Assembly: GCF_000424325.1 (NCBI RefSeq)
Contig: NZ_AUJR01000005.1
Location: 1-64,000 of the forward strand
Direction of reading: 5' to 3'
Source: [Clostridium] clostridioforme AGR2157
Lineage (GTDB): Bacteria; Bacillota; Clostridia; Lachnospirales; Lachnospiraceae
DNA length: 64,000 bases
The translations under genes were made by a program, and so were the position numbers. Positions 1-64,000 of this stretch are shown here, piece by piece (positions within the stretch are counted from its first letter, which is position 1; every line of letters starts with the position of its first letter). The notes under the pieces were generated by a model. That model saw only the letters and a program-made list of their open reading frames with translations, was not told the DNA's origin and ran no database searches.

Positions 1-105
1 ATCAGAATACTTTACAAGAAGGATGTCACTGTATGTCCATGCTGCGGCGGGGCCATGTCCTATGAAGTATGTACTGAATGGACCCCAAAAAGAAGCAGCG
101 CCTGA
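1..105 (+). CDS. C-terminal tail of a zinc-ribbon transposase (IS91-like?), partial
   Basis: The frame is open from base 1 to the TGA at 103-105, so only the last 34 codons of a longer gene are visible. The tail carries a cysteine knuckle, CPCCGGAM. Such a CxCCGG or CxxCGG tail is common near the C-terminus of IS91/ISCR-type rolling-circle transposases. The fragment is too short to fix the family. The mobile DNA that follows fits a transposon origin. It could instead be any small zinc-ribbon protein. Confidence 0.35.
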   Translation: MRILYKKDVTVCPCCGGAMSYEVCTEWTPKRSSA

Positions 106-354
106 TCCCAAAGCAACCGGATATGGGACATAAGATTTGGGGGTAAGGGGGAAGTATGCCTTAAACCAGTGATATCCTCTTGAGTTCCTGTCGAAAAGCA
201 TCCAGCAGAGCTGTCAGACAGGTGAAAGCCGGAGCATTGAATCCCCATACCGGACGCGACTTTGTTCAATTCGGAAAAACCGAAAGTGTGCTGAATAAGG
301 GGGCAGAAAAGATTGCCCTCTTATTCAACCCACCTCCGGTTCTTTCCTTAGAAA
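106..354. other. Non-coding stretch with a strong hairpin next to the RIT element
   Basis: No convincing gene. Positions 293-326 form a 13-bp stem (GAATAAGGGGGCA against TGCCCTCTTATTC, with one G-T pair) around an 8-nt loop, with no T-run after it. GGTTC follows at 338-342. If the upstream fragment is IS91-like, this could be that element's terminal hairpin, because IS91 origin ends lie downstream of the transposase and abut GTTC/GAAC. That is inference. Confidence 0.35.
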
Positions 355-435
355 CTATGCAAAGCAAGTAACTATGCAAAGTAAATCCATGGAATCCCTG
401 TTTCAAGCCATTTTTTCTTGCGCTGCTTTGCATAG
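355..435. repeat. Left RIT terminus with three recombinase-type sites
   Basis: CTATGCAAAG occurs at 355-364 and 372-381 in the forward direction, and its complement CTTTGCATAG at 426-435. This mirrors the right terminus at 3715-3796. These are probably the binding or core sites for the three recombinases; that role is inferred. Confidence 0.8.
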
Positions 436-491
436 TCTCCGAAGATATTTATGAGAGCTATTCTCGAAAATATCATATCGGAGGTGCCTTT

Positions 492-1727
492 ATGGACAAA
501 ACATACTTACCAGACCTAATCTCAGGACTGGAACAAGAACTGCTCCGGCTTGGTTATACCAAAGGGAGCATGACATTTTACCGCCGGCGTTGGAACCAGC
601 TGATGGCCTATGCGGAAGACAGGGGTGAATGCTATTACACGGAACAGCTTGGCATGGATTTCCTGAAAGAGTTCTTCGGGATCACACAGGAGGATTTTTC
701 AAGGACCCTGCCACAGGCAGAAACACAGGAGATCCGTGTGATCCGTATGGTTGGGGATTTCCAGCTCCACCATGCGGTGCTGCGGCGTTATCTCAAGCAT
801 AAGGAAATACTGACAACCCCGTTTTTTGTGGATATCCGAAGCCGGTTCCGGAGTTCCTGTGAGAAAAAAGGCTATTCCCAGGTGACTACGGAGCATTATG
901 TGAAGCAGTCCTCTTATCTGATGGATTATCTGGCCGCACAGGGGATGGATGATTTCACAGAAGTCACTCTGGATACGGTTAATGCGTATATCCGGACACT
1001 GGCAGGTTTTTCCTACAAAACGGTGGAGCAGCATATCTGTTCCCTGCGTGCCTTTTTCCGTTTCCTGTACCAGGAAGGCACCGTGCCGGATGATCTTACG
1101 GCAAAGATGCCCATGGTAAAAGCCAGGAAGCAGACTGCCATCCCCTCGGTCTGGACCCATGAAGAACTGAAACAGCTAATCGGGGCCATCGACCGGGGAA
1201 GCCCGAAAGGCAGACGTGACTATGCCATCATTCTGATTGCGTGCCGTCTGGGGCTGCGCTGCACAGACATCAAAAACCTGTGCTTTGAAAACTTCAACTG
1301 GACGGAGAAAAAACTCTGCTTTACCCAGTCGAAGACAGGACAGCCCATAGAACTGCCGCTTGTCCCGGATGTGGGCTGGGCAGTAATCGATTACCTGAAA
1401 TACGGGAGGCCGAAGGTTGACAGCAGCCGTATCTTTGTCCGCCATATGGCCCCATTCCTTCCCTTTGCGGAAGGGGACCATCTGGACCAGCTGATAAGGG
1501 CATATATGGTAAAAGCCCATATCCCAATGCGCGGCAAGCACCGGGGGATGCACAGCCTCCGCCATACCATGGCAAGCGTCCTTTTGGAGAAGGACACCCC
1601 TCTCCCGGTCATCTCCGATATCATCGGACACCTGGACACGAATTCCACCGCCGTGTATCTCAAGGTGGATATGGAACGGCTGGCGGAATGCCCCCTGGAC
1701 TTTGAGGAGGTGATCCGTCTTGGCTGA
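492..1727 (+). CDS. Tyrosine recombinase, first gene of the RIT trio
   Basis: A 411-residue site-specific recombinase of the phage-integrase family, presumably acting on the element ends. The N-terminal half (about 1-215) holds SAM-like DNA-binding regions. The catalytic half shows the first Arg in RLGLRCTD, the HxxR box in HSLRHTMAS, the GH of IIGHLDTNS and the nucleophile region TAVYLKVD. ATG at 492 has AGGTG just upstream. Its last bases overlap the next gene, so the three are probably translationally coupled. It is the longest of the three, as is usual for the first member of such trios. Confidence 0.9.
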   Translation: MDKTYLPDLISGLEQELLRLGYTKGSMTFYRRRWNQLMAYAEDRGECYYTEQLGMDFLKEFFGITQEDFSRTLPQAETQEIRVIRMVGDFQLHHAVLRRYLKHKEILTTPFFVDIRSRFRSSCEKKGYSQVTTEHYVKQSSYLMDYLAAQGMDDFTEVTLDTVNAYIRTLAGFSYKTVEQHICSLRAFFRFLYQEGTVPDDLTAKMPMVKARKQTAIPSVWTHEELKQLIGAIDRGSPKGRRDYAIILIACRLGLRCTDIKNLCFENFNWTEKKLCFTQSKTGQPIELPLVPDVGWAVIDYLKYGRPKVDSSRIFVRHMAPFLPFAEGDHLDQLIRAYMVKAHIPMRGKHRGMHSLRHTMASVLLEKDTPLPVISDIIGHLDTNSTAVYLKVDMERLAECPLDFEEVIRLG

Positions 1728-2700
1728 ACCCACTTTTACAGGCCCTTTCCGGAAAGAAATGGAAGACTTCATCTCCCTCAAACGGTCTGTCGGATACAAA
1801 TACAACACAGAGCCTGGCATACTAAAGCGTTTTGACAGCTACCTTGCGGCAAAATATCCGGATGCGGCTACCCTTTCCAGGGAGGCTGTGACCGGCTGGT
1901 GCTCCAGAACAATGCACGAATCGACCGCAAACCATTGTTCACGGGCCTCGGTGGTACGCCAGTTTTCAAAGTACCTGGACAGCATTGGGACCAGCGCATG
2001 GATACTTCCAAGGAATTATTATCCTGCCGGCCAGCAGTATGTGCCGCATATTTATACCCCGGATGAACTCAGGCGTTTCTTTGCAGAAACAGATAAGTGC
2101 CGCCTGTGCCCGGAAGTCCCTTACAGGCATCTGGTGATGCCGGAGTTCTTCAGGTTGCTCCTTTCCTGCGGGCTACGATGTTCGGAAGCCCGGCTGCTCA
2201 CGGTACGGGACGTTGACCTGCATCAGGGGATACTGACGGTCCGTGATTCAAAGAACCATAACAGCCGCCTGGTCCCGATGCCGGAATCCATGACCTTGAG
2301 ACTACGCAGGTATGCCGGACAGGTCCATCCTTTTCCAGAGCCTTCAGGATATTTTTTCCCAGGTTACGGCGGAAAGCCGATGACACTGGGGAATATCTAT
2401 AAAAACTTCAGGCGCTTTCTCTGGAAGGCCGGCATCTCCCATACCGGGGACGGCCCCAGAGTCCACGATTTCCGGCACGCCTACTGCATTTACCGTCTGA
2501 AACAGTGGGCACAGCAGGACCGGGACCTCATGGTATTGATCCCTATGATGCGCACTTACCTAGGACACCAGACCTTTCATGAAACAGCGTATTACCTCAG
2601 ATGGACGGCAGACGTTTTTCCTGATATCCGGGTGAAGCTGGAAAAGTGCTATAAGGACATCATCCCGGAAATGGAGGGAACCGCCTGTGAAGCCGACTGA
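1720..2700 (+). CDS. Tyrosine recombinase, second gene of the RIT trio
   Basis: A 326-residue tyrosine recombinase starting at TTG 1720, with GAGGAGGTG eight bases upstream, and overlapping the first gene by 8 bp. Catalytic signatures are CGLRCSEARLL (Arg I), VHDFRHAYC (HxxR) and LGHQTFHETAYYLRW, where one of the paired tyrosines is the nucleophile. It ends 14 bp inside the third gene. The overlaps on both sides imply co-expression of all three proteins in similar amounts, as if they act together on the complex ends. Confidence 0.9.
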   Translation: MAEPTFTGPFRKEMEDFISLKRSVGYKYNTEPGILKRFDSYLAAKYPDAATLSREAVTGWCSRTMHESTANHCSRASVVRQFSKYLDSIGTSAWILPRNYYPAGQQYVPHIYTPDELRRFFAETDKCRLCPEVPYRHLVMPEFFRLLLSCGLRCSEARLLTVRDVDLHQGILTVRDSKNHNSRLVPMPESMTLRLRRYAGQVHPFPEPSGYFFPGYGGKPMTLGNIYKNFRRFLWKAGISHTGDGPRVHDFRHAYCIYRLKQWAQQDRDLMVLIPMMRTYLGHQTFHETAYYLRWTADVFPDIRVKLEKCYKDIIPEMEGTACEAD

Positions 2701-3697
2701 TTTCTCCATGCACCTTACAGCTTTCCTGTCTGACTATCTCCCTGTCCAGAAGAATGTCAGCAGGAACACGATAAAATCCTACAGGGATACCTTTAAGCTC
2801 CTCCTTCTTTTCTGCGAAAAAGAGGAATCACTCCCGGTGGAAAAGATCACCATGAAGAGGCTTTCTTCCGATCTGGTCGAGCGGTTCTTAAACTGGCTGG
2901 AAACAGAACGGAAAAGTTCAGTCTCTACAAGGAACCTGCGGCTGACAGCGATCCATTCTTTTTTTCGGTATGCCCAGTCCGAATCACCGGAATCCCTGTA
3001 CCACTACCAGAAAGTGCTGGCCATCCCAGTAAAGAAGAAACGGCAGGCAGTAGTGGAGCACCTGTCCCCGGAAGGGATCAGGCTTCTGCTGGAGCAGCCG
3101 GATAAATATACAGCTCATGGACGGCGGGACCTTGCTCTGATGAGCCTGATGTATGACAGCGGCGCTAGGGTCCAGGAGCTCATCGACCTTTCTGTCAGGG
3201 ATTTCATTCCAGGAAACAGCCCTGTGCTGATCCTTACCGGAAAGGGCAACAAAACACGGCGGGTCCCCATCATGAAGAATACGGCTGCGCTCGTGGAAAC
3301 ATATATCTCCGAAAACAGGCTGGATCTGGCACATAAGGCCAGTTACCCGCTTTTTACGAATAAACAGCACAACAGGCTGACGAAGGAAGGGGTTGCCTAT
3401 GTCATCAACAAATACGCCGTCATGGCACACGAAATATCTGACAAAGTACCGGAAAAGGTAAAGTGCCATATGCTGCGCCATTCCAAGGCGGTCCATCTGC
3501 TGCAGGCAGGTGTAAACCTGATCTATATCCGTGACTTTCTGGGCCACAGCGATATCAAGACCACAGAAATCTACGCAAGGGCCGATACGGAACTAAAGCG
3601 AAAAGCCCTGGAGAACGCTTATCCGGAACTGGTAGATTCCAATCTGCCGGACTGGAGCGAAAACAGTGACCTGATGGCGTGGCTGTCCGAGTTGTAA
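2687..3697 (+). CDS. Tyrosine recombinase, third gene of the RIT trio
   Basis: A 336-residue recombinase starting at GTG 2687, with GGAGGG upstream inside the second gene. It has a classical XerC/XerD layout: an N-terminal SAM-like domain (about 8-100), then catalytic motifs YDSGARVQELIDL, CHMLRHSKAVHLLQ and LGHSDIKTTEIYARAD with the tyrosine nucleophile. All active-site residues appear intact. It is the most Xer-like of the trio. After its stop comes the right terminus of the element. Confidence 0.9.
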   Translation: MKPTDFSMHLTAFLSDYLPVQKNVSRNTIKSYRDTFKLLLLFCEKEESLPVEKITMKRLSSDLVERFLNWLETERKSSVSTRNLRLTAIHSFFRYAQSESPESLYHYQKVLAIPVKKKRQAVVEHLSPEGIRLLLEQPDKYTAHGRRDLALMSLMYDSGARVQELIDLSVRDFIPGNSPVLILTGKGNKTRRVPIMKNTAALVETYISENRLDLAHKASYPLFTNKQHNRLTKEGVAYVINKYAVMAHEISDKVPEKVKCHMLRHSKAVHLLQAGVNLIYIRDFLGHSDIKTTEIYARADTELKRKALENAYPELVDSNLPDWSENSDLMAWLSEL

Positions 3698-3714
3698 TTG
3701 CTATAAGTAGAATA

Positions 3715-3796
3715 CTATGCAAAGTAAAATCTGAGAGAATCTTTTATTTATAAGGAAAAACAGTACATTCTTTGCATAGTCTTCTGCTTTGCATAG
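3715..3796. repeat. Right RIT terminus with three recombinase-type sites
   Basis: CTATGCAAAG at 3715-3724, then CTTTGCATAG at 3770-3779 and 3787-3796. Spacing is 45 bp and 7 bp, against 44 bp and 7 bp in reverse order at the left end. The final TAG (3794-3796) is an in-frame stop immediately before the reverse transcriptase fragment. Confidence 0.8.
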
Positions 3797-4972
3797 GGCG
3801 GCATACTTTCCCCGCTGTTAGCCAACATTGTCCTGAATGAACTGGACTGGTGGGTAGCGTCACAGTGGGAAGGCATGGCAGACCATATGAGAACTCCTTG
3901 TAAGGTCACATATTATCCGAACGGGGCAGAGAAAAAGTGCAACAGCTACACGGCGCTCAAAAAGAGCAACCTTAAAGAAATGCGTATAGTCCGGTATGCA
4001 GATGATTTTAAAATCTTTTGCAGGAACCGTAAGGACGCTGACAGAGCATACCATGCGGTTAAGGACTGGCTGCTAAAGCGGCTCAAATTGGAAATTTCAG
4101 ATGAAAAATCAAAGGTCACAAATCTTCGGAAAAGAGATAGTGAATTTTTGGGGTTCCGTATGAAGTTGATAAAGAAACGCAGGACATGGGCAATCAGTTC
4201 AAATGTCTGTGACAAGGCAATGTCGCATATGCAAAATGAACTCTCAAAAGCAATAACAGAGATTCAAAACAGCAAGACAGCAAAAGACATAAAGTGCAAC
4301 GTTCACGAATACAACGCCAAAGTCATAGGTATGCAGAACTATTATTGCATTGCTACGAGGATAAATCTGAATTTTAGCCGAATGGCTCACATGAATAACG
4401 GCCGCTTTCTTCATCGGATAGATGGATATAAAAAGCAGGGCGAACTAAACAACAAATATTTAAAAAACCGGTATGGAAAATCGAAACAAATGCGCTGGAT
4501 TGGAGATACACCAGTAGTGCCTCTGGCATATGTGCAGTTTAAAATACCAATGCGTAAGAGCAGGAAAATCAACCCATATACTCCAGACGGAAGAATGGAA
4601 ATCCACAGAAATCTGAAACTGAATGTTGAAGATATGCTCTGGCTCATGCGCCACCCGGTAGCAGGAGAAACAGTACAGTTCAATGATAACCGAATCTCTC
4701 TCTATGCCGGACAGGAAGGTAAATGTGCAATCACCGGGGAACATCTGGAAGTGATTCACTGTATTTGTTACAGAAAATCGAATGAGTGTAAAAGTGGCAG
4801 AGACAGTTACCGTAATCTGTTGCTTTTATCGCCTGCCGGATATGAACTTATCTCTACAACAAATAGTACCAAGTTCGCCACACTGACAAAAAAGTATGAA
4901 TTGAATAAGGCACAAATTACTAAAGTAAACAAACTGCGTGTTACCGCAGGGTTGGCAGAAATGTCAATGTAA
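3797..4972 (+). pseudogene. ltrA: Group II intron reverse transcriptase/maturase, 5' part missing
   Basis: Reading in frame from 3797 gives GGILSPLLANIVLNELDWW, the segment that follows GVPQ in group II intron reverse transcriptases. The catalytic YADD box lies near 3996-4010, followed by the thumb/maturase region and a degenerate HNH-type endonuclease (CAITGEHLE, then DSYRNLLLL). The N-terminal fingers region is absent: the RIT element ends exactly where it should be, and the sequence left of the element is unrelated. The remaining frame is open, so it decayed by truncation. An internal ATG at 3875 could start a fragment without the palm N-terminus. It is unlikely to be functional. Confidence 0.85.
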
Positions 4973-5042
4973 GCCGTAACAAACTGATTTAGCTGATGTG
5001 AAAGAGTGGGTGTGTATCACTGCTGAAACTATGCTTGATGGG

Positions 5043-5076
5043 GCGCCGGATGCGGTGAAAGTCGCATGTCCGGTGC
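5043..5076 (+). ncRNA. Group II intron domain V
   Basis: A 34-nt hairpin of canonical domain V length: GCGCCGGA pairs with TCCGGTGC, then TGCG pairs with CGCA beyond a 2-nt bulge, capped by a GAAA-type loop. It sits about 70 bases after the reverse transcriptase stop, as expected. Confidence 0.75.
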
Positions 5077-5119
5077 TAACCGGGGGAAAAGCCGGAGATA
5101 ACATCAAAGGCTTACCTAT

Positions 5120-5364
5120 CGGAACCGATGGCCTACATCAAGACAGAGAGCGACGTTCTGAAATTTGTCAACGCCCTGATAATCAACACGAAGGGACAAG
5201 GGAAAGAGGGGACGAGTTTTGGACGAAGGCCGAGACACTTTTGTACTGCGCCCTTGTGGCCTATATCGTCTTTGAAGGGCCGGAGGAAGAACGGAACATG
5301 AACACGTTAGTCGAAATGATTAACAGCATGGAAGTAAGGGAGGATGATGAGAGTTTCAAAAACG
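5120..5364 (+). pseudogene. virD4/TraG-type coupling protein exon, frameshifted
   Basis: The fragment lies between two group II introns. Its first part reads MAYIKTESDVLKFVNALI, and a second frame continues FWTKAETLLYCALVAYIVFEG and NTLVEMINSMEVREDDESFKN. Both match the ATPase region of type IV coupling proteins of Clostridia conjugative elements. The frames are joined by one missing base in the G-run near 5206-5210. The coupling protein links the relaxase-DNA complex to the mating pore. The relaxase remnant downstream shows that an integrative conjugative element once stood here. Confidence 0.75.
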
Positions 5365-5940
5365 GTGCGACCCTAATTGCAGTGTAAAACTCCCGTAGTA
5401 GGGTGACACCACTGCAAACCTGATAAGAGGTGCTAAGGAGGTGAAAAGCGGCACACTCTTGTAGGTAATTGATATGACTGGAGGCGGCATGGAAGCCAAA
5501 TATTCCATGTATCCGACCTCGACTAATACTCCTGCCGGCTGTCTGGTAACAGGCAGTCGCGAAGCATAGGTGAAGGCGGGGACACTGCTGGTGACAGCAC
5601 ACCCCGGGTTCCACTGCATATGGATTCAACATTCCGCATTTGCTAAAGCTTCGTTATGAACCCTATCCTGCTCTGCTGTGCAGAGAGGACGGAATAATAA
5701 ATCTACCTCACGTGATTTCGTTTTGTCACTATGGGGGATGGCGTTATGGCCGCCATAGAATACGTGTAAAACGTATCGGGGAGACCCAGGTTTACGGAGC
5801 AGAGGAAGTCCTAAGTGCAGTATTAAGGCAGTCATATTGATAAGGGCGAACTGCCCGACGTTTAGGAATAACCGGGGACGGCCCGCACTGAAAGGGTAAG
5901 GCCAGACGGCGGCTCCCTCTCGTTCCGCTGTCCCGGGTAG
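5365..5940 (+). mobile_element. 5' part of a second group II intron, no ORF
   Basis: The virD4 frame stops making sense at 5365, where GTGCGACC begins; GTGCG is the group II 5' consensus. The next 500 bases are rich in stems and read like domain I-III RNA (for example AGCAGAGGAAGTCCTAAGTGC at 5800-5820). I find no reverse transcriptase and no clear domain V before relaxase-coding sequence resumes near 5941, so the 3' boundary is approximate. It appears truncated, possibly by a deletion that also removed the rest of virD4. Confidence 0.5.
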
Positions 5941-6645
5941 GAACGGTTTACCCGTTGCAGGGCCTCCACACTCGGGGAAGGCTACGGGCCAGAGGACATA
6001 CGGGCTGTTATCGAAGGCCGCGCCCCCTTGCCCTCCAGCCGGGCGGCGGAGCCTATGAAACCGGGCCGCAGGCTCAACCTGATTATCGACATTCAGAACC
6101 GGCTTCAAGGGAAAGGCCTGGCCTATGAGCGGTGGGCGAAAGTATTCAACCTAAAGCAGATGGCGGCGGCTCTGGCTTACTTGCAGGACAACGGCCTGAC
6201 GGAGTATGAGCAGTTGGAGAAAAAGGCCGTGGAGGCCACGGAGCGGTTTCACGTTCTGGCCGGAAAAATCAAGACGGTGGAGGCCGCGCTTGCCGCCAAT
6301 GCAGAGCTCAATGGGGCCACGGTAAACTATGCAAAGACCCGCCCCGTGTTTGAGGCGTACAAGGCTTCACGGTACAGTAAAAAATTTCTTGCGGAGCATG
6401 AGGCGGATATTGAGATTTACCGGGCGGCTCGGGCCAAAATGAGTGCCATTTTAGACGGGGCGAAGCTCCCAAAGATAGAGAAGCAAAAGGAGGAAGGCCG
6501 CAGACTGGCGGCGGAAAAAAAGGAGTTCTATGCAGAGTACCGGGAGGCCCGGCGGGATATGCGGGAGGTCACGACGGCAAAGGCTAATATTGATTATCTG
6601 CTCGGCTTGACCGGGCAGGAGAAAAACAAGGAACAGGAGCGATAG
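5941..6645 (+). pseudogene. Conjugative relaxase, C-terminal fragment
   Basis: An open frame runs from 5941, right after a TAG, to 6645. It matches the C-terminal half of MobA/VirD2-type relaxases of Clostridia conjugative elements: the linker region YGPEDIRAVIEG, then LIIDIQNRLQGKG and YERWAKVFNLKQMAAAL, then a long coiled-coil-like tail ending LLGLTGQEKNKEQER. The N-terminal nuclease with its Tyr/His motifs is gone. An ATG at 6028 could make a 205-residue product without catalytic activity. Its coding strand and position downstream of virD4 fit a decayed conjugation module. Confidence 0.75.
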
Positions 6646-6780
6646 CGAATGAGACGCAACCAATCAAGCGGAGCGCCGGAGCTTCGGGCCAAGTTGGCCC
6701 GAGGTTCCGCAGGGTTTGGGGCCTGCCCCAACAAGCGGGATTTTTCAGGTTTCGGCGGGAGCCGGAACGTGGAAAATTCG

Positions 6781-6798
6781 CAAGTGTATAGACACTTG
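6781..6798. repeat. 18-bp inverted repeat, possible oriT relic
   Basis: CAAGTGT and ACACTTG flank ATAG. It lies in a gene-free GC-rich stretch after the relaxase fragment. Short palindromes of this kind occur at transfer origins of mobilisable elements, but nothing here proves the role. Confidence 0.3.
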
Positions 6799-6836
6799 CA
6801 TCGCTTGCCGTTTAGCGCAAACCCGTTAATCGCATG

Positions 6837-6861
6837 AAAAAACGGGGGTTTTATTCCCCCG
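6837..6861 (-). terminator. Terminator of the Xre regulator
   Basis: CGGGGG and CCCCCG (6843-6848 and 6856-6861) form a stem with a 7-nt loop. On the minus strand it is followed by six Ts. It overlaps the stop codon of the Xre pseudogene. Confidence 0.75.
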
Positions 6862-7222
6862 CTTCTCTGGCTTCTTTGGCTTTCTGTATTCCTTTTTTCG
6901 TATCAGTTACTATGACTAAATCAGTTTCATCAATGCCGTTGAGGAGCTCGTCGAGCTGGCGGCGCTGTGTGGTCTTATCCGGCGCTTTTGCTGGAAAGAA
7001 GATTTGGTCTACCGATATATCAAAAAAGTTACAAGCTCATAAAAATATTTGTAGGCTTGGGTGCTGTCCGCTGTTCTCAATGGATGCAATATAGCGCGGC
7101 GCAATGTTCAGCCTGTCCGCTAACTGGTTGCGCGATATACCCTTTGCCTTTCTTGCTTCTTTTATGGCTTGACCGAAGGCCTTAAAATCATACTTCGCTT
7201 TGACTTGCTTCATATTTTTCAC
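6851..7222 (-). pseudogene. Xre-family regulator with two compensating frameshifts
   Basis: From ATG 7222 the protein reads as an HTH_3 regulator: [20 protein letters not shown], then [20 protein letters not shown], then HPSLQIF. One extra T in the T-run near 7040 creates a TGA. A missing T about 20 bases later restores the frame, and the remainder reads FFDISVDQIFFPAK, RRQLDELLNGID and TDLVIVTDTKKGIQKAKE, typical of this family in conjugative elements. The start has only a weak ribosome site. It is probably inactive, unless the indels are sequencing errors in homopolymers. Confidence 0.75.
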
Positions 7223-7401
7223 CCTACTACATTTTACCGTTCACCTTTTCATTTTGGATATGATTACACATAGCATAGTATTAATGGTAATATAGCATAT
7301 TATTTGTGAGGTAAAATTTTGAATAAAGATAAAGCTCCCCCAACTGATATACAATAATTTTAGATAAGGGGAAATCTAATAAAATAATTTTAGACTATCT
7401 C

Positions 7402-7460
7402 TTGACAACAAAGAAAGCAAGTGATATATTCTATATGACGATATAAAGCATTTAGTCATA
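7402..7460 (+). promoter_or_regulatory. Promoter and operator of the TetR gene
   Basis: A -35 TTGACA (7402-7407), a 17-bp spacer and a -10 TATATT (7425-7430) are followed by TATGAC (7434-7439) and GTCATA (7455-7460), an inverted repeat 27 bp wide. The same half sites at the same spacing occur before the ABC gene, so this is the likely TetR binding site and implies autoregulation. Confidence 0.75.
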
Positions 7461-7475
7461 AGGAGGTGAGAAAAA

Positions 7476-8057
7476 TTGCCGCGCTTTACAGAACAAGAAA
7501 AAGAAATCATAAACAGGAAACTTTTGATAGAGGGGGAAAAGCTGTTTGCAGCACACGGCTTGAAAAAAGTAACGGTTGATGATTTAGTAGCTGCTGTAAA
7601 TATATCGAAAGGTTCATTCTACGCTTTTTATCCGAGTAAAGAACACTTATATGTAGAAATCAATTTTCGCTTACAGAAAGAGCTATTTACTAATATTGAA
7701 ACAACAATTAAAGGAAGAAAGTATGAAAATCATAGGGACTTAACAAAAGATGTTATCACTTTGGGGGTAACTGGGTTGATCAATTCTCCTATTCTTTCGC
7801 AGATTGATTTGTCTTTAATGGACTATCTGCAAAGGAAACTTTCGCCAGATATATTTGACAGTCATATGCACAATGATATACGTATACTAGAAATGCTTGA
7901 AGATTTAGGGGTTATTTTTACGATTCCGCATACGGTTATCATAAAATCCCTGTATTCTGTTTTATCCTGTTTGGAACAGTTCAAGGAGGATAAAGAACTG
8001 AATATGATAAAAAATCTTTTAGTGAATGGCATTGTTCAACAAGTAGTAGCAGAGTAA
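7476..8057 (+). CDS. TetR/AcrR-family repressor
   Basis: A 193-residue one-component regulator. An N-terminal TetR_N helix-turn-helix (about 10-56) includes FAAHGLKKVTVDDLVAAVNISKGSFYAFYPSKEHLY. The rest is a helical ligand-binding domain with no recognisable ligand signature. TTG at 7476 is chosen as start because AAGGAGGTGAG lies just upstream; the next ATG is deep in the protein. It probably represses itself and the ABC exporter genes that follow, given the shared 27-bp operators. The AT-rich composition differs from the core genome and suggests transfer. Confidence 0.9.
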   Translation: MPRFTEQEKEIINRKLLIEGEKLFAAHGLKKVTVDDLVAAVNISKGSFYAFYPSKEHLYVEINFRLQKELFTNIETTIKGRKYENHRDLTKDVITLGVTGLINSPILSQIDLSLMDYLQRKLSPDIFDSHMHNDIRILEMLEDLGVIFTIPHTVIIKSLYSVLSCLEQFKEDKELNMIKNLLVNGIVQQVVAE

Positions 8058-8112
8058 CAATTTTGTTTGGTTATTTGACAGGCAGATAGCCAAACATATT
8101 TTTTACAATTTA

Positions 8113-8139
8113 TATGACTATATATTTGTATGAGTCATA
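8113..8139 (+). promoter_or_regulatory. Second TetR-type operator, upstream of the ABC genes
   Basis: TATGAC (8113-8118) and GTCATA (8134-8139) with 15 bp between them, the same geometry as before the TetR gene. It lies 22 bp before the start of the ABC ATPase gene. Confidence 0.7.
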
Positions 8140-8160
8140 AAGTCTAAGGAGGACAAAATA

Positions 8161-9006
8161 ATGATTGATGTAAAAAAACTGTATTTTAGCTATACTGACA
8201 AACCGTTTGTCGAGAATGTAAGTTTCCATGTTGGGAAAGGAGAAATTTTTGGATTTTTGGGCCCTTCTGGTGCCGGAAAATCAACCATTCAAAAAGTTTT
8301 GACCGGACTTAATACAAAATATAAAGGCAGCGTAAAAGTTGCAGGTACAGAAATACGGGAGCGTACAAATCAGTTTTATGAAAATATCGGTGTTGATTTT
8401 GAATTTTCAACCTGTTATGAGAAATTCACTGCACGACAAAATCTCGCCTATTTTGCTTCTCTGTATGAAAAGCAGCCCCGGTCTATTGACGAACTATTGC
8501 ATATGGTTGGATTGGAAAATGACGGAGATAAAAAGGTTGGCGATTTTTCCAAAGGTATGCGTTCCCGCTTGAATTTTATCAAAGCGTTGATACATGACCC
8601 AGACATATTATTCCTTGATGAACCGACAAGCGGTCTTGACCCTACGAATAATCGTTTGATGAAAGATATTATCCTTGCAGAAAAGAAACGTGGAAAAACG
8701 GTTATCATCACTACTCACAATATGTTTGACGCAACAGAGCTATGTGATCAGGTAGCCTTTATCGTTGCCGGAAAAGTAAGCGCATTGGATAGTCCGCATA
8801 ATTTGATTATGTCAAGGGGAGCTGCAAAAATACAATATACCTACTATGACAAAGGTGAGAAAACGGGAGAATGTCTGCTTGATAGAACCACAGAAGATAA
8901 GTTATTGAAAAACTTAATTTCCGAAAACCGCCTGCTTTCCATTCATAGTAGTGAGCCTACATTAAATGATATTTTTGTAGATATTACAGGGAGGACACTT
9001 CAATGA
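8161..9006 (+). CDS. ABC exporter ATP-binding subunit
   Basis: A 281-residue ATPase powering the two membrane subunits encoded next. Walker A is GPSGAGKST (about 38-46). The signature region is unusual, FSKGMRSRLNF, of the drug/ABC-2 exporter type. Walker B is DILFLDEPTSGLDP, and the switch His is in IITTHNMF. ATG 8161 has TAAGGAGGAC upstream. Its end overlaps the next gene (ATGA). Systems of this layout export drugs or antimicrobial peptides; the substrate cannot be read from sequence. Confidence 0.9.
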   Translation: MIDVKKLYFSYTDKPFVENVSFHVGKGEIFGFLGPSGAGKSTIQKVLTGLNTKYKGSVKVAGTEIRERTNQFYENIGVDFEFSTCYEKFTARQNLAYFASLYEKQPRSIDELLHMVGLENDGDKKVGDFSKGMRSRLNFIKALIHDPDILFLDEPTSGLDPTNNRLMKDIILAEKKRGKTVIITTHNMFDATELCDQVAFIVAGKVSALDSPHNLIMSRGAAKIQYTYYDKGEKTGECLLDRTTEDKLLKNLISENRLLSIHSSEPTLNDIFVDITGRTLQ

Positions 9007-9686
9007 GATTGGGACGTTTAATTTGTGGTGATATACATTTCCAATGGAAATATGGTTTCTATTTTATCTACTTTATTTTAACAGTTTTATATGTGTGTGG
9101 GATTGCCGCTTTGCCGGAACATTGGAAAACGGATATTGCTTCTATTATGATATACTCTGACCCGGCAGCAATGGGATTGTTTTTCATGGGAGCGATTGTT
9201 CTTTTGGAAAAAAGTCAAAAGGTATTAAATGCTATGGTGGTATCTCCTGTAAAAATATCTGAATATATACTTTCAAAAACAGTTGCGTTGATTGCTATTT
9301 CTACGGTAATTGCATTGATATTAGGGTTAGTTTCCGGCAGCAATCATTTGCTTGGTATCGCAGTTGGTACTGCTTTAACATCAGCAATCTTTACTATGCT
9401 TGGAATTATTGCAGCTACAAAGATTTTAAACTTGAACCAGTTTCTTATTGTAATTATGCCGATAGAAATTGTTTGCTTTGTTCCACCTATTGTTGGTCTG
9501 TTTGTGACTTTACCAAATGTGTTTCGCTTTTTTCCGTTCATAGCTTGCATGAACCTTATAACTGGAAAAAGTATGTTACTATCGTTCGATATGGTACTTG
9601 TAATTGCTACGTTGATTATCCTCTACATAATTGCAAGGCATACAGTTGAGCATATGTGGAAAAGTTTGGGAGGTGTAAAGCTATGA
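9003..9686 (+). CDS. ABC-2 type exporter permease, first subunit
   Basis: A 227-residue membrane protein with about six hydrophobic segments (for example YFIYFILTVLYVCGIAAL, GLFFMGAIVLLEKS, ALIAISTVIALILGLVSG, FLIVIMPIEIVCFVPPIVG). It overlaps the ATPase gene by 4 bp and the next permease gene by 4 bp, so the three form one translationally coupled unit. It is probably one half of the transmembrane channel of an ABC-2 exporter. No specific substrate signature is seen. Confidence 0.85.
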   Translation: MRLGRLICGDIHFQWKYGFYFIYFILTVLYVCGIAALPEHWKTDIASIMIYSDPAAMGLFFMGAIVLLEKSQKVLNAMVVSPVKISEYILSKTVALIAISTVIALILGLVSGSNHLLGIAVGTALTSAIFTMLGIIAATKILNLNQFLIVIMPIEIVCFVPPIVGLFVTLPNVFRFFPFIACMNLITGKSMLLSFDMVLVIATLIILYIIARHTVEHMWKSLGGVKL

Positions 9687-10381
9687 AAAGGATACTATCC
9701 AGTACCATACAAGTATTTAAGCAAATCAAAAGCGACCCTATGATGTTTGCGGCTTGCTTCACCCCTTTTATTATGGGAGCTTTAATCAAATTTGGTATTC
9801 CATTTTTTGAAAGAATAACAAAGTTTTCTTTACAAGGGTACTATCCGATTTTTGATTTATTGCTTTCTATCATGGCTCCTGTACTGCTTTGTTTTGCATT
9901 TGCCATGATTACGTTAGAGGAAATTGATGATAAAGTATCGCGGTACTTTTCAATTACCCCTCTTGGTAAGGCGGGGTATCTCTTTACAAGGTTGGTAGTA
10001 CCCGCAATTATTTCAGCGGTCATTGCTTTTATCGTACTTTTGCTTTTCTCATTAGAAAAGCTACCCATTGGAATGATGATTGGTTTAGCACTTCTCGGCT
10101 CGGTACAGGCAATCATTGTTTCACTTATGATTATTACCTTATCCGGTAATAAATTAGAGGGTATGGCTGTAACAAAACTTTCTGCACTTACACTGTTAGG
10201 CATTCCAGTTCCTTTCTTTATAGATAGTTACTACCAGTTCGCGGTTGGCTTCCTCCCATCATTTTGGGTAGCAAAAGCCGTACAGAATAAAGCTGTTCTT
10301 TATTTTCCCATAGCATTGGTAGTAGCTTTGATCTGGTGCTACTTTCTTATAAAACGTCTGTTTCGGAAGCTGGCAGGATAA
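9683..10381 (+). CDS. ABC-2 type exporter permease, second subunit
   Basis: A 232-residue membrane protein with about six predicted helices. The start is taken at ATG 9683, overlapping the previous stop as ATGA, rather than at the in-frame ATG 9656 inside the upstream gene. Hydrophobic stretches include FAACFTPFIMGALIKFGIPFF, LLLSIMAPVLLCFAFAMI and AIISAVIAFIVLLLFSL. It probably pairs with the first permease as a heterodimer. The next gene follows after 10 bp. Confidence 0.85.
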   Translation: MKRILSSTIQVFKQIKSDPMMFAACFTPFIMGALIKFGIPFFERITKFSLQGYYPIFDLLLSIMAPVLLCFAFAMITLEEIDDKVSRYFSITPLGKAGYLFTRLVVPAIISAVIAFIVLLLFSLEKLPIGMMIGLALLGSVQAIIVSLMIITLSGNKLEGMAVTKLSALTLLGIPVPFFIDSYYQFAVGFLPSFWVAKAVQNKAVLYFPIALVVALIWCYFLIKRLFRKLAG

Positions 10382-10391
10382 GGGGGCATAT

Positions 10392-11105
10392 ATGAAAAAA
10401 AATAAAATCCTGCCAAACGAAAATGTAAATAAGGCAATCCGGGTTTCCACAATTACACTAATCATCAACCTGATTTTATCGCTACTTAAATTTGCCGCCG
10501 GATATATAGGAAAGTCAAGTGCCATGCTGTCAGACGCTGTTCACTCAGCCTCTGATGTATTAAGCACAATCATTGTGATGGTTGGAATTAAAATATCAGA
10601 AAAACGACCTGATAGAGAACACCCCTATGGTGCTGCAAAGCATACAAATTCTGACGCACTTATGGCTGACGCATGGCACCACCGCTCTGACGCACTCTCG
10701 TCAGTTGGTTCTTTAATGGGCATTTTAGGAGCGCGTTTGGGCTTTGCCATTCTTGACCCTATTGCAAGCGTTGTAATTTGCAGTTGTATCTTAAAAGCCG
10801 CTTTGGACATTTTCAGAGAAAGCATTAACAAAATGGTGGATCATAGCTGTGACAACACTACAGAAACAAGAATTAGGGAACTTGTACTTCAACAGCAAGG
10901 GGTTGAAGGTATTGATGATTTAAAAACCCGCATGTTTGGAGCGAAAATGTATGTAGATATTGAAATATTAGCCGATGGCAGCTTAGTTCTTTATGACGCT
11001 CACCGAATAGCCGAGGAAGTCCATCAGGCGATTGAACACAGCTTTCCACAATGTAAACATTGTATGGTACATGTTAATACTAATGAACTTTCCCATTCTG
11101 CATAG
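10392..11105 (+). CDS. Cation diffusion facilitator with an internal deletion
   Basis: A CDF (ZT_dimer) metal exporter of only 237 residues; members are usually near 290-300. TM1, TM2 (metal-site DAVHSASD), TM5 (HHRSDALSSVG, the HxxxD site) and TM6 are present, as is the cytoplasmic domain ending HCMVHVN. The segment that should lie between EHPYG and AAKHTNSDALMADAWHH, about 60 residues carrying TM3 and TM4, is absent without loss of frame. Family members exchange Zn, Mn or Fe for protons. This version may be inactive, or a shortened variant. It follows the ABC genes in the same operon. Confidence 0.85.
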   Translation: MKKNKILPNENVNKAIRVSTITLIINLILSLLKFAAGYIGKSSAMLSDAVHSASDVLSTIIVMVGIKISEKRPDREHPYGAAKHTNSDALMADAWHHRSDALSSVGSLMGILGARLGFAILDPIASVVICSCILKAALDIFRESINKMVDHSCDNTTETRIRELVLQQQGVEGIDDLKTRMFGAKMYVDIEILADGSLVLYDAHRIAEEVHQAIEHSFPQCKHCMVHVNTNELSHSA

Positions 11106-11151
11106 GACGGGGAAGATGATTTAAGGTCACTGAAAGGAGGTGAAGTAGGTT

Positions 11152-11280
11152 ATGGAACAATACTGGTGGATTATCATGATTGCGGTTTTGATTGTCGTTG
11201 GCTTACTTAAAATGGTTATTATGAAAAAATACAACGATAAAAAGAATCCCAAAAAGCGTCCGCATAATGATGAAGATTAG
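11152..11280 (+). CDS. 42-residue single-pass membrane peptide
   Basis: ATG 11152 is preceded by AAAGGAGGTG at a good distance. The protein has one hydrophobic helix (YWWIIMIAVLIVVGLLKMVI, about 4-23) followed by a very basic tail rich in Lys and ending in DED. It lies 46 bp after the CDF gene and before a terminator, so it is probably the last gene of the cargo operon. Unknown function; it could be a small subunit of one of the two transporters. Confidence 0.65.
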   Translation: MEQYWWIIMIAVLIVVGLLKMVIMKKYNDKKNPKKRPHNDED

Positions 11281-11324
11281 TAAAGAGCAACTAAAAAGGA
11301 AAACTGCTATCTGTGTAGCAGCAC

Positions 11325-11364
11325 AAAACGGCAGTTTGAAATGAAACCGCCGTTTTCCTTTTTC
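11325..11364 (+). terminator. Terminator of the cargo operon
   Basis: AAAACGGCAGTTT (11325-11337) pairs with AAACCGCCGTTTT (11344-11356) around a 6-nt loop, followed by CCTTTTTC. Confidence 0.8.
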
Positions 11365-11390
11365 AAAAATTAAAATTCACCCTTTTTAAG

Positions 11391-11431
11391 GACACGGCGG
11401 TATCAAGGAGGTATCGCTGTGTCTTTATTTT
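11391..11431 (+). terminator. Second hairpin terminator
   Basis: GACACGGCGGTAT pairs, with G-T wobbles, with GTATCGCTGTGTC (11411-11423), followed by TTTATTTT. It separates the cargo operon from the recombinase fragment. No gene lies between the two hairpins. Confidence 0.6.
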
Positions 11432-11455
11432 ATCAACATAATTTAACAATCTTTT

Positions 11456-11740
11456 CATGAAGATTATGAGGAACAGGCCGAGGCACTAAACGAAGTCATT
11501 GAAAAACTTCGGGCCGAACAGGCAGAGCTTGAAAATGGCATTGACACCGAAAATCCGTTTTTGAAGGCGTTCAGGCAATACGGCAACATTGAGAAGCTGA
11601 CAAGAGATGTTCTGATTGAATTGGTTGACCATATCAAGGTATACGAGGGCGGGAACATCAGCATAGTATTTCGGTTCGCTGACGAGCTCCGCAGAATACA
11701 AGAATTTATCGAGGTCAACAATCCGAGTGAAGCGGTTTAG
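11456..11740 (+). pseudogene. Large serine recombinase, C-terminal fragment
   Basis: An open frame without a start, ending TAG 11740, reads YEEQAEALNEVIEKLRAEQ, then NPFLKAFRQYGNIEKLTRD, then IELVDHIKVYEGGNISIVFRFADE. This is the C-terminal coiled-coil/DUF4368 region of TndX/TnpX-type serine recombinases that move conjugative elements of Clostridia. The catalytic serine domain and recombinase domain are missing. Its place at the island edge fits the integration end of the lost element. Confidence 0.8.
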
Positions 11741-11789
11741 AAAAACCGCATTTTAATAGGTGGTACACTTTCCTAATAAAAGTGCCCCG

Positions 11790-12128
11790 GTTGGTGGTAA
11801 CGCCCCCGCCCAGGCCCTGCTTGCCGCCCGCGCGGGAGCCACCTATGTTTCCCCGTTCCCAGGCCGTCTGGACGACATCTCCATGCCCGGTATCGACCTG
11901 ATCTGCGAGCTCACTGAGATTTTCCAGATGCATGATATCGACACCCGGATCATCGCCGCCAGCATCCGCAACCCGATCCACGTGATCGACTGTGCAAAGG
12001 CGGGTGCGGATATCGCCACAGTAACTTACAAGGTGTTGGAGCAGATGACAAAGCATCCGCTGACCGACCAGGGAATCGCTAAGTTTCAGGCGGATTACAA
12101 GGCTGTAATCGATGAATATAGCGATTGA
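11790..12128 (+). pseudogene. Transaldolase/fructose-6-phosphate aldolase, 3' fragment
   Basis: From about 11790 the frame reads [20 protein letters not shown], then [20 protein letters not shown], then [20 protein letters not shown] and [20 protein letters not shown]. This is the second half of the transaldolase-like (Fsa/TalC) family, which is about 215-220 residues long. The first half, with the Schiff-base lysine region, is missing. The serine-recombinase tail ends 50 bp upstream. The mobile element therefore probably entered this gene and its partner half was lost or lies outside the window. Codon use here is of core type, unlike the AT-rich island. Confidence 0.75.
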
Positions 12129-12229
12129 AAAAACTCAAACGGACCATGCATGTCTATCCCTTTGTCCGCATTGTCTATAGCAGCCATAGTTCTTGCGTTC
12201 GGTTCCTGGCGCAGGGTTACATTACAATA

Positions 12230-13327
12230 TTACACATTAAACCGGAACAGAACAACATCCCCGTCCCTCATGACATATTCCTTGCCCTCGGAACGTACCA
12301 GGCCCTTTTCCTTGGCCGCGTTCATGCTGCCGCAGGCCATCAGGTCATCGTAGTTGACTACTTCGGCGCGGATGAATCCGCGCTCAAAATCACTGTGAAT
12401 CTTACCTGCTGCCTGAGGCGCCTTGGTGCCTACTTTGATGGTCCATGCACGGCTCTCCTGGGGACCTGCTGTCAGGTAGCTCATAAGGCCCAGAATGCGG
12501 TAGCTGGCCGCAATCAGCTTCTCCAGGCCGGACTCTGTAAGACCCAGGTCATCTAAAAACATTTTCTTTTCATCGTCGTCCAGCTCGGCTATTTCCTGCT
12601 CAATCTCAGCGCAGATAACGAATACTTCACAGTTGTTCTCATCGGCAAACCCGCGGACAGCCTGAACATACTGGTTGTCGGCTCCGTCGTTTGCAAGGTC
12701 ATCCTCTGCCACATTGGCGGCAAAGATGACAGGTTTCCATGTAAGAAGGTTCAGGGTATTGATGAACTCCCTGGTATCATCGTCATCCGGCTCAAAGCTG
12801 CGGGCCAGCTTTCCATCTTCCAGGTGGGCCTTGATGGCCTTTAACAGCTCTACTTCCTTTGCCAGTTCCTTGTTGTTGAATGCGCCCTTGGACTGCTTGG
12901 CAATGCGGCGCTCCAGAATCTCAATGTCGGAGAAAATCAGCTCCAGATTAATGGTTTCAATGTCCCGGAGAGGGTCAATGCTGCCGTCCACGTGAATGAC
13001 ATTGGGGTCGTCAAAACAGCGCACTACATGTACAATGGCGTCCACCTCACGGATGTTGGAAAGGAACTGGTTGCCCAGACCCTCGCCTTTGGAAGCGCCC
13101 TTTACCAGACCGGCAATGTCCACGAACTCGATGACAGCAGGGGTTGTCTTTTCTGAGTTGTACATGGCGGTTAGCTTGTCCAGACGCGCGTCGGGAACCG
13201 GAACAACGCCTACATTGGGGTCAATGGTACAGAACGGATAGTTGGCTGATTCCGCACCTGCCTTTGTCAGAGAATTGAAGAGGGTACTCTTGCCGACGTT
13301 GGGGAGTCCTACAATACCTAATTTCAT
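12230..13327 (-). CDS. ychF: Ribosome-associated ATPase YchF (OLA1 family)
   Basis: A 365-residue Obg-related P-loop protein, full length for the family. GLPNVGKST (7-15) is the P-loop, [20 protein letters not shown] the G3 region, and NVAE replaces the NKxD of true GTPases, which is why the family prefers ATP. A coiled-coil insert lies near 130-165 and the C-terminal TGS domain ends [15 protein letters not shown] 13327 has AGGAAGG upstream on the minus strand. It is monocistronic and convergent with the broken transaldolase gene. Confidence 0.97.
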
Positions 13328-13472
13328 ATGATTACCTTCCTATCTGTATGTGATATATGATGGTTCAAATACGCCCGGGCTCCTGGCGGGGGCGTTCTGA
13401 TTCTATTACAGCTTTATTATCATATCATAAATGGTGGGTAAATTAAAGGGGAAAATGTGCGGGAGGAGGGAA

Positions 13473-13798
13473 TGGGAGGAGGGGGTACGCGGACGGGGAA
13501 GGGGGGCGGGAAAATGAACGGGCGGGGCGGGGAGTTTTGGCTCATGGTTCCCTCGGGGGCTGTCTCTAAGCCTGAACCCGGGACGAAGCAGGGGTACAGC
13601 GGCAAATTACGGAGAAATCTTGATGATTTCTCCTCCATGTGCCGCCGTCTTCGGGCCGTGAAGGCCCTCAGCCGCCCCCTGCTTCGCCCCCGGTTCAGAC
13701 TAAGAGACAGCGGCCCTCGGTAAAAATCGCCAAATCTCCCCGCCCCGCCCGCCCATTTTCCGGCTGGTCAGCCGCACGTCCGCTGACTCATCCTCCCA
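13473..13798. repeat. 326-bp GC-rich imperfect palindrome
   Basis: The left arm (13473-13619) and the reverse complement of the right arm (13625-13798) align over most of their length. Shared blocks include TGGGAGGA, GCGGACG, GGAAAATG, GGGCGGGGCGGGGAG, GCTGTCTCT, GAAGCAGGGG and, at the centre, a perfect 9-bp stem GGAGAAATC around TTGAT. The right arm carries an extra small hairpin (GGGCC...GGCCC, about 13653-13668). It is far richer in GC than the flanks. It could be a non-autonomous mobile repeat or a structured RNA; reading frames inside it look like artefacts of GC content. Confidence 0.8.
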
Positions 13799-14181
13799 TA
13801 AGGAGAGAAGTCGTGTACGTTGAAAGAGAAGAAATAAGAAGGAACTCTGTATAATGATATGCATGAGATTTTTTCTCTTATATATTGGGGCAATGAGTTA
13901 AATGTTATGGGAGAGTGTTATGGGGGAGGGCGCGTGTTTGAAAAAGCGCGATAGTTTTTCTCGCAAAGAATCATGTCCATGTTTAATGAAAAAGAGGCCA
14001 ATGTTAACGGAGAGAAGTATTCTCATATAAAAAGAGGAGAGAGCTTAAGGTAATGCGGAAGAATGTAATTTTAAAATATGAGAGTTTTTCTCGTACAATA
14101 AGGAAAATACCGGAATGTTAGCTGCAGTCAGCTCATCTTTATATAGGATTCCTTCTTATTATATAATGCTTTCTATATGAT
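13799..14181. other. Gene-free AT-rich spacer upstream of the NADH oxidase
   Basis: I see no convincing gene or RNA here. The stretch is AT-rich, with several GAGAGTTTTTCTC-like short motifs (near 13868, 13946 and 14082), but no promoter could be fixed. Confidence 0.4.
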
Positions 14182-14279
14182 ACATTCTATATACTACATG
14201 TTATATAACACATTTTATATAATACATTTTATATATTACATTTTATATATTACATTTTATATATTACATTTTATATAAT
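14182..14279. repeat. Seven-copy 14-bp AT-rich tandem repeat
   Basis: Units of the form ACATTTTATATATT repeat at 14182, 14196, 14210, 14224, 14238, 14252 and 14266. The inner five are nearly identical and the first two are diverged. It lies 240 bp before the NADH oxidase start. Possibly a replication-slippage tract; it could tune promoter activity. Confidence 0.85.
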
Positions 14280-14521
14280 ACATGAATACGCGAAGTATCA
14301 TGGGAAAGAAAGCATTAACAGGTTGCCGGAACCCGCTAAATATTTATCCACAAAAAACAGCTCGCTGAATAGATTGTTTATGACAGGTGATGCGGGGGAT
14401 TTATAATATAGACGCTTTATGGCAACAATAGTTATGGTTGGATTTTAGTGATGAGTTTTATCATGTTTTTGGGGTAATTAAGCAGGATTGTAAAATATAA
14501 GATAGCAGGAGGTTATTATCT

Positions 14522-15859
14522 ATGGAAGAAACAATTGTCGTCGTTGGGGCGAATCATGGGGGGACGGCGGTTTTGAATACGATATTGGACCAGTTTCCGG
14601 GAAAAAGGGTGGTGGCGTTTGACAGAAACTCTAATATCAGTTTTCTGGGGTGCGGCATGGCCCTTTGGATCGGTGGGCAGATTTCAGGGCCTGAGGGGTT
14701 GTTCTATTCCAGTAAGGAGGCTTTTGAGGAAAAGGGCGCTGTCATTCATATGGAAACAGAGGTTACCAGAATTGACTTTGACGGGAAGGCTGTGTATGCC
14801 AGGGGAAAGGATGGGGAGGACTATGTGCAGGCGTATGATAAGCTGATTCTGGCTACGGGGTCTGTTCCTCTGCGTCCTGAGATTGAGGGGATGGAGCTGG
14901 ATAATGTGCAGTTTGTGAAGCTGTATCAGAATGCCAGGGATGTGATTGAGAAGCTTAAGGATTCTTCCATTAAGAAAGTGGCTGTGGTGGGCGCCGGATA
15001 TATTGGGGTGGAACTGGCTGAGGCGTTTAAGAGGAATGGCCGGGAGGTGGTTTTGATTGACCTGGCGGATACATGCCTGTCGGGATATTATGACAGGGAG
15101 TTTTCTGACAGGATGGCGCACAATCTGCAGGAGCACGGTGTGAAGCTGGCTTTTGGGGAGAAGGTGGTGAGACTGGAAGGCGGCAGACGGGTGGAACGGG
15201 TGGTGACGTACCAGGGATGTTATGAGGCGGATATGGCGGTGTTCGGCATTGGGTTTAAGCCTAACACGGCCCTTGGACAGGGGAGGCTCAGGACCTTTGG
15301 AAATGGGGCCTACCTGGTGGACCGCAGGCAGGAGACCAGCGTACCGGGGGTGTATGCGGTGGGGGACTGCGCCACGGTTTATAATAATGCCATACAGGCC
15401 GCGGATTATATTGCCCTGGCTACCAACGCGGTGCGCTCCGGAATCATCGCGGCCCATAACGCGTGCGGTAAGGTTCTGGAATCCGTGGGGGTGCAGGGGT
15501 CCAATGGAATCAGTATATGGGGACTTCATATGTTCAGCACGGGAATCAGCCTGGCCAGGGCAGAGCGGATGGGATACGATGCGGTGGCAGCGGATTATGA
15601 GGACTGGCAGAAGGCGGAGTTCATGGAGAACGGGAATCATAAGGTAAAGATACGCATTGTATATGACAGGAAATCCAGAATCATCCTGGGAGCCCAGATG
15701 TGCTCGGATTATGATGTTTCCATGGGCATTCATATGTTTTCCATGGCAGTGGAGGAACAGGTGACGATTGATAAGCTGAAGCTGTTTGATTTATTCTTCC
15801 TTCCCCATTTTAATAAGCCGTATAATTATGTGACCATGGCCGCCCTGGGGGCTCAGTAG
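14522..15859 (+). CDS. nox: FAD-dependent NADH oxidase, water-forming type
   Basis: A 445-residue pyridine nucleotide-disulfide oxidoreductase. The FAD-binding start is [15 protein letters not shown], the single redox cysteine lies in [10 protein letters not shown] (about residue 44), the NAD-binding site is [15 protein letters not shown] (about 156-170), the second FAD motif is [11 protein letters not shown], and a C-terminal dimerisation domain follows. The single cysteine is typical of Nox and CoA-disulfide reductase; the closest reading is a water-forming NADH oxidase that removes oxygen and regenerates NAD+. Start ATG 14522 with AGGAGG upstream. It stands alone. Confidence 0.85.
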
Positions 15860-15949
15860 GATTCCGGCTGGTAAATACCTTCTTGCTTTTTATACTGCTT
15901 CGGGGTAAAATGTGAAAGTATATCACTTAGCAGGAAGGAGATTTTCTTT

Positions 15950-16840
15950 ATGGAAGCAGTTACGGGAGCGGATTTGAGTTTTGTGAATCTGGGCATTACC
16001 ATAGAGCATCTGCCTAACAGCATCACTGTGTTTGGGTTCAGGATTGCATTTTACGGTATCATTATAGGGCTTGGGATGCTGGCTGGCATGGCCATTGCGT
16101 GTTCAGACGCTAAGAGAAGAGGGCAGGACCCGGATATTTATCTGGATTTTGCGCTTTACGCCATTATATTTTCAATCATGGGGGCCAGGGCCTACTATGT
16201 TATTTTTGACTGGGCTAATTATAAGGATGATTTGCTGCAGATATTTAACATCAGGGCCGGAGGACTGGCTATTTACGGAGGTGTCATTGCGGCGGCCCTG
16301 ACTCTTATCGTATTTACAAAGAAAAGGAAGCTGTCCTTTTTCTCTATGGCTGACAGCGGCGTCCTGGGCCTGATTACGGGACAGATAATCGGCAGGTGGG
16401 GGAATTTCTTCAACTGTGAAGCCTTTGGCGGGTATACGGACAACCTGTTTGCCATGCGTATACGGAAAAGCCTGGTGAATCCCGCCATGATATCCCGGCA
16501 GCTTGTGGACAATGAGCTTGTGGAAAATGGGATTGCCTATATTCAGGTGCATCCCACCTTCCTGTATGAATCACTTTGGAACCTGGGCGTGCTGATGTTC
16601 ATGCTGTGGTACAGGAAGCGCAAGAAGTTTGAAGGGGAGATGCTGTGGGTATATTTCCTTGGATACGGACTGGGAAGGGTTTGGATTGAAGGACTGAGAA
16701 CGGACCAGTTAAAGATTCCGGGAACGGGACTTGCCGTGTCGCAGCTTTTATCGGCAGTGTTGGTGGGGGTGTCGGCGGCAGTGATTATTTACCGCCATCG
16801 TCACTCGAAAAAGGGGGACAAAGTGGAGGAAGCTGCCTAA
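15950..16840 (+). CDS. lgt: Prolipoprotein diacylglyceryl transferase
   Basis: A 296-residue membrane enzyme that transfers diacylglycerol from phosphatidylglycerol to the lipobox cysteine of prelipoproteins. It has seven predicted helices. The family signature GRWGNFFNCEAFGG is near residue 147-160, YGG at 104-107 and HPTFLYES near 202. ATG 15950 follows GCAGGAAGGAG. It lies between nox and the division cluster. Its clients in this window include the lipoprotein-type binding proteins DctP, RbsB and MetQ. Confidence 0.96.
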   Translation: MEAVTGADLSFVNLGITIEHLPNSITVFGFRIAFYGIIIGLGMLAGMAIACSDAKRRGQDPDIYLDFALYAIIFSIMGARAYYVIFDWANYKDDLLQIFNIRAGGLAIYGGVIAAALTLIVFTKKRKLSFFSMADSGVLGLITGQIIGRWGNFFNCEAFGGYTDNLFAMRIRKSLVNPAMISRQLVDNELVENGIAYIQVHPTFLYESLWNLGVLMFMLWYRKRKKFEGEMLWVYFLGYGLGRVWIEGLRTDQLKIPGTGLAVSQLLSAVLVGVSAAVIIYRHRHSKKGDKVEEAA

Positions 16841-16978
16841 GATATGCGCTCATCCCCCACTTTTGGGAAAGCGGCAGGAAAGTGGTGGTGAAAATTATGG
16901 GATTGTCCCCCACCAGGGGCATCACAGGCTGGAAAAATCAATATTTTGTGTCTGTTGCGGGACTCGTTCCACATATAG

Positions 16979-17016
16979 AGGCAGTTGCGGTAAAGCCCGC
17001 AGCTGCCTTATTTTTT
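16979..17016 (+). terminator. Terminator after lgt
   Basis: AGGCAG and CTGCCT (16979-16984 and 17002-17007), with an inner GCGG/CCGC stem, are followed by TTATTTTTT. It separates lgt from the mraZ promoter. The rest of 16841-17049 holds no gene. Confidence 0.8.
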
Positions 17017-17049
17017 CGCAATTTTTTAAAAGATTTCCATAAAAACTTC

Positions 17050-17078
17050 TTGCCATTTCCCAAAATCTGTACTATGAT
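17050..17078 (+). promoter_or_regulatory. Sigma-A-type promoter of the division cluster
   Basis: -35 TTGCCA (17050-17055), a 17-bp spacer, -10 TATGAT (17073-17078). The start of transcription would fall about eight bases later, at the first MraZ-type box. Confidence 0.7.
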
Positions 17079-17086
17079 GGACATAC

Positions 17087-17144
17087 AAGTGGTAGAAAGT
17101 GGTGTAAAGTGGTAGAAGATGGTTGTTAAGTGGATGAAGTGGGG
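17087..17144 (+). promoter_or_regulatory. Array of MraZ-type boxes
   Basis: AAGTGG, AAAGTGG, AAAGTGG, AAGATGG, AAGTGG and GAAGTGG begin near 17087, 17096, 17106, 17116, 17128 and 17137, about 10 bp apart and so on one DNA face. MraZ is known to bind repeats of TGGG or AAAGTG type in its own leader. The array lies directly upstream of mraZ, between promoter and gene, implying autoregulation of the cluster. Confidence 0.8.
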
Positions 17145-17204
17145 GATTTAGGATGTCTCCCACAATAGTCCACTACCGCTCCGGTGTACGGCAGGTGATA
17201 AGTT

Positions 17205-17630
17205 ATGTTCATGGGTGAGTACAATCATACAGTCGATGCGAAGGGACGGCTTATCGTACCTTCCAAATTCAGAGAGCAGTTAGGCGATGAATTCGTTGTT
17301 ACGAAGGGCCTTGATAACTGCCTTTTTGTGTATGAGAATTCAGAATGGGCCGCCCTGGAAGAAAAGCTGCGCACACTGCCTCTGACTAATGCGGCCGGAC
17401 GTAAGTTTTCACGTTTCCTCTTAGCAGGAGCTACCACCTGTGAAGTAGACAAGCAGGGAAGGATTCTCCTTCCGGCCGTGCTTCGGGAGTTTGCCGGAAT
17501 CGAGAAGGATGCGGTACTGGTAGGTGTGGGCAGCCGCATTGAAATATGGAGTAAGGATAAGTGGCTGGATGCAAACACCTTTGATGATATGGAAGAGATT
17601 GCAGAACATATGGAAGGTTTGGGAATTTAA
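17205..17630 (+). CDS. mraZ: Transcriptional regulator MraZ
   Basis: 141 residues with two SpoVT-AbrB-like repeats. The first starts [20 protein letters not shown] and the second has [20 protein letters not shown]; the DxKGR motifs are the family hallmark. It forms ring-like oligomers that bind the repeats upstream and control the division cluster. ATG 17205 follows a weak ribosome site. Its stop overlaps the rsmH start (TAATG), so the two are coupled. Confidence 0.97.
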
Positions 17631-18577
17631 TGGAGGAATCAACATTTGTACATAAGTCCGTACTTTTATATGAGACAGTGGGAAGTCTGAATATCAAGCC
17701 GGGAGGTTTGTATGTGGACGGCACCTTGGGCGGCGGCGGACATGCCTATGAGGTGTGCAAGCGTTTGGGCAGCGGAAGGCTGATTGGCATAGACCAGGAT
17801 GCGGACGCCATAGAGGCGGCCGGGAAAAGGCTTATGCCATTTCAGGACAAGGTGACCATTGTCAGAAGCAATTACGCCAATATTAAGGAAGTACTGAAGG
17901 ATTTGGATATTGAGGGAGTGGACGGAATTTATTTGGACCTGGGAGTATCCTCCTATCAGCTGGATACGGCTTCCAGGGGATTTACCTACCGCGAGGACGC
18001 ACCTCTCGACATGAGAATGGACCAGAGGAACGATGTCACGGCCGCCCATATCATTAATACCTACAGCGAGATGGAGCTGTACAGGATTATCCGGGATTAC
18101 GGAGAGGATAATTTTGCAAAGAACATAGCAAAGCACATTGTAAGGGCAAGAGGGGAACACCCCATAGAGACTACCGGGGAGCTGGCGGAGATCATAAAGG
18201 GAGCCATTCCGGCCAGGGTAAGGGCAACGGGAGGCCATCCGGCCAAACGGACCTTTCAGGCCATCCGGATTGAGTGTAACCATGAACTGGAGGTTTTAGA
18301 GCAGTCCATTGATACCATGATAGACCTTCTGAATCCGGGAGGCCGCCTCAGTATCATTACCTTCCATTCCCTGGAAGACAGGATTGTGAAGAGCCGGTTC
18401 CGGTTAAATGAGAATCCCTGTATCTGTCCTCCTGATTTTCCTGTCTGCGTGTGCGGGAGGAAGAGCAAGGGGAAAGTGGTGTCCAGAAAACCCATATTGC
18501 CGTCAGATGAAGAACTGGAGGAAAACAGCCGTTCTAAAAGCGCAAAGCTGCGCGTCTTTGAGCGGGGAGAGTATTAG
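17630..18577 (+). CDS. rsmH: 16S rRNA m4C1402 methyltransferase
   Basis: A 315-residue SAM-dependent methyltransferase that methylates the N4 of C1402 in 16S rRNA. The start [19 protein letters not shown] and the SAM motif [15 protein letters not shown] are typical, followed by [21 protein letters not shown] and [18 protein letters not shown]. Full length for the family. It overlaps mraZ by one base in the usual order. Confidence 0.97.
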
Positions 18578-18595
18578 TCAGAAAATAAGACCTTT

Positions 18596-18631
18596 TTCCG
18601 GTCATGATTCCGGTCATGATTCCGGTCATGA
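18596..18631. repeat. Three tandem copies of a 12-bp unit
   Basis: TTCCGGTCATGA occurs three times in perfect tandem between rsmH and the ftsL-like gene. Function unknown; probably slippage. Confidence 0.9.
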
Positions 18632-18715
18632 AGATACGAAAGACAGCAGGCAGCGAGAAAGACCGGCCCGTGCCGGTGTCAGCTGCCGGATTCAGATAGA
18701 AGGGAGGATAAGGTT

Positions 18716-19246
18716 ATGGCTGCAAGGGCGCAGGCGTCGTCAGGACGCAGGAATACACGTAGAAATACCAGACCCATGTACGGCAATGATTATGTACAGG
18801 GTTCTGCCGCACCAAAGCTAAGGTCCCAGACTGCCCCAAAGCAGGAGACAAGGCCGGGGAAACCATCAGGCAGCCAGTCGGTCCGGAGTAATCACCGGAT
18901 TCGCCGCAATCAGGAGCGTGCCATGTATATGGACCTTCCATATGTCATCATGCTTACCATTGCGTCTGTATTTACCTTATACCTCTGTATCAACTACCTC
19001 CATGTGCAGTCCTCCATCACGGCCAGGATGCACCATATTGAGCAGATGGAGGCAGAGCTGGAACAGCTTAAGGCGGAGAACGACGCCCTGGAGACCAGCA
19101 TCAATACCAGCATCGACCTCAACAAGATATATGAGATTGCCACCAAGGAGCTGGGAATGGTGTATGCCAAGAAGGACCAGGTGCTGTTATATGACAAGAC
19201 AGAAAGCGAGTATGTAAGACAGTATGAAGACATCCCGGAACACTAA
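18716..19246 (+). CDS. FtsL/DivIC-like division protein
   Basis: A 176-residue bitopic membrane protein. The first 70 residues are basic, low-complexity cytoplasmic sequence. One helix follows (DLPYVIMLTIASVFTLYLCI, about 69-88), then an extracytoplasmic leucine-zipper-like coiled coil (ITARMHHIEQMEAELEQLKA), ending in NKIYEIATKELGMVYAKKDQ, a segment typical of FtsL. Position between rsmH and the PBP genes is the normal ftsL slot. It likely bridges FtsB/DivIC and FtsQ to the septal synthase. ATG 18716 has GGGAGGATAAGG upstream. Confidence 0.85.
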   Translation: MAARAQASSGRRNTRRNTRPMYGNDYVQGSAAPKLRSQTAPKQETRPGKPSGSQSVRSNHRIRRNQERAMYMDLPYVIMLTIASVFTLYLCINYLHVQSSITARMHHIEQMEAELEQLKAENDALETSINTSIDLNKIYEIATKELGMVYAKKDQVLLYDKTESEYVRQYEDIPEH

Positions 19247-21659
19247 ATCCGGGGGCCGTATGGGGAAAGGCAGCAGCGGCAGCAGGAAGGACAGCCCAAA
19301 CGGCCCCAGGGCTCAGGAACAATACAGAAATGAACAACGGAACAATCAAAGGGGGAAGTATTATTATCCCAAGTATATACAAGAGAAGCTGGCAATCACC
19401 GTCCTGGTGATTACGCTGGCTTTATTTGCATTAGTCATGATTTTGTACCGGATCATAAAGGACAACAATGAGCAGTACAATAAAATCGTGCTCTCCCAGC
19501 GCCAGCAGGAGTATGACAGCCGTATCATCCCATACCGGCGGGGAGATATTGTGGACAGGAACGGCACCTATCTGGCTACCAGCGAGAAGGTGTATAACCT
19601 GATCATTGATCCGGGCCAGATTATGTCGGACCCGGAAAACTATCTGGAACCCACCATCCAGGCCCTGGTCACCAACTTTGGTTTTGATGCGGAGGAGCTG
19701 CGGACCCTGATTGAGGAGCGGAGGGAGTCAGCCTATCTCAGATACAATAAGGGACGCCAGCTCACCTATGACCAGAGGGTGGCCTTTGAACAGATGGCCA
19801 AAGAGACAAATGAAGCCTACCGCAAGAGTGATAACGACGCGGAGGCCAGGAAGCGGATTAAGGGTATCTGGTTTGAGGATGAATATAAGCGCATTTATCC
19901 CTATAATTCCCTGGCCTGCAATGTCATAGGCTTTACCAGCAGTGACGGAAGCGTGGGCACCGGCGGCATTGAGCAGTATTACAACAGCAGCCTGATCGGG
20001 GTCAACGGACGTGAATACGGATACCTGGACCAGGATTCTAATTTGGAGGGCGTGGTGAAGCCGGCCGTGGGCGGCAATACGGTGGTATCTACCATTGATG
20101 TAAACATCCAGAACATTGTCCAGAAATATATTGACGAGTGGCAGACCAATGTGGGCAGCAAGGTGACGGCTGCCATTGTCATGAATCCCAACAACGGGGA
20201 GATCCTGGCTATGGGAACCAGCAATAAATTCGACCTGAATAATCCCAGGGACGTATCCGGCTATACGGAGCAGGAGTTGTTTGACCTGGGGAAAAAGGAA
20301 GCAGTGGCTGTGTACCGGCGGGAAAATGACGGTGCAGTCATTACCGAGGACCAGGTGCTGGAGCATTTTTCCAGGGAAGATGTGATTTCCTACGGACAGC
20401 AGGTGGCGTGGAATCAGATATGGAGGAATTTCTGCGTCAGCGATACCTATGAACCGGGTTCGCCATCCAAGATATTTACCGTGGCAGCCGGCCTGGAGGA
20501 AGGGGTGCTTAAAGGAAATGAAAACTTTGAGTGTACCGGTTACCTCCACGTGGGAGACTATGACATCAAGTGTACGGCCTGGCGCAGGGGCGGCCATGGG
20601 TGGCTGAGCCTCCAGGAATCCCTGATGCAGTCCTGCAATGTGGCCATGATGCGCATTGGAGCCATGATAGGAAGAGAGCGCTTTACCAAATATCAGGGCA
20701 TCTTTGGATTTGGCGACAAGACGGGCATTGACCTGCCCGGAGAGGCAGATACCAGCGGACTGGTTTACAGCGCGGACACCATCGGGCCTACGGATCTGGC
20801 CACCAATGCCTTTGGACAGAACTACAACTGTACCATGGTGCAGCTGTCTGCGGCGTTCTGCTCTGTCTTAAACGGCGGTTCCTACTATGAACCCCATGTG
20901 GTGAAGCAGATTCTCAATGAGCAGGGGTCTGTGGTGGAGAAAAAAGAGCCTGTGCTGGTGCGTGAGACCGTATCCCAGTCCACCTCTGATTTCCTGAAGG
21001 AGGCCATGTTCCAGACCGTTGAGGCAGGTACGGGAAAGGCGGCCCAGGTCATTGGCTACGATGTGGGCGGCAAGACGGGTACTGCTGAGAAGCAGCCCCG
21101 AAGCGCCAAGAATTATCTGGTATCCTTTGCCGGGTTTGCGCCCATTGAGGATCCCCAGGTGTTCGTGTATGTGGTCATTGACACGCCCAATTATCCGCCG
21201 GGAGAGCAGCAGGCCCACAGTTCCTATGCAAGCGCTGTTTTCTCCAAGATCATGACAGAAATACTTCCTTATTTAAATATATTCCCCACCAAGGACCTTC
21301 CTGAAAATGAGGCAGTCCAGGAGAGCCTGCCATCCTCAGAGGGCATTAACGAGCCGGTTACAGAGGCGGAAGGCGCAGAGGGAACAGAGGGGACTCCGGC
21401 TGAGACAGAGAAGCAGTATGAGACTGATGAATACATGCCGGGCGGGGATGAAGGAGAGGGTGCCGGCAGCGGCGTGCCGGATGCAGTCCCCACCGTGGCT
21501 GAGGACGGAAATGGAGAAGGAACAGGTCCGGCGTCCCTTCCTGTGCAGGCCCCGCCCCGTAAACCCAATGAAGGAAACGCCCAGGCAGGTCCTGACCGGG
21601 AAAGCAGCCAGGGAACAGAACCGTCCTCAGCGGAGGAAACCGCCAGGCCGTCTGAGTAA
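19224..21659 (+). CDS. Class B penicillin-binding protein (FtsI/SpoVD type), first copy
   Basis: A monofunctional transpeptidase crosslinking septal or spore peptidoglycan. One N-terminal helix (LAITVLVITLALFALVMILY), a PBP dimer domain (RRGDIVDRNGTYLATS), then the transpeptidase domain with SPSK (Ser413, Lys416), SCN (470-472) and KTG (617-619), all intact. At 811 residues it is longer than usual: about 130 C-terminal residues are Glu/Pro/Gly-rich and disordered. It overlaps the FtsL-like gene by 23 bp. The start is uncertain: ATG 19224 or 19260, neither with a strong ribosome site. Confidence 0.93.
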   Translation: MKTSRNTKSGGRMGKGSSGSRKDSPNGPRAQEQYRNEQRNNQRGKYYYPKYIQEKLAITVLVITLALFALVMILYRIIKDNNEQYNKIVLSQRQQEYDSRIIPYRRGDIVDRNGTYLATSEKVYNLIIDPGQIMSDPENYLEPTIQALVTNFGFDAEELRTLIEERRESAYLRYNKGRQLTYDQRVAFEQMAKETNEAYRKSDNDAEARKRIKGIWFEDEYKRIYPYNSLACNVIGFTSSDGSVGTGGIEQYYNSSLIGVNGREYGYLDQDSNLEGVVKPAVGGNTVVSTIDVNIQNIVQKYIDEWQTNVGSKVTAAIVMNPNNGEILAMGTSNKFDLNNPRDVSGYTEQELFDLGKKEAVAVYRRENDGAVITEDQVLEHFSREDVISYGQQVAWNQIWRNFCVSDTYEPGSPSKIFTVAAGLEEGVLKGNENFECTGYLHVGDYDIKCTAWRRGGHGWLSLQESLMQSCNVAMMRIGAMIGRERFTKYQGIFGFGDKTGIDLPGEADTSGLVYSADTIGPTDLATNAFGQNYNCTMVQLSAAFCSVLNGGSYYEPHVVKQILNEQGSVVEKKEPVLVRETVSQSTSDFLKEAMFQTVEAGTGKAAQVIGYDVGGKTGTAEKQPRSAKNYLVSFAGFAPIEDPQVFVYVVIDTPNYPPGEQQAHSSYASAVFSKIMTEILPYLNIFPTKDLPENEAVQESLPSSEGINEPVTEAEGAEGTEGTPAETEKQYETDEYMPGGDEGEGAGSGVPDAVPTVAEDGNGEGTGPASLPVQAPPRKPNEGNAQAGPDRESSQGTEPSSAEETARPSE

Positions 21660-21730
21660 TCAGGAGAAAGATTCATAAAATGTGACGGGCTCCAATATAT
21701 TATTAACAATGATGGACACCGGAGCTGCTC

Positions 21731-23521
21731 ATGTATTCTAATTTAACGAAACACAGAAAGAATATAGCCGTCCTGGCACTGCTCATAGCCATCGTCATGG
21801 TGAGCCTGTCAGGACGGCTTGGCTTTCTTATGCTGTTCTGCTCCGAGCACTACAGCGCCATGGCGGAGGACCTTCACCAGAGGGAGCGTACCATTAAGGC
21901 GGCCAGGGGACGTATCATTGACGCCAATGGGGTGGTCATTGCGGATAACAGGACGGTGTGTACCATTTCCGTCATATACAATCAGGTAAAAGACCGGGAA
22001 CAGGTCATACGGGTACTGTGTGATGAACTGGACCTGGATGAGGAACTGGTGAGGAAACGGGTGGAGAAGCGCAGTTCCAGGGAAATCATCAAGACCAATG
22101 TGGACAAAGAGCTGGGGGACCAGATACGTTCCTACCGGCTGGCAGGCGTCAAGGTGGATGAGGACTATAAACGGTATTATCCCTACGACAGCCTGGCTTC
22201 CAAGGTCCTGGGGTTTACCGGGGGAGACAACCAGGGCATTATCGGCCTGGAAGTAAAGTACGAGAAATATCTGAAAGGAATGAACGGCAAGATACTCACC
22301 ATGTCCGACGCAAAGGGCGTGGAGATAGAGAATGCCGCAGAGGACAGGATTGAACCCATACCGGGCAATGACCTTCACATCAGCCTGGATGTGAATATAC
22401 AGAAATATGCGGAGCAGCTGGCCTACCAGGTGCTGGAAAAGAAAAATGCCAAGAAGGTATCCATCATCGTCATGAATCCGCAGAACGGAGAGCTGATGGC
22501 TATGGTCAATGTGCCGGAGTTTAATCTGAACGACCCCTTCACACTGAACCAGAACCTGCGAAGCCAGAGCCTCCAGGAGATGGCTGCCAGGAACCAGGGG
22601 GCCACAGGGGCCGGCAAACAGGAGCTGTTAAACCAGATGTGGAGGAATACCTGCATCAATGATACCTATGAGCCTGGTTCCACCTTCAAAATCATTACAG
22701 CGGCAGCCGGTCTGGAATCCGGTGTGGTGAAGCTGACAGACCAGTTCTCCTGTCCCGGATTCAGGGTGGTGGAGGACCGGAAGATAAGGTGTCATAAAGT
22801 GGGGGGACACGGGGCCGAAACCTTTCTGCAGGGTGCCATGAACTCCTGCAACCCGGTGTTCATCGATGTGGGGCAGCGCCTGGGCGTGGATGGCTATTAC
22901 AAGTATTTTACCCAGTTCGGACTGAAGGGAAAGACGGGAATCGACCTGCCCGGCGAGGCAGCCACCATCATGCACAAAAAAGAGAACATGGGACTGGTGG
23001 AGCTGGCCACGGTTTCCTTTGGGCAGTCCTTCCAGATTACACCCGTTCAGCTTATCACCACGGCTGCTTCCATTGTCAACGGAGGAAACCGGGTGACCCC
23101 TCATTTTGGCGTGGAGACCGTGAGCGCCGACGGTACGTCGGTCCATAAGCTGGATTATCCTTCCGGGGGAAGAATCCTGTCAGAGGAGACCAGCGCCACC
23201 ATGCGGTATGTGCTGGAGCAGGTGGTATCGGAGGGAAGCGGCAAGAAGGCAAAGTTAGAGGGATACCGCATCGGAGGCAAGACAGCCACGTCGGAGAAGC
23301 TTCCGCGAAGCCTTAAAAAATATATTTCGTCTTTTATCGGATTTGCTCCGGCTGACAATCCACAGGTCATGGCGCTCATTACCATTGATGAGCCGGAGGG
23401 GATTTATTACGGCGGAACCATAGCTGCCCCGGTGGTCGGAGATTTATTTAAGAATATACTTCCTTATCTGGGAATTGAGGCAGTGCAGGAAGAAACTGCT
23501 GTGCACCTTTCCAATCCATAG
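21731..23521 (+). CDS. Class B penicillin-binding protein, second copy, with KTA instead of KTG
   Basis: A 596-residue homologue of the preceding protein, with an N-terminal helix (IAVLALLIAIVMVSLSGRLGF), a dimer domain (KAARGRIIDANGVVIADN) and a transpeptidase domain. STFK (Ser317) and SCN (372-374) are conserved, but the third motif reads KTA (517-519). KTG is near invariant, so substrate binding or beta-lactam response may be altered. It lacks the long acidic tail of the first copy. A tandem pair here often means one division and one sporulation (SpoVD-like) enzyme; which is which cannot be decided. Confidence 0.92.
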   Translation: MYSNLTKHRKNIAVLALLIAIVMVSLSGRLGFLMLFCSEHYSAMAEDLHQRERTIKAARGRIIDANGVVIADNRTVCTISVIYNQVKDREQVIRVLCDELDLDEELVRKRVEKRSSREIIKTNVDKELGDQIRSYRLAGVKVDEDYKRYYPYDSLASKVLGFTGGDNQGIIGLEVKYEKYLKGMNGKILTMSDAKGVEIENAAEDRIEPIPGNDLHISLDVNIQKYAEQLAYQVLEKKNAKKVSIIVMNPQNGELMAMVNVPEFNLNDPFTLNQNLRSQSLQEMAARNQGATGAGKQELLNQMWRNTCINDTYEPGSTFKIITAAAGLESGVVKLTDQFSCPGFRVVEDRKIRCHKVGGHGAETFLQGAMNSCNPVFIDVGQRLGVDGYYKYFTQFGLKGKTGIDLPGEAATIMHKKENMGLVELATVSFGQSFQITPVQLITTAASIVNGGNRVTPHFGVETVSADGTSVHKLDYPSGGRILSEETSATMRYVLEQVVSEGSGKKAKLEGYRIGGKTATSEKLPRSLKKYISSFIGFAPADNPQVMALITIDEPEGIYYGGTIAAPVVGDLFKNILPYLGIEAVQEETAVHLSNP

Positions 23522-23591
23522 TTGATTATTCCCGGAAAAAGACGTATACTAATTACCAAATAAGACATACATATGAGATTGAGGTGCCTTT

Positions 23592-24560
23592 ATGATTCAT
23601 GAAACCATACTAGCTATTATCATTGCATTTGCCATCAGCGCATTGCTTTGCCCCATTATCATCCCCTTCCTGCACAAGCTTAAATTCGGGCAACCGGTCA
23701 GGGACGACGGACCACAGAGCCATCTGAAAAAGCAGGGAACGCCTACCATGGGCGGCCTGATTATACTCAGCAGCATCATCATTACATCTGTCTTTTATAT
23801 TCCCAGCTATCCTAAAATCATTCCCGTGTTGTTTGTCACGGTAGGATTTGGCATTATCGGTTTTCTGGATGATTATATCAAGATTGTGATGAAGCGCTCC
23901 GAGGGGCTGAAGCCCATGCAGAAGTTAGTCGGCCAGTTCATCATCACAGGCATCTTCGCCTGGTACCTGATTAACAGCGGGGAAGTGGGGACGGATATGC
24001 TGATTCCTTTTACGGGAGGTTTTGACGGGGGCAGCTTCCTGTCCCTGGGAATCTTCTTTGTACCCGCACTGTTCTTCATCATGCTGGGTACGGATAACGG
24101 AGTGAATTTTACAGACGGTTTAGACGGTCTCTGTACAAGCGTTACCATACTGGTTGCCACCTTTCTTACCATTGTGGCTATCGGTGAGGACATGGGCATC
24201 AGCCCCATAACGGGAGCAGTGGTGGGAAGCCTGCTGGGATTTTTGCTGTTCAATGTATATCCGGCCAAGGTGTTCATGGGCGATACAGGTTCCCTGGCTC
24301 TGGGCGGCTTTGTGGCTGCTTCCTGTTACATGATGCGCATGCCTTTGTTTATTCCCATCATAGGACTCATCTATTTAGTTGAGGTGCTGTCCGTCATTAT
24401 CCAGGTGACCTATTTTAAGCGCACCGGCGGCAAGCGTATTTTTAAAATGGCGCCCATCCACCACCATTTTGAGCTGTGCGGATGGTCGGAGACAAGGGTG
24501 GTGGCTGTATTCGCCATCGTGACTGCCATCCTCTGCATGGTGGCTTATCTGGGGCTGTAG
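23592..24560 (+). CDS. mraY: Phospho-MurNAc-pentapeptide transferase
   Basis: A 322-residue membrane enzyme with about ten helices that makes lipid I from UDP-MurNAc-pentapeptide and undecaprenyl phosphate. Signatures: GTPTMGGLIIL, GFLDDYIK, NFTDGLDGL with the catalytic aspartates, and APIHHHFELCGWSE. ATG 23592 follows TGAGGTG. Full length. murD follows after 57 bp; murF, which often sits between or before them, is absent. Confidence 0.97.
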   Translation: MIHETILAIIIAFAISALLCPIIIPFLHKLKFGQPVRDDGPQSHLKKQGTPTMGGLIILSSIIITSVFYIPSYPKIIPVLFVTVGFGIIGFLDDYIKIVMKRSEGLKPMQKLVGQFIITGIFAWYLINSGEVGTDMLIPFTGGFDGGSFLSLGIFFVPALFFIMLGTDNGVNFTDGLDGLCTSVTILVATFLTIVAIGEDMGISPITGAVVGSLLGFLLFNVYPAKVFMGDTGSLALGGFVAASCYMMRMPLFIPIIGLIYLVEVLSVIIQVTYFKRTGGKRIFKMAPIHHHFELCGWSETRVVAVFAIVTAILCMVAYLGL

Positions 24561-24587
24561 GTATTAGATTGATGTACATGTATTGTG

Positions 24588-24607
24588 AGTGCTCATAACG
24601 AGGAGGT
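24588..24607 (+). promoter_or_regulatory. murD leader, identical to the yqeY leader
   Basis: A 20-nt sequence ending in GAGGAGGT precedes murD and recurs exactly at 54501-54520 before the YqeY gene. It includes the ribosome binding site. Confidence 0.7.
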
Positions 24608-24617
24608 TAGTTGACAA

Positions 24618-25976
24618 ATGAACCAAAGTCAGAGAGTTTTAGTGGCTGGAACGGGAATCAGCGGTATTGCTGCTGCGAAGCTGGTTCTTGAACGGGGCGG
24701 CGATGTGGTGCTTTATGACGGCAATGCCGCCTTAAAGGAAGAAGATATCAAAGAGAAATTTGACAGGGATGCAAAGGTGACCGTGGTTCTGGGGGAAATC
24801 AAGCGTTCCGACCTGCTGGGCGTGGAGCTGTGCATTATCAGCCCCGGCATACCGCTTGACAGTCCTTTTGTGGCCGTGGTGGACGATGCCAAGATTCCCA
24901 TTCTGGGAGAGATTGAGCTGGCCTACCAGTGCGGCCTGGGGAAGCTGGCCGCCATTACGGGAACCAATGGAAAGACCACTACCACAGCCCTCACGGGGGA
25001 GATATTAAAGGCCCGCTATGAGGAGACATTTGTGGTGGGAAATATTGGTGACCCCTACACCTCCAAGGTTCTGGAGATGACCGAGGATTCCGTGACCGTG
25101 GCAGAGGTGTCCAGCTTCCAGCTGGAGACCATCATGGATTTCAGGCCCAATGTCAGCGCAATTTTAAACATAACGCCGGACCATCTGAACCGCCATGGCA
25201 CCATGGAAAACTATATCCGCATCAAGGAGTGCATTACCCTGAACCAGACAAAGGAGGATGCGGTGGTGCTCAACTACGACGACTCTGTCCTCAGGGAGTT
25301 TGGCCAGAATCCGGAGCTTAAGCCCAGGGTCATCTGGTTCTCCGGCAGGGAAACGTTAAAGGACGGTTTCTGCATGGACGGGGAAAACATCGTGTACTGC
25401 CGGAACGGCCGTCAGACCGTTGTGGTCAATGTTCATGACATGCAGCTTCTGGGACGCCATAATTATGAGAATGCCATGGCAGCGGCAGCCATTGCCCTGG
25501 AGATGGGGGTTCCCATGTCTGATATCACAAGGATCATTGAGGGCTTCCATCCGGTGGAGCACAGAATCGAGTTCGTAAGGGAGCGCACCGGGGTCAGGTA
25601 TTATAACGATTCCAAGGGAACCAACCCGGATGCTGCCATCCAGGCCCTCCGGGCCATGCCGGGCCCCACCCTTCTCATTGCGGGAGGCTATGATAAAAAC
25701 AGCGAGTACGATGAGTGGGTGTCCGAGTTTGAGGGCAAGGTGAGATACCTGGTGCTCATAGGACAGACCAGGGATAAGATTGCGGAGTGTGCAAAGAAGC
25801 ATGGTTTCACGGAAATCATGTATGCAGAAGATATGCAGGAGGCAGTGCAGGTATGCGCCGTGTATGCGGACATCGGAGATTATGTACTGTTAAGCCCCGC
25901 CTGCGCCAGCTGGGGTATGTTTAAAAATTATGAAGAGCGGGGACGCGTCTTTAAGGAGTGCGTCATGGCTTTGTAG
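24618..25976 (+). CDS. murD: UDP-N-acetylmuramoylalanine-D-glutamate ligase
   Basis: A 452-residue Mur ligase adding D-Glu to UDP-MurNAc-L-Ala in the cytoplasm. The N-terminal Rossmann-like domain starts LVAGTGISGIAAAKL; the ATP loop is AITGTNGKTTTTAL (about 113-126); the central domain has NITPDHLNRHGTMENY; the C-terminal domain has FHPVEHRIEFV and YNDSKGTNPDAAI. Length is normal. The gene sits between mraY and ftsW. murE, murF and murG must be encoded elsewhere. Confidence 0.97.
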   Translation: MNQSQRVLVAGTGISGIAAAKLVLERGGDVVLYDGNAALKEEDIKEKFDRDAKVTVVLGEIKRSDLLGVELCIISPGIPLDSPFVAVVDDAKIPILGEIELAYQCGLGKLAAITGTNGKTTTTALTGEILKARYEETFVVGNIGDPYTSKVLEMTEDSVTVAEVSSFQLETIMDFRPNVSAILNITPDHLNRHGTMENYIRIKECITLNQTKEDAVVLNYDDSVLREFGQNPELKPRVIWFSGRETLKDGFCMDGENIVYCRNGRQTVVVNVHDMQLLGRHNYENAMAAAAIALEMGVPMSDITRIIEGFHPVEHRIEFVRERTGVRYYNDSKGTNPDAAIQALRAMPGPTLLIAGGYDKNSEYDEWVSEFEGKVRYLVLIGQTRDKIAECAKKHGFTEIMYAEDMQEAVQVCAVYADIGDYVLLSPACASWGMFKNYEERGRVFKECVMAL

Positions 25977-25983
25977 GAGGTAA

Positions 25984-27219
25984 ATGCGTATGGCGGGAAA
26001 GGTGCAGACGGCAGCCGGACCCTCTGGCCAGATGAGACGGCCGGCCGGGAACGGGGACCGGATGGAGCATCAGATGCCAAAGAAAAAGAAGAAGGCAAAG
26101 CGTTTTTATGATTACAGCCTTTTGTTCTGCATCATTTTCCTGACAGCCTTCGGGCTGGTAATGATTTACAGTGCCAGTTCCTACTCAGCGCAGCTGAGTA
26201 AGGCATATAACGGAAACGGTGCATATTTCATGCAGAGGCAGGCGGGAATCGCGGCGGTGGGACTGGTGGCCATGCTCATCATTTCCAAGATAGATTATCA
26301 CATATTCGCCCGTTTCTCCGTGTTTGCCTATCTCATGTCATACATACTTATGATTGCGGTGAGCCTGGTCGGCCGTGAGGTCAACGGCAAGAAGCGCTGG
26401 CTGGGAGTGGGGCCTTTAAGCTTCCAGCCCACGGAGTTCGTCAAGATAGCCCTGATCGTGCTTCTGGCTGCGGTGATCACCACCATGGGCATGAAGATTA
26501 ACAAATGGAGAAATATGGGGTATGTAGTGGCCCTGACCATGCCCATAGCAGGCCTGGTGGCCATGAACAACCTGAGCTCCGGCATCATTGTCTGCGGAAT
26601 TGCGTTCGTTATGCTGTTCGTGTCCTGTAAGGTGAAATGGCCCTTTTTCTCCATCGGGGCCCTGGGACTCACCACCCTGGCCTTTGCCGGGCCTATCGGC
26701 AAGTTCCTGACCACAGTGGGACTTCTGCAGCCTTATCAGTACCGGAGGATTGAGGCATGGCTGAACCCGGAGTCCGACCCTACGGACAAGGGATTCCAGG
26801 TCCTTCAGGGACTCTACGCCATTGGATCCGGCGGACTGGTGGGCCAGGGGCTGGGGGAGAGCATACAGAAGCTGGGCTTTTTGCCGGAGTCCCAGAACGA
26901 TATGATATTTGCCATTATATGTGAGGAGCTGGGGCTGTTTGGGGCTGTGTCCATCATCCTCATATTCCTGTTCATGATTTACAGGTTCATGATTATAGCC
27001 AATAATGCCCCTGATTTGTTCGGGGCCCTTCTGGTGGTGGGCGTCATGGGACACATTGCCATCCAGGTTATCCTGAACATCGCGGTTGTGACCAACACCA
27101 TTCCCAACACGGGAATCACCCTTCCCTTCATCAGTTACGGGGGAACATCGGTGCTGTTCCTTTTGATGGAAATGGGAATCGTCCTAAGCGTGTCCAACCA
27201 GATAAAACTTGAAAAGTAA
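25984..27219 (+). CDS. ftsW: Septal peptidoglycan polymerase FtsW (SEDS)
   Basis: A 411-residue SEDS glycosyltransferase with ten predicted helices; it polymerises lipid II at the septum with a class B PBP partner, here one or both upstream PBPs. Signatures include GLVMIYSASSY, QAGIAAVG, PTEFVKIALIVLLA, NLSSGIIV, LPESQNDMIFAIICEELG and ITLPFISYGGTSVL. A basic cytoplasmic N-terminus of about 40 residues precedes the first helix. ATG 25984 follows GGAGGTAA, eight bases after the murD stop. Confidence 0.95.
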   Translation: MRMAGKVQTAAGPSGQMRRPAGNGDRMEHQMPKKKKKAKRFYDYSLLFCIIFLTAFGLVMIYSASSYSAQLSKAYNGNGAYFMQRQAGIAAVGLVAMLIISKIDYHIFARFSVFAYLMSYILMIAVSLVGREVNGKKRWLGVGPLSFQPTEFVKIALIVLLAAVITTMGMKINKWRNMGYVVALTMPIAGLVAMNNLSSGIIVCGIAFVMLFVSCKVKWPFFSIGALGLTTLAFAGPIGKFLTTVGLLQPYQYRRIEAWLNPESDPTDKGFQVLQGLYAIGSGGLVGQGLGESIQKLGFLPESQNDMIFAIICEELGLFGAVSIILIFLFMIYRFMIIANNAPDLFGALLVVGVMGHIAIQVILNIAVVTNTIPNTGITLPFISYGGTSVLFLLMEMGIVLSVSNQIKLEK

Positions 27220-27312
27220 CAGCAAGAATACCGCACAAGCGGGCGCGTCCCGGCATATGCTTTAAGTAGAAGGTGTTTTCTACGGAAGGCATAGATACCA
27301 GGAGGTGCCCCA

Positions 27313-28593
27313 TTGTCTGTCATTCAGGTTTGTGGTCTTACTCCCTTAAAGGGAGAGATATCCATACAAGGTTCTAAAAATGCCGTACTGCCCATGATGG
27401 CTGCGGCTTTACTTCACAGAGGGGTTACGGTGCTGACCAATGTCCCGGTCATACGGGATGTGGCCTGTATGCTGGACATACTGGAAAGCCTGGGCTGCCG
27501 GTGCTGCCACAAGGGGGACTGCCTTGTGATGGATGCCCGCAGAGTCACGGGGACATCCATCCCCGAAGAGTATGTCACTGCCATGCGTTCCTCCATCGTG
27601 GTGTTAAGCGCCCTGTTAGGACGTATGGGAGAGGGCAGCAGCTGTTATCCGGGCGGATGTCTGATAGGGGCCAGGCCCATTGACCTGCATCTGATGGCGC
27701 TGAGGGCTCTGGGAGCCGATATCAGGGAACGGGACGGGACCATAGAGGCCAGCTGCAGGAAGAACGGCGGACTTAAGGGGACAGAAATCCATCTGTCCTA
27801 TCCAAGCGTGGGGGCCACGGAACAGGCCATACTGGCTTCGGTCCTGGCAGATGGGGTGACCATCATCCACCAGGCTGCCAGGGAACCGGAAATCAGCCAG
27901 CTGTGCCGCTTCCTTAATAATATGGGGGCTGTTATCTGCGGCATGGGAACAGACCATCTGATGGTACAGGGAGTGGCCGGGCTTCATGACAGCAGCTTCA
28001 GGGTGGAGGGAGACCGGATTGTGGCCGGCACCTATGGAGCTGCCGCTGTGGCGGCTGGAGGAGAGGTCCTTTTACGGGGCATTTGCCCGTCTGAGCTTAA
28101 GGTACCTTTGGAGGAATTTCAAAAGGCTGGCGCAGCAGTGGACGCCGACGAAGAAAACTGCCAGATTCGGATATGTATGAGGAAACGTCCCCTTCCCCTT
28201 CTTATTAAAACAGAGCCATATCCCGGATTTCCCACGGATTTGCAGTCGCCCTTTATGGCATTTCTGGCCACTGCCCAGGGAACCAGTTATATAGAGGAGC
28301 AGGTCTTTGAGGGAAGATTTGCAACGGCAAAAATCCTGAAGCAGATGGGTGCCGTCATACGCACAGAGGACCAAAGAGCCGTGATTGAGGGGCATTATCC
28401 CCTGAAGGGCGCTGCCGTCAATGCCTGTGACTTAAGAGGCGGGGCAGCCCTGATGGTGGCGGCCCTGGCTGCGGAGGGGGACACATTCATCGGGGAATGC
28501 CATCACATTGAGCGGGGGTACGAGGACATATGCAGGGATATGGCAGCTTTGGGCGCCCATATCCGCTGGGTGGAGAATGATTTTACCAGGTGA
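27313..28593 (+). CDS. murA: UDP-N-acetylglucosamine 1-carboxyvinyltransferase
   Basis: A 426-residue EPSP-synthase-fold enzyme making the first committed peptidoglycan precursor from UDP-GlcNAc and phosphoenolpyruvate. KNAVLPMMAAALL carries the conserved Lys-Asn. The catalytic, fosfomycin-target cysteine is in YPGGCLIGARPIDLHL (about residue 115). TTG 27313 is the start, with AGGAGGTG nine bases upstream. It sits between ftsW and ftsQ, where some Clostridia keep one of two murA copies. Confidence 0.93.
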   Translation: MSVIQVCGLTPLKGEISIQGSKNAVLPMMAAALLHRGVTVLTNVPVIRDVACMLDILESLGCRCCHKGDCLVMDARRVTGTSIPEEYVTAMRSSIVVLSALLGRMGEGSSCYPGGCLIGARPIDLHLMALRALGADIRERDGTIEASCRKNGGLKGTEIHLSYPSVGATEQAILASVLADGVTIIHQAAREPEISQLCRFLNNMGAVICGMGTDHLMVQGVAGLHDSSFRVEGDRIVAGTYGAAAVAAGGEVLLRGICPSELKVPLEEFQKAGAAVDADEENCQIRICMRKRPLPLLIKTEPYPGFPTDLQSPFMAFLATAQGTSYIEEQVFEGRFATAKILKQMGAVIRTEDQRAVIEGHYPLKGAAVNACDLRGGAALMVAALAAEGDTFIGECHHIERGYEDICRDMAALGAHIRWVENDFTR

Positions 28594-28602
28594 GGTACTG
28601 TA

Positions 28603-29334
28603 ATGAGAAATTATGGTAGTAAACATCATATAGGGGCAGGTATTGCCGTGGCAGTGGTGCTGCTTCTGGCAATCCTGCTTTTGTCTGTGCAGATTCAGCA
28701 TGTGACGGTGACTGGAAGCGACAGGTATTCTGCCAAACAGGTGGAAAACCTTCTGTTCACCGGCAGGTGGGGGAAGAATTCAGCCCACGCTTATTTTTCG
28801 GACAGGTTCCGTCCCCACATCCAGATTCCCTTTGTGGAGGATTATAAAATCGTGTTCCACAATCCGTTTAACGTGGAGGTGATCATATATGAGAAGAGCA
28901 TCGTGGGATATGTGTCCTACATGAGCAGCTTCATGTATTTTGACAAGGACGGCATTGTGGTGGAAAGTTCGGGAAGCCGGCTGCCCGGCGTCCCGTGGAT
29001 TACAGGCATGGAATTCGGCAGAATTGTACTGCACCGTCCCCTTCCGGTGGATGATAAGAACATTTTTGAGGAGATACTGAACCTGACACAGCAGCTGTCA
29101 GTCTATGATATTGCCGTGGACCGCATACAGTATGATTCCCATGGGCAGGCCACCCTGTTCATCGGAAAGATGGAGGTTACCATGGGAGATCACACGGATA
29201 TTGACGGAAAGATATCCACGCTCAACGATATCCTTAAGGCCCAGCCTCAGCTTACGGAAATCAGCGGGACTATGAAACTGGACAACTATTCGGAATCCAA
29301 CAGCGGGGCGGGGATTACATTTAAAAAGAATTGA
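28603..29334 (+). CDS. ftsQ: FtsQ/DivIB-type division protein
   Basis: A 243-residue bitopic protein. After a short basic N-terminus comes one helix (IGAGIAVAVVLLLAILLLSVQI, about 9-30), then a POTRA-like domain (IQHVTVTGSDRYSAKQVENLL) and a beta domain resembling FtsQ/DivIB (KDGIVVESSGSRLPGVPWI). It joins FtsL and DivIC at the septum. The start ATG follows GAGGTACTGTA. It is 10 bp after murA and so co-transcribed. Confidence 0.88.
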   Translation: MRNYGSKHHIGAGIAVAVVLLLAILLLSVQIQHVTVTGSDRYSAKQVENLLFTGRWGKNSAHAYFSDRFRPHIQIPFVEDYKIVFHNPFNVEVIIYEKSIVGYVSYMSSFMYFDKDGIVVESSGSRLPGVPWITGMEFGRIVLHRPLPVDDKNIFEEILNLTQQLSVYDIAVDRIQYDSHGQATLFIGKMEVTMGDHTDIDGKISTLNDILKAQPQLTEISGTMKLDNYSESNSGAGITFKKN

Positions 29335-29565
29335 TTTGCTTCTTCCGGCATTAAACATATACTGGAAGACAGACAGCCGCTGTTAGGCTGCTATTAATTA
29401 AGGAAGAAAGTCAAAAAATAAACTCCCGGTTAACGGTTTCCTTTTTAAGGCAGTTATTTACGTCTTAGAAAATAGTGGTATGAATCAGGTGTTGTAAAGT
29501 AAGCTGGAATTTGGTACAATGTCAATGAGTGTTTTTAAAAATATTAGGAAATGTAAAAAAAGGTG

Positions 29566-29594
29566 TTGATATTTTTTGTGAAATCAAATATAGT
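29566..29594 (+). promoter_or_regulatory. Promoter of ftsZ
   Basis: -35 TTGATA (29566-29571), a 17-bp spacer and -10 TATAGT (29589-29594), about 100 bp before ftsZ. The rest of the 357-bp gap 29335-29691 shows no gene. Confidence 0.65.
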
Positions 29595-29691
29595 ATTAGT
29601 TAGACCAGAAATCGATGAGAAATTGATATTGATGATAGAATGAAAGCATGGCTTGAAATGGTAGTAAGGGAATAAAAGGAGGATATGGATC

Positions 29692-31005
29692 TTGTTAGAG
29701 ATTAAGATAAATGAGTCAGAGAATGCCGCCAGGATTATAGTAGTAGGTGTGGGCGGCGCAGGAAACAATGCAGTTAACCGCATGATTGACGAAAACATTG
29801 CAGGGGTGGAGTTTATTGGCATTAACACTGATAAACAGGCCCTTCAGTTTTGTAAAGCCCCCACTGCCATGCAGATTGGAGAGAAGCTGACCAAGGGACT
29901 GGGAGCAGGCGCCAGGCCTGAGGTGGGAGAGAAGGCTGCTGAGGAGAGTTCAGAAGAGATTTCACAGGCATTAAAGGGCGCTGATATGGTGTTCGTTACC
30001 TGCGGTATGGGCGGCGGAACCGGAACCGGAGCAGCTCCTGTGGTAGCTAAGATCGCAAAGGATATGGGGATTCTTACCGTAGGCGTGGTGACAAAGCCCT
30101 TCCGTTTCGAGGCCAAGACACGTATGAGCAATGCCCTGTCCGGTATCGAGCAGCTGAAGAACAGTGTCGATACCCTGATTGTGATTCCCAATGACAGGCT
30201 TCTTGAAATTGTGGACAGGCGTACCACCATGCCGGATGCCCTTAAGAAAGCGGATGAGGTGCTTCAGCAGGCTGTTCAGGGTATTACGGATTTGATTAAT
30301 GTTCCAGGTCTGATTAACCTGGATTTTGCTGATGTCCAGACTGTCATGATTGACAAGGGCATCGCACATATCGGTATCGGCAAGGCCAAGGGCGACGATA
30401 AGGCCATTGAGGCGGTTAAGCAGGCAGTATCCAGTCCTCTGTTAGAAACTACCATTGAAGGCGCAAGCCATGTCATCATCAATATTTCCGGTGATATCAG
30501 CCTGATCGAGGCCAATGAGGCTGCCAGCTACGTTCAGGAACTGGCCGGCGATGAAGCAAACATCATCTTTGGCGCCATGTTTGATGAGAACGCTCAGGAT
30601 GAGGCTACCATCACTGTCATTGCCACTGGTTTGGACGAGCATGGAGCCAATGCTTCCGTGGCAAAGGCCATGACCGGTTTTACCAGTTTTAAGACAAAGA
30701 TACCGGCATCAGGAGCGCCGGCCGGACAGCAGGCACATGCGGCAGCGCCTGAGGCAGCGGCAACCGCGTCTGCACCTTACACCAGCAGACCGGCATCCCA
30801 GGGATATACAACCCACGGCTATAATCCGGCCGGAGGCGGCCAGGGATACACAGCGCCTAAGTATAACCCCAACCAGGGATATTCCGCAGGCAGCAGCCAG
30901 AATTCCAACCAGAATCCCGCACCTGCGTCAAGCCAGCCTTTCAGACCGGCTACCAATAAGGAGATGCAGATTAATATTCCGGATTTCCTGAAGAATAAGA
31001 GATAA
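29692..31005 (+). CDS. ftsZ: Cell division tubulin homologue FtsZ
   Basis: A 437-residue GTPase that assembles the Z ring. [18 protein letters not shown] opens the nucleotide domain, [16 protein letters not shown] is the tubulin signature, and [11 protein letters not shown] lies in the T7/catalytic region. After about residue 320 comes an Ala/Gly/Tyr/Asn-rich linker, longer than usual, ending in the conserved tail [11 protein letters not shown] that binds FtsA/SepF/ZapA-type partners. TTG 29692 follows AAAAGGAGG. It has its own promoter and a terminator. Confidence 0.98.
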
Positions 31006-31031
31006 GCTCTAACCATATTCGATTATCCGTT

Positions 31032-31060
31032 CCGGCTGTCATGAGACAGCCGGTTTTTTT
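31032..31060 (+). terminator. Terminator of ftsZ
   Basis: CCGGCTGTC and GACAGCCGG around ATGA, followed by seven Ts. Confidence 0.9.
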
Positions 31061-31082
31061 GCGGTTATGGGTTTGCCCCAAT

Positions 31083-31129
31083 AAAAAAGAATGCCGGGAC
31101 GGTATCTGTTAAAGTACGTTCCAACATTC
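31083..31129 (-). terminator. Terminator of the first Xre gene
   Basis: On the minus strand GAATG..GGAACG pairs with CGTCCC..CATTC, followed by a T-run (the A-run at 31083-31088). Confidence 0.65.
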
Positions 31130-31148
31130 ATCATAGATTCATTTTTTT

Positions 31149-31487
31149 TTATTCTCCGCTCTTTTCCTGCAAATCCAGCAGCAGGGCCACCAAATCATCC
31201 ACTGTCTTTTTTGACCGCTCGCTGAGCTTACCATAGGAGGCCATGAGTTCATGACCAGCCTTCTGGTCTGCCAAGCATGTGTCATGGACGGGCTCTGTCT
31301 CCAGAAGGAAGCTGCCGGTGGTGTTCAGAATCCGGGCCAGCTGCTTCAGTTTAGCCACATCCGGCTGGCGTTTGCCTGTTTCGTATCCGCAGTAGGTACT
31401 GGCTGTCAGGCCTAAGGCGTCCGCTACCTGCTGCTGCGTGTAACCCATTGCAATTCTGGCTATTTTCAGTTGTTCGGAAAATCCCAT
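31149..31487 (-). CDS. Xre-family regulator, first of a pair
   Basis: A 112-residue protein with an HTH_3 domain at 1-60 (EQLKIARIAMGYTQQQVADA, then LTASTYCGYETGKRQPDVAK) and a helical C-terminal part (YGKLSERSKKTVDDLVALLL). ATG 31487 is preferred to GTG 31493 because GAGGTG is better placed for it. Upstream are several TTGGC-N5-GCCAA-like sites around its promoter, so it probably controls itself. It is likely a phage- or island-type repressor. Confidence 0.85.
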   Translation of the reverse strand: MGFSEQLKIARIAMGYTQQQVADALGLTASTYCGYETGKRQPDVAKLKQLARILNTTGSFLLETEPVHDTCLADQKAGHELMASYGKLSERSKKTVDDLVALLLDLQEKSGE

Positions 31488-31518
31488 TATCACACCTCAT
31501 TTCCGGGCCGCCTTCCGA

Positions 31519-31603
31519 TTGGCGTATCGTCAATTTATTGAGAAAATACATTGACATAGTGGCAATTCGCTGATATTATAAATATATATTGGCGATATGC
31601 CAA
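31519..31603 (-). promoter_or_regulatory. Promoter and operators of the first Xre gene
   Basis: Minus-strand -35 TTGGCA (31603-31598), a 17-bp spacer and -10 TATAAT (31580-31575). A TTGGC-N5-GCCAA palindrome at 31589-31603 covers the -35, and a related TTGGCGTATCGTCAA lies at 31519-31533 in the leader, with a weaker copy at 31559-31573. This fits autorepression. Confidence 0.7.
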
Positions 31604-31634
31604 TATAAATAACAATACGCCAAAGGATGGCAGC

Positions 31635-31982
31635 CTACTGCCGCTTGCCCAGACGCAGTTTCAGCGCTTTGACTGTGTCCAAAAGGAATAGCTGCTCATC
31701 CTCCGACAGTTCCTTGGCAATGTCATAGAGCTCTTCCAGCAGCTTTGCGCTTTGAAAGGCCTGGTTTCCGGATTCCATGTCTCCTGTGCCGTCGGTGAGC
31801 CATTCTTTATTAATTTTCAGTACCTTGCAGACTGCATTAATGACAATGGCCTGCGGTTCTGTCTTGTTCTTTTCCAGGTTGAAGATGACACCTCTGGATA
31901 CGCCGATGGTCCGGGCAAGGGAATCCTGGGTATATCCCTTTTGTTTCCGCGCATAGTTGAGTCGTTCTCCCAATGTATTCAT
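31635..31982 (-). CDS. Xre-family regulator, second of a pair
   Basis: 115 residues with an N-terminal HTH_3 domain (LGERLNYARKQKGYTQDSLA, then IGVSRGVIFNLEKNKTEPQA) and a C-terminal region (EWLTDGTGDME, then LYDIAKELSEDEQLFLLDTV). ATG 31982 is chosen because GGGGGTGA precedes it; a longer frame upstream lacks one. It diverges from the 64-residue gene at 32139. Four CATTGACAATG-like sites in and beyond the shared intergenic region are its likely operators. Confidence 0.85.
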   Translation of the reverse strand: MNTLGERLNYARKQKGYTQDSLARTIGVSRGVIFNLEKNKTEPQAIVINAVCKVLKINKEWLTDGTGDMESGNQAFQSAKLLEELYDIAKELSEDEQLFLLDTVKALKLRLGKRQ

Positions 31983-32021
31983 TTTTATCACCCCCGCAAT
32001 CAGTATACAATGAGCAAAATT

Positions 32022-32199
32022 CATTGTCAATGATTTTTTGGCGGAGCAGGTACAGGAAAAATATAGTACGTTTCATTGACAGTGAATTCTTTATCTGCTA
32101 TAATTCATTAATAGAGCAAAAAGAAAGGAGGGATAACATTGACAATGCAAAAGGAAGAAAAACTGCAGAATAGGGTATTAAAGGAAATCATTGACAACG
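32022..32199 (+). promoter_or_regulatory. Consensus promoter with four CATTGaCAATG operators
   Basis: The plus-strand promoter is perfect: TTGACA (32076-32081), a 17-bp spacer, TATAAT (32099-32104). Operator-like 11-mers lie at 32022-32032 (CATTGTCAATG, palindromic), 32074-32084 (over the -35), 32137-32147 (CATTGACAATG, over the start codon) and 32189-32199, spaced 52, 63 and 52 bp. A strong promoter under tight repression by the divergent Xre protein is the likely reading. Confidence 0.75.
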
Positions 32200-32333
32200 C
32201 AAAGGAGCTTCCGGTGGAAAGCCAGAACCTGCTGCTTATACTTGCCAGGGGAATGGTGCTTACGCGAAACTGTATGATGCGGCACAATGCTGCGGACCAG
32301 CCGCGCATGCCGCCGGACAAGCATTCTGCATGA
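32139..32333 (+). CDS. 64-residue protein of unknown function
   Basis: TTG 32139 lies seven bases after AAAGGAGGGAT; an ATG at 32145 is the alternative. The protein begins with a charged helix (KEEKLQNRVLKEIIDNAKEL), continues LLLILARGMVLTRN and ends His/Pro-rich. It has no signal peptide. It is divergent from the Xre gene and 38 bp before the TRAP operon, so it may be co-transcribed with it. Its middle resembles the C-terminal helix region of the two Xre proteins, so it could be an Xre-partner peptide or antirepressor. I do not recognise a family. Confidence 0.6.
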   Translation: MTMQKEEKLQNRVLKEIIDNAKELPVESQNLLLILARGMVLTRNCMMRHNAADQPRMPPDKHSA

Positions 32334-32371
32334 ATCATAAAACTATGTAATGAAAAAGGAGAGATAAACGT

Positions 32372-33535
32372 ATGAAAAAAAGACTTGTATCACTGTTTCT
32401 GGCGCTGACCATGACATGGGGGCTTACGGCCTGCTCAGGCGGTTCTTCTGCCCCGGCTTCATCAGCTGCCGTGGCTTCGGCCCAGGGGGAGGCAGCAGCG
32501 GATTCCAAGACGGAAAACACAGGCACTGATGCCGGGGCCAAGGGCGCACAAGAGCAGGGCGCACAGGGCCAGGGCGCACAGGGCCGGGGAACAAAGGACC
32601 AGGGCACACAGGGAGGCAAGGCCGGCTATACGCTGAATATCGGCTCTGCCATGAGCTCCACCAACCCATCCAGCGTTGCCCTGCGGAGCTTTAAGAAGGC
32701 AGTGGAGGAGAGGACCGGAGGCAGCCTGGCTGTAAACATATACACGGATTCAGCCCTGGGTGGTGAGGCCGACCTTTTGGAACAGGTCACATCCGGTACG
32801 GTAGAGGGGATGATGCAGATGGGCGCAGCCAACTGGGAGCCCTATAATTCGGAAGTGAACGTGGCCCTTCTGCCGTTCCTGTTCACATCCCTGGACAATG
32901 CCAGGGATGCCTGGGCCGGTGAGTTCGGCCAGGAGTTCTGCGAAAAGCTTCTGGAGCCAACAGGCGTGACCATCCTGTCTGTGTGGGAATCCGGCTACCG
33001 CCACATGACCAACAACACCAGGCCTATCCTGGCCCCTGGCGATATTGCGGGCATCAAGTTCCGCACCAATGAAAACAGCATGAAGGTCAAGATGTATGAG
33101 GCGGTTGGAGGCTCGGCTGTCATCATGGCGTTTTCCGATGTGTATACAGGCCTTCAGAACAAGACCATTGACGGCCAGGAAAATCCTCTGGCAAACATCT
33201 ACACCTCATCCCTCCAGGATGTACAGACCTATTTGTCCCTGACCGGCCATATGTATGATGCTGCCCCTCTGGCAGTCAATACAGCATGGTTTGAAACCCT
33301 TCCGGAAGAATACCAGGCCATACTGTTTGAGGAAGCTGACAATGCAAGGAAAGTGGACCTGCAGGAAAATGATGAGTCAAAATACCTGGAATTACTAAAA
33401 GAGGCAGGTATGGAAATCAATGAGGTGGATAAGGAAACGTTCCAGGAGGCCATGTCAGGCATCTGGGAGGAGTTTGCTTCCCAGTACGAGGACGGACAGT
33501 ATTGGATAGACCTTGCTACTTCCTTTAATAAGTAG
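32372..33535 (+). CDS. dctP: TRAP transporter solute-binding lipoprotein (DctP)
   Basis: A 387-residue extracytoplasmic binding protein. The signal peptide ends in lipobox LTAC (about 18-21), followed by a 60-residue Gln/Gly-rich linker of imperfect GAQGQ repeats. The DctP fold starts at TLNIGSAMSSTNPSS and includes GGEADLLEQVTSGTVEGMMQ, GIKFRTNENSM and DVYTGLQNKTIDGQENPLAN, the last near the conserved substrate arginine region. It feeds the DctQ/DctM permease. The linked aldolase and sugar kinase suggest a sugar, sugar alcohol or sugar acid ligand. Confidence 0.93.
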   Translation: MKKRLVSLFLALTMTWGLTACSGGSSAPASSAAVASAQGEAAADSKTENTGTDAGAKGAQEQGAQGQGAQGRGTKDQGTQGGKAGYTLNIGSAMSSTNPSSVALRSFKKAVEERTGGSLAVNIYTDSALGGEADLLEQVTSGTVEGMMQMGAANWEPYNSEVNVALLPFLFTSLDNARDAWAGEFGQEFCEKLLEPTGVTILSVWESGYRHMTNNTRPILAPGDIAGIKFRTNENSMKVKMYEAVGGSAVIMAFSDVYTGLQNKTIDGQENPLANIYTSSLQDVQTYLSLTGHMYDAAPLAVNTAWFETLPEEYQAILFEEADNARKVDLQENDESKYLELLKEAGMEINEVDKETFQEAMSGIWEEFASQYEDGQYWIDLATSFNK

Positions 33536-33550
33536 GTATCCGCAGTACCG

Positions 33551-33572
33551 GGGTATGGCTCCGGCCATGCCC
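33551..33572 (+). other. Intercistronic hairpin between dctP and dctQ
   Basis: GGGTATGGC and GCCATGCCC around TCCG, not followed by Ts. Such hairpins protect the upstream message and keep binding protein above permease levels. Confidence 0.6.
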
Positions 33573-33614
33573 TGGTCTTGCCACAGAATGGTATGAAAAA
33601 GAGGAGGGTAAGAA

Positions 33615-34124
33615 ATGGTCCTGAAACTAATTGACAAGGTAAAATTCCTTCTGCGTATCCTGGGCTGCATCACGGTATGTACCCTGACCATCATCATAGG
33701 AATACAGGTGGTGAACCGGTATGTGTTTGGAACTTCGTTTACATGGGTGGAGGAGCTGGCTGGTATGGCCATGGTCTACATTACATATTTCGGCGCAGCC
33801 ATGGCCACTATCAATAACAGCAACACGCGGATTGACTTTTTTATCCGCAAGCTTCCCGGACCAGTGTACCGCGGTTTTGAGATTCTGGATGACTGTATCT
33901 GCATTGCATTTCTTCTGGTAATCTGCCGCTATGCAGCCAAGCTGGTGGGCACCAATCTCCATGCCCTTTCCGCGGCCATGAAGATACCCCTTGCCGTCAA
34001 CTATGTGGGCGTGCTGAGCGGCTGTGTGCTGATGATTGTTTTTTATATGCTGCGTCTCTGGATTGATGTGGAGAAGTTCAGGGGAAGAAACATGGATTAT
34101 GTGGAGGAGGAGCTGAGTCGATAA
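33615..34124 (+). CDS. dctQ: TRAP transporter small permease (DctQ)
   Basis: 169 residues, four predicted helices (ILGCITVCTLTIIIGIQVVN, LAGMAMVYITYFGAAMATI, CICIAFLLVICRYAAKLVG, VGVLSGCVLMIVFYMLRL). Conserved family features are VNRYVFGTSFTWVEELA and GAAMATINNSNTRIDFF. It is the scaffold subunit of a sodium-driven TRAP importer. ATG 33615 follows GAGGAGGG; the stop overlaps the dctM start. Confidence 0.92.
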   Translation: MVLKLIDKVKFLLRILGCITVCTLTIIIGIQVVNRYVFGTSFTWVEELAGMAMVYITYFGAAMATINNSNTRIDFFIRKLPGPVYRGFEILDDCICIAFLLVICRYAAKLVGTNLHALSAAMKIPLAVNYVGVLSGCVLMIVFYMLRLWIDVEKFRGRNMDYVEEELSR

Positions 34125-35413
34125 TGAATACTGGATTGATTGTTTTGTTTGTTGTGTTGGGAATCTGTCTGCTGATTGGATTGCCTGTGGCTTTTTCCAT
34201 CGGAATCAGCTGTATGGCACTGCTGACAGTCAATGGCTACCCGCCTCTGGACATCGTTGTCCAGCGCATGGCCAGCGGCGCCAAATCATTTAATATGATG
34301 GCAATGCCTATGTTTATCTTTGCCGGTTCCCTGATGGTATACGGCAGTACGCCCCGCCTCATGAGGTTTGCCAATATGATGCTGCGGAAAATGCCGGGCG
34401 GGCTGGGGGCCACGGCACTTGCGGCCTGCGGATTCTTCGGCGCTGTCTCAGGGTCCGGCGTGGCAAGCGCTGCGGCCATCGGCAAAATCATAGGTCCTGA
34501 AATGCTGGAGCAGAAATATCCAAGGGGGCTGACCGTGGGACTGATTGCGGCCGGAGGAACCATGGCCTGCATCATTCCGCCAAGCATCGTAATGGTGGTC
34601 TATGCGTCCTCCTCCGGGGCATCGGTGGGAGATATGTTCCTGGCCGGTTTTGTACCGGGATTTATCTGTATCATTGCCCTTATCGGACTCAATACATTTT
34701 TCGCCGTTAAAAGGGGAAACAAGGAGAGCGTTGAGAAAACGGATTATACGGCAAAGGAGAGGCTCAAGATTACAGGTGATGCCCTGCTTCCGCTTTTAAT
34801 GCCTATTTTCGTGCTGGGAGGTGTGTTTTCAGGTATCTGCACCGCGACAGAGGCATCGGTGGTGGCTGCAATCTATTCCTTCATTCTGGCAGTGTTCGTG
34901 TACCGTGAGCTGACTTTGCGGGAGTTCTATAAGGTGGCGGCGGAAAGTGTTGTCACCACAGGCGTCATCATGCTGATTATCTCGGCTGCCACGCCTTTTG
35001 GGTGGATTATGTCCATACAGAATGTGCCCACCCTGTTTGCCGGCTGGCTGCTGTCCATCACATCCAGTAAGTTTTTTATCATGGCATTCATATTCCTGCT
35101 TCTTTTGCTGCTGGGAACCTTCATGGAGACCATGTGCATCATTATTCTGGTGACGCCCATTCTTCTGCCCATTGCCCAGACCCTTGGAATGGGAGTGATC
35201 CACTATGGGGTTTCCATGCTGATGGCGCTGATGGTAGGCTCCCTGACCCCGCCCCTTTCTGTTAACCTGTTTACGTCGTGCAGGGTGTTGAATGTAAAGT
35301 ATGACGAGGCATTTCCGGATACCCTGTGGGTCATTCTGACAGTGACGGCCTGCGCCCTTCTCACCTTTGCGGTGCCGGGAATCACGGAGCTTCTGCCGGC
35401 CATCTTAAAGTAA
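34124..35413 (+). CDS. dctM: TRAP transporter large permease (DctM)
   Basis: A 429-residue integral membrane protein with about 11-12 helices and two re-entrant regions, the transport subunit of the TRAP system. Typical segments are LPVAFSIGISCMALL, GSGVASAAAIGKIIGPEM, GTMACIIPPSIVMVVYASSS, GICTATEASVVAAIYS and GSLTPPLSVNLFTSC. It overlaps dctQ by one base (TAATG). Full length. Confidence 0.95.
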   Translation: MNTGLIVLFVVLGICLLIGLPVAFSIGISCMALLTVNGYPPLDIVVQRMASGAKSFNMMAMPMFIFAGSLMVYGSTPRLMRFANMMLRKMPGGLGATALAACGFFGAVSGSGVASAAAIGKIIGPEMLEQKYPRGLTVGLIAAGGTMACIIPPSIVMVVYASSSGASVGDMFLAGFVPGFICIIALIGLNTFFAVKRGNKESVEKTDYTAKERLKITGDALLPLLMPIFVLGGVFSGICTATEASVVAAIYSFILAVFVYRELTLREFYKVAAESVVTTGVIMLIISAATPFGWIMSIQNVPTLFAGWLLSITSSKFFIMAFIFLLLLLLGTFMETMCIIILVTPILLPIAQTLGMGVIHYGVSMLMALMVGSLTPPLSVNLFTSCRVLNVKYDEAFPDTLWVILTVTACALLTFAVPGITELLPAILK

Positions 35414-35423
35414 GGAGAACCAT

Positions 35424-36089
35424 ATGGACATGGATAAAAAGGATATGCTGGAACGTGTGGTAAAGGCAGCCCGCAGGGCGTACATGAAAGGATTTGCCGC
35501 AGGCAGCGGCGGCAATGTGAGCATACGGATTCAGAGACAGGTGTACATATCTCCAAGCGGAATCTGCCTGGGGGACTTGACGGCGGAGGATATGATTATG
35601 CTGGAGGCGGATGGTTTTCCGCCGTCCATAGGTGAACCGGATGCCGGCAGCCGGCGGCCGTCCAAGGAAGCCGGGATGCATCTGGCATGCTACAGGAGCC
35701 GTCCGGACATCCTGTGCCTGTTTCATCTGCATTCCCCCTATTCCATTGCAGCTGCCTGCCGCAGACAGGGAGACAGAGGTCCGGCCATGGGGATGCCTGC
35801 CTACACTCCGGGATACGCCATGCGCGTGGGAAGGATACCCGTGGTTCCCTATTACCGTCCGGGAAGCAGGGAACTGGCTGAGGCTGTCTCCAGGGTGATT
35901 TGCAGCCGGGACAGCCTTCTGCTGGCAAATCACGGCATGGTGGCTGCGGGCAAAAGCCCGGAGGCAGCGCTGGCTCTCGCGGAGGAGATTGAGGAGAATG
36001 CCCATCTTGCCATACTTGTGGGGGACCAGGGGATTCCGCTTGACGCAGAACAGACAGAGACGCTATTTCAGACCGGAGGAAAGGTATGA
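35424..36089 (+). CDS. Class II aldolase (fuculose/ribulose-phosphate type)
   Basis: 221 residues of the class II aldolase/adducin family, zinc-dependent. Visible features: GSGGNVSIR (phosphate site), SKEAGMHLACYRSRPD with the catalytic Glu, FHLHSPYS (two zinc His) and LLANHGMV (third zinc His). Such enzymes cleave fuculose-1-P, rhamnulose-1-P or ribulonate-type phosphates, or epimerise ribulose-5-P. With the upstream importer and downstream kinase it forms a sugar-phosphate splitting route. The exact substrate is not readable. Stop overlaps the kinase start (ATGA). Confidence 0.88.
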   Translation: MDMDKKDMLERVVKAARRAYMKGFAAGSGGNVSIRIQRQVYISPSGICLGDLTAEDMIMLEADGFPPSIGEPDAGSRRPSKEAGMHLACYRSRPDILCLFHLHSPYSIAAACRRQGDRGPAMGMPAYTPGYAMRVGRIPVVPYYRPGSRELAEAVSRVICSRDSLLLANHGMVAAGKSPEAALALAEEIEENAHLAILVGDQGIPLDAEQTETLFQTGGKV

Positions 36090-37651
36090 GGGATAAGGAC
36101 CTGTTATTGGGAATAGACATAGGCACCACCGGAACAAAATGCTCGGTATATGATTTTCGCGGGAAACGGGCGGCTTCTGCCTACCGGGAATATCCCATGA
36201 TCCATCCGCGGCCCGGATGGACCGAACAGGACCCTTCCCGGTGGTGGGATGCGGTGTGCCGCAACCTGCAGACCATATTTCAAAGCCAGAACATAGATAA
36301 AAACAGGATTGCAGCGGTGGGGACCAGCAGCACCAACGCAGTGGTCCTGGTGGACCGGCAGGGGCAGCCTGTGTGCAATGCCATCAGCCTCCACGACCAG
36401 AGAAGCGGTCCCCAGGCGGAATGGCTGAAGGAAAATATCGGGGAGGAGCGGATTCGCGCTCTGGCCGCAAACCGCATTGCCAACGGCTCCTTCTGCCTAC
36501 CGGCCCTGCGGTGGCTGGTTGAGAACCGGCCGGATTTGATAAAGGGTGCGTATAAGCTGATGGTACCCTGCGGCTATGTGATTCAAACGCTCACAGGAGA
36601 GTTTACCATGAACCGGCCGCGCATGAGCCTGACCCTTATGGCGGATATCCGCACGGGCCAATGGGATACAGAGATTGCAGAACAGACAGGCCTGCCGGCC
36701 CGGCTGCTGCCAAGTCCCTGCGGTTCCGCTGAAATCGTGGGCACTGTGACGGAATGGGCGGCCTCCATGACAGGACTGGCGGCAGGAACGCCGGTTACAG
36801 GCGGCACCATTGACACGGTAGCGGCCACCATAGGGGCAGGCGCCGTGGCGGAGGGGGATTTCGCCCTGACCATAGGAAGCAGCGGAAGGCTGTGCAGCAT
36901 TGCGGGACAGCCTATGGAGGACCCAAGGCTGCTGAACATATGCGGGGCTTATGACGGACAGTATATCATTGTCCAGTCCACCAACAATGCCTGCGTGTCT
37001 CTGCGCTGGTTCAGGGACACATTCGGAGGGGAGGCTGCAAGGGAAGCCCAGGCAGCCGGGTGCGGTATATACCCATATCTGGACCGCCTGGCGGCCGCTG
37101 CCCCGGCAGGGGCGGGAGGCCTTATATGGCTTCCCTATCTGGCCGGGGAGCAGAGCCCTGTCTGGGATACACAGGCCAGGGGCGTGTTCTATGGGGCAGG
37201 GCTGGAGACGGATTACCCATCATTCATAAGGGCTGTCCTGGAGGGCGTGGCATTTTCACAGCGCCACTGTCTGGAGGTGGTCCTGGACCAGGCTGCCAGG
37301 CCGGATATCATACCCCTTGGAGGCGGCGCGGCCAACAGCCCTCTGTGGTGCCGGATATTTGCCGATGTGCTGGGGCTGCCTGTGGCCCGGCTCCGGTCTA
37401 ATGAGACAGAGACCCTGGGCGATATCATCATCGCTGCCCAGGCAATGGGAATCCATGAGATTGCGCCGGACTTTGGAAAGGTGCTGGCAGCGGACGGTGA
37501 GGTGTTTTGGCCCGATGATGTCCGGGCTTCTGTATATGACAGACAGTACCGGGTTTACCGGGAACTGTACCAGGCTTTAAAGCCTGTATTTGCGGGAGGG
37601 GGAGAGCAATTAAATTATGTTATCAGGCAGCCACGCCCGACGTGGCCATAG
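36086..37651 (+). CDS. FGGY-family carbohydrate kinase
   Basis: A 521-residue sugar kinase of the xylulokinase/gluconokinase branch. The ATP site starts LLGIDIGTTGTKCSVYDFRG; the sugar region has SLHDQRSGPQ; FGGY-C signatures are TIGSSGRLCS and PLGGGAANSPLWCRIFADVL. It probably phosphorylates the imported sugar for the aldolase. The last 15 or so residues (after LKPVF) run into a region of transketolase debris, so the natural C-terminus may have been altered by the deletion there. ATG 36086 follows GGAGGAAAGG. Confidence 0.9.
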   Translation: MRDKDLLLGIDIGTTGTKCSVYDFRGKRAASAYREYPMIHPRPGWTEQDPSRWWDAVCRNLQTIFQSQNIDKNRIAAVGTSSTNAVVLVDRQGQPVCNAISLHDQRSGPQAEWLKENIGEERIRALAANRIANGSFCLPALRWLVENRPDLIKGAYKLMVPCGYVIQTLTGEFTMNRPRMSLTLMADIRTGQWDTEIAEQTGLPARLLPSPCGSAEIVGTVTEWAASMTGLAAGTPVTGGTIDTVAATIGAGAVAEGDFALTIGSSGRLCSIAGQPMEDPRLLNICGAYDGQYIIVQSTNNACVSLRWFRDTFGGEAAREAQAAGCGIYPYLDRLAAAAPAGAGGLIWLPYLAGEQSPVWDTQARGVFYGAGLETDYPSFIRAVLEGVAFSQRHCLEVVLDQAARPDIIPLGGGAANSPLWCRIFADVLGLPVARLRSNETETLGDIIIAAQAMGIHEIAPDFGKVLAADGEVFWPDDVRASVYDRQYRVYRELYQALKPVFAGGGEQLNYVIRQPRPTWP

Positions 37652-38018
37652 CGGATTCAGTGGGGCCTGGGATTATCCGCAAGGCTGGGAATGGCGCTGG
37701 GAGCCAGGCTTAAGGGTGGAATGCGCGGAACAGACAGGAGCCATCGTGACGGTGGAGGAACACAGCATATACGGCGGCCTGGGCAGCGCGGTGGCGGAGG
37801 TGCTGGCAGAGCACTGTCCGGTTCTCATGGAACGGATGGGCGCAGTGGATTTTGCGGAGTCCGGAGATTACGGACAGCTGATGGAAAAGTACGGATATGG
37901 ACCGGAATCCATTGCGCGAAGATGTAGGGCCGTGATGAGGCGTAAGCAGGACAATGAGACGCGCAGACTGCTTAAAAGTATGGCAGGTACGCCTCAGAAC
38001 GTGGTAAATAAACCATGA
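37620..38018 (+). pseudogene. Transketolase remnant, N- and C-terminal pieces fused by deletion
   Basis: One frame near 37664-37725 reads GLGLSARLGMALGARLKGG, the thiamine-diphosphate region of transketolase N-subunits. Another, from about 37713, reads RVECAEQTGAIVTVEEHSIY, then GGLGSAVAEVLAEHCPVLME and FAESGDYGQLMEKYGYGP, the C-terminal domain of the C-subunit. The several hundred residues between are missing and the frames differ. A complete transketolase gene pair probably once closed the TRAP-aldolase-kinase operon, supplying pentose-phosphate chemistry. A 133-residue ORF (37617-38018) could still be translated but would not be an enzyme. Confidence 0.75.
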
Positions 38019-38045
38019 AAAAGGACATGTAAATAGAGACGCAGG

Positions 38046-38103
38046 CAGCCGGAAAGCTGCCGTCATACCGGATATGGGTGTGGCGGCGGCTTTCCGGCTT
38101 TTT
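38046..38103 (+). terminator. Terminator of the TRAP operon
   Basis: GCCGGAAAGCTGCCG pairs with CGGCGGCTTTCCGGC (one G-T pair) around a 22-nt loop, followed by TTTTTG. Confidence 0.85.
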
Positions 38104-38142
38104 GCGGACAAAAACACCATATTTAGTATGGGACTCGAATTC

Positions 38143-38208
38143 TGTCGATAAATATTGTACTTGTAATCGGTTATTTCGACAACATCCGCGCTTTGAAACC
38201 GCTATAAT
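38143..38208 (+). promoter_or_regulatory. Spo0A-type promoter of spoIIGA-sigE
   Basis: An exact inverse 0A box TTCGACA (38175-38181) covers the -35 position, and a near match TGTCGAT lies at 38143-38149. A -10 TATAAT is at 38203-38208, giving 21-22 bp between TTCGAC and the -10. The B. subtilis spoIIG promoter has the same unusual 22-bp spacing with Spo0A bound over the -35. Confidence 0.8.
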
Positions 38209-38248
38209 GGCTTTCAGAAAGTTTGCCAGGGAGGTGAGGCCGGACTGA

Positions 38249-39085
38249 GTGGTTTATACAGTATACATAGATGTGGTATTCGCGGTCAATACCATTATGG
38301 ACATGATGGTTCTGACCATCTTAAACAGGGTTTTATCATACAGGACCACAAAGCGGCGTATTCTGGCCGGAGCTGTCATCGGCGGTATATGGTCCTGTGT
38401 GGTGAGCCTGGTCCCCGGTCTTCCGGCCGCAGTGGAGATATTGGGAACGTATGTGGCGGTGAGCAGCCTGATGGCTGTAGCCGCTTATCATCTGAAGAGC
38501 CCTAAAGAGGTAATTAAATCCGTGGCAGGTATTTACCTTGTATCCGTGGTTCTGGGAGGTGTGATGCTGGTGCTCTATGAGCACACCAGGGCAGGGTATT
38601 ACGCATGGCTTTTGGCGGAGTCAGGACATGGAAGAGGGATTCCTGTCATGGTCTGGATTTTAATGATTGCAGGGGCAGCCGCAGCCTGCTATGGATTTTC
38701 AGGGGGAATAAAGGAATTAATCCGTACCATGGCCCACAGGAAGGATTTATGCAGGGTTACCATGATTTACGGCGAAAAGAAGGAGACAGTCACAGGGCTT
38801 ATTGACACGGGCAACCGGCTGAGGGAGCCTGTGAGCAGCCAGCCGGTCCATGTGGCGGCAGCCGGTCTCATGAAGCAGCTGTGTCCGTCGGTAAAGGGTG
38901 TGGTCTATGTGCCGTACCAGTCCGTGGGAACCAGCCGCGGAATTCTGCCGGCCGTGTTCATTGACCGGATGGAGATAGAGCAGGAGGGCGGCAGGTACAG
39001 CCTTGAGAAGCCACTCATTGCCATTACGAAGCAGGAGCTTTCTCCCTCAGGGGAGTATCAAATCCTGATACAGAAAAGCGACTAA
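38249..39085 (+). CDS. spoIIGA: Sigma-E processing peptidase SpoIIGA
   Basis: A 278-residue membrane-embedded aspartic protease that cleaves the pro-sequence of sigma-E in the mother cell. Five predicted helices fill the first 150 residues (starting VYTVYIDVVFAVNTIMDMMV); the soluble domain carries the catalytic Asp in GLIDTGNRLREP (about residue 186). GTG 38249 is the start, with GGGAGGTGAGG upstream. Its substrate gene sigE follows after 39 bp, as in other spore formers. Confidence 0.93.
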   Translation: MVYTVYIDVVFAVNTIMDMMVLTILNRVLSYRTTKRRILAGAVIGGIWSCVVSLVPGLPAAVEILGTYVAVSSLMAVAAYHLKSPKEVIKSVAGIYLVSVVLGGVMLVLYEHTRAGYYAWLLAESGHGRGIPVMVWILMIAGAAAACYGFSGGIKELIRTMAHRKDLCRVTMIYGEKKETVTGLIDTGNRLREPVSSQPVHVAAAGLMKQLCPSVKGVVYVPYQSVGTSRGILPAVFIDRMEIEQEGGRYSLEKPLIAITKQELSPSGEYQILIQKSD

Positions 39086-39124
39086 GGAACTTGAATAACA
39101 CACAACGTACAGGAGGACATTTCC

Positions 39125-39865
39125 ATGATTATAAAAGTATCCATACCAAACCGTTTCCAGTTAAAGACCATCCCCAGCTTCAGGACCGTACTGATGCCTA
39201 AGCAGGGGGAGGTACATTATATAGGAGGCGCTGATATACTGCCTGCCCCTCTGGAAGCGGAGGAGGAGAGCCGGATGATTAGTCTTTTGGGAGGCGAGGA
39301 CGACAAGGAGGCCAGGGCTGCCCTGATTGAGCACAACCTGAGACTGGTAGTCTACATAGCGAAGAAATTCGACAACACCAGCGTGGGGGTGGAGGATTTA
39401 ATTTCCATCGGCACCATCGGTCTCATCAAAGCCATCAATACCTTTAAGCCGGATAAGAACATCAAGCTGGCAACCTATGCTTCCAGATGCATTGAGAATG
39501 AGATTCTCATGTATCTCAGGCGGAATAATAAGACACGTCTGGAAGTGTCCATAGATGAGCCTCTGAATGTGGATTGGGATGGAAATGAACTCCTGCTGTC
39601 GGATATTCTTGGAACGGATGAGGATGTGATTTACCACGATATCGAGGATGAGATAGAAAAAAGCCTGCTCAACAACGCCATCAGCCGCCTAAATCCCAGG
39701 GAACGCAAAATCGTGGAGCTGCGGTACGGCCTTACAAACGAGGACGGGGAGGAAATGACCCAGAAGGAAGTGGCCGACCTGCTGGGAATCTCCCAGTCCT
39801 ATATATCCAGACTGGAGAAGAAAATCATGAAACGGCTTAAAAAAGAAATCGTCAGATTTGAATAA
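39125..39865 (+). CDS. sigE: Mother-cell sigma factor sigma-E
   Basis: A 246-residue sigma-70 family factor made as an inactive precursor. About 30 N-terminal residues are the pro-sequence removed by SpoIIGA. Region 2 shows [20 protein letters not shown] and [18 protein letters not shown], and region 4 ends [34 protein letters not shown] precedes ATG 39125. A weak hairpin with a T-run follows the gene. Confidence 0.96.
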
Positions 39866-39872
39866 GCATGGA

Positions 39873-39900
39873 AAGTCAGCGCAAAGAGCTGGCTTTTTTG
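39873..39900 (+). terminator. Probable terminator of sigE
   Basis: AGTCAGC pairs with GCTGGCT (one G-T pair), followed by six Ts. Confidence 0.6.
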
Positions 39901-39972
39901 CTGTCGGAAGGCTTGCCTAACCGGAGGTACTGGGTCAATGACCAGGGAGTGTGGGAGCCGTATCACAGGTAA

Positions 39973-40030
39973 AGAAACGCCCGAAAAAGGCCGCATCCAC
40001 AGGCTGGATGTCCCTTTCCGGGCGTTGTTT
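39973..40030 (-). terminator. Terminator of the NYN gene
   Basis: On the minus strand AACGCCCGGAAAGGG pairs with CCTTTTTCGGGCGTT, then TTCTTT follows. Confidence 0.7.
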
Positions 40031-40033
40031 GTG

Positions 40034-40972
40034 TTATTTGAGCTGAACCATGTTATCCTTGATGCGGAATGTACCGAAGCTGCGGATAAAGCTGGAGATG
40101 CGGCTGAAACCATACTGCTTCACATCAAAGGAAGGGTATGTCTTTTTCAGCTCATCGTGTATGATGCTCAGATTATCCACATGACCGTTATATCCCTTGA
40201 TGATGCGGATGATTTCCTTTTCAATCTCAGTCTTGGAGATGCTGGCGCTCTTTTCCTGGACAAAATAACCGCCGTGGAGCTTGACCACCTGGAAGTCGTT
40301 GTTGTTCAGGCTCTCCAAAAAGGTGGAGAGTTTGGAGTAGCCGTAGTTCCTGACATCAAAGTCTGAAAAGCGCTTCGTAAGGAAGTTTCCCACCTTTGCA
40401 AGGATGATGGGCTGGTTCTGGCTGTTATTTTCAATGAGGAGCTTAGTGATGGCTTTCTGGATTTCATCGATGTTGGTAATGGTCTTCTGATTCTCGATGA
40501 CCGATGTCTCCGGCGTATCGTCAGAGGATATGATTTCCAGCAATTTAAACGTATCGCAGGCTGCGCGGAAGGGTTTTGGGGTCTTCTGCTCCCCGATTCC
40601 CATGACAAACATCCCCGCCTCCCTCAGGCGCTGGGCCAGCTTGGTAAAGTCCGAATCGCTGGATACCAGGCAGAACCCATCTACATTACCGGAGTAGAGG
40701 ATGTCCATTGCATCGATAATCATGGCCGAATCGGTGGCGTTCTTTCCTGTGGTGTAGCTGTACTGCTGGATGGGATTTACGGACCAGTCCAGAAGCACAT
40801 TTTTCCAGCTGCGCTTTTCGTTATCTGTCCAGTCGCCGTAAATACGTTTGTAGGTGGCGATTCCCACATCCGACACTTCGTCCAAAATGTACTTGATATA
40901 CTTGGGGGAGACATTGTCTGCATCAATCAATACTGCAAATCTGCGTTCATTTTGTTCCATAGATATGTTCAC
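40034..40972 (-). CDS. NYN-domain nuclease-like protein with OST-HTH repeats
   Basis: 312 residues (or 308 from ATG 40960). The N-terminal NYN (PIN-like, LabA/limkain) domain shows LIDADNVSPKY, DSAMIIDAMDIL and VSSDSDFTKLA, whose aspartates would bind metal for RNA cleavage. Two OST-HTH/LOTUS modules follow: one near 165-235 (TKLLIENNSQNQPIILAKVG) and one near 245-312. Such proteins are thought to act on RNA. It stands on the minus strand between sigE and sigG. No substrate is known for this type in Clostridia. Confidence 0.9.
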   Translation of the reverse strand: MNISMEQNERRFAVLIDADNVSPKYIKYILDEVSDVGIATYKRIYGDWTDNEKRSWKNVLLDWSVNPIQQYSYTTGKNATDSAMIIDAMDILYSGNVDGFCLVSSDSDFTKLAQRLREAGMFVMGIGEQKTPKPFRAACDTFKLLEIISSDDTPETSVIENQKTITNIDEIQKAITKLLIENNSQNQPIILAKVGNFLTKRFSDFDVRNYGYSKLSTFLESLNNNDFQVVKLHGGYFVQEKSASISKTEIEKEIIRIIKGYNGHVDNLSIIHDELKKTYPSFDVKQYGFSRISSFIRSFGTFRIKDNMVQLK

Positions 40973-41044
40973 TTTCTGTTGGCATATGTTTCAAACAAGC
41001 ACTAACATGAATAGTTTAACACATCTGCTGAAAGGCTTCAAGAG

Positions 41045-41821
41045 TCAGCTTAAATAGGACTTCATACTTTTCAGCGCATTTTTTTCAAGGCGGCTTACCT
41101 GGGCTTGACTGATATGGATTTCCTGGGCAACCTCGGTCTGGGTTTTTCCCTCAAAGAAACGCATGTCGATGATATGGCGCTCCCGCTCCGGCAGCCGTTT
41201 CATGGCCTCCACCAGAGATAAATCCTCCACCCAGTTTTCCTCCAGATTCTTTTTGTCACTGATTTGGTCCATCACAAAAAGAGGGTCACCGCCGTCCGTA
41301 TAAACCGGCTCATACAGGCTGACAGGGGTCTGTATGGCGTCCAGCGCATAGGTGATGTCTTCCTTTGAAACACCTATTTCCTGTGCGATTTCCATGAGGG
41401 TGGGTTCCTTGGAATTGGTTTTGGTAAGCTGCTCCCTGGCATAGAGGGCCTTATAGGCAGTATCCCTCAGGGAACGGCTGACCCGGATGGAATTATTGTC
41501 CCTCAGATATCTGCGCACTTCTCCCAGTATCATAGGCACTGCATAAGTGGAAAATTTGACATTCTGCGTGATGTCAAAATTGTCGATGGCCTTGATTAGG
41601 CCGATGCATCCAATCTGGAACAGGTCGTCGATGTTTTCCTGGCTGTTTGAAAAGCGCTGGATTACGCTGAGTACCAGGCGCAGGTTCCCTTTGATGTACT
41701 GCTCCCTGGCCTCCATGTCCCCGTCCAGTATTCTTTGAAACAGTTCCTCCTTCTCTTCATTGCTCAGTAAAGGCAGTTTGGCGGTATTGACTCCGCATAT
41801 CTCAACTTTGTAGCCCGACAT
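41045..41821 (-). CDS. sigG: Forespore sigma factor sigma-G
   Basis: A 258-residue sigma-70 factor. The start YKVEICGVNTAKLPLLSNEE is highly characteristic of sigma-G, followed by region 2 (NIDDLFQIGCIGLIKAIDNF) and region 4 (GKTQTEVAQEIHISQAQVSR). It drives late forespore genes. ATG 41821 follows CGGAGGTAAGG. Unlike many Clostridia, where sigG directly follows sigE in the same direction, it is here inverted and separated by the NYN gene. Confidence 0.95.
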   Translation of the reverse strand: MSGYKVEICGVNTAKLPLLSNEEKEELFQRILDGDMEAREQYIKGNLRLVLSVIQRFSNSQENIDDLFQIGCIGLIKAIDNFDITQNVKFSTYAVPMILGEVRRYLRDNNSIRVSRSLRDTAYKALYAREQLTKTNSKEPTLMEIAQEIGVSKEDITYALDAIQTPVSLYEPVYTDGGDPLFVMDQISDKKNLEENWVEDLSLVEAMKRLPERERHIIDMRFFEGKTQTEVAQEIHISQAQVSRLEKNALKSMKSYLS

Positions 41822-42151
41822 AATCCTTACCTCCGTTATAATGCCATACGCCCTGAAATGAAAAATACAGGGCTGTACTGGATGAATCTGCTATAACGAA
41901 ATGATGTACGGATTCCAGATGTTTTATACGGTCTGTGGGGATAAAAAGATTTCCATTTTTTTCTGGTTTGTGTGGAACGGCCAAAGAATTTATACCTGCA
42001 TATATACTTCAGAACAATAGATAGTAGATAAAATATGTTAATGGAAGAAGACAGCAGAATTCTAACAATTGTAACAGAATTGCGTAAGGACGCTATAGGA
42101 CAGCGTCCTTTTCTGTTTATGGTCATAATTTCCCATGCGGGCCATATGAAG
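41822..42151. other. Gene-free stretch upstream of sigG, with a hairpin
   Basis: No gene seen. AAGGACGCT and AGCGTCCTT (42087-42095, 42102-42110) form a stem followed on the plus strand by TTCTGTTT, resembling a terminator without an obvious plus-strand gene. I could not fix the sigG promoter. Confidence 0.5.
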
Positions 42152-42298
42152 TCATCTATCCACGGTCACAAGGGTCCACCGGTCATTCTGCTGCATGATG
42201 AAACATGGTTTTTTCACTCGGTATCTGTAATAGGCTTCCGCCAGGGTCTGGAATAGCCTGTATTTCATCATGGTGGTACAGATTGGATAGATCGTCAT
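42152..42298 (-). CDS. 48-residue orphan protein
   Basis: On the minus strand ATG 42298 is preceded by AAAGGAG about 11 bases upstream, and the frame ends TGA at 42152. The protein is compact and aromatic/basic (YPICTTMMKYRLFQTLAEAY, then RVKKPCFIMQQNDRWTLVTV), with two cysteines and no membrane helix. TATAAT lies about 30 bp upstream (42327-42332). No family recognised; moderate support as a real gene because of ribosome site and composition. Confidence 0.5.
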   Translation of the reverse strand: MTIYPICTTMMKYRLFQTLAEAYYRYRVKKPCFIMQQNDRWTLVTVDR

Positions 42299-42411
42299 AT
42301 ATGTAAATGCTCCTTTCAGGGGTGATATTATATTTTATTCGGCATGTCCTGAAATATGACTGGTGATTTGGGGGTATGGTGCGTATCCTCGTATTTACGC
42401 CGGACGGAACA

Positions 42412-43470
42412 CTACCTGCCTTCTCCAGGTATGCGAAATGAGATGCAGGTGCCCATTCCCTTCTTGCTGAGTATCTTAAGTCCGGCTCCTTCCCCGCAGC
42501 GCATGATTAGGCGGCTGTTTACATTGGTAAGCCCGATATTCTCGCTGCCCGGATTGGCTATCTTTTCATACAATTTTTTTATATCTGTTTTTTCCATTCC
42601 CACTCCCGAGTCAATGACGGAAAAAATCAGCTGTCCGCTCCTTCTCACAATGCGCAGCTTGATGAAGCCTGATCCGTCCAGGGGCTTAATGCCGTGGTAC
42701 AGGCTGTTTTCAATCAGGGGCTGGAGAATCAGGCGCATGATGGGGACGCTCTCCAGCTCCTTTTCGTATTCATAGTAGAGGATATACTTATCCTCATAGC
42801 GGTACCGCTGAATGCTGTCATATTTTTTCAGATAATCGATTTCATCCTTTAAGGTCACCATGGAGTTGGGATTCTGGAGGGAATATTTAAGGATATCGGA
42901 CAGTGCCTCAATCATCTGGTTTACCGCAGTGGGCTTATGGGTATATTCCATGGCTTTGAAATCCAGGGTCTGCAGGGTATTGAACAGAAAATGGGGATTA
43001 ATCTGCAGCTGCAGGGCCGTCATCTCAGCCAGCTTCTGTTCCTGCTCCTTCAGGGCGAGCTGGCTGCGCAGGAAGGTCTGGTTCAGAAAGAGCTGGACGA
43101 TGTTATTGAGGATTATATCGTATTCATCCTTGATGAACGCGGGCTTTTCCGGGTTAAATACGCCCCGCTCCGCATCCGAGAACACCTCCACAAAATAATC
43201 AATCTGCTGAAAATTCTTTTTGGTGATGTTATAGGCAATCCACAGGGAGGTGGAAATCACTGCGGCCAGGACCATTAGAAACTGCAGGAGCAGGGTGTAA
43301 AGGGCCTGATAGTAGTTGGAGTGGCTGATGCAGGCTGCGATATAAGTCCCGCAGTCAGCCGGGATGATTCTCACATAGTATTTTCCGCGGCTTAAGTCCA
43401 CCCACCCGCGGCAGGCGTCGTCCGGCGACTGCTCCAGACGGCTGACCAGCAGATCCTTGTCGGCCCGCAC
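42412..43470 (-). pseudogene. YesM-type sensor histidine kinase, 5' end lost
   Basis: The C-terminal two thirds are intact: a segment of the extracellular sensor (GKYYVRIIPADCG), one helix (LYTLLLQFLMVLAAVISTSL), a HAMP-like region, His_kinase (ALQLQINPHFLFNTLQTLDF, with the phospho-His) and HATPase (LQPLIENSLYHGIKP, DSGVGMEK, GLTNVNSRL). The first helix and most of the sensor domain are missing. Upstream sequence is the antisense of a GH43 gene, so an ATG at 43554 would give an artefactual N-terminus. No response regulator gene adjoins it. The kinase could still be made but would lack its signal domain. Confidence 0.75.
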
Positions 43471-44301
43471 CAGGGGGGCTGGGTAACATCGCCCGATGGG
43501 AGGCACTGGTTCGTCCATTTCCAGGATGTGGTGGAGCTGGGAAGAATCATCCACCTCCAGCCCATGTGTTTTCTGGATAACTGGCCGTTCATTGGACAGG
43601 ACCAGAATGGGGACGGCATTGGAGAGCCGGTGGAGGAGTGGTCCATGCCGGCAGGAGGAAGCCCGGCAGGAGAAATGCCGGAATACACCATCCGTCAGTC
43701 CGATGATTTTGCGGAGAAGACACTGGGGCTCCAGTGGCAGTGGCAGGCTAATCCAAATGCAGGATTTTATTCCCTGGAGAAAAATCCGGGATACCTGCGG
43801 CTGTATTGTTACCGGAATCCGGGCAGGGAAAATCTGCTCTGGTATGCGCCAAATGTGCTGACCCAGATTCCGCAGAAACTAAAGCTGGCTATGACCGTGA
43901 AGCTGTCTCTTTCAGGCAGGGAGGACGGTGATTTTGGCGGAATCGGCATGGTGGGCCATGATTACGGATACGCAGGTTTGTACCAAACGGGAAAGGGAAT
44001 CCAGGTAAGATGTTACAGGGGAACGGTCACGGAACCCATGTTTGAGGGGGAGGCAAGTGAGAAACTGGTCTTTTCACAGGAAGCAGAGGGGGAACAGGCC
44101 TGGTTCAGGCTGACGCTGGAGGAAGATAAGACGTACGGTTTTTCGTATTCTCCTGACGGCAGGAACTTTACCCGGATAGAATATTCATTTCCCCTGAAAC
44201 GTGCCACATGGACCGGTGCAAAACTCTGCCTGTGGTCCTGCTCACGGGAAAACCGGGAGTCTGAGGGGTATTGTGATTATGAGTATGTGGAAATAAATTA
44301 A
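43462..44301 (+). pseudogene. GH43 beta-xylosidase/arabinofuranosidase, 3' fragment
   Basis: In frame from 43462: GPHQGGWVTSPDGRHWFVHF, then GRIIHLQPMCFLDNWPFIGQ, the end of the GH43 five-bladed propeller. A C-terminal beta-sandwich (DUF1349-like) starts near SDDFAEKTLGLQWQWQANPN and ends CDYEYVEIN. The first part with the catalytic Asp is missing. The fragment begins where the oppositely oriented kinase loses its start. ATG 43528 could start a 257-residue product. The enzyme would have trimmed xylan or arabinan oligomers. Confidence 0.8.
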
Positions 44302-44309
44302 AAAAACGA

Positions 44310-44337
44310 GGCTGTCTGCGTAAGACAGCCTTTGTTT
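44310..44337 (+). terminator. Terminator after the GH43 fragment
   Basis: GGCTGTCT and AGACAGCC around GCGTA, followed by TTTGTTT. Confidence 0.85.
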
Positions 44338-44361
44338 ATGATGAGGATGCCGGAACATGTT

Positions 44362-45135
44362 CTAATGAACTTCCGTATTCTTCCGATATAAAATCAACAG
44401 TCCTTTAAGGAGCAGCGCATCGTCCACCAGTATCTTATGGCGGCACAGGGGCGTGATGAACTTAGCCAGTCCGCCTGTGGCGATGATGGTGGGAGGCTCT
44501 CCCAGCTCCTTTTCCATGCGGTCCAGAATCCCGTCTATCATGTCCGCGTTGCCGTAAATGATGCCGGAGCGCATACAGTCAATGGTATTCTTCCCAATGA
44601 CATGGCTGGGAACCTCCAGGCTGATGTAGGGCAGCTGGGCCGTCTTGCTGCTTAGTGAGTTAAGGGAGACCTTGAGGCCGGGAAGGATGACACCGCCGAT
44701 ATAATTTCCTTTTTTATCCACGGTACACAGAGTGGTGGCCGTACCCATATCTATGACCACCAGGGGAAGGGGATGTTCGTGGCTGGCTGCCACCGCGTCC
44801 ACAATCTGGTCGCTTCCAACGGTCTTGGGGTTGTCCATGATGATATTCATGCCGGTTTTCATGCCGGAGCCCACCAGCAGAGGACGGATTCCCGTCACCT
44901 TTTCCACGGCGTTCAGGATGGTGGAATTAACAGGGGGAACCACGGAAGAGAGAATGGCTCCTTCTATGCTTGCAATATCAATCTGATGCATCTCCAGGAT
45001 ATTCTTAAAGCTCACCGCGTACTCTGTATCCGTGCGTCCCTGGTCCGTGGTGACCCGCTCTATGAAATATGTTTTTGTCTCGTCTATGCCGCCGATGACA
45101 GTATTGGTATTGCCCATGTCGATTGCTAAAATCAT
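44362..45135 (-). CDS. coaX: Type III pantothenate kinase
   Basis: A 257-residue ASKHA-fold kinase for the first step of coenzyme A synthesis; type III enzymes are not inhibited by CoA and need a monovalent cation. Motifs: ILAIDMGNTNTVIGG (phosphate 1), GSDQIVDAVAA, VIDMGTATTLCTVD (phosphate 2), GGVILPGLKVSLNSL. The start is ATG 45135, with AAAGGAG upstream, not the in-frame TTG 45153. It diverges from coaBC, the next pathway gene. Confidence 0.96.
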   Translation of the reverse strand: MILAIDMGNTNTVIGGIDETKTYFIERVTTDQGRTDTEYAVSFKNILEMHQIDIASIEGAILSSVVPPVNSTILNAVEKVTGIRPLLVGSGMKTGMNIIMDNPKTVGSDQIVDAVAASHEHPLPLVVIDMGTATTLCTVDKKGNYIGGVILPGLKVSLNSLSSKTAQLPYISLEVPSHVIGKNTIDCMRSGIIYGNADMIDGILDRMEKELGEPPTIIATGGLAKFITPLCRHKILVDDALLLKGLLILYRKNTEVH

Positions 45136-45227
45136 TGGGGGAACTCCTTTCAATCATATAGGATGTATGTTATACTTTAACATGGATTGTAACATAGAAA
45201 AAGAGGAAAGACAACCGGAGGAATCAT

Positions 45228-46487
45228 ATGTTAAAAGGAAAGACAGTCCTTCTTGGAGTAACAGGAAGCATTGCAGCTTATAAGACAGCCAGCCTGGCCA
45301 GCATGCTGGTTAAAAAGGGCGTGAAGGTCCATGTCCTGATGACGGAGAACGCCACTCACTTCATTAATCCCATAACCTTTGAGAGCCTGACAGGCAACAA
45401 ATGCCTGGTGGATACATTTGACAGAAATTTTGAATTCAGCGTGGAGCATGTGGCCCTGGCAAAACAGGCGGACGTGGTCATGATTGCTCCTGCATCGGCA
45501 AATGTCATCGGTAAGATTGCCCACGGCATTGCAGATGATATGCTGACCACCACGGTCATGGCGTGCAGGTGCAAAAAAATACTGGCGCCGGCCATGAACA
45601 CCAATATGTACGAGAATCCAATTTTACAGGACAACCTTGATATTTGCAGGCGCTATGGCATGGAAGTCATAACTCCGGCCTGGGGCTACCTGGCCTGCGG
45701 GGACACCGGGGCCGGAAAGATGCCGGAGCCGGAGGTATTGTACGAATATATACTGCGGGAGGCCGGCTATCCTGGGGACCTGGCAGGCAGACGGATTCTT
45801 GTGACAGCCGGGCCCACCAGGGAGCCCATTGACCCGGTGCGCTACATCACAAACCATTCCACGGGCAAGATGGGGTACGCCATTGCCAGGGTGGCGGCCT
45901 GCAGGGGTGCTGATGTTACCCTGGTAAGCGGCCCGGTGGACCTGGCCCGCCCCCTGTTTGTGGAGACGGTTCCGGTGGAGAGCGCCAGGGAAATGTTTGA
46001 GGCGGTTACCGCAAGGAGCGGGGAGCAGGACATCATTGTCAAGGCAGCAGCGGTGGCGGATTACCGGCCTGCCACGGTGGGAACAGAAAAAATCAAGAAA
46101 TCGGACGGTGATTTATCCATTGCCCTGGAGCGGACCGACGACATCCTGGGGTGGCTGGGGCAGAACCGGAGGGACGGACAGTTCCTCTGCGGTTTTTCCA
46201 TGGAGACCCGGAATATGCTGGAGAATTCCAGGGCCAAGCTGGAAAGAAAGCATATTGACATGATTGTAGCCAACAACCTGAAAGTGGAAGGCGCGGGATT
46301 CGGTACGGATACCAATGTGGTGACGCTCATCACCAGGGAAAGCGAGACAGAACTTCCCATCATGTCCAAGGAAGAGGTGGCCGACCGCCTGCTGACTGAG
46401 ATTCTGAAACGGACAAAGGGACAGGATTGTGGGATAAATCCACGGGATGGGGCGACAGAGACCCATGGGACCCAAATAACAGAATAA
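45228..46487 (+). CDS. coaBC: Bifunctional phosphopantothenoylcysteine decarboxylase/synthetase
   Basis: A 419-residue fusion. The N-terminal flavoprotein CoaC half has GVTGSIAAYKTASLASML, ASANVIGKIAHGIADD, PAMNTNMYENP and the catalytic cysteine in ACGDTGAGKMPEP. The C-terminal CoaB half starts RRILVTAGPTREPIDPVRYI and has KAAAVADYRP. It joins cysteine to 4'-phosphopantothenate and decarboxylates the product. ATG 45228 follows CCGGAGGAATC. Divergent from coaX. Confidence 0.96.
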   Translation: MLKGKTVLLGVTGSIAAYKTASLASMLVKKGVKVHVLMTENATHFINPITFESLTGNKCLVDTFDRNFEFSVEHVALAKQADVVMIAPASANVIGKIAHGIADDMLTTTVMACRCKKILAPAMNTNMYENPILQDNLDICRRYGMEVITPAWGYLACGDTGAGKMPEPEVLYEYILREAGYPGDLAGRRILVTAGPTREPIDPVRYITNHSTGKMGYAIARVAACRGADVTLVSGPVDLARPLFVETVPVESAREMFEAVTARSGEQDIIVKAAAVADYRPATVGTEKIKKSDGDLSIALERTDDILGWLGQNRRDGQFLCGFSMETRNMLENSRAKLERKHIDMIVANNLKVEGAGFGTDTNVVTLITRESETELPIMSKEEVADRLLTEILKRTKGQDCGINPRDGATETHGTQITE

Positions 46488-46673
46488 GCGGTACAGACAG
46501 ATGATGAGGATTGAATCCTGTATGAAACGGGGTTCGGTCCTTTTCTGTTCCATGGACTGATAATGTCTTAACAAAGTTGTTGTGAAATGTATCTAAAAAA
46601 ACGTGGAATTCACGGTAAATACCCTGCTTATATTGTGAGTATAGACTAAAATGGCGAAATAAAAATCTGAATA

Positions 46674-46728
46674 TTGACTTTGAAACTGTCAGAATGTATA
46701 ATTAATACATGATTGAAACGGGTTTCAA
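46674..46728 (+). promoter_or_regulatory. Promoter and operator of the ribose regulon
   Basis: -35 TTGACT (46674-46679), a 17-bp spacer, -10 TATAAT (46697-46702), then a LacI-type operator TTGAAAC-GG-GTTTCAA (46713-46728) just past the predicted transcription start, where a bound repressor blocks RNA polymerase. The rest of 46488-46797 holds no gene. Confidence 0.8.
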
Positions 46729-46797
46729 GAATAAATCGCACAAAGAGCGGAAGAGTCGGAAGGAATATAATCCGCAGACAGGCAGGATGGTGGGCTT

Positions 46798-47775
46798 ATG
46801 ACGAGCATACGTGATGTGGCAAAACTGGCAGGCGTATCCCCCTCAACCGTATCCAGGGTAATGAACGGTACGGCCAGGGTGGATGATGAGAAGAGACAGA
46901 AGGTGGAACGGGCCATATCAGAAACCGGTTTCAAACCGAATGAGGTGGCCAGGTCCCTTTACAAGCGTTCATCCAAAATCATAGGCATACTGGTGCCAAA
47001 CATCATCAATCCGTTTTTTAATGAGCTGGCTGGGGCTGTGGAAGAAGAATGTGACCGCAGAGGATACCGCCTGACGCTCTGCAACTCCAACGATGATTTG
47101 GAAAAGGAGAAGCGGAACTTAAGCCTGCTGGAGCGGATGAATGCAGACGGAGTCATCCTGATGACTAACATGGATGAGATACATAAGGAAGTCGGAAACT
47201 GCCGGATTCCGGTAGTGATGATTGACCGGCAGATTGAGGGGGGCAAGGAAATTGCCTGTATACAGTCCAACCATTACCAGGGCGGGCGGATGTCCATGGA
47301 GCATCTTTTGGAATGCGGCTGCAGGCATATCGTTCAGATGAGCGGTCCCCTTCATCTGTCCAGTGCCAGAAAGCGCCACCAGGGATATCTGGATGTGTGC
47401 AGGGAGCGGGGAATCGAGCCTGCCTGCATAGAGGGAAATTACAGTTTTGAATCGGGAACCGAGATGGCAGCGCGGCTGCTGGAGAAGTATCCGGATACGG
47501 ATGGAATCATAGCGGCTAACGACATGGTGGCCATATCGGTTTATAAGGAGCTTCACAGGAAAGGCATAAGGGTGCCGGAGGATATACAGTTAATCGGGTT
47601 TGACAACATATCCCTAAGCAGCCTGTTCACGCCGGAGATTACCACCATTGCCCAGCCCATAAAAAAGATGGGGCAGGATGCGGTTCGGATGCTGACAGAA
47701 TACGTTGCCGGAGCTCAGATTAACAGGAATAAGGTATTCGATGTCAAGCTGATTAAAAGGGACACAACTCTTTAG
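46798..47775 (+). CDS. rbsR: LacI-family ribose operon regulator
   Basis: 325 residues. The N-terminal LacI HTH is SIRDVAKLAGVSPSTVSRVM with hinge helix NEVARSLYKRSSK; the rest is a periplasmic-binding-protein-like ribose-sensing domain (IGILVPNIINPFFNELAGAV, GIIAANDMVAISVYKEL, IGFDNISLSSLFTPEITTI). It lies at the head of rbsKDACB and has an operator at its own promoter, so it is an autoregulated repressor. ATG 46798 is weakly supported by GCAGGATGGTGG. Its own coding sequence carries a second operator-like palindrome. Confidence 0.92.
   Translation: MTSIRDVAKLAGVSPSTVSRVMNGTARVDDEKRQKVERAISETGFKPNEVARSLYKRSSKIIGILVPNIINPFFNELAGAVEEECDRRGYRLTLCNSNDDLEKEKRNLSLLERMNADGVILMTNMDEIHKEVGNCRIPVVMIDRQIEGGKEIACIQSNHYQGGRMSMEHLLECGCRHIVQMSGPLHLSSARKRHQGYLDVCRERGIEPACIEGNYSFESGTEMAARLLEKYPDTDGIIAANDMVAISVYKELHRKGIRVPEDIQLIGFDNISLSSLFTPEITTIAQPIKKMGQDAVRMLTEYVAGAQINRNKVFDVKLIKRDTTL
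46921..46932 (+). promoter_or_regulatory. Operator-like palindrome inside the LacI gene
   Basis: GAAACCGGTTTC, a perfect 12-bp palindrome 209 bp after the promoter operator. It is a candidate auxiliary site for DNA looping. Confidence 0.55.
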
Positions 47776-47808
47776 GGAATGTCCGCAGCGCAGTACCAGG
47801 ACATTCCC
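47775..47808 (+). other. Hairpin between rbsR and rbsK
   Basis: GGGAATGTCC and GGACATTCCC form a perfect 10-bp stem around a 14-nt loop, starting at the last base of the stop codon, with no T-run. It probably sets different message levels for regulator and enzymes. Confidence 0.6.
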
Positions 47809-47855
47809 AGGCATCAAAGGGATAAAATAAAATGTAAAGTAGAAAAGGAGGAACT

Positions 47856-48749
47856 ATGAAGACAGCAGTGGTAGGCAGCATCAACATGGACATGACAGTG
47901 ACAGCCGAGAGGATTCCCTTAAAGGGGGAAACGCTGAAAGGAGAGGACATCCGCTACATACCCGGAGGAAAGGGTGCCAATCAGGCCGTAGCCATGGCAA
48001 AGCTGGGGGCGGATGTGGAGATGTTCGGCTGTGTGGGCGACGATGAGGCCGGAAGAAGCCTCATAAGGAACATGGAGGACATGGGAGTGGGAACCACCCA
48101 CATTAAAGTGGCTCCAGGAGTGAACACAGGCCTGGCAGTCATCACCGTAGGGGACCACGACAACACTATCGTGGTGGTGGCAGGAGCCAACGACAGGGTG
48201 GACCGGGAATATGTGGACAGCATAAAGGATGTACTGCTGGCATGTGACATCGTATTGCTGCAGCATGAGATTCCCCAGGATACCATCGAGTATGTAATTG
48301 ATATCTGCCACGATAATGGGGTGAAGGTAGTACTGAATCCCGGACCGGCCAGACCGGTGAAGCCGGAGGTACTGGCAAAGGTGGATTATCTTACGCCAAA
48401 TGAACACGAGGCAGCCATCCTGTTCGGGGATATGCCCGTGGAGGAGATGCTTAAGGCACATCCCGGCAAGCTGGTGATTACCCAGGGGTCCAGAGGCGTA
48501 TCCACATGCCTTCCAACAGGAGAAATTCTTACCGTACCTGCCAGGAAAGCCAATGTGGTGGATACCACAGGAGCAGGAGACACATTAAACGGGGCATTTA
48601 CCGTACAGATTGCAGGGGGCAGCACCATGGAGGAAGCGCTCCGGTTTGCCAACACGGCAGCCAGCCTGTCCACTGAGCGCTTCGGAGCCCAGGGCGGAAT
48701 GCCTGACTATAGCCAGGTATTGGAAGCCATGAATCAGGAGAAAATGTAA
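47856..48749 (+). CDS. rbsK: Ribokinase
   Basis: A 297-residue PfkB-family kinase making ribose-5-phosphate. GSINMDMTV and GGKGANQAVAMAKLGA are substrate-site motifs; GAGDTLNGAF near the C-terminus holds the catalytic Asp and anion hole. Full length. Preceded by AAAGGAGGA. It is the first enzyme gene of the ribose operon. Confidence 0.95.
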   Translation: MKTAVVGSINMDMTVTAERIPLKGETLKGEDIRYIPGGKGANQAVAMAKLGADVEMFGCVGDDEAGRSLIRNMEDMGVGTTHIKVAPGVNTGLAVITVGDHDNTIVVVAGANDRVDREYVDSIKDVLLACDIVLLQHEIPQDTIEYVIDICHDNGVKVVLNPGPARPVKPEVLAKVDYLTPNEHEAAILFGDMPVEEMLKAHPGKLVITQGSRGVSTCLPTGEILTVPARKANVVDTTGAGDTLNGAFTVQIAGGSTMEEALRFANTAASLSTERFGAQGGMPDYSQVLEAMNQEKM

Positions 48750-48797
48750 GGCATTGACAAACGCGCTTTCGGCGTAGAGAAGACGGAGGAACAAAAC

Positions 48798-49214
48798 ATG
48801 AAGAGACACGGCATACTCAACAGCAATATTTCCAGGGTACTGTCATCCATGGGGCATACGGACAGAATTGCAATCGCTGACTGCGGACTGCCCGTACCGG
48901 AGGGAACAGAGCGAATTGATTTGGCTGTGACATTTGGAAATCCCCGGTTTATGGACGTCTTGAAAGCGGTTTCAAACGATATGAAAATAGAAGCAGTGGT
49001 TCTGGCAGAGGAAATCAAAGAACAGAATCCACAAATCCTGGAGGAAATCCAGGAGCTTTTTACCAGCTTTGAAACCGGTTTCAAACCAGGAAAATTGGAA
49101 TTTGTCCCGCATACCCGCTTTAAGGAGATGACAAAGGAATGCAGGGCCGTTATCCGGACCGGAGAGACAACGCCCTATGCCAACATCATCCTGCAGTCCG
49201 GCTGTATCTTTTAA
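48798..49214 (+). CDS. rbsD: D-ribose pyranase
   Basis: 138 residues. It converts beta-pyranose ribose to the furanose form used by ribokinase. The start MKRHGILNSNISRVLSSMGH carries the catalytic His (residue 20), followed by DRIAIADCGLPVP; the C-terminal motif is RTGETTPYANIILQSGCIF. ATG 48798 follows CGGAGGAAC. Two operator-like palindromes of the LacI type lie within this gene. Confidence 0.95.
   Translation: MKRHGILNSNISRVLSSMGHTDRIAIADCGLPVPEGTERIDLAVTFGNPRFMDVLKAVSNDMKIEAVVLAEEIKEQNPQILEEIQELFTSFETGFKPGKLEFVPHTRFKEMTKECRAVIRTGETTPYANIILQSGCIF
48960..49088 (+). promoter_or_regulatory. Two LacI-type operators inside rbsD
   Basis: TTGAAAGCGGTTTCAA lies at 48960-48975, and TTTGAAACCGGTTTCAAA, a perfect 18-bp palindrome, at 49071-49088. 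They match the promoter operator of the regulon. Their codons are ordinary (for example FETGFKP), so chance cannot be fully excluded, but four such sites in 2.4 kb is striking. Confidence 0.6.
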
Positions 49215-49241
49215 AGCAGAATCTATCTGGAGGGAAACAAC

Positions 49242-50732
49242 ATGAAAATTGAAATGAAAGGAATCAACAAATCCTTTGGGCAGAACCAGGTCCTAAGGGA
49301 TGCGGGCTTTGTGCTGGACGACGGAGAAGTACACGCCCTGATGGGAGAAAACGGCGCAGGTAAGTCCACGCTGATGAAAATTCTGACCGGCGTCTACACC
49401 CGCGACGGGGGCACCGTCAATGTGGACGGAAAAGAAGTGACCTACAAAAGTCCCCAGGAAGCGGAAAGGGCAGGCATTGTCTTTATCCAGCAGGAGCTGA
49501 ACGTACTGTTCGACCTGACGGTGGAGGAAAACCTTTTCCTGGGCAAGGAAATCAAAAAGGGATTTGGAATATGTGACCGGAAGGCCATGAGGGCAAAGGC
49601 AGAGGAAACCCTAAAACGTCTGGGAGTCAGCATCCCCACGGACAGGGTGATGTCTGAGCTCTCCGTGGGACAGCAGCAGATGATAGAAATCTGCAAGGCA
49701 TTGATGGCGGACGCAAAGGTCATCATCATGGATGAGCCCACGGCAGCCCTTACCCAGAGTGAGACAGAGGTGCTCTTCGAGGTGATGCAGTCCCTGAGGA
49801 AAAAGGGAGTGTCCATCGTCTATATATCCCACCGCATGGAGGAAATCTTTGAGCTTTGCGACCGCATTTCCGTTCTCAGGGACGGCACCTACATAGGGAC
49901 AAAAAAGATACCGGAAACCAATATGAATGAAATCGTCAAAATGATGATTGGCCGTGAAATCGGCGAGCGGTATCCAAAACGTGACTGCGCCATCGGCAGC
50001 GAGGTATTCCGGGTGGAGGGCCTGACAAAGGAGGGGATGTTCCGCGATGTGAATTTCTCCGTAAAGGCCGGCGAGGTCCTGGGAGTATCCGGGCTGATGG
50101 GAGCGGGGCGCACGGAAATCATGCAGGCTATTTTCGGAAACCTGTCCTATGACAGGGGCAGCATTTTCATCGACGGAAAACAGGCGGTGATTAAGAATCC
50201 ACTGCAGGCCATTGAGCATGGAATCGGATTCATAACAGAGGACCGCAAGACAGAGGGACTTCTGCTGGAGGAGAGCATTGAGAAAAATGTGTCCCTGACC
50301 AATCTGGGGCGTATCTCAGGCAAGGGCAAGGTGGTAATCAGCAGAGAGAAGGAAAATGGGCTGGTCACAAAGGCCATAGAGGAGCTGCATATCAGATGTT
50401 TCGGGCCCGGACACGAGTGCGTGAACTTAAGCGGCGGCAACCAGCAAAAGGTGGTATTCGCAAAATGGATTTACACGGAACCCAGAATACTGATTCTGGA
50501 TGAGCCTACAAGAGGCGTGGACATCGGCGCCAAGAAGGAGATATACAGCATCATAAACCAGCTGGCCGAAAAGGGGGTTGCCATCATCATGGTGTCCTCT
50601 GAGCTGCCGGAGGTATTGGGAATGAGCGACCGGATTATGGTGGTGCGCGAAGGTATGGTCAGGGGAATCATCAATCAGGGTGAGGCTGACCAGGAGAAGA
50701 TAATGACATTGGCTACGGGAGGTACCTTATAA
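49242..50732 (+). CDS. rbsA: Ribose importer ATP-binding protein
   Basis: A 496-residue double ABC ATPase. The first half has GENGAGKSTLMKIL (Walker A), ELSVGQQQMIEICKAL and VIIMDEPTAAL; the second half has a degenerate Walker A (SGLMGAGRTEIMQAIF), LSGGNQQKVVFAKW and LILDEPTRGVDIGAK. This asymmetry is normal for sugar importers of the RbsA/MglA family. ATG 49242 follows GGAGGG; the stop overlaps the rbsC start. Confidence 0.95.
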   Translation: MKIEMKGINKSFGQNQVLRDAGFVLDDGEVHALMGENGAGKSTLMKILTGVYTRDGGTVNVDGKEVTYKSPQEAERAGIVFIQQELNVLFDLTVEENLFLGKEIKKGFGICDRKAMRAKAEETLKRLGVSIPTDRVMSELSVGQQQMIEICKALMADAKVIIMDEPTAALTQSETEVLFEVMQSLRKKGVSIVYISHRMEEIFELCDRISVLRDGTYIGTKKIPETNMNEIVKMMIGREIGERYPKRDCAIGSEVFRVEGLTKEGMFRDVNFSVKAGEVLGVSGLMGAGRTEIMQAIFGNLSYDRGSIFIDGKQAVIKNPLQAIEHGIGFITEDRKTEGLLLEESIEKNVSLTNLGRISGKGKVVISREKENGLVTKAIEELHIRCFGPGHECVNLSGGNQQKVVFAKWIYTEPRILILDEPTRGVDIGAKKEIYSIINQLAEKGVAIIMVSSELPEVLGMSDRIMVVREGMVRGIINQGEADQEKIMTLATGGTL

Positions 50733-51673
50733 TGAATGAAAATAAGAATAAAGTCATCAATTACGCCCAGGATTTCGGGGCGCTCATCGCCCTTATCCTG
50801 CTGGTGGCAGGCATCAGCATTGCCAGCCCAAGTTTCCGCACCGGGGCCAATTTCCTGTCCCTGCTGCGCCAGTCTTCCATCAACGGACTCATTGCCTTCG
50901 GCATGACCTTCGTCATCCTGACGGATGCCATTGACTTATCCGTGGGATCGGTGCTGGCCCTCAGCACGGCTCTCTGCGCCGGAATGATTACGGCCGGGGT
51001 TCCGGCTGGCCTGGCCATGACTCTGGCACTGGTCCTTGGATGCGCCATGGGCGTCATCAGCGGCGTTATGGTCACCAAGGGACGTCTACAGCCCTTTATC
51101 GCAACACTGATTACCATGACGGTATACCGCGGACTGACCATGATATACACCAACGGAAAGCCAATCTCCAACCTGGGAGACAGCTTCATCCTGAAGGTGG
51201 TTGGAAAGGGAAAGTTCTACGGCGTCCCGATTCCGGTCATCCTTTTGATACTCCTGTTCCTGCTATTTTACTTCCTGTTAAATAAGACCACCTTCGGGCG
51301 CAGGATTTACGCAACCGGAAGCAACTGGAAATCAGCCAAGCTGGCGGGTGTGAACATACACAGGACAAAAGTCATCGCCTATGCCATATCCGGCACCATG
51401 GCAGCCTTATCCGGTCTGATTCTTCTCTCCAGACTGGGCTCTGCGCAGCCTACACTGGGAAGCGGCTATGAGCTGGACGCCATCGCCGCAGTGGCCCTGG
51501 GAGGCACCAGCATGAGCGGCGGCAGGGGAAAAATCTACGGAACCCTGATTGGCGTACTGATTATCGCGGTGCTGAACAACGGCCTTAACATCCTGGGCGT
51601 ATCTTCCTACTATCAGGATGTAATCAAGGGTCTGGTCATCCTGATTGCGGTACTCTCAGACCGCAAGAGATAG
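50732..51673 (+). CDS. rbsC: Ribose importer permease
   Basis: A 313-residue membrane protein with 8-10 helices, BPD_transp_2 family (FGMTFVILTDAIDLSVGSVL, the signature, then MVTKGRLQPFIATLITMTVY and AVALGGTSMSGGRGKIYGTL). Homodimer forming the ribose channel with RbsA. It overlaps rbsA by one base. Confidence 0.95.
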   Translation: MNENKNKVINYAQDFGALIALILLVAGISIASPSFRTGANFLSLLRQSSINGLIAFGMTFVILTDAIDLSVGSVLALSTALCAGMITAGVPAGLAMTLALVLGCAMGVISGVMVTKGRLQPFIATLITMTVYRGLTMIYTNGKPISNLGDSFILKVVGKGKFYGVPIPVILLILLFLLFYFLLNKTTFGRRIYATGSNWKSAKLAGVNIHRTKVIAYAISGTMAALSGLILLSRLGSAQPTLGSGYELDAIAAVALGGTSMSGGRGKIYGTLIGVLIIAVLNNGLNILGVSSYYQDVIKGLVILIAVLSDRKR

Positions 51674-51741
51674 AAAAACGTTAAATTGAGCACATGAATC
51701 TGGTATTAATTTAAGAATATGAATTTTGGGAGGGAAAGACC

Positions 51742-52659
51742 GTGAAGGTTAAAAAAATACTGGCTCTTATGGTAACAGGCACAATGCTTATGACAATGGG
51801 AGGCTGCAACGCCATCACCATTGACGGGGAGGAAAACGTCAGGGAGGGAAGCAGCGGAAACGTGATTGGTTTCTCCGTATCCACCCTGAACAATCCATTT
51901 TTCGTGACCTTGACAGAAGGCGCCAAGAAAGCCGCGTCAGAAAAGAACGTGGAGCTGGTGGTCGTGGACGCGGGAGACGACGCTGCCAAGCAGACCAGCG
52001 ACATTGAGGATTTGGTGTCCAGAAATGTGGGTGTGCTGATTGTAAACCCGGTGGATTCAGATGCGGTTGCTCCGGCAGTAAAGAGCGCCATGTCCAAGGG
52101 AATCAAGGTGATTGCAGTGGACCGCGGCGTCAACGGGGTGGATGTGGACTGCCAGATTGCCTCAGACAATGTGGCAGGAGCCAGGATGGCAACAGAGTAT
52201 CTCATGGAGCTTGTGGGCGAGGGAGCCAAGGTGGCTGAGTTACAGGGCGTGCCAGGGGCCTCGGCCGCCATTGACAGAGGCGAGGGCTTCCACCAGGTGG
52301 CAGACAAATCCCTTCAGGTGGCTGCCAGCCAGACCGCTAATTTCAACCGTGCAGAGGGCATGACGGTCATGGAGAACATACTTCAGTCCGACGGCACCAT
52401 CAAAGGTGTGTTTGCCCACAATGACGAGATGGCCCTTGGGGCAGTGGAGGCAGTTGCCGCTTCCGGAAAGGACATAAAGATTGTTGGATTTGACGCCACG
52501 GACGATGCCCAGAAGGCGGTGAAGGACGGTAAAATGGCGGCCACGGTTGCCCAGAAGCCGGATAAGATGGGTGAGACAGCCATCGAGACCGCTGTCAAAA
52601 TCATGGCAGGGGAGACTGTTGAGAAATCCATACCCGTGGAAGTGGAGCTGATTAAATAG
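51742..52659 (+). CDS. rbsB: Ribose-binding lipoprotein
   Basis: A 305-residue type I periplasmic-binding protein, here a lipoprotein (MLMTMGGC lipobox). The mature fold begins GNVIGFSVSTLNNPFFVTLT and includes AHNDEMALGAVEAV and IVGFDATDDAQKAVKDG, the ribose/galactose-binding pattern. GTG 51742 follows GGGAGGG. Last gene of the operon; a strong terminator follows. Confidence 0.93.
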   Translation: MKVKKILALMVTGTMLMTMGGCNAITIDGEENVREGSSGNVIGFSVSTLNNPFFVTLTEGAKKAASEKNVELVVVDAGDDAAKQTSDIEDLVSRNVGVLIVNPVDSDAVAPAVKSAMSKGIKVIAVDRGVNGVDVDCQIASDNVAGARMATEYLMELVGEGAKVAELQGVPGASAAIDRGEGFHQVADKSLQVAASQTANFNRAEGMTVMENILQSDGTIKGVFAHNDEMALGAVEAVAASGKDIKIVGFDATDDAQKAVKDGKMAATVAQKPDKMGETAIETAVKIMAGETVEKSIPVEVELIK

Positions 52660-52685
52660 TTTAAACGGATTGACAGATGAAAAAA

Positions 52686-52737
52686 TGGACCCGCCAGAAC
52701 CGGAGTTTCCGGGCTGGCGGGTCCATAGCTGTTTTAA
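52686..52737 (+). terminator. Terminator of the ribose operon
   Basis: TGGACCCGCCAG and CTGGCGGGTCCA (52686-52697, 52714-52725) form a perfect 12-bp stem, followed by a weak T-tract (TAGCTGTTTT). Confidence 0.75.
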
Positions 52738-52851
52738 GCCAAAGGCCTTGACTAATGATTCCAATCATAATAGAATAAAAATTGGATGATTTTGGGCGTA
52801 CTTCCAAAGTACGTCCATCTTTTACTCAATGGAAAACGGAGGACGAATAAC

Positions 52852-54456
52852 TTGTCACAGACAGACAACCAGATGACAGAAGAGATAAAAAAGCGGAGGA
52901 CATTTGCAATCATATCCCACCCCGATGCCGGAAAGACCACGCTGACAGAGAAATTCCTGCTGTACGGCGGCGCCATCAACCTGGCCGGAACCGTCAAGGG
53001 GCGCAAGGCTGCCAAGCATGCTGTGTCCGACTGGATGGAGATTGAGAAGGAGAGAGGCATCTCGGTGACCTCATCTGCCATGCAGTTTAATTACGGCGGA
53101 TTCTGCATCAATATCCTGGACACACCGGGACACCAGGATTTCTCAGAAGATACTTACCGTACCCTGATGGCGGCAGACTCCGCGGTCATGGTCATCGACG
53201 GTTCAAAGGGAGTGGAGGCGCAGACCATCAAGCTGTTTAAGGTATGCGTCATGCGTCATATCCCCATCTTTACCTTTATCAATAAGTTTGACCGTGAGGC
53301 CAGGGATCCTTACGAGCTTTTGGACGAGATTGAAGAAGTGCTGGGAATCCGCACATGCCCTGTGAACTGGCCCATTGGATGCGGCAAGAGCTTTAAGGGC
53401 GTATATGACCGGTTCTCAAAGAAGATAACCACCTTCACGGCTGCCATGGGCGGCGCCAAGGAGGTGGACAGCCAGGAGTTTGCCGTGGACTGTGCGGAGG
53501 TGGATTCCATAATCGGACAGGACTATCACCAGCAGCTGAGGGATGATATCGAGCTCCTTGACGGGGCCAGCGATGAGCTGGATATGGAGCGTGTCAGGAT
53601 AGGGGATTTATCCCCGGTGTTCTTTGGATCGGCCCTGACCAATTTTGGCGTGGAAACCTTTCTGGAGCATTTCCTTAAAATGACCACGCCGCCTCTTTCC
53701 AGGAAGACCCTGGACGGGGAGATAGACCCGCTCCGCCCTGACTTCTCTGCCTTTGTGTTTAAAATCCAGGCCAACATGAATAAGGCCCACAGGGACAGAA
53801 TTGCTTTCATGCGCATCTGCTCCGGCAAGTTCGAGGCAGGCATGGAGGTAAACCATGTGCAGGGAGGAAAGAAGATCCGCCTGACCCAGCCCCAGCAGCT
53901 CATGGCTCAGGACCGGAAAATTGTGGATGAGGCATATGCCGGCGATATCATCGGCGTATTCGACCCGGGGATTTTCGCCATCGGCGATACCCTGTGCGCT
54001 TCCAATGAGAAGTTTCAGTTTGAGGGCATACCTACCTTTGCGCCGGAGCATTTTGCCAGAGTGCGCCAGGTGGATACCATGAAGCGCAAACAGTTCATAA
54101 AGGGCGTGAACCAGATTGCTCAGGAGGGTGCAATCCAGATATTCCAGGAGTTTAATTCCGGTATGGAGGAAATCATAGTGGGCGTGGTGGGCGTACTGCA
54201 GTTTGAAGTGCTGATCTACCGTCTGCGGAACGAATATAATGTAGAGGTCACCCTGGAGAAGCTGCCCTTTGAGCACATACGCTGGGTGGAGAATCCGGGC
54301 GAGGTGGATGTGGCCAGGATTCAGGGTACATCTGATATGAAACGAATTAAGGACTTAAAGGACAATCCGCTGCTGCTGTTTATCAACAGCTGGAGCGTGG
54401 GTATGGTATTGGAACGCAATCCGGCACTGAAGCTTTCAGAATTCGGAAGAGCCTAA
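52852..54456 (+). CDS. prfC: Peptide chain release factor 3
   Basis: A 534-residue translational GTPase that recycles RF1/RF2 after peptide release. G1 SHPDAGKTTLTEK, G2/G3 EKERGISVTSSAMQF and DTPGHQDFSEDTYR, G4 NKFDREARD. Domains II and III follow; full length for RF3. TTG 52852 is preferred as start because GGAGG lies nine bases upstream; an ATG at 52786 lacks a ribosome site. Monocistronic or with the YqeY gene. Confidence 0.95.
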   Translation: MSQTDNQMTEEIKKRRTFAIISHPDAGKTTLTEKFLLYGGAINLAGTVKGRKAAKHAVSDWMEIEKERGISVTSSAMQFNYGGFCINILDTPGHQDFSEDTYRTLMAADSAVMVIDGSKGVEAQTIKLFKVCVMRHIPIFTFINKFDREARDPYELLDEIEEVLGIRTCPVNWPIGCGKSFKGVYDRFSKKITTFTAAMGGAKEVDSQEFAVDCAEVDSIIGQDYHQQLRDDIELLDGASDELDMERVRIGDLSPVFFGSALTNFGVETFLEHFLKMTTPPLSRKTLDGEIDPLRPDFSAFVFKIQANMNKAHRDRIAFMRICSGKFEAGMEVNHVQGGKKIRLTQPQQLMAQDRKIVDEAYAGDIIGVFDPGIFAIGDTLCASNEKFQFEGIPTFAPEHFARVRQVDTMKRKQFIKGVNQIAQEGAIQIFQEFNSGMEEIIVGVVGVLQFEVLIYRLRNEYNVEVTLEKLPFEHIRWVENPGEVDVARIQGTSDMKRIKDLKDNPLLLFINSWSVGMVLERNPALKLSEFGRA

Positions 54457-54500
54457 TACCATGTAAGAAACAGGACCACGGGACCAGACTACGGTCCCTA

Positions 54501-54520
54501 AGTGCTCATAACGAGGAGGT
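54501..54520 (+). promoter_or_regulatory. YqeY leader, identical to the murD leader
   Basis: An exact 20-nt copy of 24588-24607, ending in the ribosome site GAGGAGGT. Confidence 0.7.
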
Positions 54521-54527
54521 AAAAATC

Positions 54528-54974
54528 ATGAGTAAGATTGATGCTGTACGGGCTGCCATGGTGGAGGCCATGAAGGCTAAGGACAAGGCCAGGAAGGATT
54601 CACTTTCCATGCTGCTGTCCGCCCTCAAGAATGCGGAAATCAACAAGAGGGAGCCTTTGACGGAAGAAGAGGAGAACGCGGTCGTCAAGAAAGAAATCAA
54701 GCAGACCCAGGAGACATACGAGATGGCGCCGGCGGACCGTGAGGACATCCGGTCAGAGGCAGCCGCCAGGATGGCTGTATATAAGGAGTTCGCGCCCGAA
54801 GACATGAGTGTGGATCAGATTCGGGAAGTCATAGCCTCTGTCCTGTCTGAACTGGGAATCGAGAACCCCACGGCCAGGGATAAGGGAGCCATTATGAAGG
54901 TCCTGATGCCCAGGGTTAAGGGAAAGGCAGACGGTAAGATGGTCAATGAGACGCTGGCTTCCATGTTCCGGTAA
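54528..54974 (+). CDS. yqeY: GatB/YqeY domain protein
   Basis: 148 residues, all helical, matching the YqeY family that resembles the tRNA-binding tail of GatB (SMLLSALKNAEINKREPLTE, EDIRSEAAARMAVYKEFAPE, AIMKVLMPRVKGKADGKMVN). A role in tRNA-linked amidation or quality control is suspected but unproven. ATG 54528 follows GAGGAGGT, whose leader matches that of murD. Confidence 0.93.
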   Translation: MSKIDAVRAAMVEAMKAKDKARKDSLSMLLSALKNAEINKREPLTEEEENAVVKKEIKQTQETYEMAPADREDIRSEAAARMAVYKEFAPEDMSVDQIREVIASVLSELGIENPTARDKGAIMKVLMPRVKGKADGKMVNETLASMFR

Positions 54975-55099
54975 GGACGGCCCCAGGGCTTTTACAGGCC
55001 GCAAACCTTCCGGTTTGGCGTGCTGAGCGGCAGGCCGGATGGAGCAGGACAATAAAAGGAAGCGGGGCTTAAGCTTCGCAGGAAAAGGAGACGGTTACG

Positions 55100-56503
55100 A
55101 TGTATAGGAAAGAGATTGAAGGTTTTATTGATTCCCACAGGGAAGAAATGATAGAGGATATCTGCACTCTGTGCAGGATTAACAGTGAGAAGATGCCTTA
55201 TGTGGAGGGCAAGCCTTACGGGGAAGGTCCGTTCCAGGCCCTTCAGGCAGCTCTTGGCATTGCAGAGGGATATGGCTTTTCCATCCGCAACTACGACAAC
55301 TATGTGGGGACAGCCGACCTCAATGACAAGGAGAGACAGCTGGACATTCTGGCCCACCTGGACGTGGTTCCTGCTGGCGAGGGATGGACCGAGACAAAGC
55401 CCTTTGAGCCGGTGGTAAAGGACGGAAAGCTCTTTGGCCGCGGTACTGCTGATGACAAGGGCCCGGCCGTGGCTGCGCTCTATGCAATGAGGGCAGTGAA
55501 GGAGCTGGGTATCCCGTTAAATAAGAACGTCAGGCTGATTCTTGGTACGGACGAAGAGTGCGGAAGCTCTGATATCGTAAATTATTACGGCATGGAGGAT
55601 GAGGCGCCCATGACCTTTTCTCCGGATGCGGAATTCCCGGTCATCAACATTGAAAAGGGACGTCTGGAAGGTCATTTCCACGCATCCTTTCAGGCTTCTG
55701 AGGCAATGCCCAGACTGGTGAAGGTGGAAGCCGGAATAAAGGCCAATGTGGTTCCGGGCAAGGCCAGGGCCGTCGTGGAGGGCGTTGACCTTAAGACATT
55801 GGAGGCAGCGGCAGAGGCTGTGGAGAAAGAGACAGGGATCTCCTTTGTACTGGAGGGTGATTTGCCGGTTATAACAGTCACTGCACAGGGAGAAGGCGCC
55901 CATGCATCCACGCCCCAGGAGGGGAAGAATGCCCTTACAGGCCTGCTGGTATACCTGACACGCCTGCCTCTGGCAGAGTGCCCTCAGATGGATATGGTGA
56001 AGAACCTGCTAAAGCTTTTCCCTCACGGCGATACCTGCGGAAAGGCAGCAGGAATCAGCATGGAAGACGAGCTGTCCGGTACTCTGACTCTTGCCTTCAG
56101 TATGCTGACTGTTGGTGCCGATGGCCTGGAAGGCGTATTTGACAGCCGATGCCCAATCTGCGCCACGGAAGAAACTGTGCTGGGAGTGGTAAAGCAGGCC
56201 ATGGCGGACCAGGGGCTTACACTGGAAAATGATTCCATGATACCGCCTCACCATGTGGACGGAAATTCTCATTTTGTAAAGACACTGCTGTCCGTATACA
56301 AGGACTACACAGGCCTTGAGGGCAGCTGCCAGGCTACAGGCGGCGGCACCTATGTCCACACTCTTAAGAACGGCGTTGCTTATGGCGCGGCCCTGCCGGG
56401 AACAGACAACCGCATGCATGGAGCCGATGAGTTCGCGGTGGTGGATGAGCTTGTCTTAAGCGCCAAGATATTTGCACAGGTCATTGTGGAGCTGTGCAGC
56501 TGA
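55100..56503 (+). CDS. pepV: M20 dipeptidase, PepV-like
   Basis: A 467-residue zinc dipeptidase. Metal-site motifs: DILAHLDVVPAGEGW, LFGRGTADDKGPAVA and LGTDEECGSSDIVNYY, with the general-base Glu-Glu pair; the C-terminal His is in GTDNRMHGADEFAVV. A lid/dimer-like insertion sits in the middle (about 190-330). It cleaves dipeptides, often with D- or beta-Ala/His specificity, in the cytoplasm. ATG 55100 follows AAAAGGAGACGG. Confidence 0.92.
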   Translation: MYRKEIEGFIDSHREEMIEDICTLCRINSEKMPYVEGKPYGEGPFQALQAALGIAEGYGFSIRNYDNYVGTADLNDKERQLDILAHLDVVPAGEGWTETKPFEPVVKDGKLFGRGTADDKGPAVAALYAMRAVKELGIPLNKNVRLILGTDEECGSSDIVNYYGMEDEAPMTFSPDAEFPVINIEKGRLEGHFHASFQASEAMPRLVKVEAGIKANVVPGKARAVVEGVDLKTLEAAAEAVEKETGISFVLEGDLPVITVTAQGEGAHASTPQEGKNALTGLLVYLTRLPLAECPQMDMVKNLLKLFPHGDTCGKAAGISMEDELSGTLTLAFSMLTVGADGLEGVFDSRCPICATEETVLGVVKQAMADQGLTLENDSMIPPHHVDGNSHFVKTLLSVYKDYTGLEGSCQATGGGTYVHTLKNGVAYGAALPGTDNRMHGADEFAVVDELVLSAKIFAQVIVELCS

Positions 56504-56624
56504 TATAGGAAATATATGACAGTGTCTGCCGGGGGCAAAGCGGGGGCAGACCAGGGCCTTGGGATGCGCAGGCTGGAGCGGGAGCTGCTTAAGTCGCGTA
56601 CTTTGGTGTTTCCGGAAAAAGTGC

Positions 56625-56653
56625 TTGACAAATAGGTTCATGTGATGTATTTT
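56625..56653 (+). promoter_or_regulatory. Promoter of the methionine leader
   Basis: -35 TTGACA (56625-56630), a 17-bp spacer, -10 TATTTT (56648-56653). It drives the Met-rich ORF and, past the terminator, metNIQ. Confidence 0.7.
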
Positions 56654-56706
56654 CTTAACTAAGATAAATCCCAGCGATTTGATAGGAATCAATATAGGAG
56701 GAACTT

Positions 56707-56799
56707 ATGAATCAGTTAAGAGCCATGCAGATGAATATGGATATGATGAACAGCATGTACATGATGATGTGCTGTGTATCCGCATGGGCAAAAAACTGA
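56707..56799 (+). CDS. 30-residue Met-rich peptide, candidate attenuation leader
   Basis: ATG 56707 with AGGAGGAAC just upstream; TGA at 56797-56799. Ten of 30 codons are ATG (residues 1, 7, 9, 11, 13, 14, 17 and 19-21), with Cys-Cys after the last Met run. It is preceded by a promoter and followed, 65 bp later, by a terminator hairpin and then the methionine importer genes. The sequence 56780-56786 (CCGCATG) near its end can pair with CATGCGG (56886-56892) in the terminator. This is the layout of a leader-peptide attenuator sensing Met-tRNA. It could instead be a metal-binding or membrane micropeptide. Confidence 0.6.
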   Translation: MNQLRAMQMNMDMMNSMYMMMCCVSAWAKN

Positions 56800-56863
56800 A
56801 TGTAAGTTTTATCTGTATGGATTGTGATTAATCAGGAGATATCCCGGTAGCAGGGAAAGATTC

Positions 56864-56900
56864 AAGGCCGCAAGTCCGTGCAGGACATGCGGCCTTTTTG
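56864..56900 (+). terminator. Terminator upstream of metN, possible attenuator
   Basis: AAGGCCGCA (56864-56872) and TGCGGCCTT (56888-56896) form a 9-bp stem with a 15-nt loop, followed by TTTTTG. Its 3' arm is complementary to a segment of the leader ORF (CCGCATG, 56780-56786). Confidence 0.85.
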
Positions 56901-57017
56901 CTGTGATTTTGCCATGGACGCTGCGGCCCGGCGTGATGTGGCTGAGTATGGCTGAGGCGTGAGCATGTGCGGGACTGCGGATATGAGCAGCGGGAACAAA
57001 AGAAAGGAATTAAACCT

Positions 57018-58034
57018 ATGGAAGCAAATAATGAAAATCCCATCATCCAGCTGGTGGGGCTGGGGAAACAGTTTCAGACCATGAATGGTCCGGTTACTGC
57101 CCTGGAAGATATCAATTTGGAAATCCGGTATGGAGAGGTGTTCGGTATCATCGGCCTGTCCGGTGCGGGCAAGAGTACCCTGGTGCGGTGTATCAATTAC
57201 CTGGAAGTGCCCACCTCAGGAAAGGTCATATTTGAGGGAAAGAACCTGTCTGTGATGAAGGACAGGGAGAAGCGTCTGTCCAGGCAGTCCATGGGCATGA
57301 TTTTCCAGCAGTTTAACCTGCTGTCCCAGAGAAACGTGCTTCAGAATGTATGCTTCCCGCTGGAGATTGCGGGGGTATCCAAGGCCGAAGCCAAAAAGCG
57401 GGCAGAGGAGCTTTTGACACTGGTGGGTCTGGAGGACCGGATGAAGGCATATCCGGCGCAGCTCTCCGGCGGACAGAAGCAGAGGGTTGCCATTGCCAGG
57501 GCCATGGCAACCAATCCGAAGGTCCTTCTGTGTGACGAGGCCACCAGCGCCCTGGACCCCAATACAACCAAGTCCATTTTGGAACTGCTCAAGAAGATAA
57601 ACCGGGAGATGGGAATTACCGTCATTGTCATTACCCATGAGATGGCGGTCATTGAGGCCATATGCGACAGAGTGGCTATCATAGACCACAGCCACATCGC
57701 GGAGGTGGGGAATGTGTCCGATATCTTCTCCGGTCCCAAATCCGATATCGGCCGCCAGCTGATTCTGGGGGATGTGGCTGAGCAGAACCTGAGTTTTGGC
57801 AATTCCCGCCAGATTCGCATTATCTTTGACGGAAGGGAGTCTTCAGAGCCTGTGATTGCCAATATGGTGCTGGCCTGCAAGGTTCCGGTGAATATCATGC
57901 ATGCGGATACCAGGGATATTGAAGGCAAGGCCATGGGGCAGATGATCATACAGCTTCCGGAGGATGATACGGATGCCGGCAGGATTTGTAACTATCTGAA
58001 GACAGCCAATGTAAAGTTCGAGGAGGTGCGGTAA
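57018..58034 (+). CDS. metN: Methionine importer ATP-binding protein
   Basis: A 338-residue ABC ATPase of the MetNIQ system. GLSGAGKSTLVRCIN (Walker A), LSGGQKQRVAIARAM (signature), LLCDEATSALDP (Walker B) and VITHEMAVIEAICDRV (switch). The C-terminal NIL domain (about 265-338) binds methionine and inhibits transport when it is abundant. ATG 57018 follows AAAGGAATTAAACC; an in-frame ATG at 56967 lies too close to the terminator and lacks a ribosome site. Confidence 0.95.
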   Translation: MEANNENPIIQLVGLGKQFQTMNGPVTALEDINLEIRYGEVFGIIGLSGAGKSTLVRCINYLEVPTSGKVIFEGKNLSVMKDREKRLSRQSMGMIFQQFNLLSQRNVLQNVCFPLEIAGVSKAEAKKRAEELLTLVGLEDRMKAYPAQLSGGQKQRVAIARAMATNPKVLLCDEATSALDPNTTKSILELLKKINREMGITVIVITHEMAVIEAICDRVAIIDHSHIAEVGNVSDIFSGPKSDIGRQLILGDVAEQNLSFGNSRQIRIIFDGRESSEPVIANMVLACKVPVNIMHADTRDIEGKAMGQMIIQLPEDDTDAGRICNYLKTANVKFEEVR

Positions 58035-58035
58035 G

Positions 58036-58701
58036 ATGCAATTTGATTCTACGACCATAAATATGCTTGTAAAAGGAATATGGGAGACCATCTACATGGT
58101 GTTCCTGTCCTCTGCCTTATCCTATGTAATCGGCATTCCTCTGGGAATCGCCCTGGTGGTTACGGACAAGGAGGGCATCAGTCCGGTGCCTCTGTTTAAC
58201 AGGGCCCTGGGGCTCATCATCAATCTGCTGCGTTCCGTGCCGTTTATTATCCTCTTAATCATGGTACTGCCCATTACCAAGTTCATTGTGGGAAAGACCA
58301 TTGGCTCCAATGCCACGGTGGTGCCTCTGATTATTGCCGCGGCCCCCTACATAGGGCGTATGGTGGAGTCTTCCCTGAAGGAAGTGGACGCGGGCGTCAT
58401 CGAAGCAGCCAAGTCCATGGGCGCATCCACCTGGCAGATTATCGTTAAGGTGCTGCTGCCGGAGGCTAAGCCGTCCCTGCTGGTGGGTGCGGCCATATCC
58501 GTGACCACGATTCTCGGATACTCTGCCATGGCAGGATTTACCGGAGGAGGCGGACTGGGCGATATCGCCATCCGTTACGGATACCACCGTTACCAGACCG
58601 ATATGATGATGGTGACCGTAGTGCTTCTGGTCATTATTGTGCAGCTGATCCAGGAGGTCGCCATGCGCATGTCCAGGAAGAGCGATAAGAGAATCAGGTA
58701 G
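58036..58701 (+). CDS. metI: Methionine importer permease
   Basis: 221 residues, five predicted helices, BPD_transp_1 family (signature VDAGVIEAAKSMGASTWQII in the coupling loop). The motif GYSAMAGFTGGGGLGDIAIR near the C-terminal side is typical of MetI. It forms the channel dimer with MetN. It starts two bases after the metN stop. Confidence 0.95.
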   Translation: MQFDSTTINMLVKGIWETIYMVFLSSALSYVIGIPLGIALVVTDKEGISPVPLFNRALGLIINLLRSVPFIILLIMVLPITKFIVGKTIGSNATVVPLIIAAAPYIGRMVESSLKEVDAGVIEAAKSMGASTWQIIVKVLLPEAKPSLLVGAAISVTTILGYSAMAGFTGGGGLGDIAIRYGYHRYQTDMMMVTVVLLVIIVQLIQEVAMRMSRKSDKRIR

Positions 58702-58880
58702 GAAGATCCGGGAATTGAAGCCGGGAAGAGAATCTGCTGAGGCTGTCCGGTTTCCTGACAATGACGGTAAAACGTATATGACCGTCATGTGAGGAAGGAC
58801 GTGCAGCCTGAGCTGATGATAAATGCCTTAATATGGCGAAAATAACAGGGGCAGAGCCCCAAAGCGAGGAGGACACAATT

Positions 58881-59804
58881 ATGAAGAAAAACATCTTAGG
58901 CGCAGCCGTGCTGGCTGCAGTACTGGCATCGGGAGCGCTTAGCGCATGCTCCGCCAGCCCAAAGGAGACCACGGCAGCAGAGACCACGGCAGCAGCTACC
59001 GGGGCGCAGGCTGCTGATTCCAAGGCAGAGGATACCGCAGCGGCAGAGGAGGAGACCACGCAGGCCAGTGCAGAACTGAAGGAAATCGTGGTAGGAGCAA
59101 GCCCTGCGCCACATGCGGAAATCCTCAATGCGGCTAAGGAAGTTCTGGCATCAAAGGGCTACGAGCTGAAGATTGTGGAATATACGGATTACGTGCAGCC
59201 CAACAATGCACTGGATTCCGGCGACCTGGATGCGAACTATTTCCAGCACAAGCCATATCTGGATTCCTTTAATGCGCAGAACGGAACAAAGCTGGTCAGC
59301 GCAGGCGCCATCCACTATGAGCCCTTCGGTATTTATGCAGGCAAGACAGCATCCCTGGAAGAACTTCCGGACAAGGCGACCGTACTGGTGCCAAACGATG
59401 TGAGCAATGAGGCAAGAGCCCTTCTTCTGCTGGAGGCACAGGGTCTGATTAAACTGAAAGACGGTGTTGGCCTGGAGGCTACTAAGAATGACATCGTGGA
59501 GAACACTAAGAACCTGGATATCGTAGAGTTGGAGGCAGCACAGCTTCCACGTTCCATTTCTGACGGCGATATCGCGGTTATCAACGGCAACTATGCAATT
59601 GAAGCAGGTCTTAAAGTCAGCGATGCCCTGGCTACTGAGGATTCCCAGTCCCTGGCAGCTACCACCTACGGCAATGTAGTGGCAGTGAGAGAGGGAGAAG
59701 AATCCAGCGATGCCACCAAGGCCCTGGTGGAAGCATTGACCAGCCCTGAGGTAAAGCAGTTTATGGAAGAGACATATGAAGGCGCTGTAGTGCCGCTGTT
59801 CTAA
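58881..59804 (+). CDS. metQ: Methionine-binding lipoprotein
   Basis: 307 residues. Start ATG 58881 (GAGGAGG upstream). The signal peptide ends in lipobox LSAC (about 22), then a Thr/Ala/Glu-rich linker with tandem ETTAA units. The NlpA/MetQ fold starts LKEIVVGASPAPHAEILNAA and continues VEYTDYVQPNNALDSGDLDA, NYFQHKPYLDSFN and DIAVINGNYAIEAGL. It captures methionine outside the cell for MetNI. Confidence 0.95.
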   Translation: MKKNILGAAVLAAVLASGALSACSASPKETTAAETTAAATGAQAADSKAEDTAAAEEETTQASAELKEIVVGASPAPHAEILNAAKEVLASKGYELKIVEYTDYVQPNNALDSGDLDANYFQHKPYLDSFNAQNGTKLVSAGAIHYEPFGIYAGKTASLEELPDKATVLVPNDVSNEARALLLLEAQGLIKLKDGVGLEATKNDIVENTKNLDIVELEAAQLPRSISDGDIAVINGNYAIEAGLKVSDALATEDSQSLAATTYGNVVAVREGEESSDATKALVEALTSPEVKQFMEETYEGAVVPLF

Positions 59805-59878
59805 AGCGTGTTTTAAGGGTGTGCCCTGTATTCGGATACATTGACGCAGCCGCAGGGGCTTGAGAGAGGAGATAATCC

Positions 59879-60730
59879 ATGGAAAACGAAAAAGGAAACG
59901 GATATGGAGCCGGAGAAGGCCAGGGACCGGATTATCATACAGATAACAGGGAACCTGTGATTGTGGCGGAACAGCCGGCCCAGGAGGTGACTGGGGATTT
60001 TGAACAGGCGTCTGGCGGTCAGGATGCAGCGGACCGGGGAATGCCGGGGCAAAGCGGGCCAGAGCGGGGAACTGCGGGCTGGGGGACCGCGGGCCAGAAT
60101 TGCGCCATCCAGGATGGCTCCGATGGATGGCGCAGCCCCATGGATGCACCCTCACGGGAGGACAGATGGAGCGATACAGGGGATAAACCTTATCTGGGAA
60201 GTCCCTGGGAACCAACCCAATCCGGAACAGCATATGATGCAGGAAAGAATAATGGCGCCAGCGGAAATGACAGCCAGCCGGTATATAAGCCAGCCCCGGC
60301 TTCTTATGGTCAGGGTCAGCCGGGGGCAGGCCAAAGCGGCAGTGGCGGCCGGGACAGTGGTTTCAGCCAAAATGACAGCCGCCAGGAAAGAGGCAGCGGC
60401 CAGCCAGGCGGGAGCAGTCAATACCAGACCCAATACCAGACCCAATACCAGTCTTACCCGCCTGTGTACCAGGAAAAGAACAATATGGCAACGGCATCTC
60501 TGGTCATGGGGATTCTTTCTCTGTGCAGTATCTGTTGCTGTATGCTGTTCGGCATTGTGTTCGGAGTACTCGGCATCATATTTGCCATTATGTCAAAAAA
60601 AGGAGACAGAATGGACGGTCAGGCAAAGGCCGGACTTATACTCTCCATTATCGGTATTGCTGTCACCGTGCTTGTCATCATCTTCTTTGTTGCGATTGAG
60701 GTGTTCACTGTCATACCGGAACTGAATTAA
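59879..60730 (+). CDS. DUF4190-type membrane protein with a long disordered N-terminus
   Basis: 283 residues. The first 200 are hydrophilic, Gly/Gln/Ser/Pro-rich and include QYQTQYQTQYQSY from a 12-bp repeat near 60419. The C-terminal 75 residues are a DUF4190-like module with two or three helices (LVMGILSLCSICCCMLFGIV, FGVLGIIFAIMSKKG, AGLILSIIGIAVTVLVIIFF). Function unknown. ATG 59879 follows GAGAGGAGATAATCC. Confidence 0.8.
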   Translation: MENEKGNGYGAGEGQGPDYHTDNREPVIVAEQPAQEVTGDFEQASGGQDAADRGMPGQSGPERGTAGWGTAGQNCAIQDGSDGWRSPMDAPSREDRWSDTGDKPYLGSPWEPTQSGTAYDAGKNNGASGNDSQPVYKPAPASYGQGQPGAGQSGSGGRDSGFSQNDSRQERGSGQPGGSSQYQTQYQTQYQSYPPVYQEKNNMATASLVMGILSLCSICCCMLFGIVFGVLGIIFAIMSKKGDRMDGQAKAGLILSIIGIAVTVLVIIFFVAIEVFTVIPELN

Positions 60731-60806
60731 TTGGCTAAAATAAGGTTTTAATGGGACGGTACCTGGCATATAGTAGGTAGCAAGAGAGGCCGGGAGGCTG
60801 TGGACC

Positions 60807-61067
60807 GTGAGGATTTACGACCTTAAACAAAAAGAAGTGATTAATGTAAAGACCTGCAAGCGCCTTGGATTTGTGGGAGATGTGGATTTCGACATGGAAA
60901 CGGGCTGTCTGCTGGCCCTGATTGTGCCTGGTCCGGGCTGCATATGCGGTTTTTTGGGACGGGAGAAGGAATATGTAATTCCATTCTGTGACATCTGCCA
61001 GGTGGGAAACGATATCATATTGGTGGACATTAAAGAAAAAGATGTAACGGAAAGCATTAAATGCTGA
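60807..61067 (+). CDS. YlmC/YmxH-family sporulation-associated protein
   Basis: 86 residues of the PRC-barrel-like YlmC/YmxH family (YDLKQKEVINVKTCKRLGFV, GDVDFDMETGCLLALIVPGP, EYVIPFCDICQVGNDIILVD). In spore formers these small proteins are often linked to sporulation genes; biochemical role unknown. GTG 60807 is the start, with GGGAGGCTG upstream. Two CxC-like cysteines are seen in the middle loop. Confidence 0.85.
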   Translation: MRIYDLKQKEVINVKTCKRLGFVGDVDFDMETGCLLALIVPGPGCICGFLGREKEYVIPFCDICQVGNDIILVDIKEKDVTESIKC

Positions 61068-61077
61068 AAGGAAACAT

Positions 61078-61114
61078 ACAGCGCGGATTCCAGCCGGATT
61101 CGCGCTTTTTCCGC
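61078..61114 (+). terminator. Terminator of the YlmC-family gene
   Basis: AGCGCG and CGCGCT (near 61080 and 61100) with a loop, followed by TTTTTCC. Confidence 0.6.
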
Positions 61115-61276
61115 GCCATGGGACAGAGGAGTGGCCGCCAGGGTCTCCCCTGCCGGCCGGTTTGTGAGAAAAGTTGTATGAAAAGCATTTGCTTTATACA
61201 ATTCTAACTATACAAATGAATTGTGAAGGTTTTATGATGGAAATGTGAAAAAACTGTGAACGATACCATAAAATGG

Positions 61277-62035
61277 TCACAGGTTCTCGTGAATGGCTGT
61301 CAGGATGTCCTTAAGCTTTCCCACTTCGATCTGGCCCGGTGCAGAGGCTTCTTTTACAGAGCCAAAGGTCAGGCAGGAGCCGAATACTTCCCCTGACAGA
61401 CGGCTTATGAGCCCGGTGCCTTTCATGGACATAGTGATAACTGGGCAGGATAGGGACTGGCTGGCCTTATTGGTGGCTGAAAGAAGGGTCAGCACATCAC
61501 CGGCTGACTGGGGCATGACCGCAATTTTGGCTATGTCTGCGCCCAGTTCCTCCATGTGATGCAGGCGGCGCAGAATATCATCCTCTTCGGGAGTGGCCGC
61601 AAAATCATGATTGGACAGGATGACGCGTACCTGGTGCCTGTGGGCCAGGTCCACCGTCTCACGTACCATATCGTCACCCGAAAAAAGCTCCAAATCCACC
61701 AGCTGGATATGACCGGAGCAGATGGCGTGTTCCAACAGGGAGCGGTACGCCGGGTGCGGAGCGGACAGACGGCCGCCCTCCTTTTGGGTACGGAAGGTAA
61801 AGAGCAGGGGAATGTCTTTCAGGGCAGCCTCCAGACCGGGAAGGACCTGGTCCAGGATATCCGGCTCCAGTATGGAATCAAACCAGTCCGCTCTCCACTC
61901 AGCCACATCCACAGGCTGTTCAGTGAAGGATTCTGCCTGGTGAATCAGGGATTCGTAATCCTTTTCCACCAGCGGGGCGCATATTTTCGGCATTCCCTGT
62001 CCAAGTACAGTTTGTTTTATAATGACATTTTTCAT
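61277..62035 (-). CDS. aroD: Type I 3-dehydroquinate dehydratase
   Basis: A 252-residue TIM-barrel Schiff-base enzyme of the shikimate pathway. The catalytic His is in VILSNHDFAATP and the Schiff-base Lys in GADIAKIAVMPQSAGD. Start ATG 62035 (GGAAAGGTG upstream on the minus strand), preferred to an in-frame upstream start without a ribosome site. It stands opposite nrdR; aroE for the next step lies 1.2 kb away at the window end. Confidence 0.94.
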   Translation of the reverse strand: MKNVIIKQTVLGQGMPKICAPLVEKDYESLIHQAESFTEQPVDVAEWRADWFDSILEPDILDQVLPGLEAALKDIPLLFTFRTQKEGGRLSAPHPAYRSLLEHAICSGHIQLVDLELFSGDDMVRETVDLAHRHQVRVILSNHDFAATPEEDDILRRLHHMEELGADIAKIAVMPQSAGDVLTLLSATNKASQSLSCPVITMSMKGTGLISRLSGEVFGSCLTFGSVKEASAPGQIEVGKLKDILTAIHENL

Positions 62036-62217
62036 GATAAAGAGCACCTTTCCTGTAATCTTTTTGGATTTGTCTGGATTCATTATAAAGCGGGGAGGGG
62101 ATTTCGTCCATACCGTAATGAAAAAAGAACAAAGTCCTTGCGATTCATACTTTCTTCGGTTAAAATATATGAAGCGTTTAAGACGATACGTGAAAAAAGA
62201 AAGGAAGAGTAACCCAG

Positions 62218-62670
62218 ATGAAATGCCCCTATTGTAATGAAGCAGACACCAAGGTCATAGATTCCCGCCCGGCAGATGACAACAGCTCCATACGCAGGCG
62301 CCGCCAGTGTGAGCGCTGCGGTAAGCGCTTTACCACCTACGAGAAGCTGGAGACCATGCCGTTAATGGTAATAAAGAAGGATAATTCCAGGGAGACTTAT
62401 GACCGCTCCAAAATTGAAGCGGGAATCATTCACTCCTGCCACAAACGGCCGGTATCCCCCCAGCAGATTAATTCCATGATTGATGAGATTGAGAACCAGA
62501 TTTTCAACATGGAGGAAAAGGAAGTGCCCACCTCCGCCATCGGAGAGCTGGTGATGGGAAAGCTTAAGAACCTGGACGAGGTGGCGTATGTGCGTTTTGC
62601 CTCAGTCTACCGGGAATTTAAGGATGTGAATACGTTCATAGAAGAGATTGGAAAATTGCTGAAAAAATAG
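62218..62670 (+). CDS. nrdR: Ribonucleotide reductase repressor NrdR
   Basis: 150 residues. The N-terminal zinc ribbon (CPYC at 3-6, CERCGKRF near 31) is followed by an ATP-cone (MVIKKDNSRETYDRSKIEAG, about 49-139) that senses ATP/dATP. It represses nrd operons by binding NrdR boxes. Full length. ATG 62218 has GGAAGAGTAACCC upstream. Confidence 0.97.
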   Translation: MKCPYCNEADTKVIDSRPADDNSSIRRRRQCERCGKRFTTYEKLETMPLMVIKKDNSRETYDRSKIEAGIIHSCHKRPVSPQQINSMIDEIENQIFNMEEKEVPTSAIGELVMGKLKNLDEVAYVRFASVYREFKDVNTFIEEIGKLLKK

Positions 62671-62693
62671 ATTTGGAAGGAATACTTATAAGT

Positions 62694-63212
62694 ATGCTGG
62701 AAATGTTTTATCCCCGCCGTTACGAGGTATCCACCTATGTGATACCTTTTGACTATTATCATGCACAGGGAATGCAGGGCGTGATTTTTGACATTGATAA
62801 TACCCTGGTGCCCCATGACGCGCCGGCAGACGGACAGGCAGTGGAACTCTTCGAGCGGCTTCGCGCCATGGGAATGAAGACATGTCTTCTATCCAACAAT
62901 AAGGAACCCAGGGTAAAGCCCTTTGCAGATTTGGTGGGTTCCTGCTATATCCATAAGGCAGGCAAGCCGGGAGTCAGGGGATATGAGAAGGCCATGGAGC
63001 TTATGGGGACTGACAGGGAACATACCCTCTTTGTGGGGGACCAGCTGTTTACGGATGTGTACGGTGCCAACAGGGCCGGCATCTACAGTATCCTGGTAGG
63101 GCCCATGACCCCCAGGGAAGAGATACAGATTGTGCTGAAGCGTTACCTGGAAAAGCCGGTGCTGTATTTTTATAAAAAACATGCCGGAAACATAAACCAA
63201 GACAGGGAGTAA
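62694..63212 (+). CDS. yqeG: YqeG-family HAD IIIA phosphatase
   Basis: 172 residues. The HAD motif I is FDIDNTLVPHD, motif II CLLSNNKEPR, and motif III/IV GDQLFTDVYGANRAG. The family (YqeG/phosphatidylglycerophosphatase-like) dephosphorylates small substrates or phosphatidylglycerophosphate. ATG 62694 is chosen (GGAAGGA upstream); a TTG 21 bp upstream is an alternative. It is followed by aroE in the same direction, a common Firmicute pairing. Confidence 0.9.
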   Translation: MLEMFYPRRYEVSTYVIPFDYYHAQGMQGVIFDIDNTLVPHDAPADGQAVELFERLRAMGMKTCLLSNNKEPRVKPFADLVGSCYIHKAGKPGVRGYEKAMELMGTDREHTLFVGDQLFTDVYGANRAGIYSILVGPMTPREEIQIVLKRYLEKPVLYFYKKHAGNINQDRE

Positions 63213-63221
63213 AGTGAGACA

Positions 63222-64000
63222 ATGGACGGAAAGACAAGAGTATGCGGGCTGATTGCAAATCCGGTGGAACATTCCATGTCACCCATGATGCATAATTTTT
63301 TTGCGCAGAGAACAGGGGTGAACTTAGCCTACGTTCCTTTTAAAGTGGAGGAAGACAGGGTTGGGGACGCGGTAAAAGGGGCCTATGCCCTGAATATACT
63401 GGGGATGAATGTGACGGTTCCATATAAACAGCGGGTTATGGAATTTTTGTCTGAACTGGATGAGGATGCCAGGGCCATCGGGGCAGTCAATACACTGGTC
63501 AGGACAGATGCGGGGTATAAGGGCTATAATACGGATGGCGCGGGCCTTAAACGGGCCCTTGCGCAAGCCGGTATTCCCACAGAAGGAGAACACTGTTTAC
63601 TCATTGGGGCCGGAGGTGCGGCCAAGGCAGCAGCCTATGTGCTGGCAAAGGGCGGGGCTGCAAAAATCCACATCCTCAACCGGAATGAAACCAGGGCCAG
63701 GGAGCTGGCCGACTGTATCAACTCACTGACAGGCAGCGGTCTGGCGGAGGCCCTGTCTCTGGAGGGATACAGGAAGCTTCCTGCCAGAAAAGGCGGATAT
63801 CTGGCCGTACAGTCCACCAGCGTTGGCATGCATCCCCATGTGGAGGATGTCGTTATTGATGATCCCCGGTTTTATGAGATGATTCATACCGGTGTGGACA
63901 TTGTCTATACTCCCGCCAGGACCAGGTTCATGAAAATGGTACAGGAAGCAGGAGGAAGGGCAGTGAACGGTCTGGACATGCTTTTATATCAGGGCGTGAT
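63222..64000 (+). CDS. aroE: Shikimate dehydrogenase, 3' end outside the window
   Basis: Open from ATG 63222 to the window edge (259 codons seen). The N-terminal substrate domain has IANPVEHSMSPMMHNF and NVTVPYKQRV (catalytic Lys); then GAVNTLV, NTDGAGL and the NADP site LIGAGGAAKAAAYVLA. It reduces 3-dehydroshikimate to shikimate. Only the last 20-30 residues are missing. The start has GTGAGAC upstream, a weak ribosome site. Confidence 0.95.
   Translation, partial: MDGKTRVCGLIANPVEHSMSPMMHNFFAQRTGVNLAYVPFKVEEDRVGDAVKGAYALNILGMNVTVPYKQRVMEFLSELDEDARAIGAVNTLVRTDAGYKGYNTDGAGLKRALAQAGIPTEGEHCLLIGAGGAAKAAAYVLAKGGAAKIHILNRNETRARELADCINSLTGSGLAEALSLEGYRKLPARKGGYLAVQSTSVGMHPHVEDVVIDDPRFYEMIHTGVDIVYTPARTRFMKMVQEAGGRAVNGLDMLLYQGV

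Follow-up and report, generated by a model that had tools for sequence, protein, structure and literature searches.

Leader-peptide attenuators are known for the trp, his, leu, thr and phe genes of Proteobacteria. In these systems, a leader ORF with regulatory codons is followed by segments pairing as 1:2, 2:3 or 3:4, and by a terminator before the operon. The leader described here, upstream of metNIQ in [Clostridium] clostridioforme AGR2157, appears to be organized alike, but its regulatory codon is that of Met, which is also the start codon, its target is an ABC importer and its host is a clostridium. To our knowledge, methionine genes of Firmicutes have been described as being under S-box, T-box or DNA-binding regulators. 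The S-box (SAM-I) serves methionine-related control and senses SAM. The T-box binds tRNA directly, and a tRNA signal is presumably what it has in common with the metNIQ leader.

Closer relatives of the host also use leader peptides. One study describes a histidine leader peptide for hisS paralogues of bacilli and presents it as the first that its authors knew outside Proteobacteria and Actinobacteria (PMC2965389). In Staphylococcus aureus, the genes for branched-chain amino acids are reported to have an attenuator peptide rich in leucine (PMC5794164), and branched-chain amino acid leaders have been described in Listeria as well. The histidine and leucine peptides are cases of amino-acid leader-peptide attenuation in Firmicutes, yet they concern another amino acid and other genes, and we liken them to the metNIQ leader by description, not by sequence. 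Some methionine transporter genes of Firmicutes have T-box leaders (PMC2965389, PMC7058034), whose target, a methionine importer, is also that of our leader. Another conserved leader ORF with codons for a sulfur amino acid is uORFC-8-2, a Cys-codon leader before cysS of Rhodobacterales for which stalling and readthrough were proposed (PMC8632094); unlike the present case, it involves cysteine, Alphaproteobacteria and an aminoacyl-tRNA synthetase gene. Other leader ORFs have been reported (PMC8632094, PMC6429828), and the words methionine and metN are absent from the main text of these two papers. For Actinobacteria, a further study reports that methionine operons are not preceded by any conserved RNA structure (PMC1262725). 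Among the matches listed in our literature search, which ran mostly outside subscription literature, there was no prior description of Met leader peptides or Met-codon attenuation. Ribosome-mediated attenuation itself is known, and a Met codon serving this role at an importer would be new with respect to those matches. We think that the metNIQ leader is probably a ribosome-mediated transcription attenuator that senses the charging of elongator tRNA-Met and thereby controls metNIQ.

The metNIQ leader and its surroundings

The window is a stretch of 64,000 nucleotides (contig NZ_AUJR01000005.1, positions 1 to 64,000), in which the leader occupies 56625-56899 and metN-metI-metQ 57018-59804 of the + strand. 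The promoter, the AGGAGG, the ORF of 30 codons with ten ATG, the terminator and metN all lie where the initial annotation had placed them (Table 1). Judged from their protein-family matches, the genes downstream look like a methionine-type ABC transporter. Coding ends like that of the dipeptidase-like gene are also present upstream of the leader or of metN in several relatives.

Table 1. Features of the metNIQ leader region in the window, and T-box matches upstream of metN in two other loci (L078 and L088, coordinates of those loci).
Feature	Position	Strand	Remarks
PepV/Sapep-type dipeptidase-like gene	55100-56503	+	directly upstream of the leader
Promoter TTGACA-17-TATTTT	56625..56653	+	TTGACA 56625-56630, 17 bp, TATTTT 56648-56653
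Shine-Dalgarno AGGAGG of the leader ORF	56696..56701	+	
Leader ORF, MNQLRAMQMNMDMMNSMYMMMCCVSAWAKN	56707..56799	+	ATG 56707, TGA 56797-56799, 30 codons, 10 ATG
Segment 1, CCAUGCAGAUGAA	56723..56735	+	within codons 6-10; contains Met7 and Met9; complementary to 56808-56820
Hairpin H, inside the ORF	56750..56775	+	56750-56756 pairs with 56769-56775; codons 15-17 with 21-23; covarying
CCGCATG of the initial annotation	56780..56786	+	partner CATGCGG 56886-56892; pairing without conservation
Segment 2, post-ORF, UUUAUCUGUAUGGAUUGUG	56808..56826	+	56808-56820 to segment 1; 56813-56826 to segment 3
Intrinsic terminator (segments 3:4) and T5 tract	56864..56899	+	hairpin 56864-56896, 9 + 4 pairs; T5 56895-56899
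Segment 3, terminator 5' arm and loop, CGCAAGUCCGUGCAG	56869..56883	+	putative antiterminator partner of segment 2
metN, ATP-binding protein	57018..58034	+	best NCBIfam match TIGR02314, 343.9 bits, below cut-off 499.7
metI, permease	58036..58701	+	NF008049, 216.7 bits, above cut-off 212
metQ, substrate-binding lipoprotein	58833..59804	+	best matches NF008285 and TIGR00363, both below cut-off
T-box match upstream of metN, L078	2731-2997	-	by position; genus other than the window's
T-box match upstream of metN, L088	2559-2817	-	by position; genus other than the window's

The leader has the anatomy by which ribosome-mediated transcription attenuators are structurally defined. Its ORF, predicted to be translated, is short and contains many codons for the amino acid that the operon serves; an intrinsic terminator, predicted to act, stands between the ORF and the operon; and 2:3 and 1:2 pairings exclude each other, with segment 1 placed over the regulatory codons.

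The leader RNA has a folding z-score of -5.98 against 200 dinucleotide shuffles, and in the minimum-energy fold of the window leader letters 56723-56728 of segment 1 pair with the end of the ORF (56782-56787). The same fold contains a long interrupted helix between 56679-56717 and 56794-56831, which joins the Shine-Dalgarno and start region to the ORF end and the post-ORF segment. According to the folding model, this helix would mask the ribosome-binding site in untranslated RNA. We treat it as a lineage extra, because in folding of untranslated leaders the Shine-Dalgarno pairing of segment 2 stays below 0.1 in 16 of the 19 from outside the genus.

Conservation of the leader among Lachnospiraceae

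The ORF, its link to metN and the complementarities are conserved, and both hairpin H and the terminator covary. When 61 genomes were searched at the DNA level, 15 gave a match; all of these belong to the 17 members of the genus in that set, and in every one the main match precedes metN. The promoter stretch TTGACAAA is common to all 15 aligned genus leaders. Their ORFs are 27 to 30 codons long and vary by whole codons; in 14 of the 15, every indel within the ORF has a length divisible by three, the remaining leader (L008) having a one-base shift near the ORF end, with 38 codons read.

Searches beyond the genus point in the same direction. A peptide profile gave 26 matches in 24 of 397 family genomes at E up to 0.1, and the top 14 of these, with E values no higher than 0.00465 and including two from the genus of which one is the window, are all upstream of a metN homologue (71.6-100% identity). 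No properly placed metN was found for seven of the 21 family matches tested; the 15th match (L034, E 0.00489) is without metN, and L035 has merely a weak match to a metN paralogue in the wrong direction. At the level of the order, where the share of other families in the set is only partly known, ten of 392 genomes matched, all listed as the same family; metN is downstream in nine of these and missing in L052. One of the order-level matches, L050, is a clear additional leader with metN downstream, outside the set of 34 used below. An exact DNA pattern run on a genome collection of 84,980 species returned 20 loci. Seventeen of these are Met-rich leaders that precede metN, from records labelled Enterocloster, Hungatella, Lacrimispora, [Clostridium], uncultured Lachnospiraceae and other clostridial names. 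Two pattern matches without metN, in a Treponema MAG (L064) and a Sediminibacterium MAG (L069), look like chance, and L057 is truncated by the end of its contig.

After removal of duplicates, 34 distinct leaders were available, 19 of them from outside the genus, and they were aligned automatically without hand edits; a downstream metN was required for inclusion, so this set is no test of the metN link. Each of the 34 ORFs has 8-13 Met. The idea of a Met-codon leader-peptide attenuator, first put forward from the window alone, is well supported by this alignment of the regions upstream of metN and by the searches: relatives conserve the Met-rich ORF, the terminator and the alternative pairings, and the best search matches stand before metN.

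Methionine richness was also compared with chance. With ten Met codons, the leader ORF has the most among the 1178 short ORFs of the window (12-60 codons, six frames), the runners-up having eight. In 30 family metN loci, at least eight Met were found in 11 of 198 short ORFs (up to 60 codons) within up to 600 nt upstream of metN, compared with 2 of the 1885 in the remainder of these loci (Fisher p 3e-10); the 30 loci are the best-scoring of 57 genomes with a metN match at the set threshold, among 120 family genomes, and are thus biased to near relatives. Such an ORF precedes metN in 11 of the 30 loci, five of them belonging to the motif family and six lacking the motif. The six remote Met-rich leaders (L079, L080, L083, L096, L098 and L099) each have a downstream T-run hairpin. 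Their antiterminator-like pairing stands above most shuffles only in L079 (1/300 as good) and L098 (8/300), and in none of the six is there an equally clear 1:2 pairing (at least 55/300 shuffles as good). Sharing only Met richness, these loci suggest that the sensor either arose more than once or drifts fast. The Met-rich short ORFs upstream of metN in L098 and L099 lack the common motif and are followed by T-run hairpins; the L098 ORF is also rich in Cys.

Alternative pairings and the position of the ribosome

In the first of the two alternative pairings (1:2), CCAUGCAGAUGAA of codons 6-10 is complementary to the post-ORF UUUAUCUGUAUGG over 13 bp, and 89.2% of cells are paired across the 34 leaders vs 31-49% when the segments are slid. 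The second (2:3) joins CUGUAUGGAUUGUG to CGCAAGUCCGUGCAG over 14 bp with one bulge, with 90.4% of cells paired vs 24-51% when slid. Both have CUGUAUGG in common and are mutually exclusive there. The terminator (3:4) is 92.9% paired in the 34 leaders, and eight of its 13 pairs are doubly changed. A script located the T-run hairpin in 31 of the 34; for those it missed (L010, L011 and L051) the hairpin is visible in the alignment or the sequence, and in L059, where the script picked a later hairpin, the expected one is visible in the alignment. Duplex energy beats at least 95 of 100 mononucleotide shuffles, which keep single-base content only, in 30 of 34 leaders for 1:2 and in 25 of 34 for 2:3. 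Against dinucleotide shuffles of a wider region, 5/300 are as good as the window leader for 1:2 and 17/300 for 2:3.

Covariation lends modest support to the 2:3 pairing. Four pairs are changed on both sides, as many as in 5/500 shuffles, and the doubly changed cells are reached by 74/500, counts that are not probabilities because the rows are related. Re-dealing of whole segments, a test in which the registers of L029, L030, L031, L055 and L059 were placed by hand, does as well as the real 2:3 pairing in 800/2000 cases. The clearest rows are L030 and L033, in which both sides are changed and the pairing strength equals that of the window. For 1:2, the alignment offers almost no covariation beyond conservation, since there is little variation in segment 1 or in large parts of segment 2; re-dealing reaches its percent paired in 26/2000 cases and its other measures in about 200/2000. 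The argument for 1:2 is instead built on the conserved complementarity, the fixed wobble bases of Asn10 and Asn15 (given below) and the position over the first internal Met codons. For both pairings, cross-species duplexes are approximately as strong as native ones.

Hairpin H is 97.1% paired over the 34 leaders and has 16 doubly changed cells, a number reached by 0/500 shuffles. When whole arms are re-dealt among 17 distinct rows, 13/5000 reach the observed pairing and 13/5000 the doubly changed cells. Residues 16 and 23 of the peptide change together (AGC with UGCUGU-type, GGC mostly with UGCCGU, GAC with UGUUGU or UGUCGU), a co-change that is therefore explicable by RNA pairing. This matters for an alternative in which the conserved peptide (AMQMNMDMMNGM..MC) would stall the ribosome on methionine or SAM, so that arrest of the nascent chain, and not starvation, would throw the switch. 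Residues other than Met are indeed conserved across genera (C22 is invariant and N10 nearly so), but much of this conservation seems to lie at the level of nucleotides: Asn at residue 10 is AAT in 30/30 rows and Asn at residue 15 is AAC in 27/28, genome codon bias being left out of this comparison. Given also the joint changes with hairpin H and the six remote loci that stay Met-rich without the motif, we regard peptide arrest as unlikely.

How a ribosome might select between the pairings was explored by folding the RNA up to the just-made segment 3, barring roughly 29 nt around the P site from pairing. In the window leader, the probability of 2:3 is 0.98 when the ribosome is stalled on Met7, 0.99 when it is stalled on Met9, about 0.5 for stalls from Met11 to Met21, and 0.22 with the ribosome at the stop codon, when 1:2 reaches 0.71. 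Averaged over the 34 leaders, 2:3 is 0.61 at Met7 vs 0.25 at each leader's own stop. The difference has the expected sense (2:3 higher at Met7) in 26 of the 34, exceeds 0.3 in 16 and is reversed by more than 0.05 in three. In ten of the 34 the stop codon starts inside or beyond segment 2, where a ribosome would therefore block 2:3 directly. The choice of fold is thus predicted to depend on the ribosome, and the model agrees with a rise of readthrough on uncharged tRNA for the window leader and part of its relatives. With the complete terminator present, equilibrium folding favours the terminator in 34, 32 and 34 of the 34 leaders (no ribosome, Met7 and stop, respectively) and fails to separate the states; the mechanism would therefore have to be kinetic, acting co-transcriptionally. 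Other attenuators are likewise held to work kinetically.

We infer the transcription start and actual termination, and Met-tRNA as the signal because of the codon content and the genes served. Transcription would begin just after 56653, and a ribosome would start on the Met-rich ORF. When Met-tRNA is ample, it would reach the stop codon, leaving segment 1 free to pair with segment 2; segment 3 would then be available to form the terminator with segment 4, and transcription would stop near 56899. If Met-tRNA is scarce, the ribosome would halt at Met7 or Met9 and cover segment 1, segment 2 would pair with segment 3, the terminator would come too late and metNIQ would be transcribed. A clear default-off state of the untranslated leader finds no support in the folding, since the leaders disagree (1:2 above 0.5 in 13 of 34, 2:3 above 0.5 in ten) and the window leader is mixed, with 0.50 for 2:3 and 0.50 for Shine-Dalgarno pairing.

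In the window model, any stall at about codons 1-8 would antiterminate, and the specificity for Met therefore rests on codon content. This leaves room for a sensor of cysteine, triggered at Cys codons 22-23 of which Cys22 is invariant, or of translation in general, triggered by any early stall such as that caused by a ribosome inhibitor. However, a stall at Cys22 leaves 2:3 in the window leader at its untranslated level (0.50 and 0.50), and the downstream genes look like methionine transport, which makes such a sensor very unlikely.

The initial annotation had assigned the parts differently: CCGCATG near the ORF end would act as the antiterminator strand by binding CATGCGG in the 3' arm of the terminator, and a ribosome finishing the ORF would shield it. 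The 7-bp complementarity is real and kept in most near relatives, but its role as antiterminator did not hold up. Over the 34 leaders it is 69.3% paired, with 397/500 shuffles as high, and shows no covariation; the duplex of ORF tail and 3' arm is matched by 17/100 mononucleotide shuffles in the window leader and beats 95/100 in only three of the 34. We consider this arrangement most improbable, and in the attenuator proposed here the shielding ribosome at the ORF end gives way to one stalled at the first internal Met codons and covering codons 6-10.

Methionine as the proposed signal, and the control of importers

The S-box (RF00162) has no covariance-model match in the leader at gathering score, and the T-box (RF00230) none in the leader or the window, which confirms the first impression that the leader holds neither. 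Down to E values of 5, Rfam gives seven weak matches in the leader, all far under gathering score and mostly to snoRNA models. An unrecognised RNA binding a metabolite or tRNA, with the ORF incidental, could be imagined from the strong fold and the conserved post-ORF and terminator-loop sequences, but it is scarcely probable given that the leader matches none of the Rfam families at gathering score, that the Met-rich frame is retained with in-frame indels and that 1:2 and 2:3 account for the conserved stretches. Elsewhere in the genome there are 11 T-box matches, five above cut-off, and the single S-box match lies before a gene named metK by NCBIfam (608 bits, cut-off 309.4). An Rfam scan of 20 of the 30 family metN loci found two with a T-box that, judged by position, immediately precedes metN (Table 1) and none with an S-box; in many of the 30, neither a T-box (within the 20 scanned) nor a Met-codon ORF was found. 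Genera of Lachnospiraceae thus seem to differ in how they control the importer, some using a T-box and others a Met-codon ORF.

Food for speculation is the use of a signal amino acid that also starts the sensor ORF. A shortage of Met should slow initiation at AUG too, which poses the question of how a starvation sensor functions when initiation requires the same amino acid. The design may respond when elongator tRNA-Met is moderately short but initiation still proceeds. By a narrow balance, we favour the wider reading that, in spite of this difficulty, the leader represents an undescribed class of Met-codon attenuators across Lachnospiraceae, replacing T-box or S-box at the methionine importer. 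If so, Met-codon attenuation would be an additional RNA route to methionine genes in gut clostridia, and SAM sensing, by the S-box before metK, would be kept apart from Met-tRNA sensing within the same genome.

Two minor observations concern the surroundings. The window contains a group II catalytic intron RNA (RF00029) at 5041-5125 on the + strand, with 57.1 bits, above gathering score. Between terminator and metN, L007 and L059, which belong to different genera, carry a repeat-like insert of similar letters (GACCCGCCGCAGGCGGAGAATCCCGC and its flanks).
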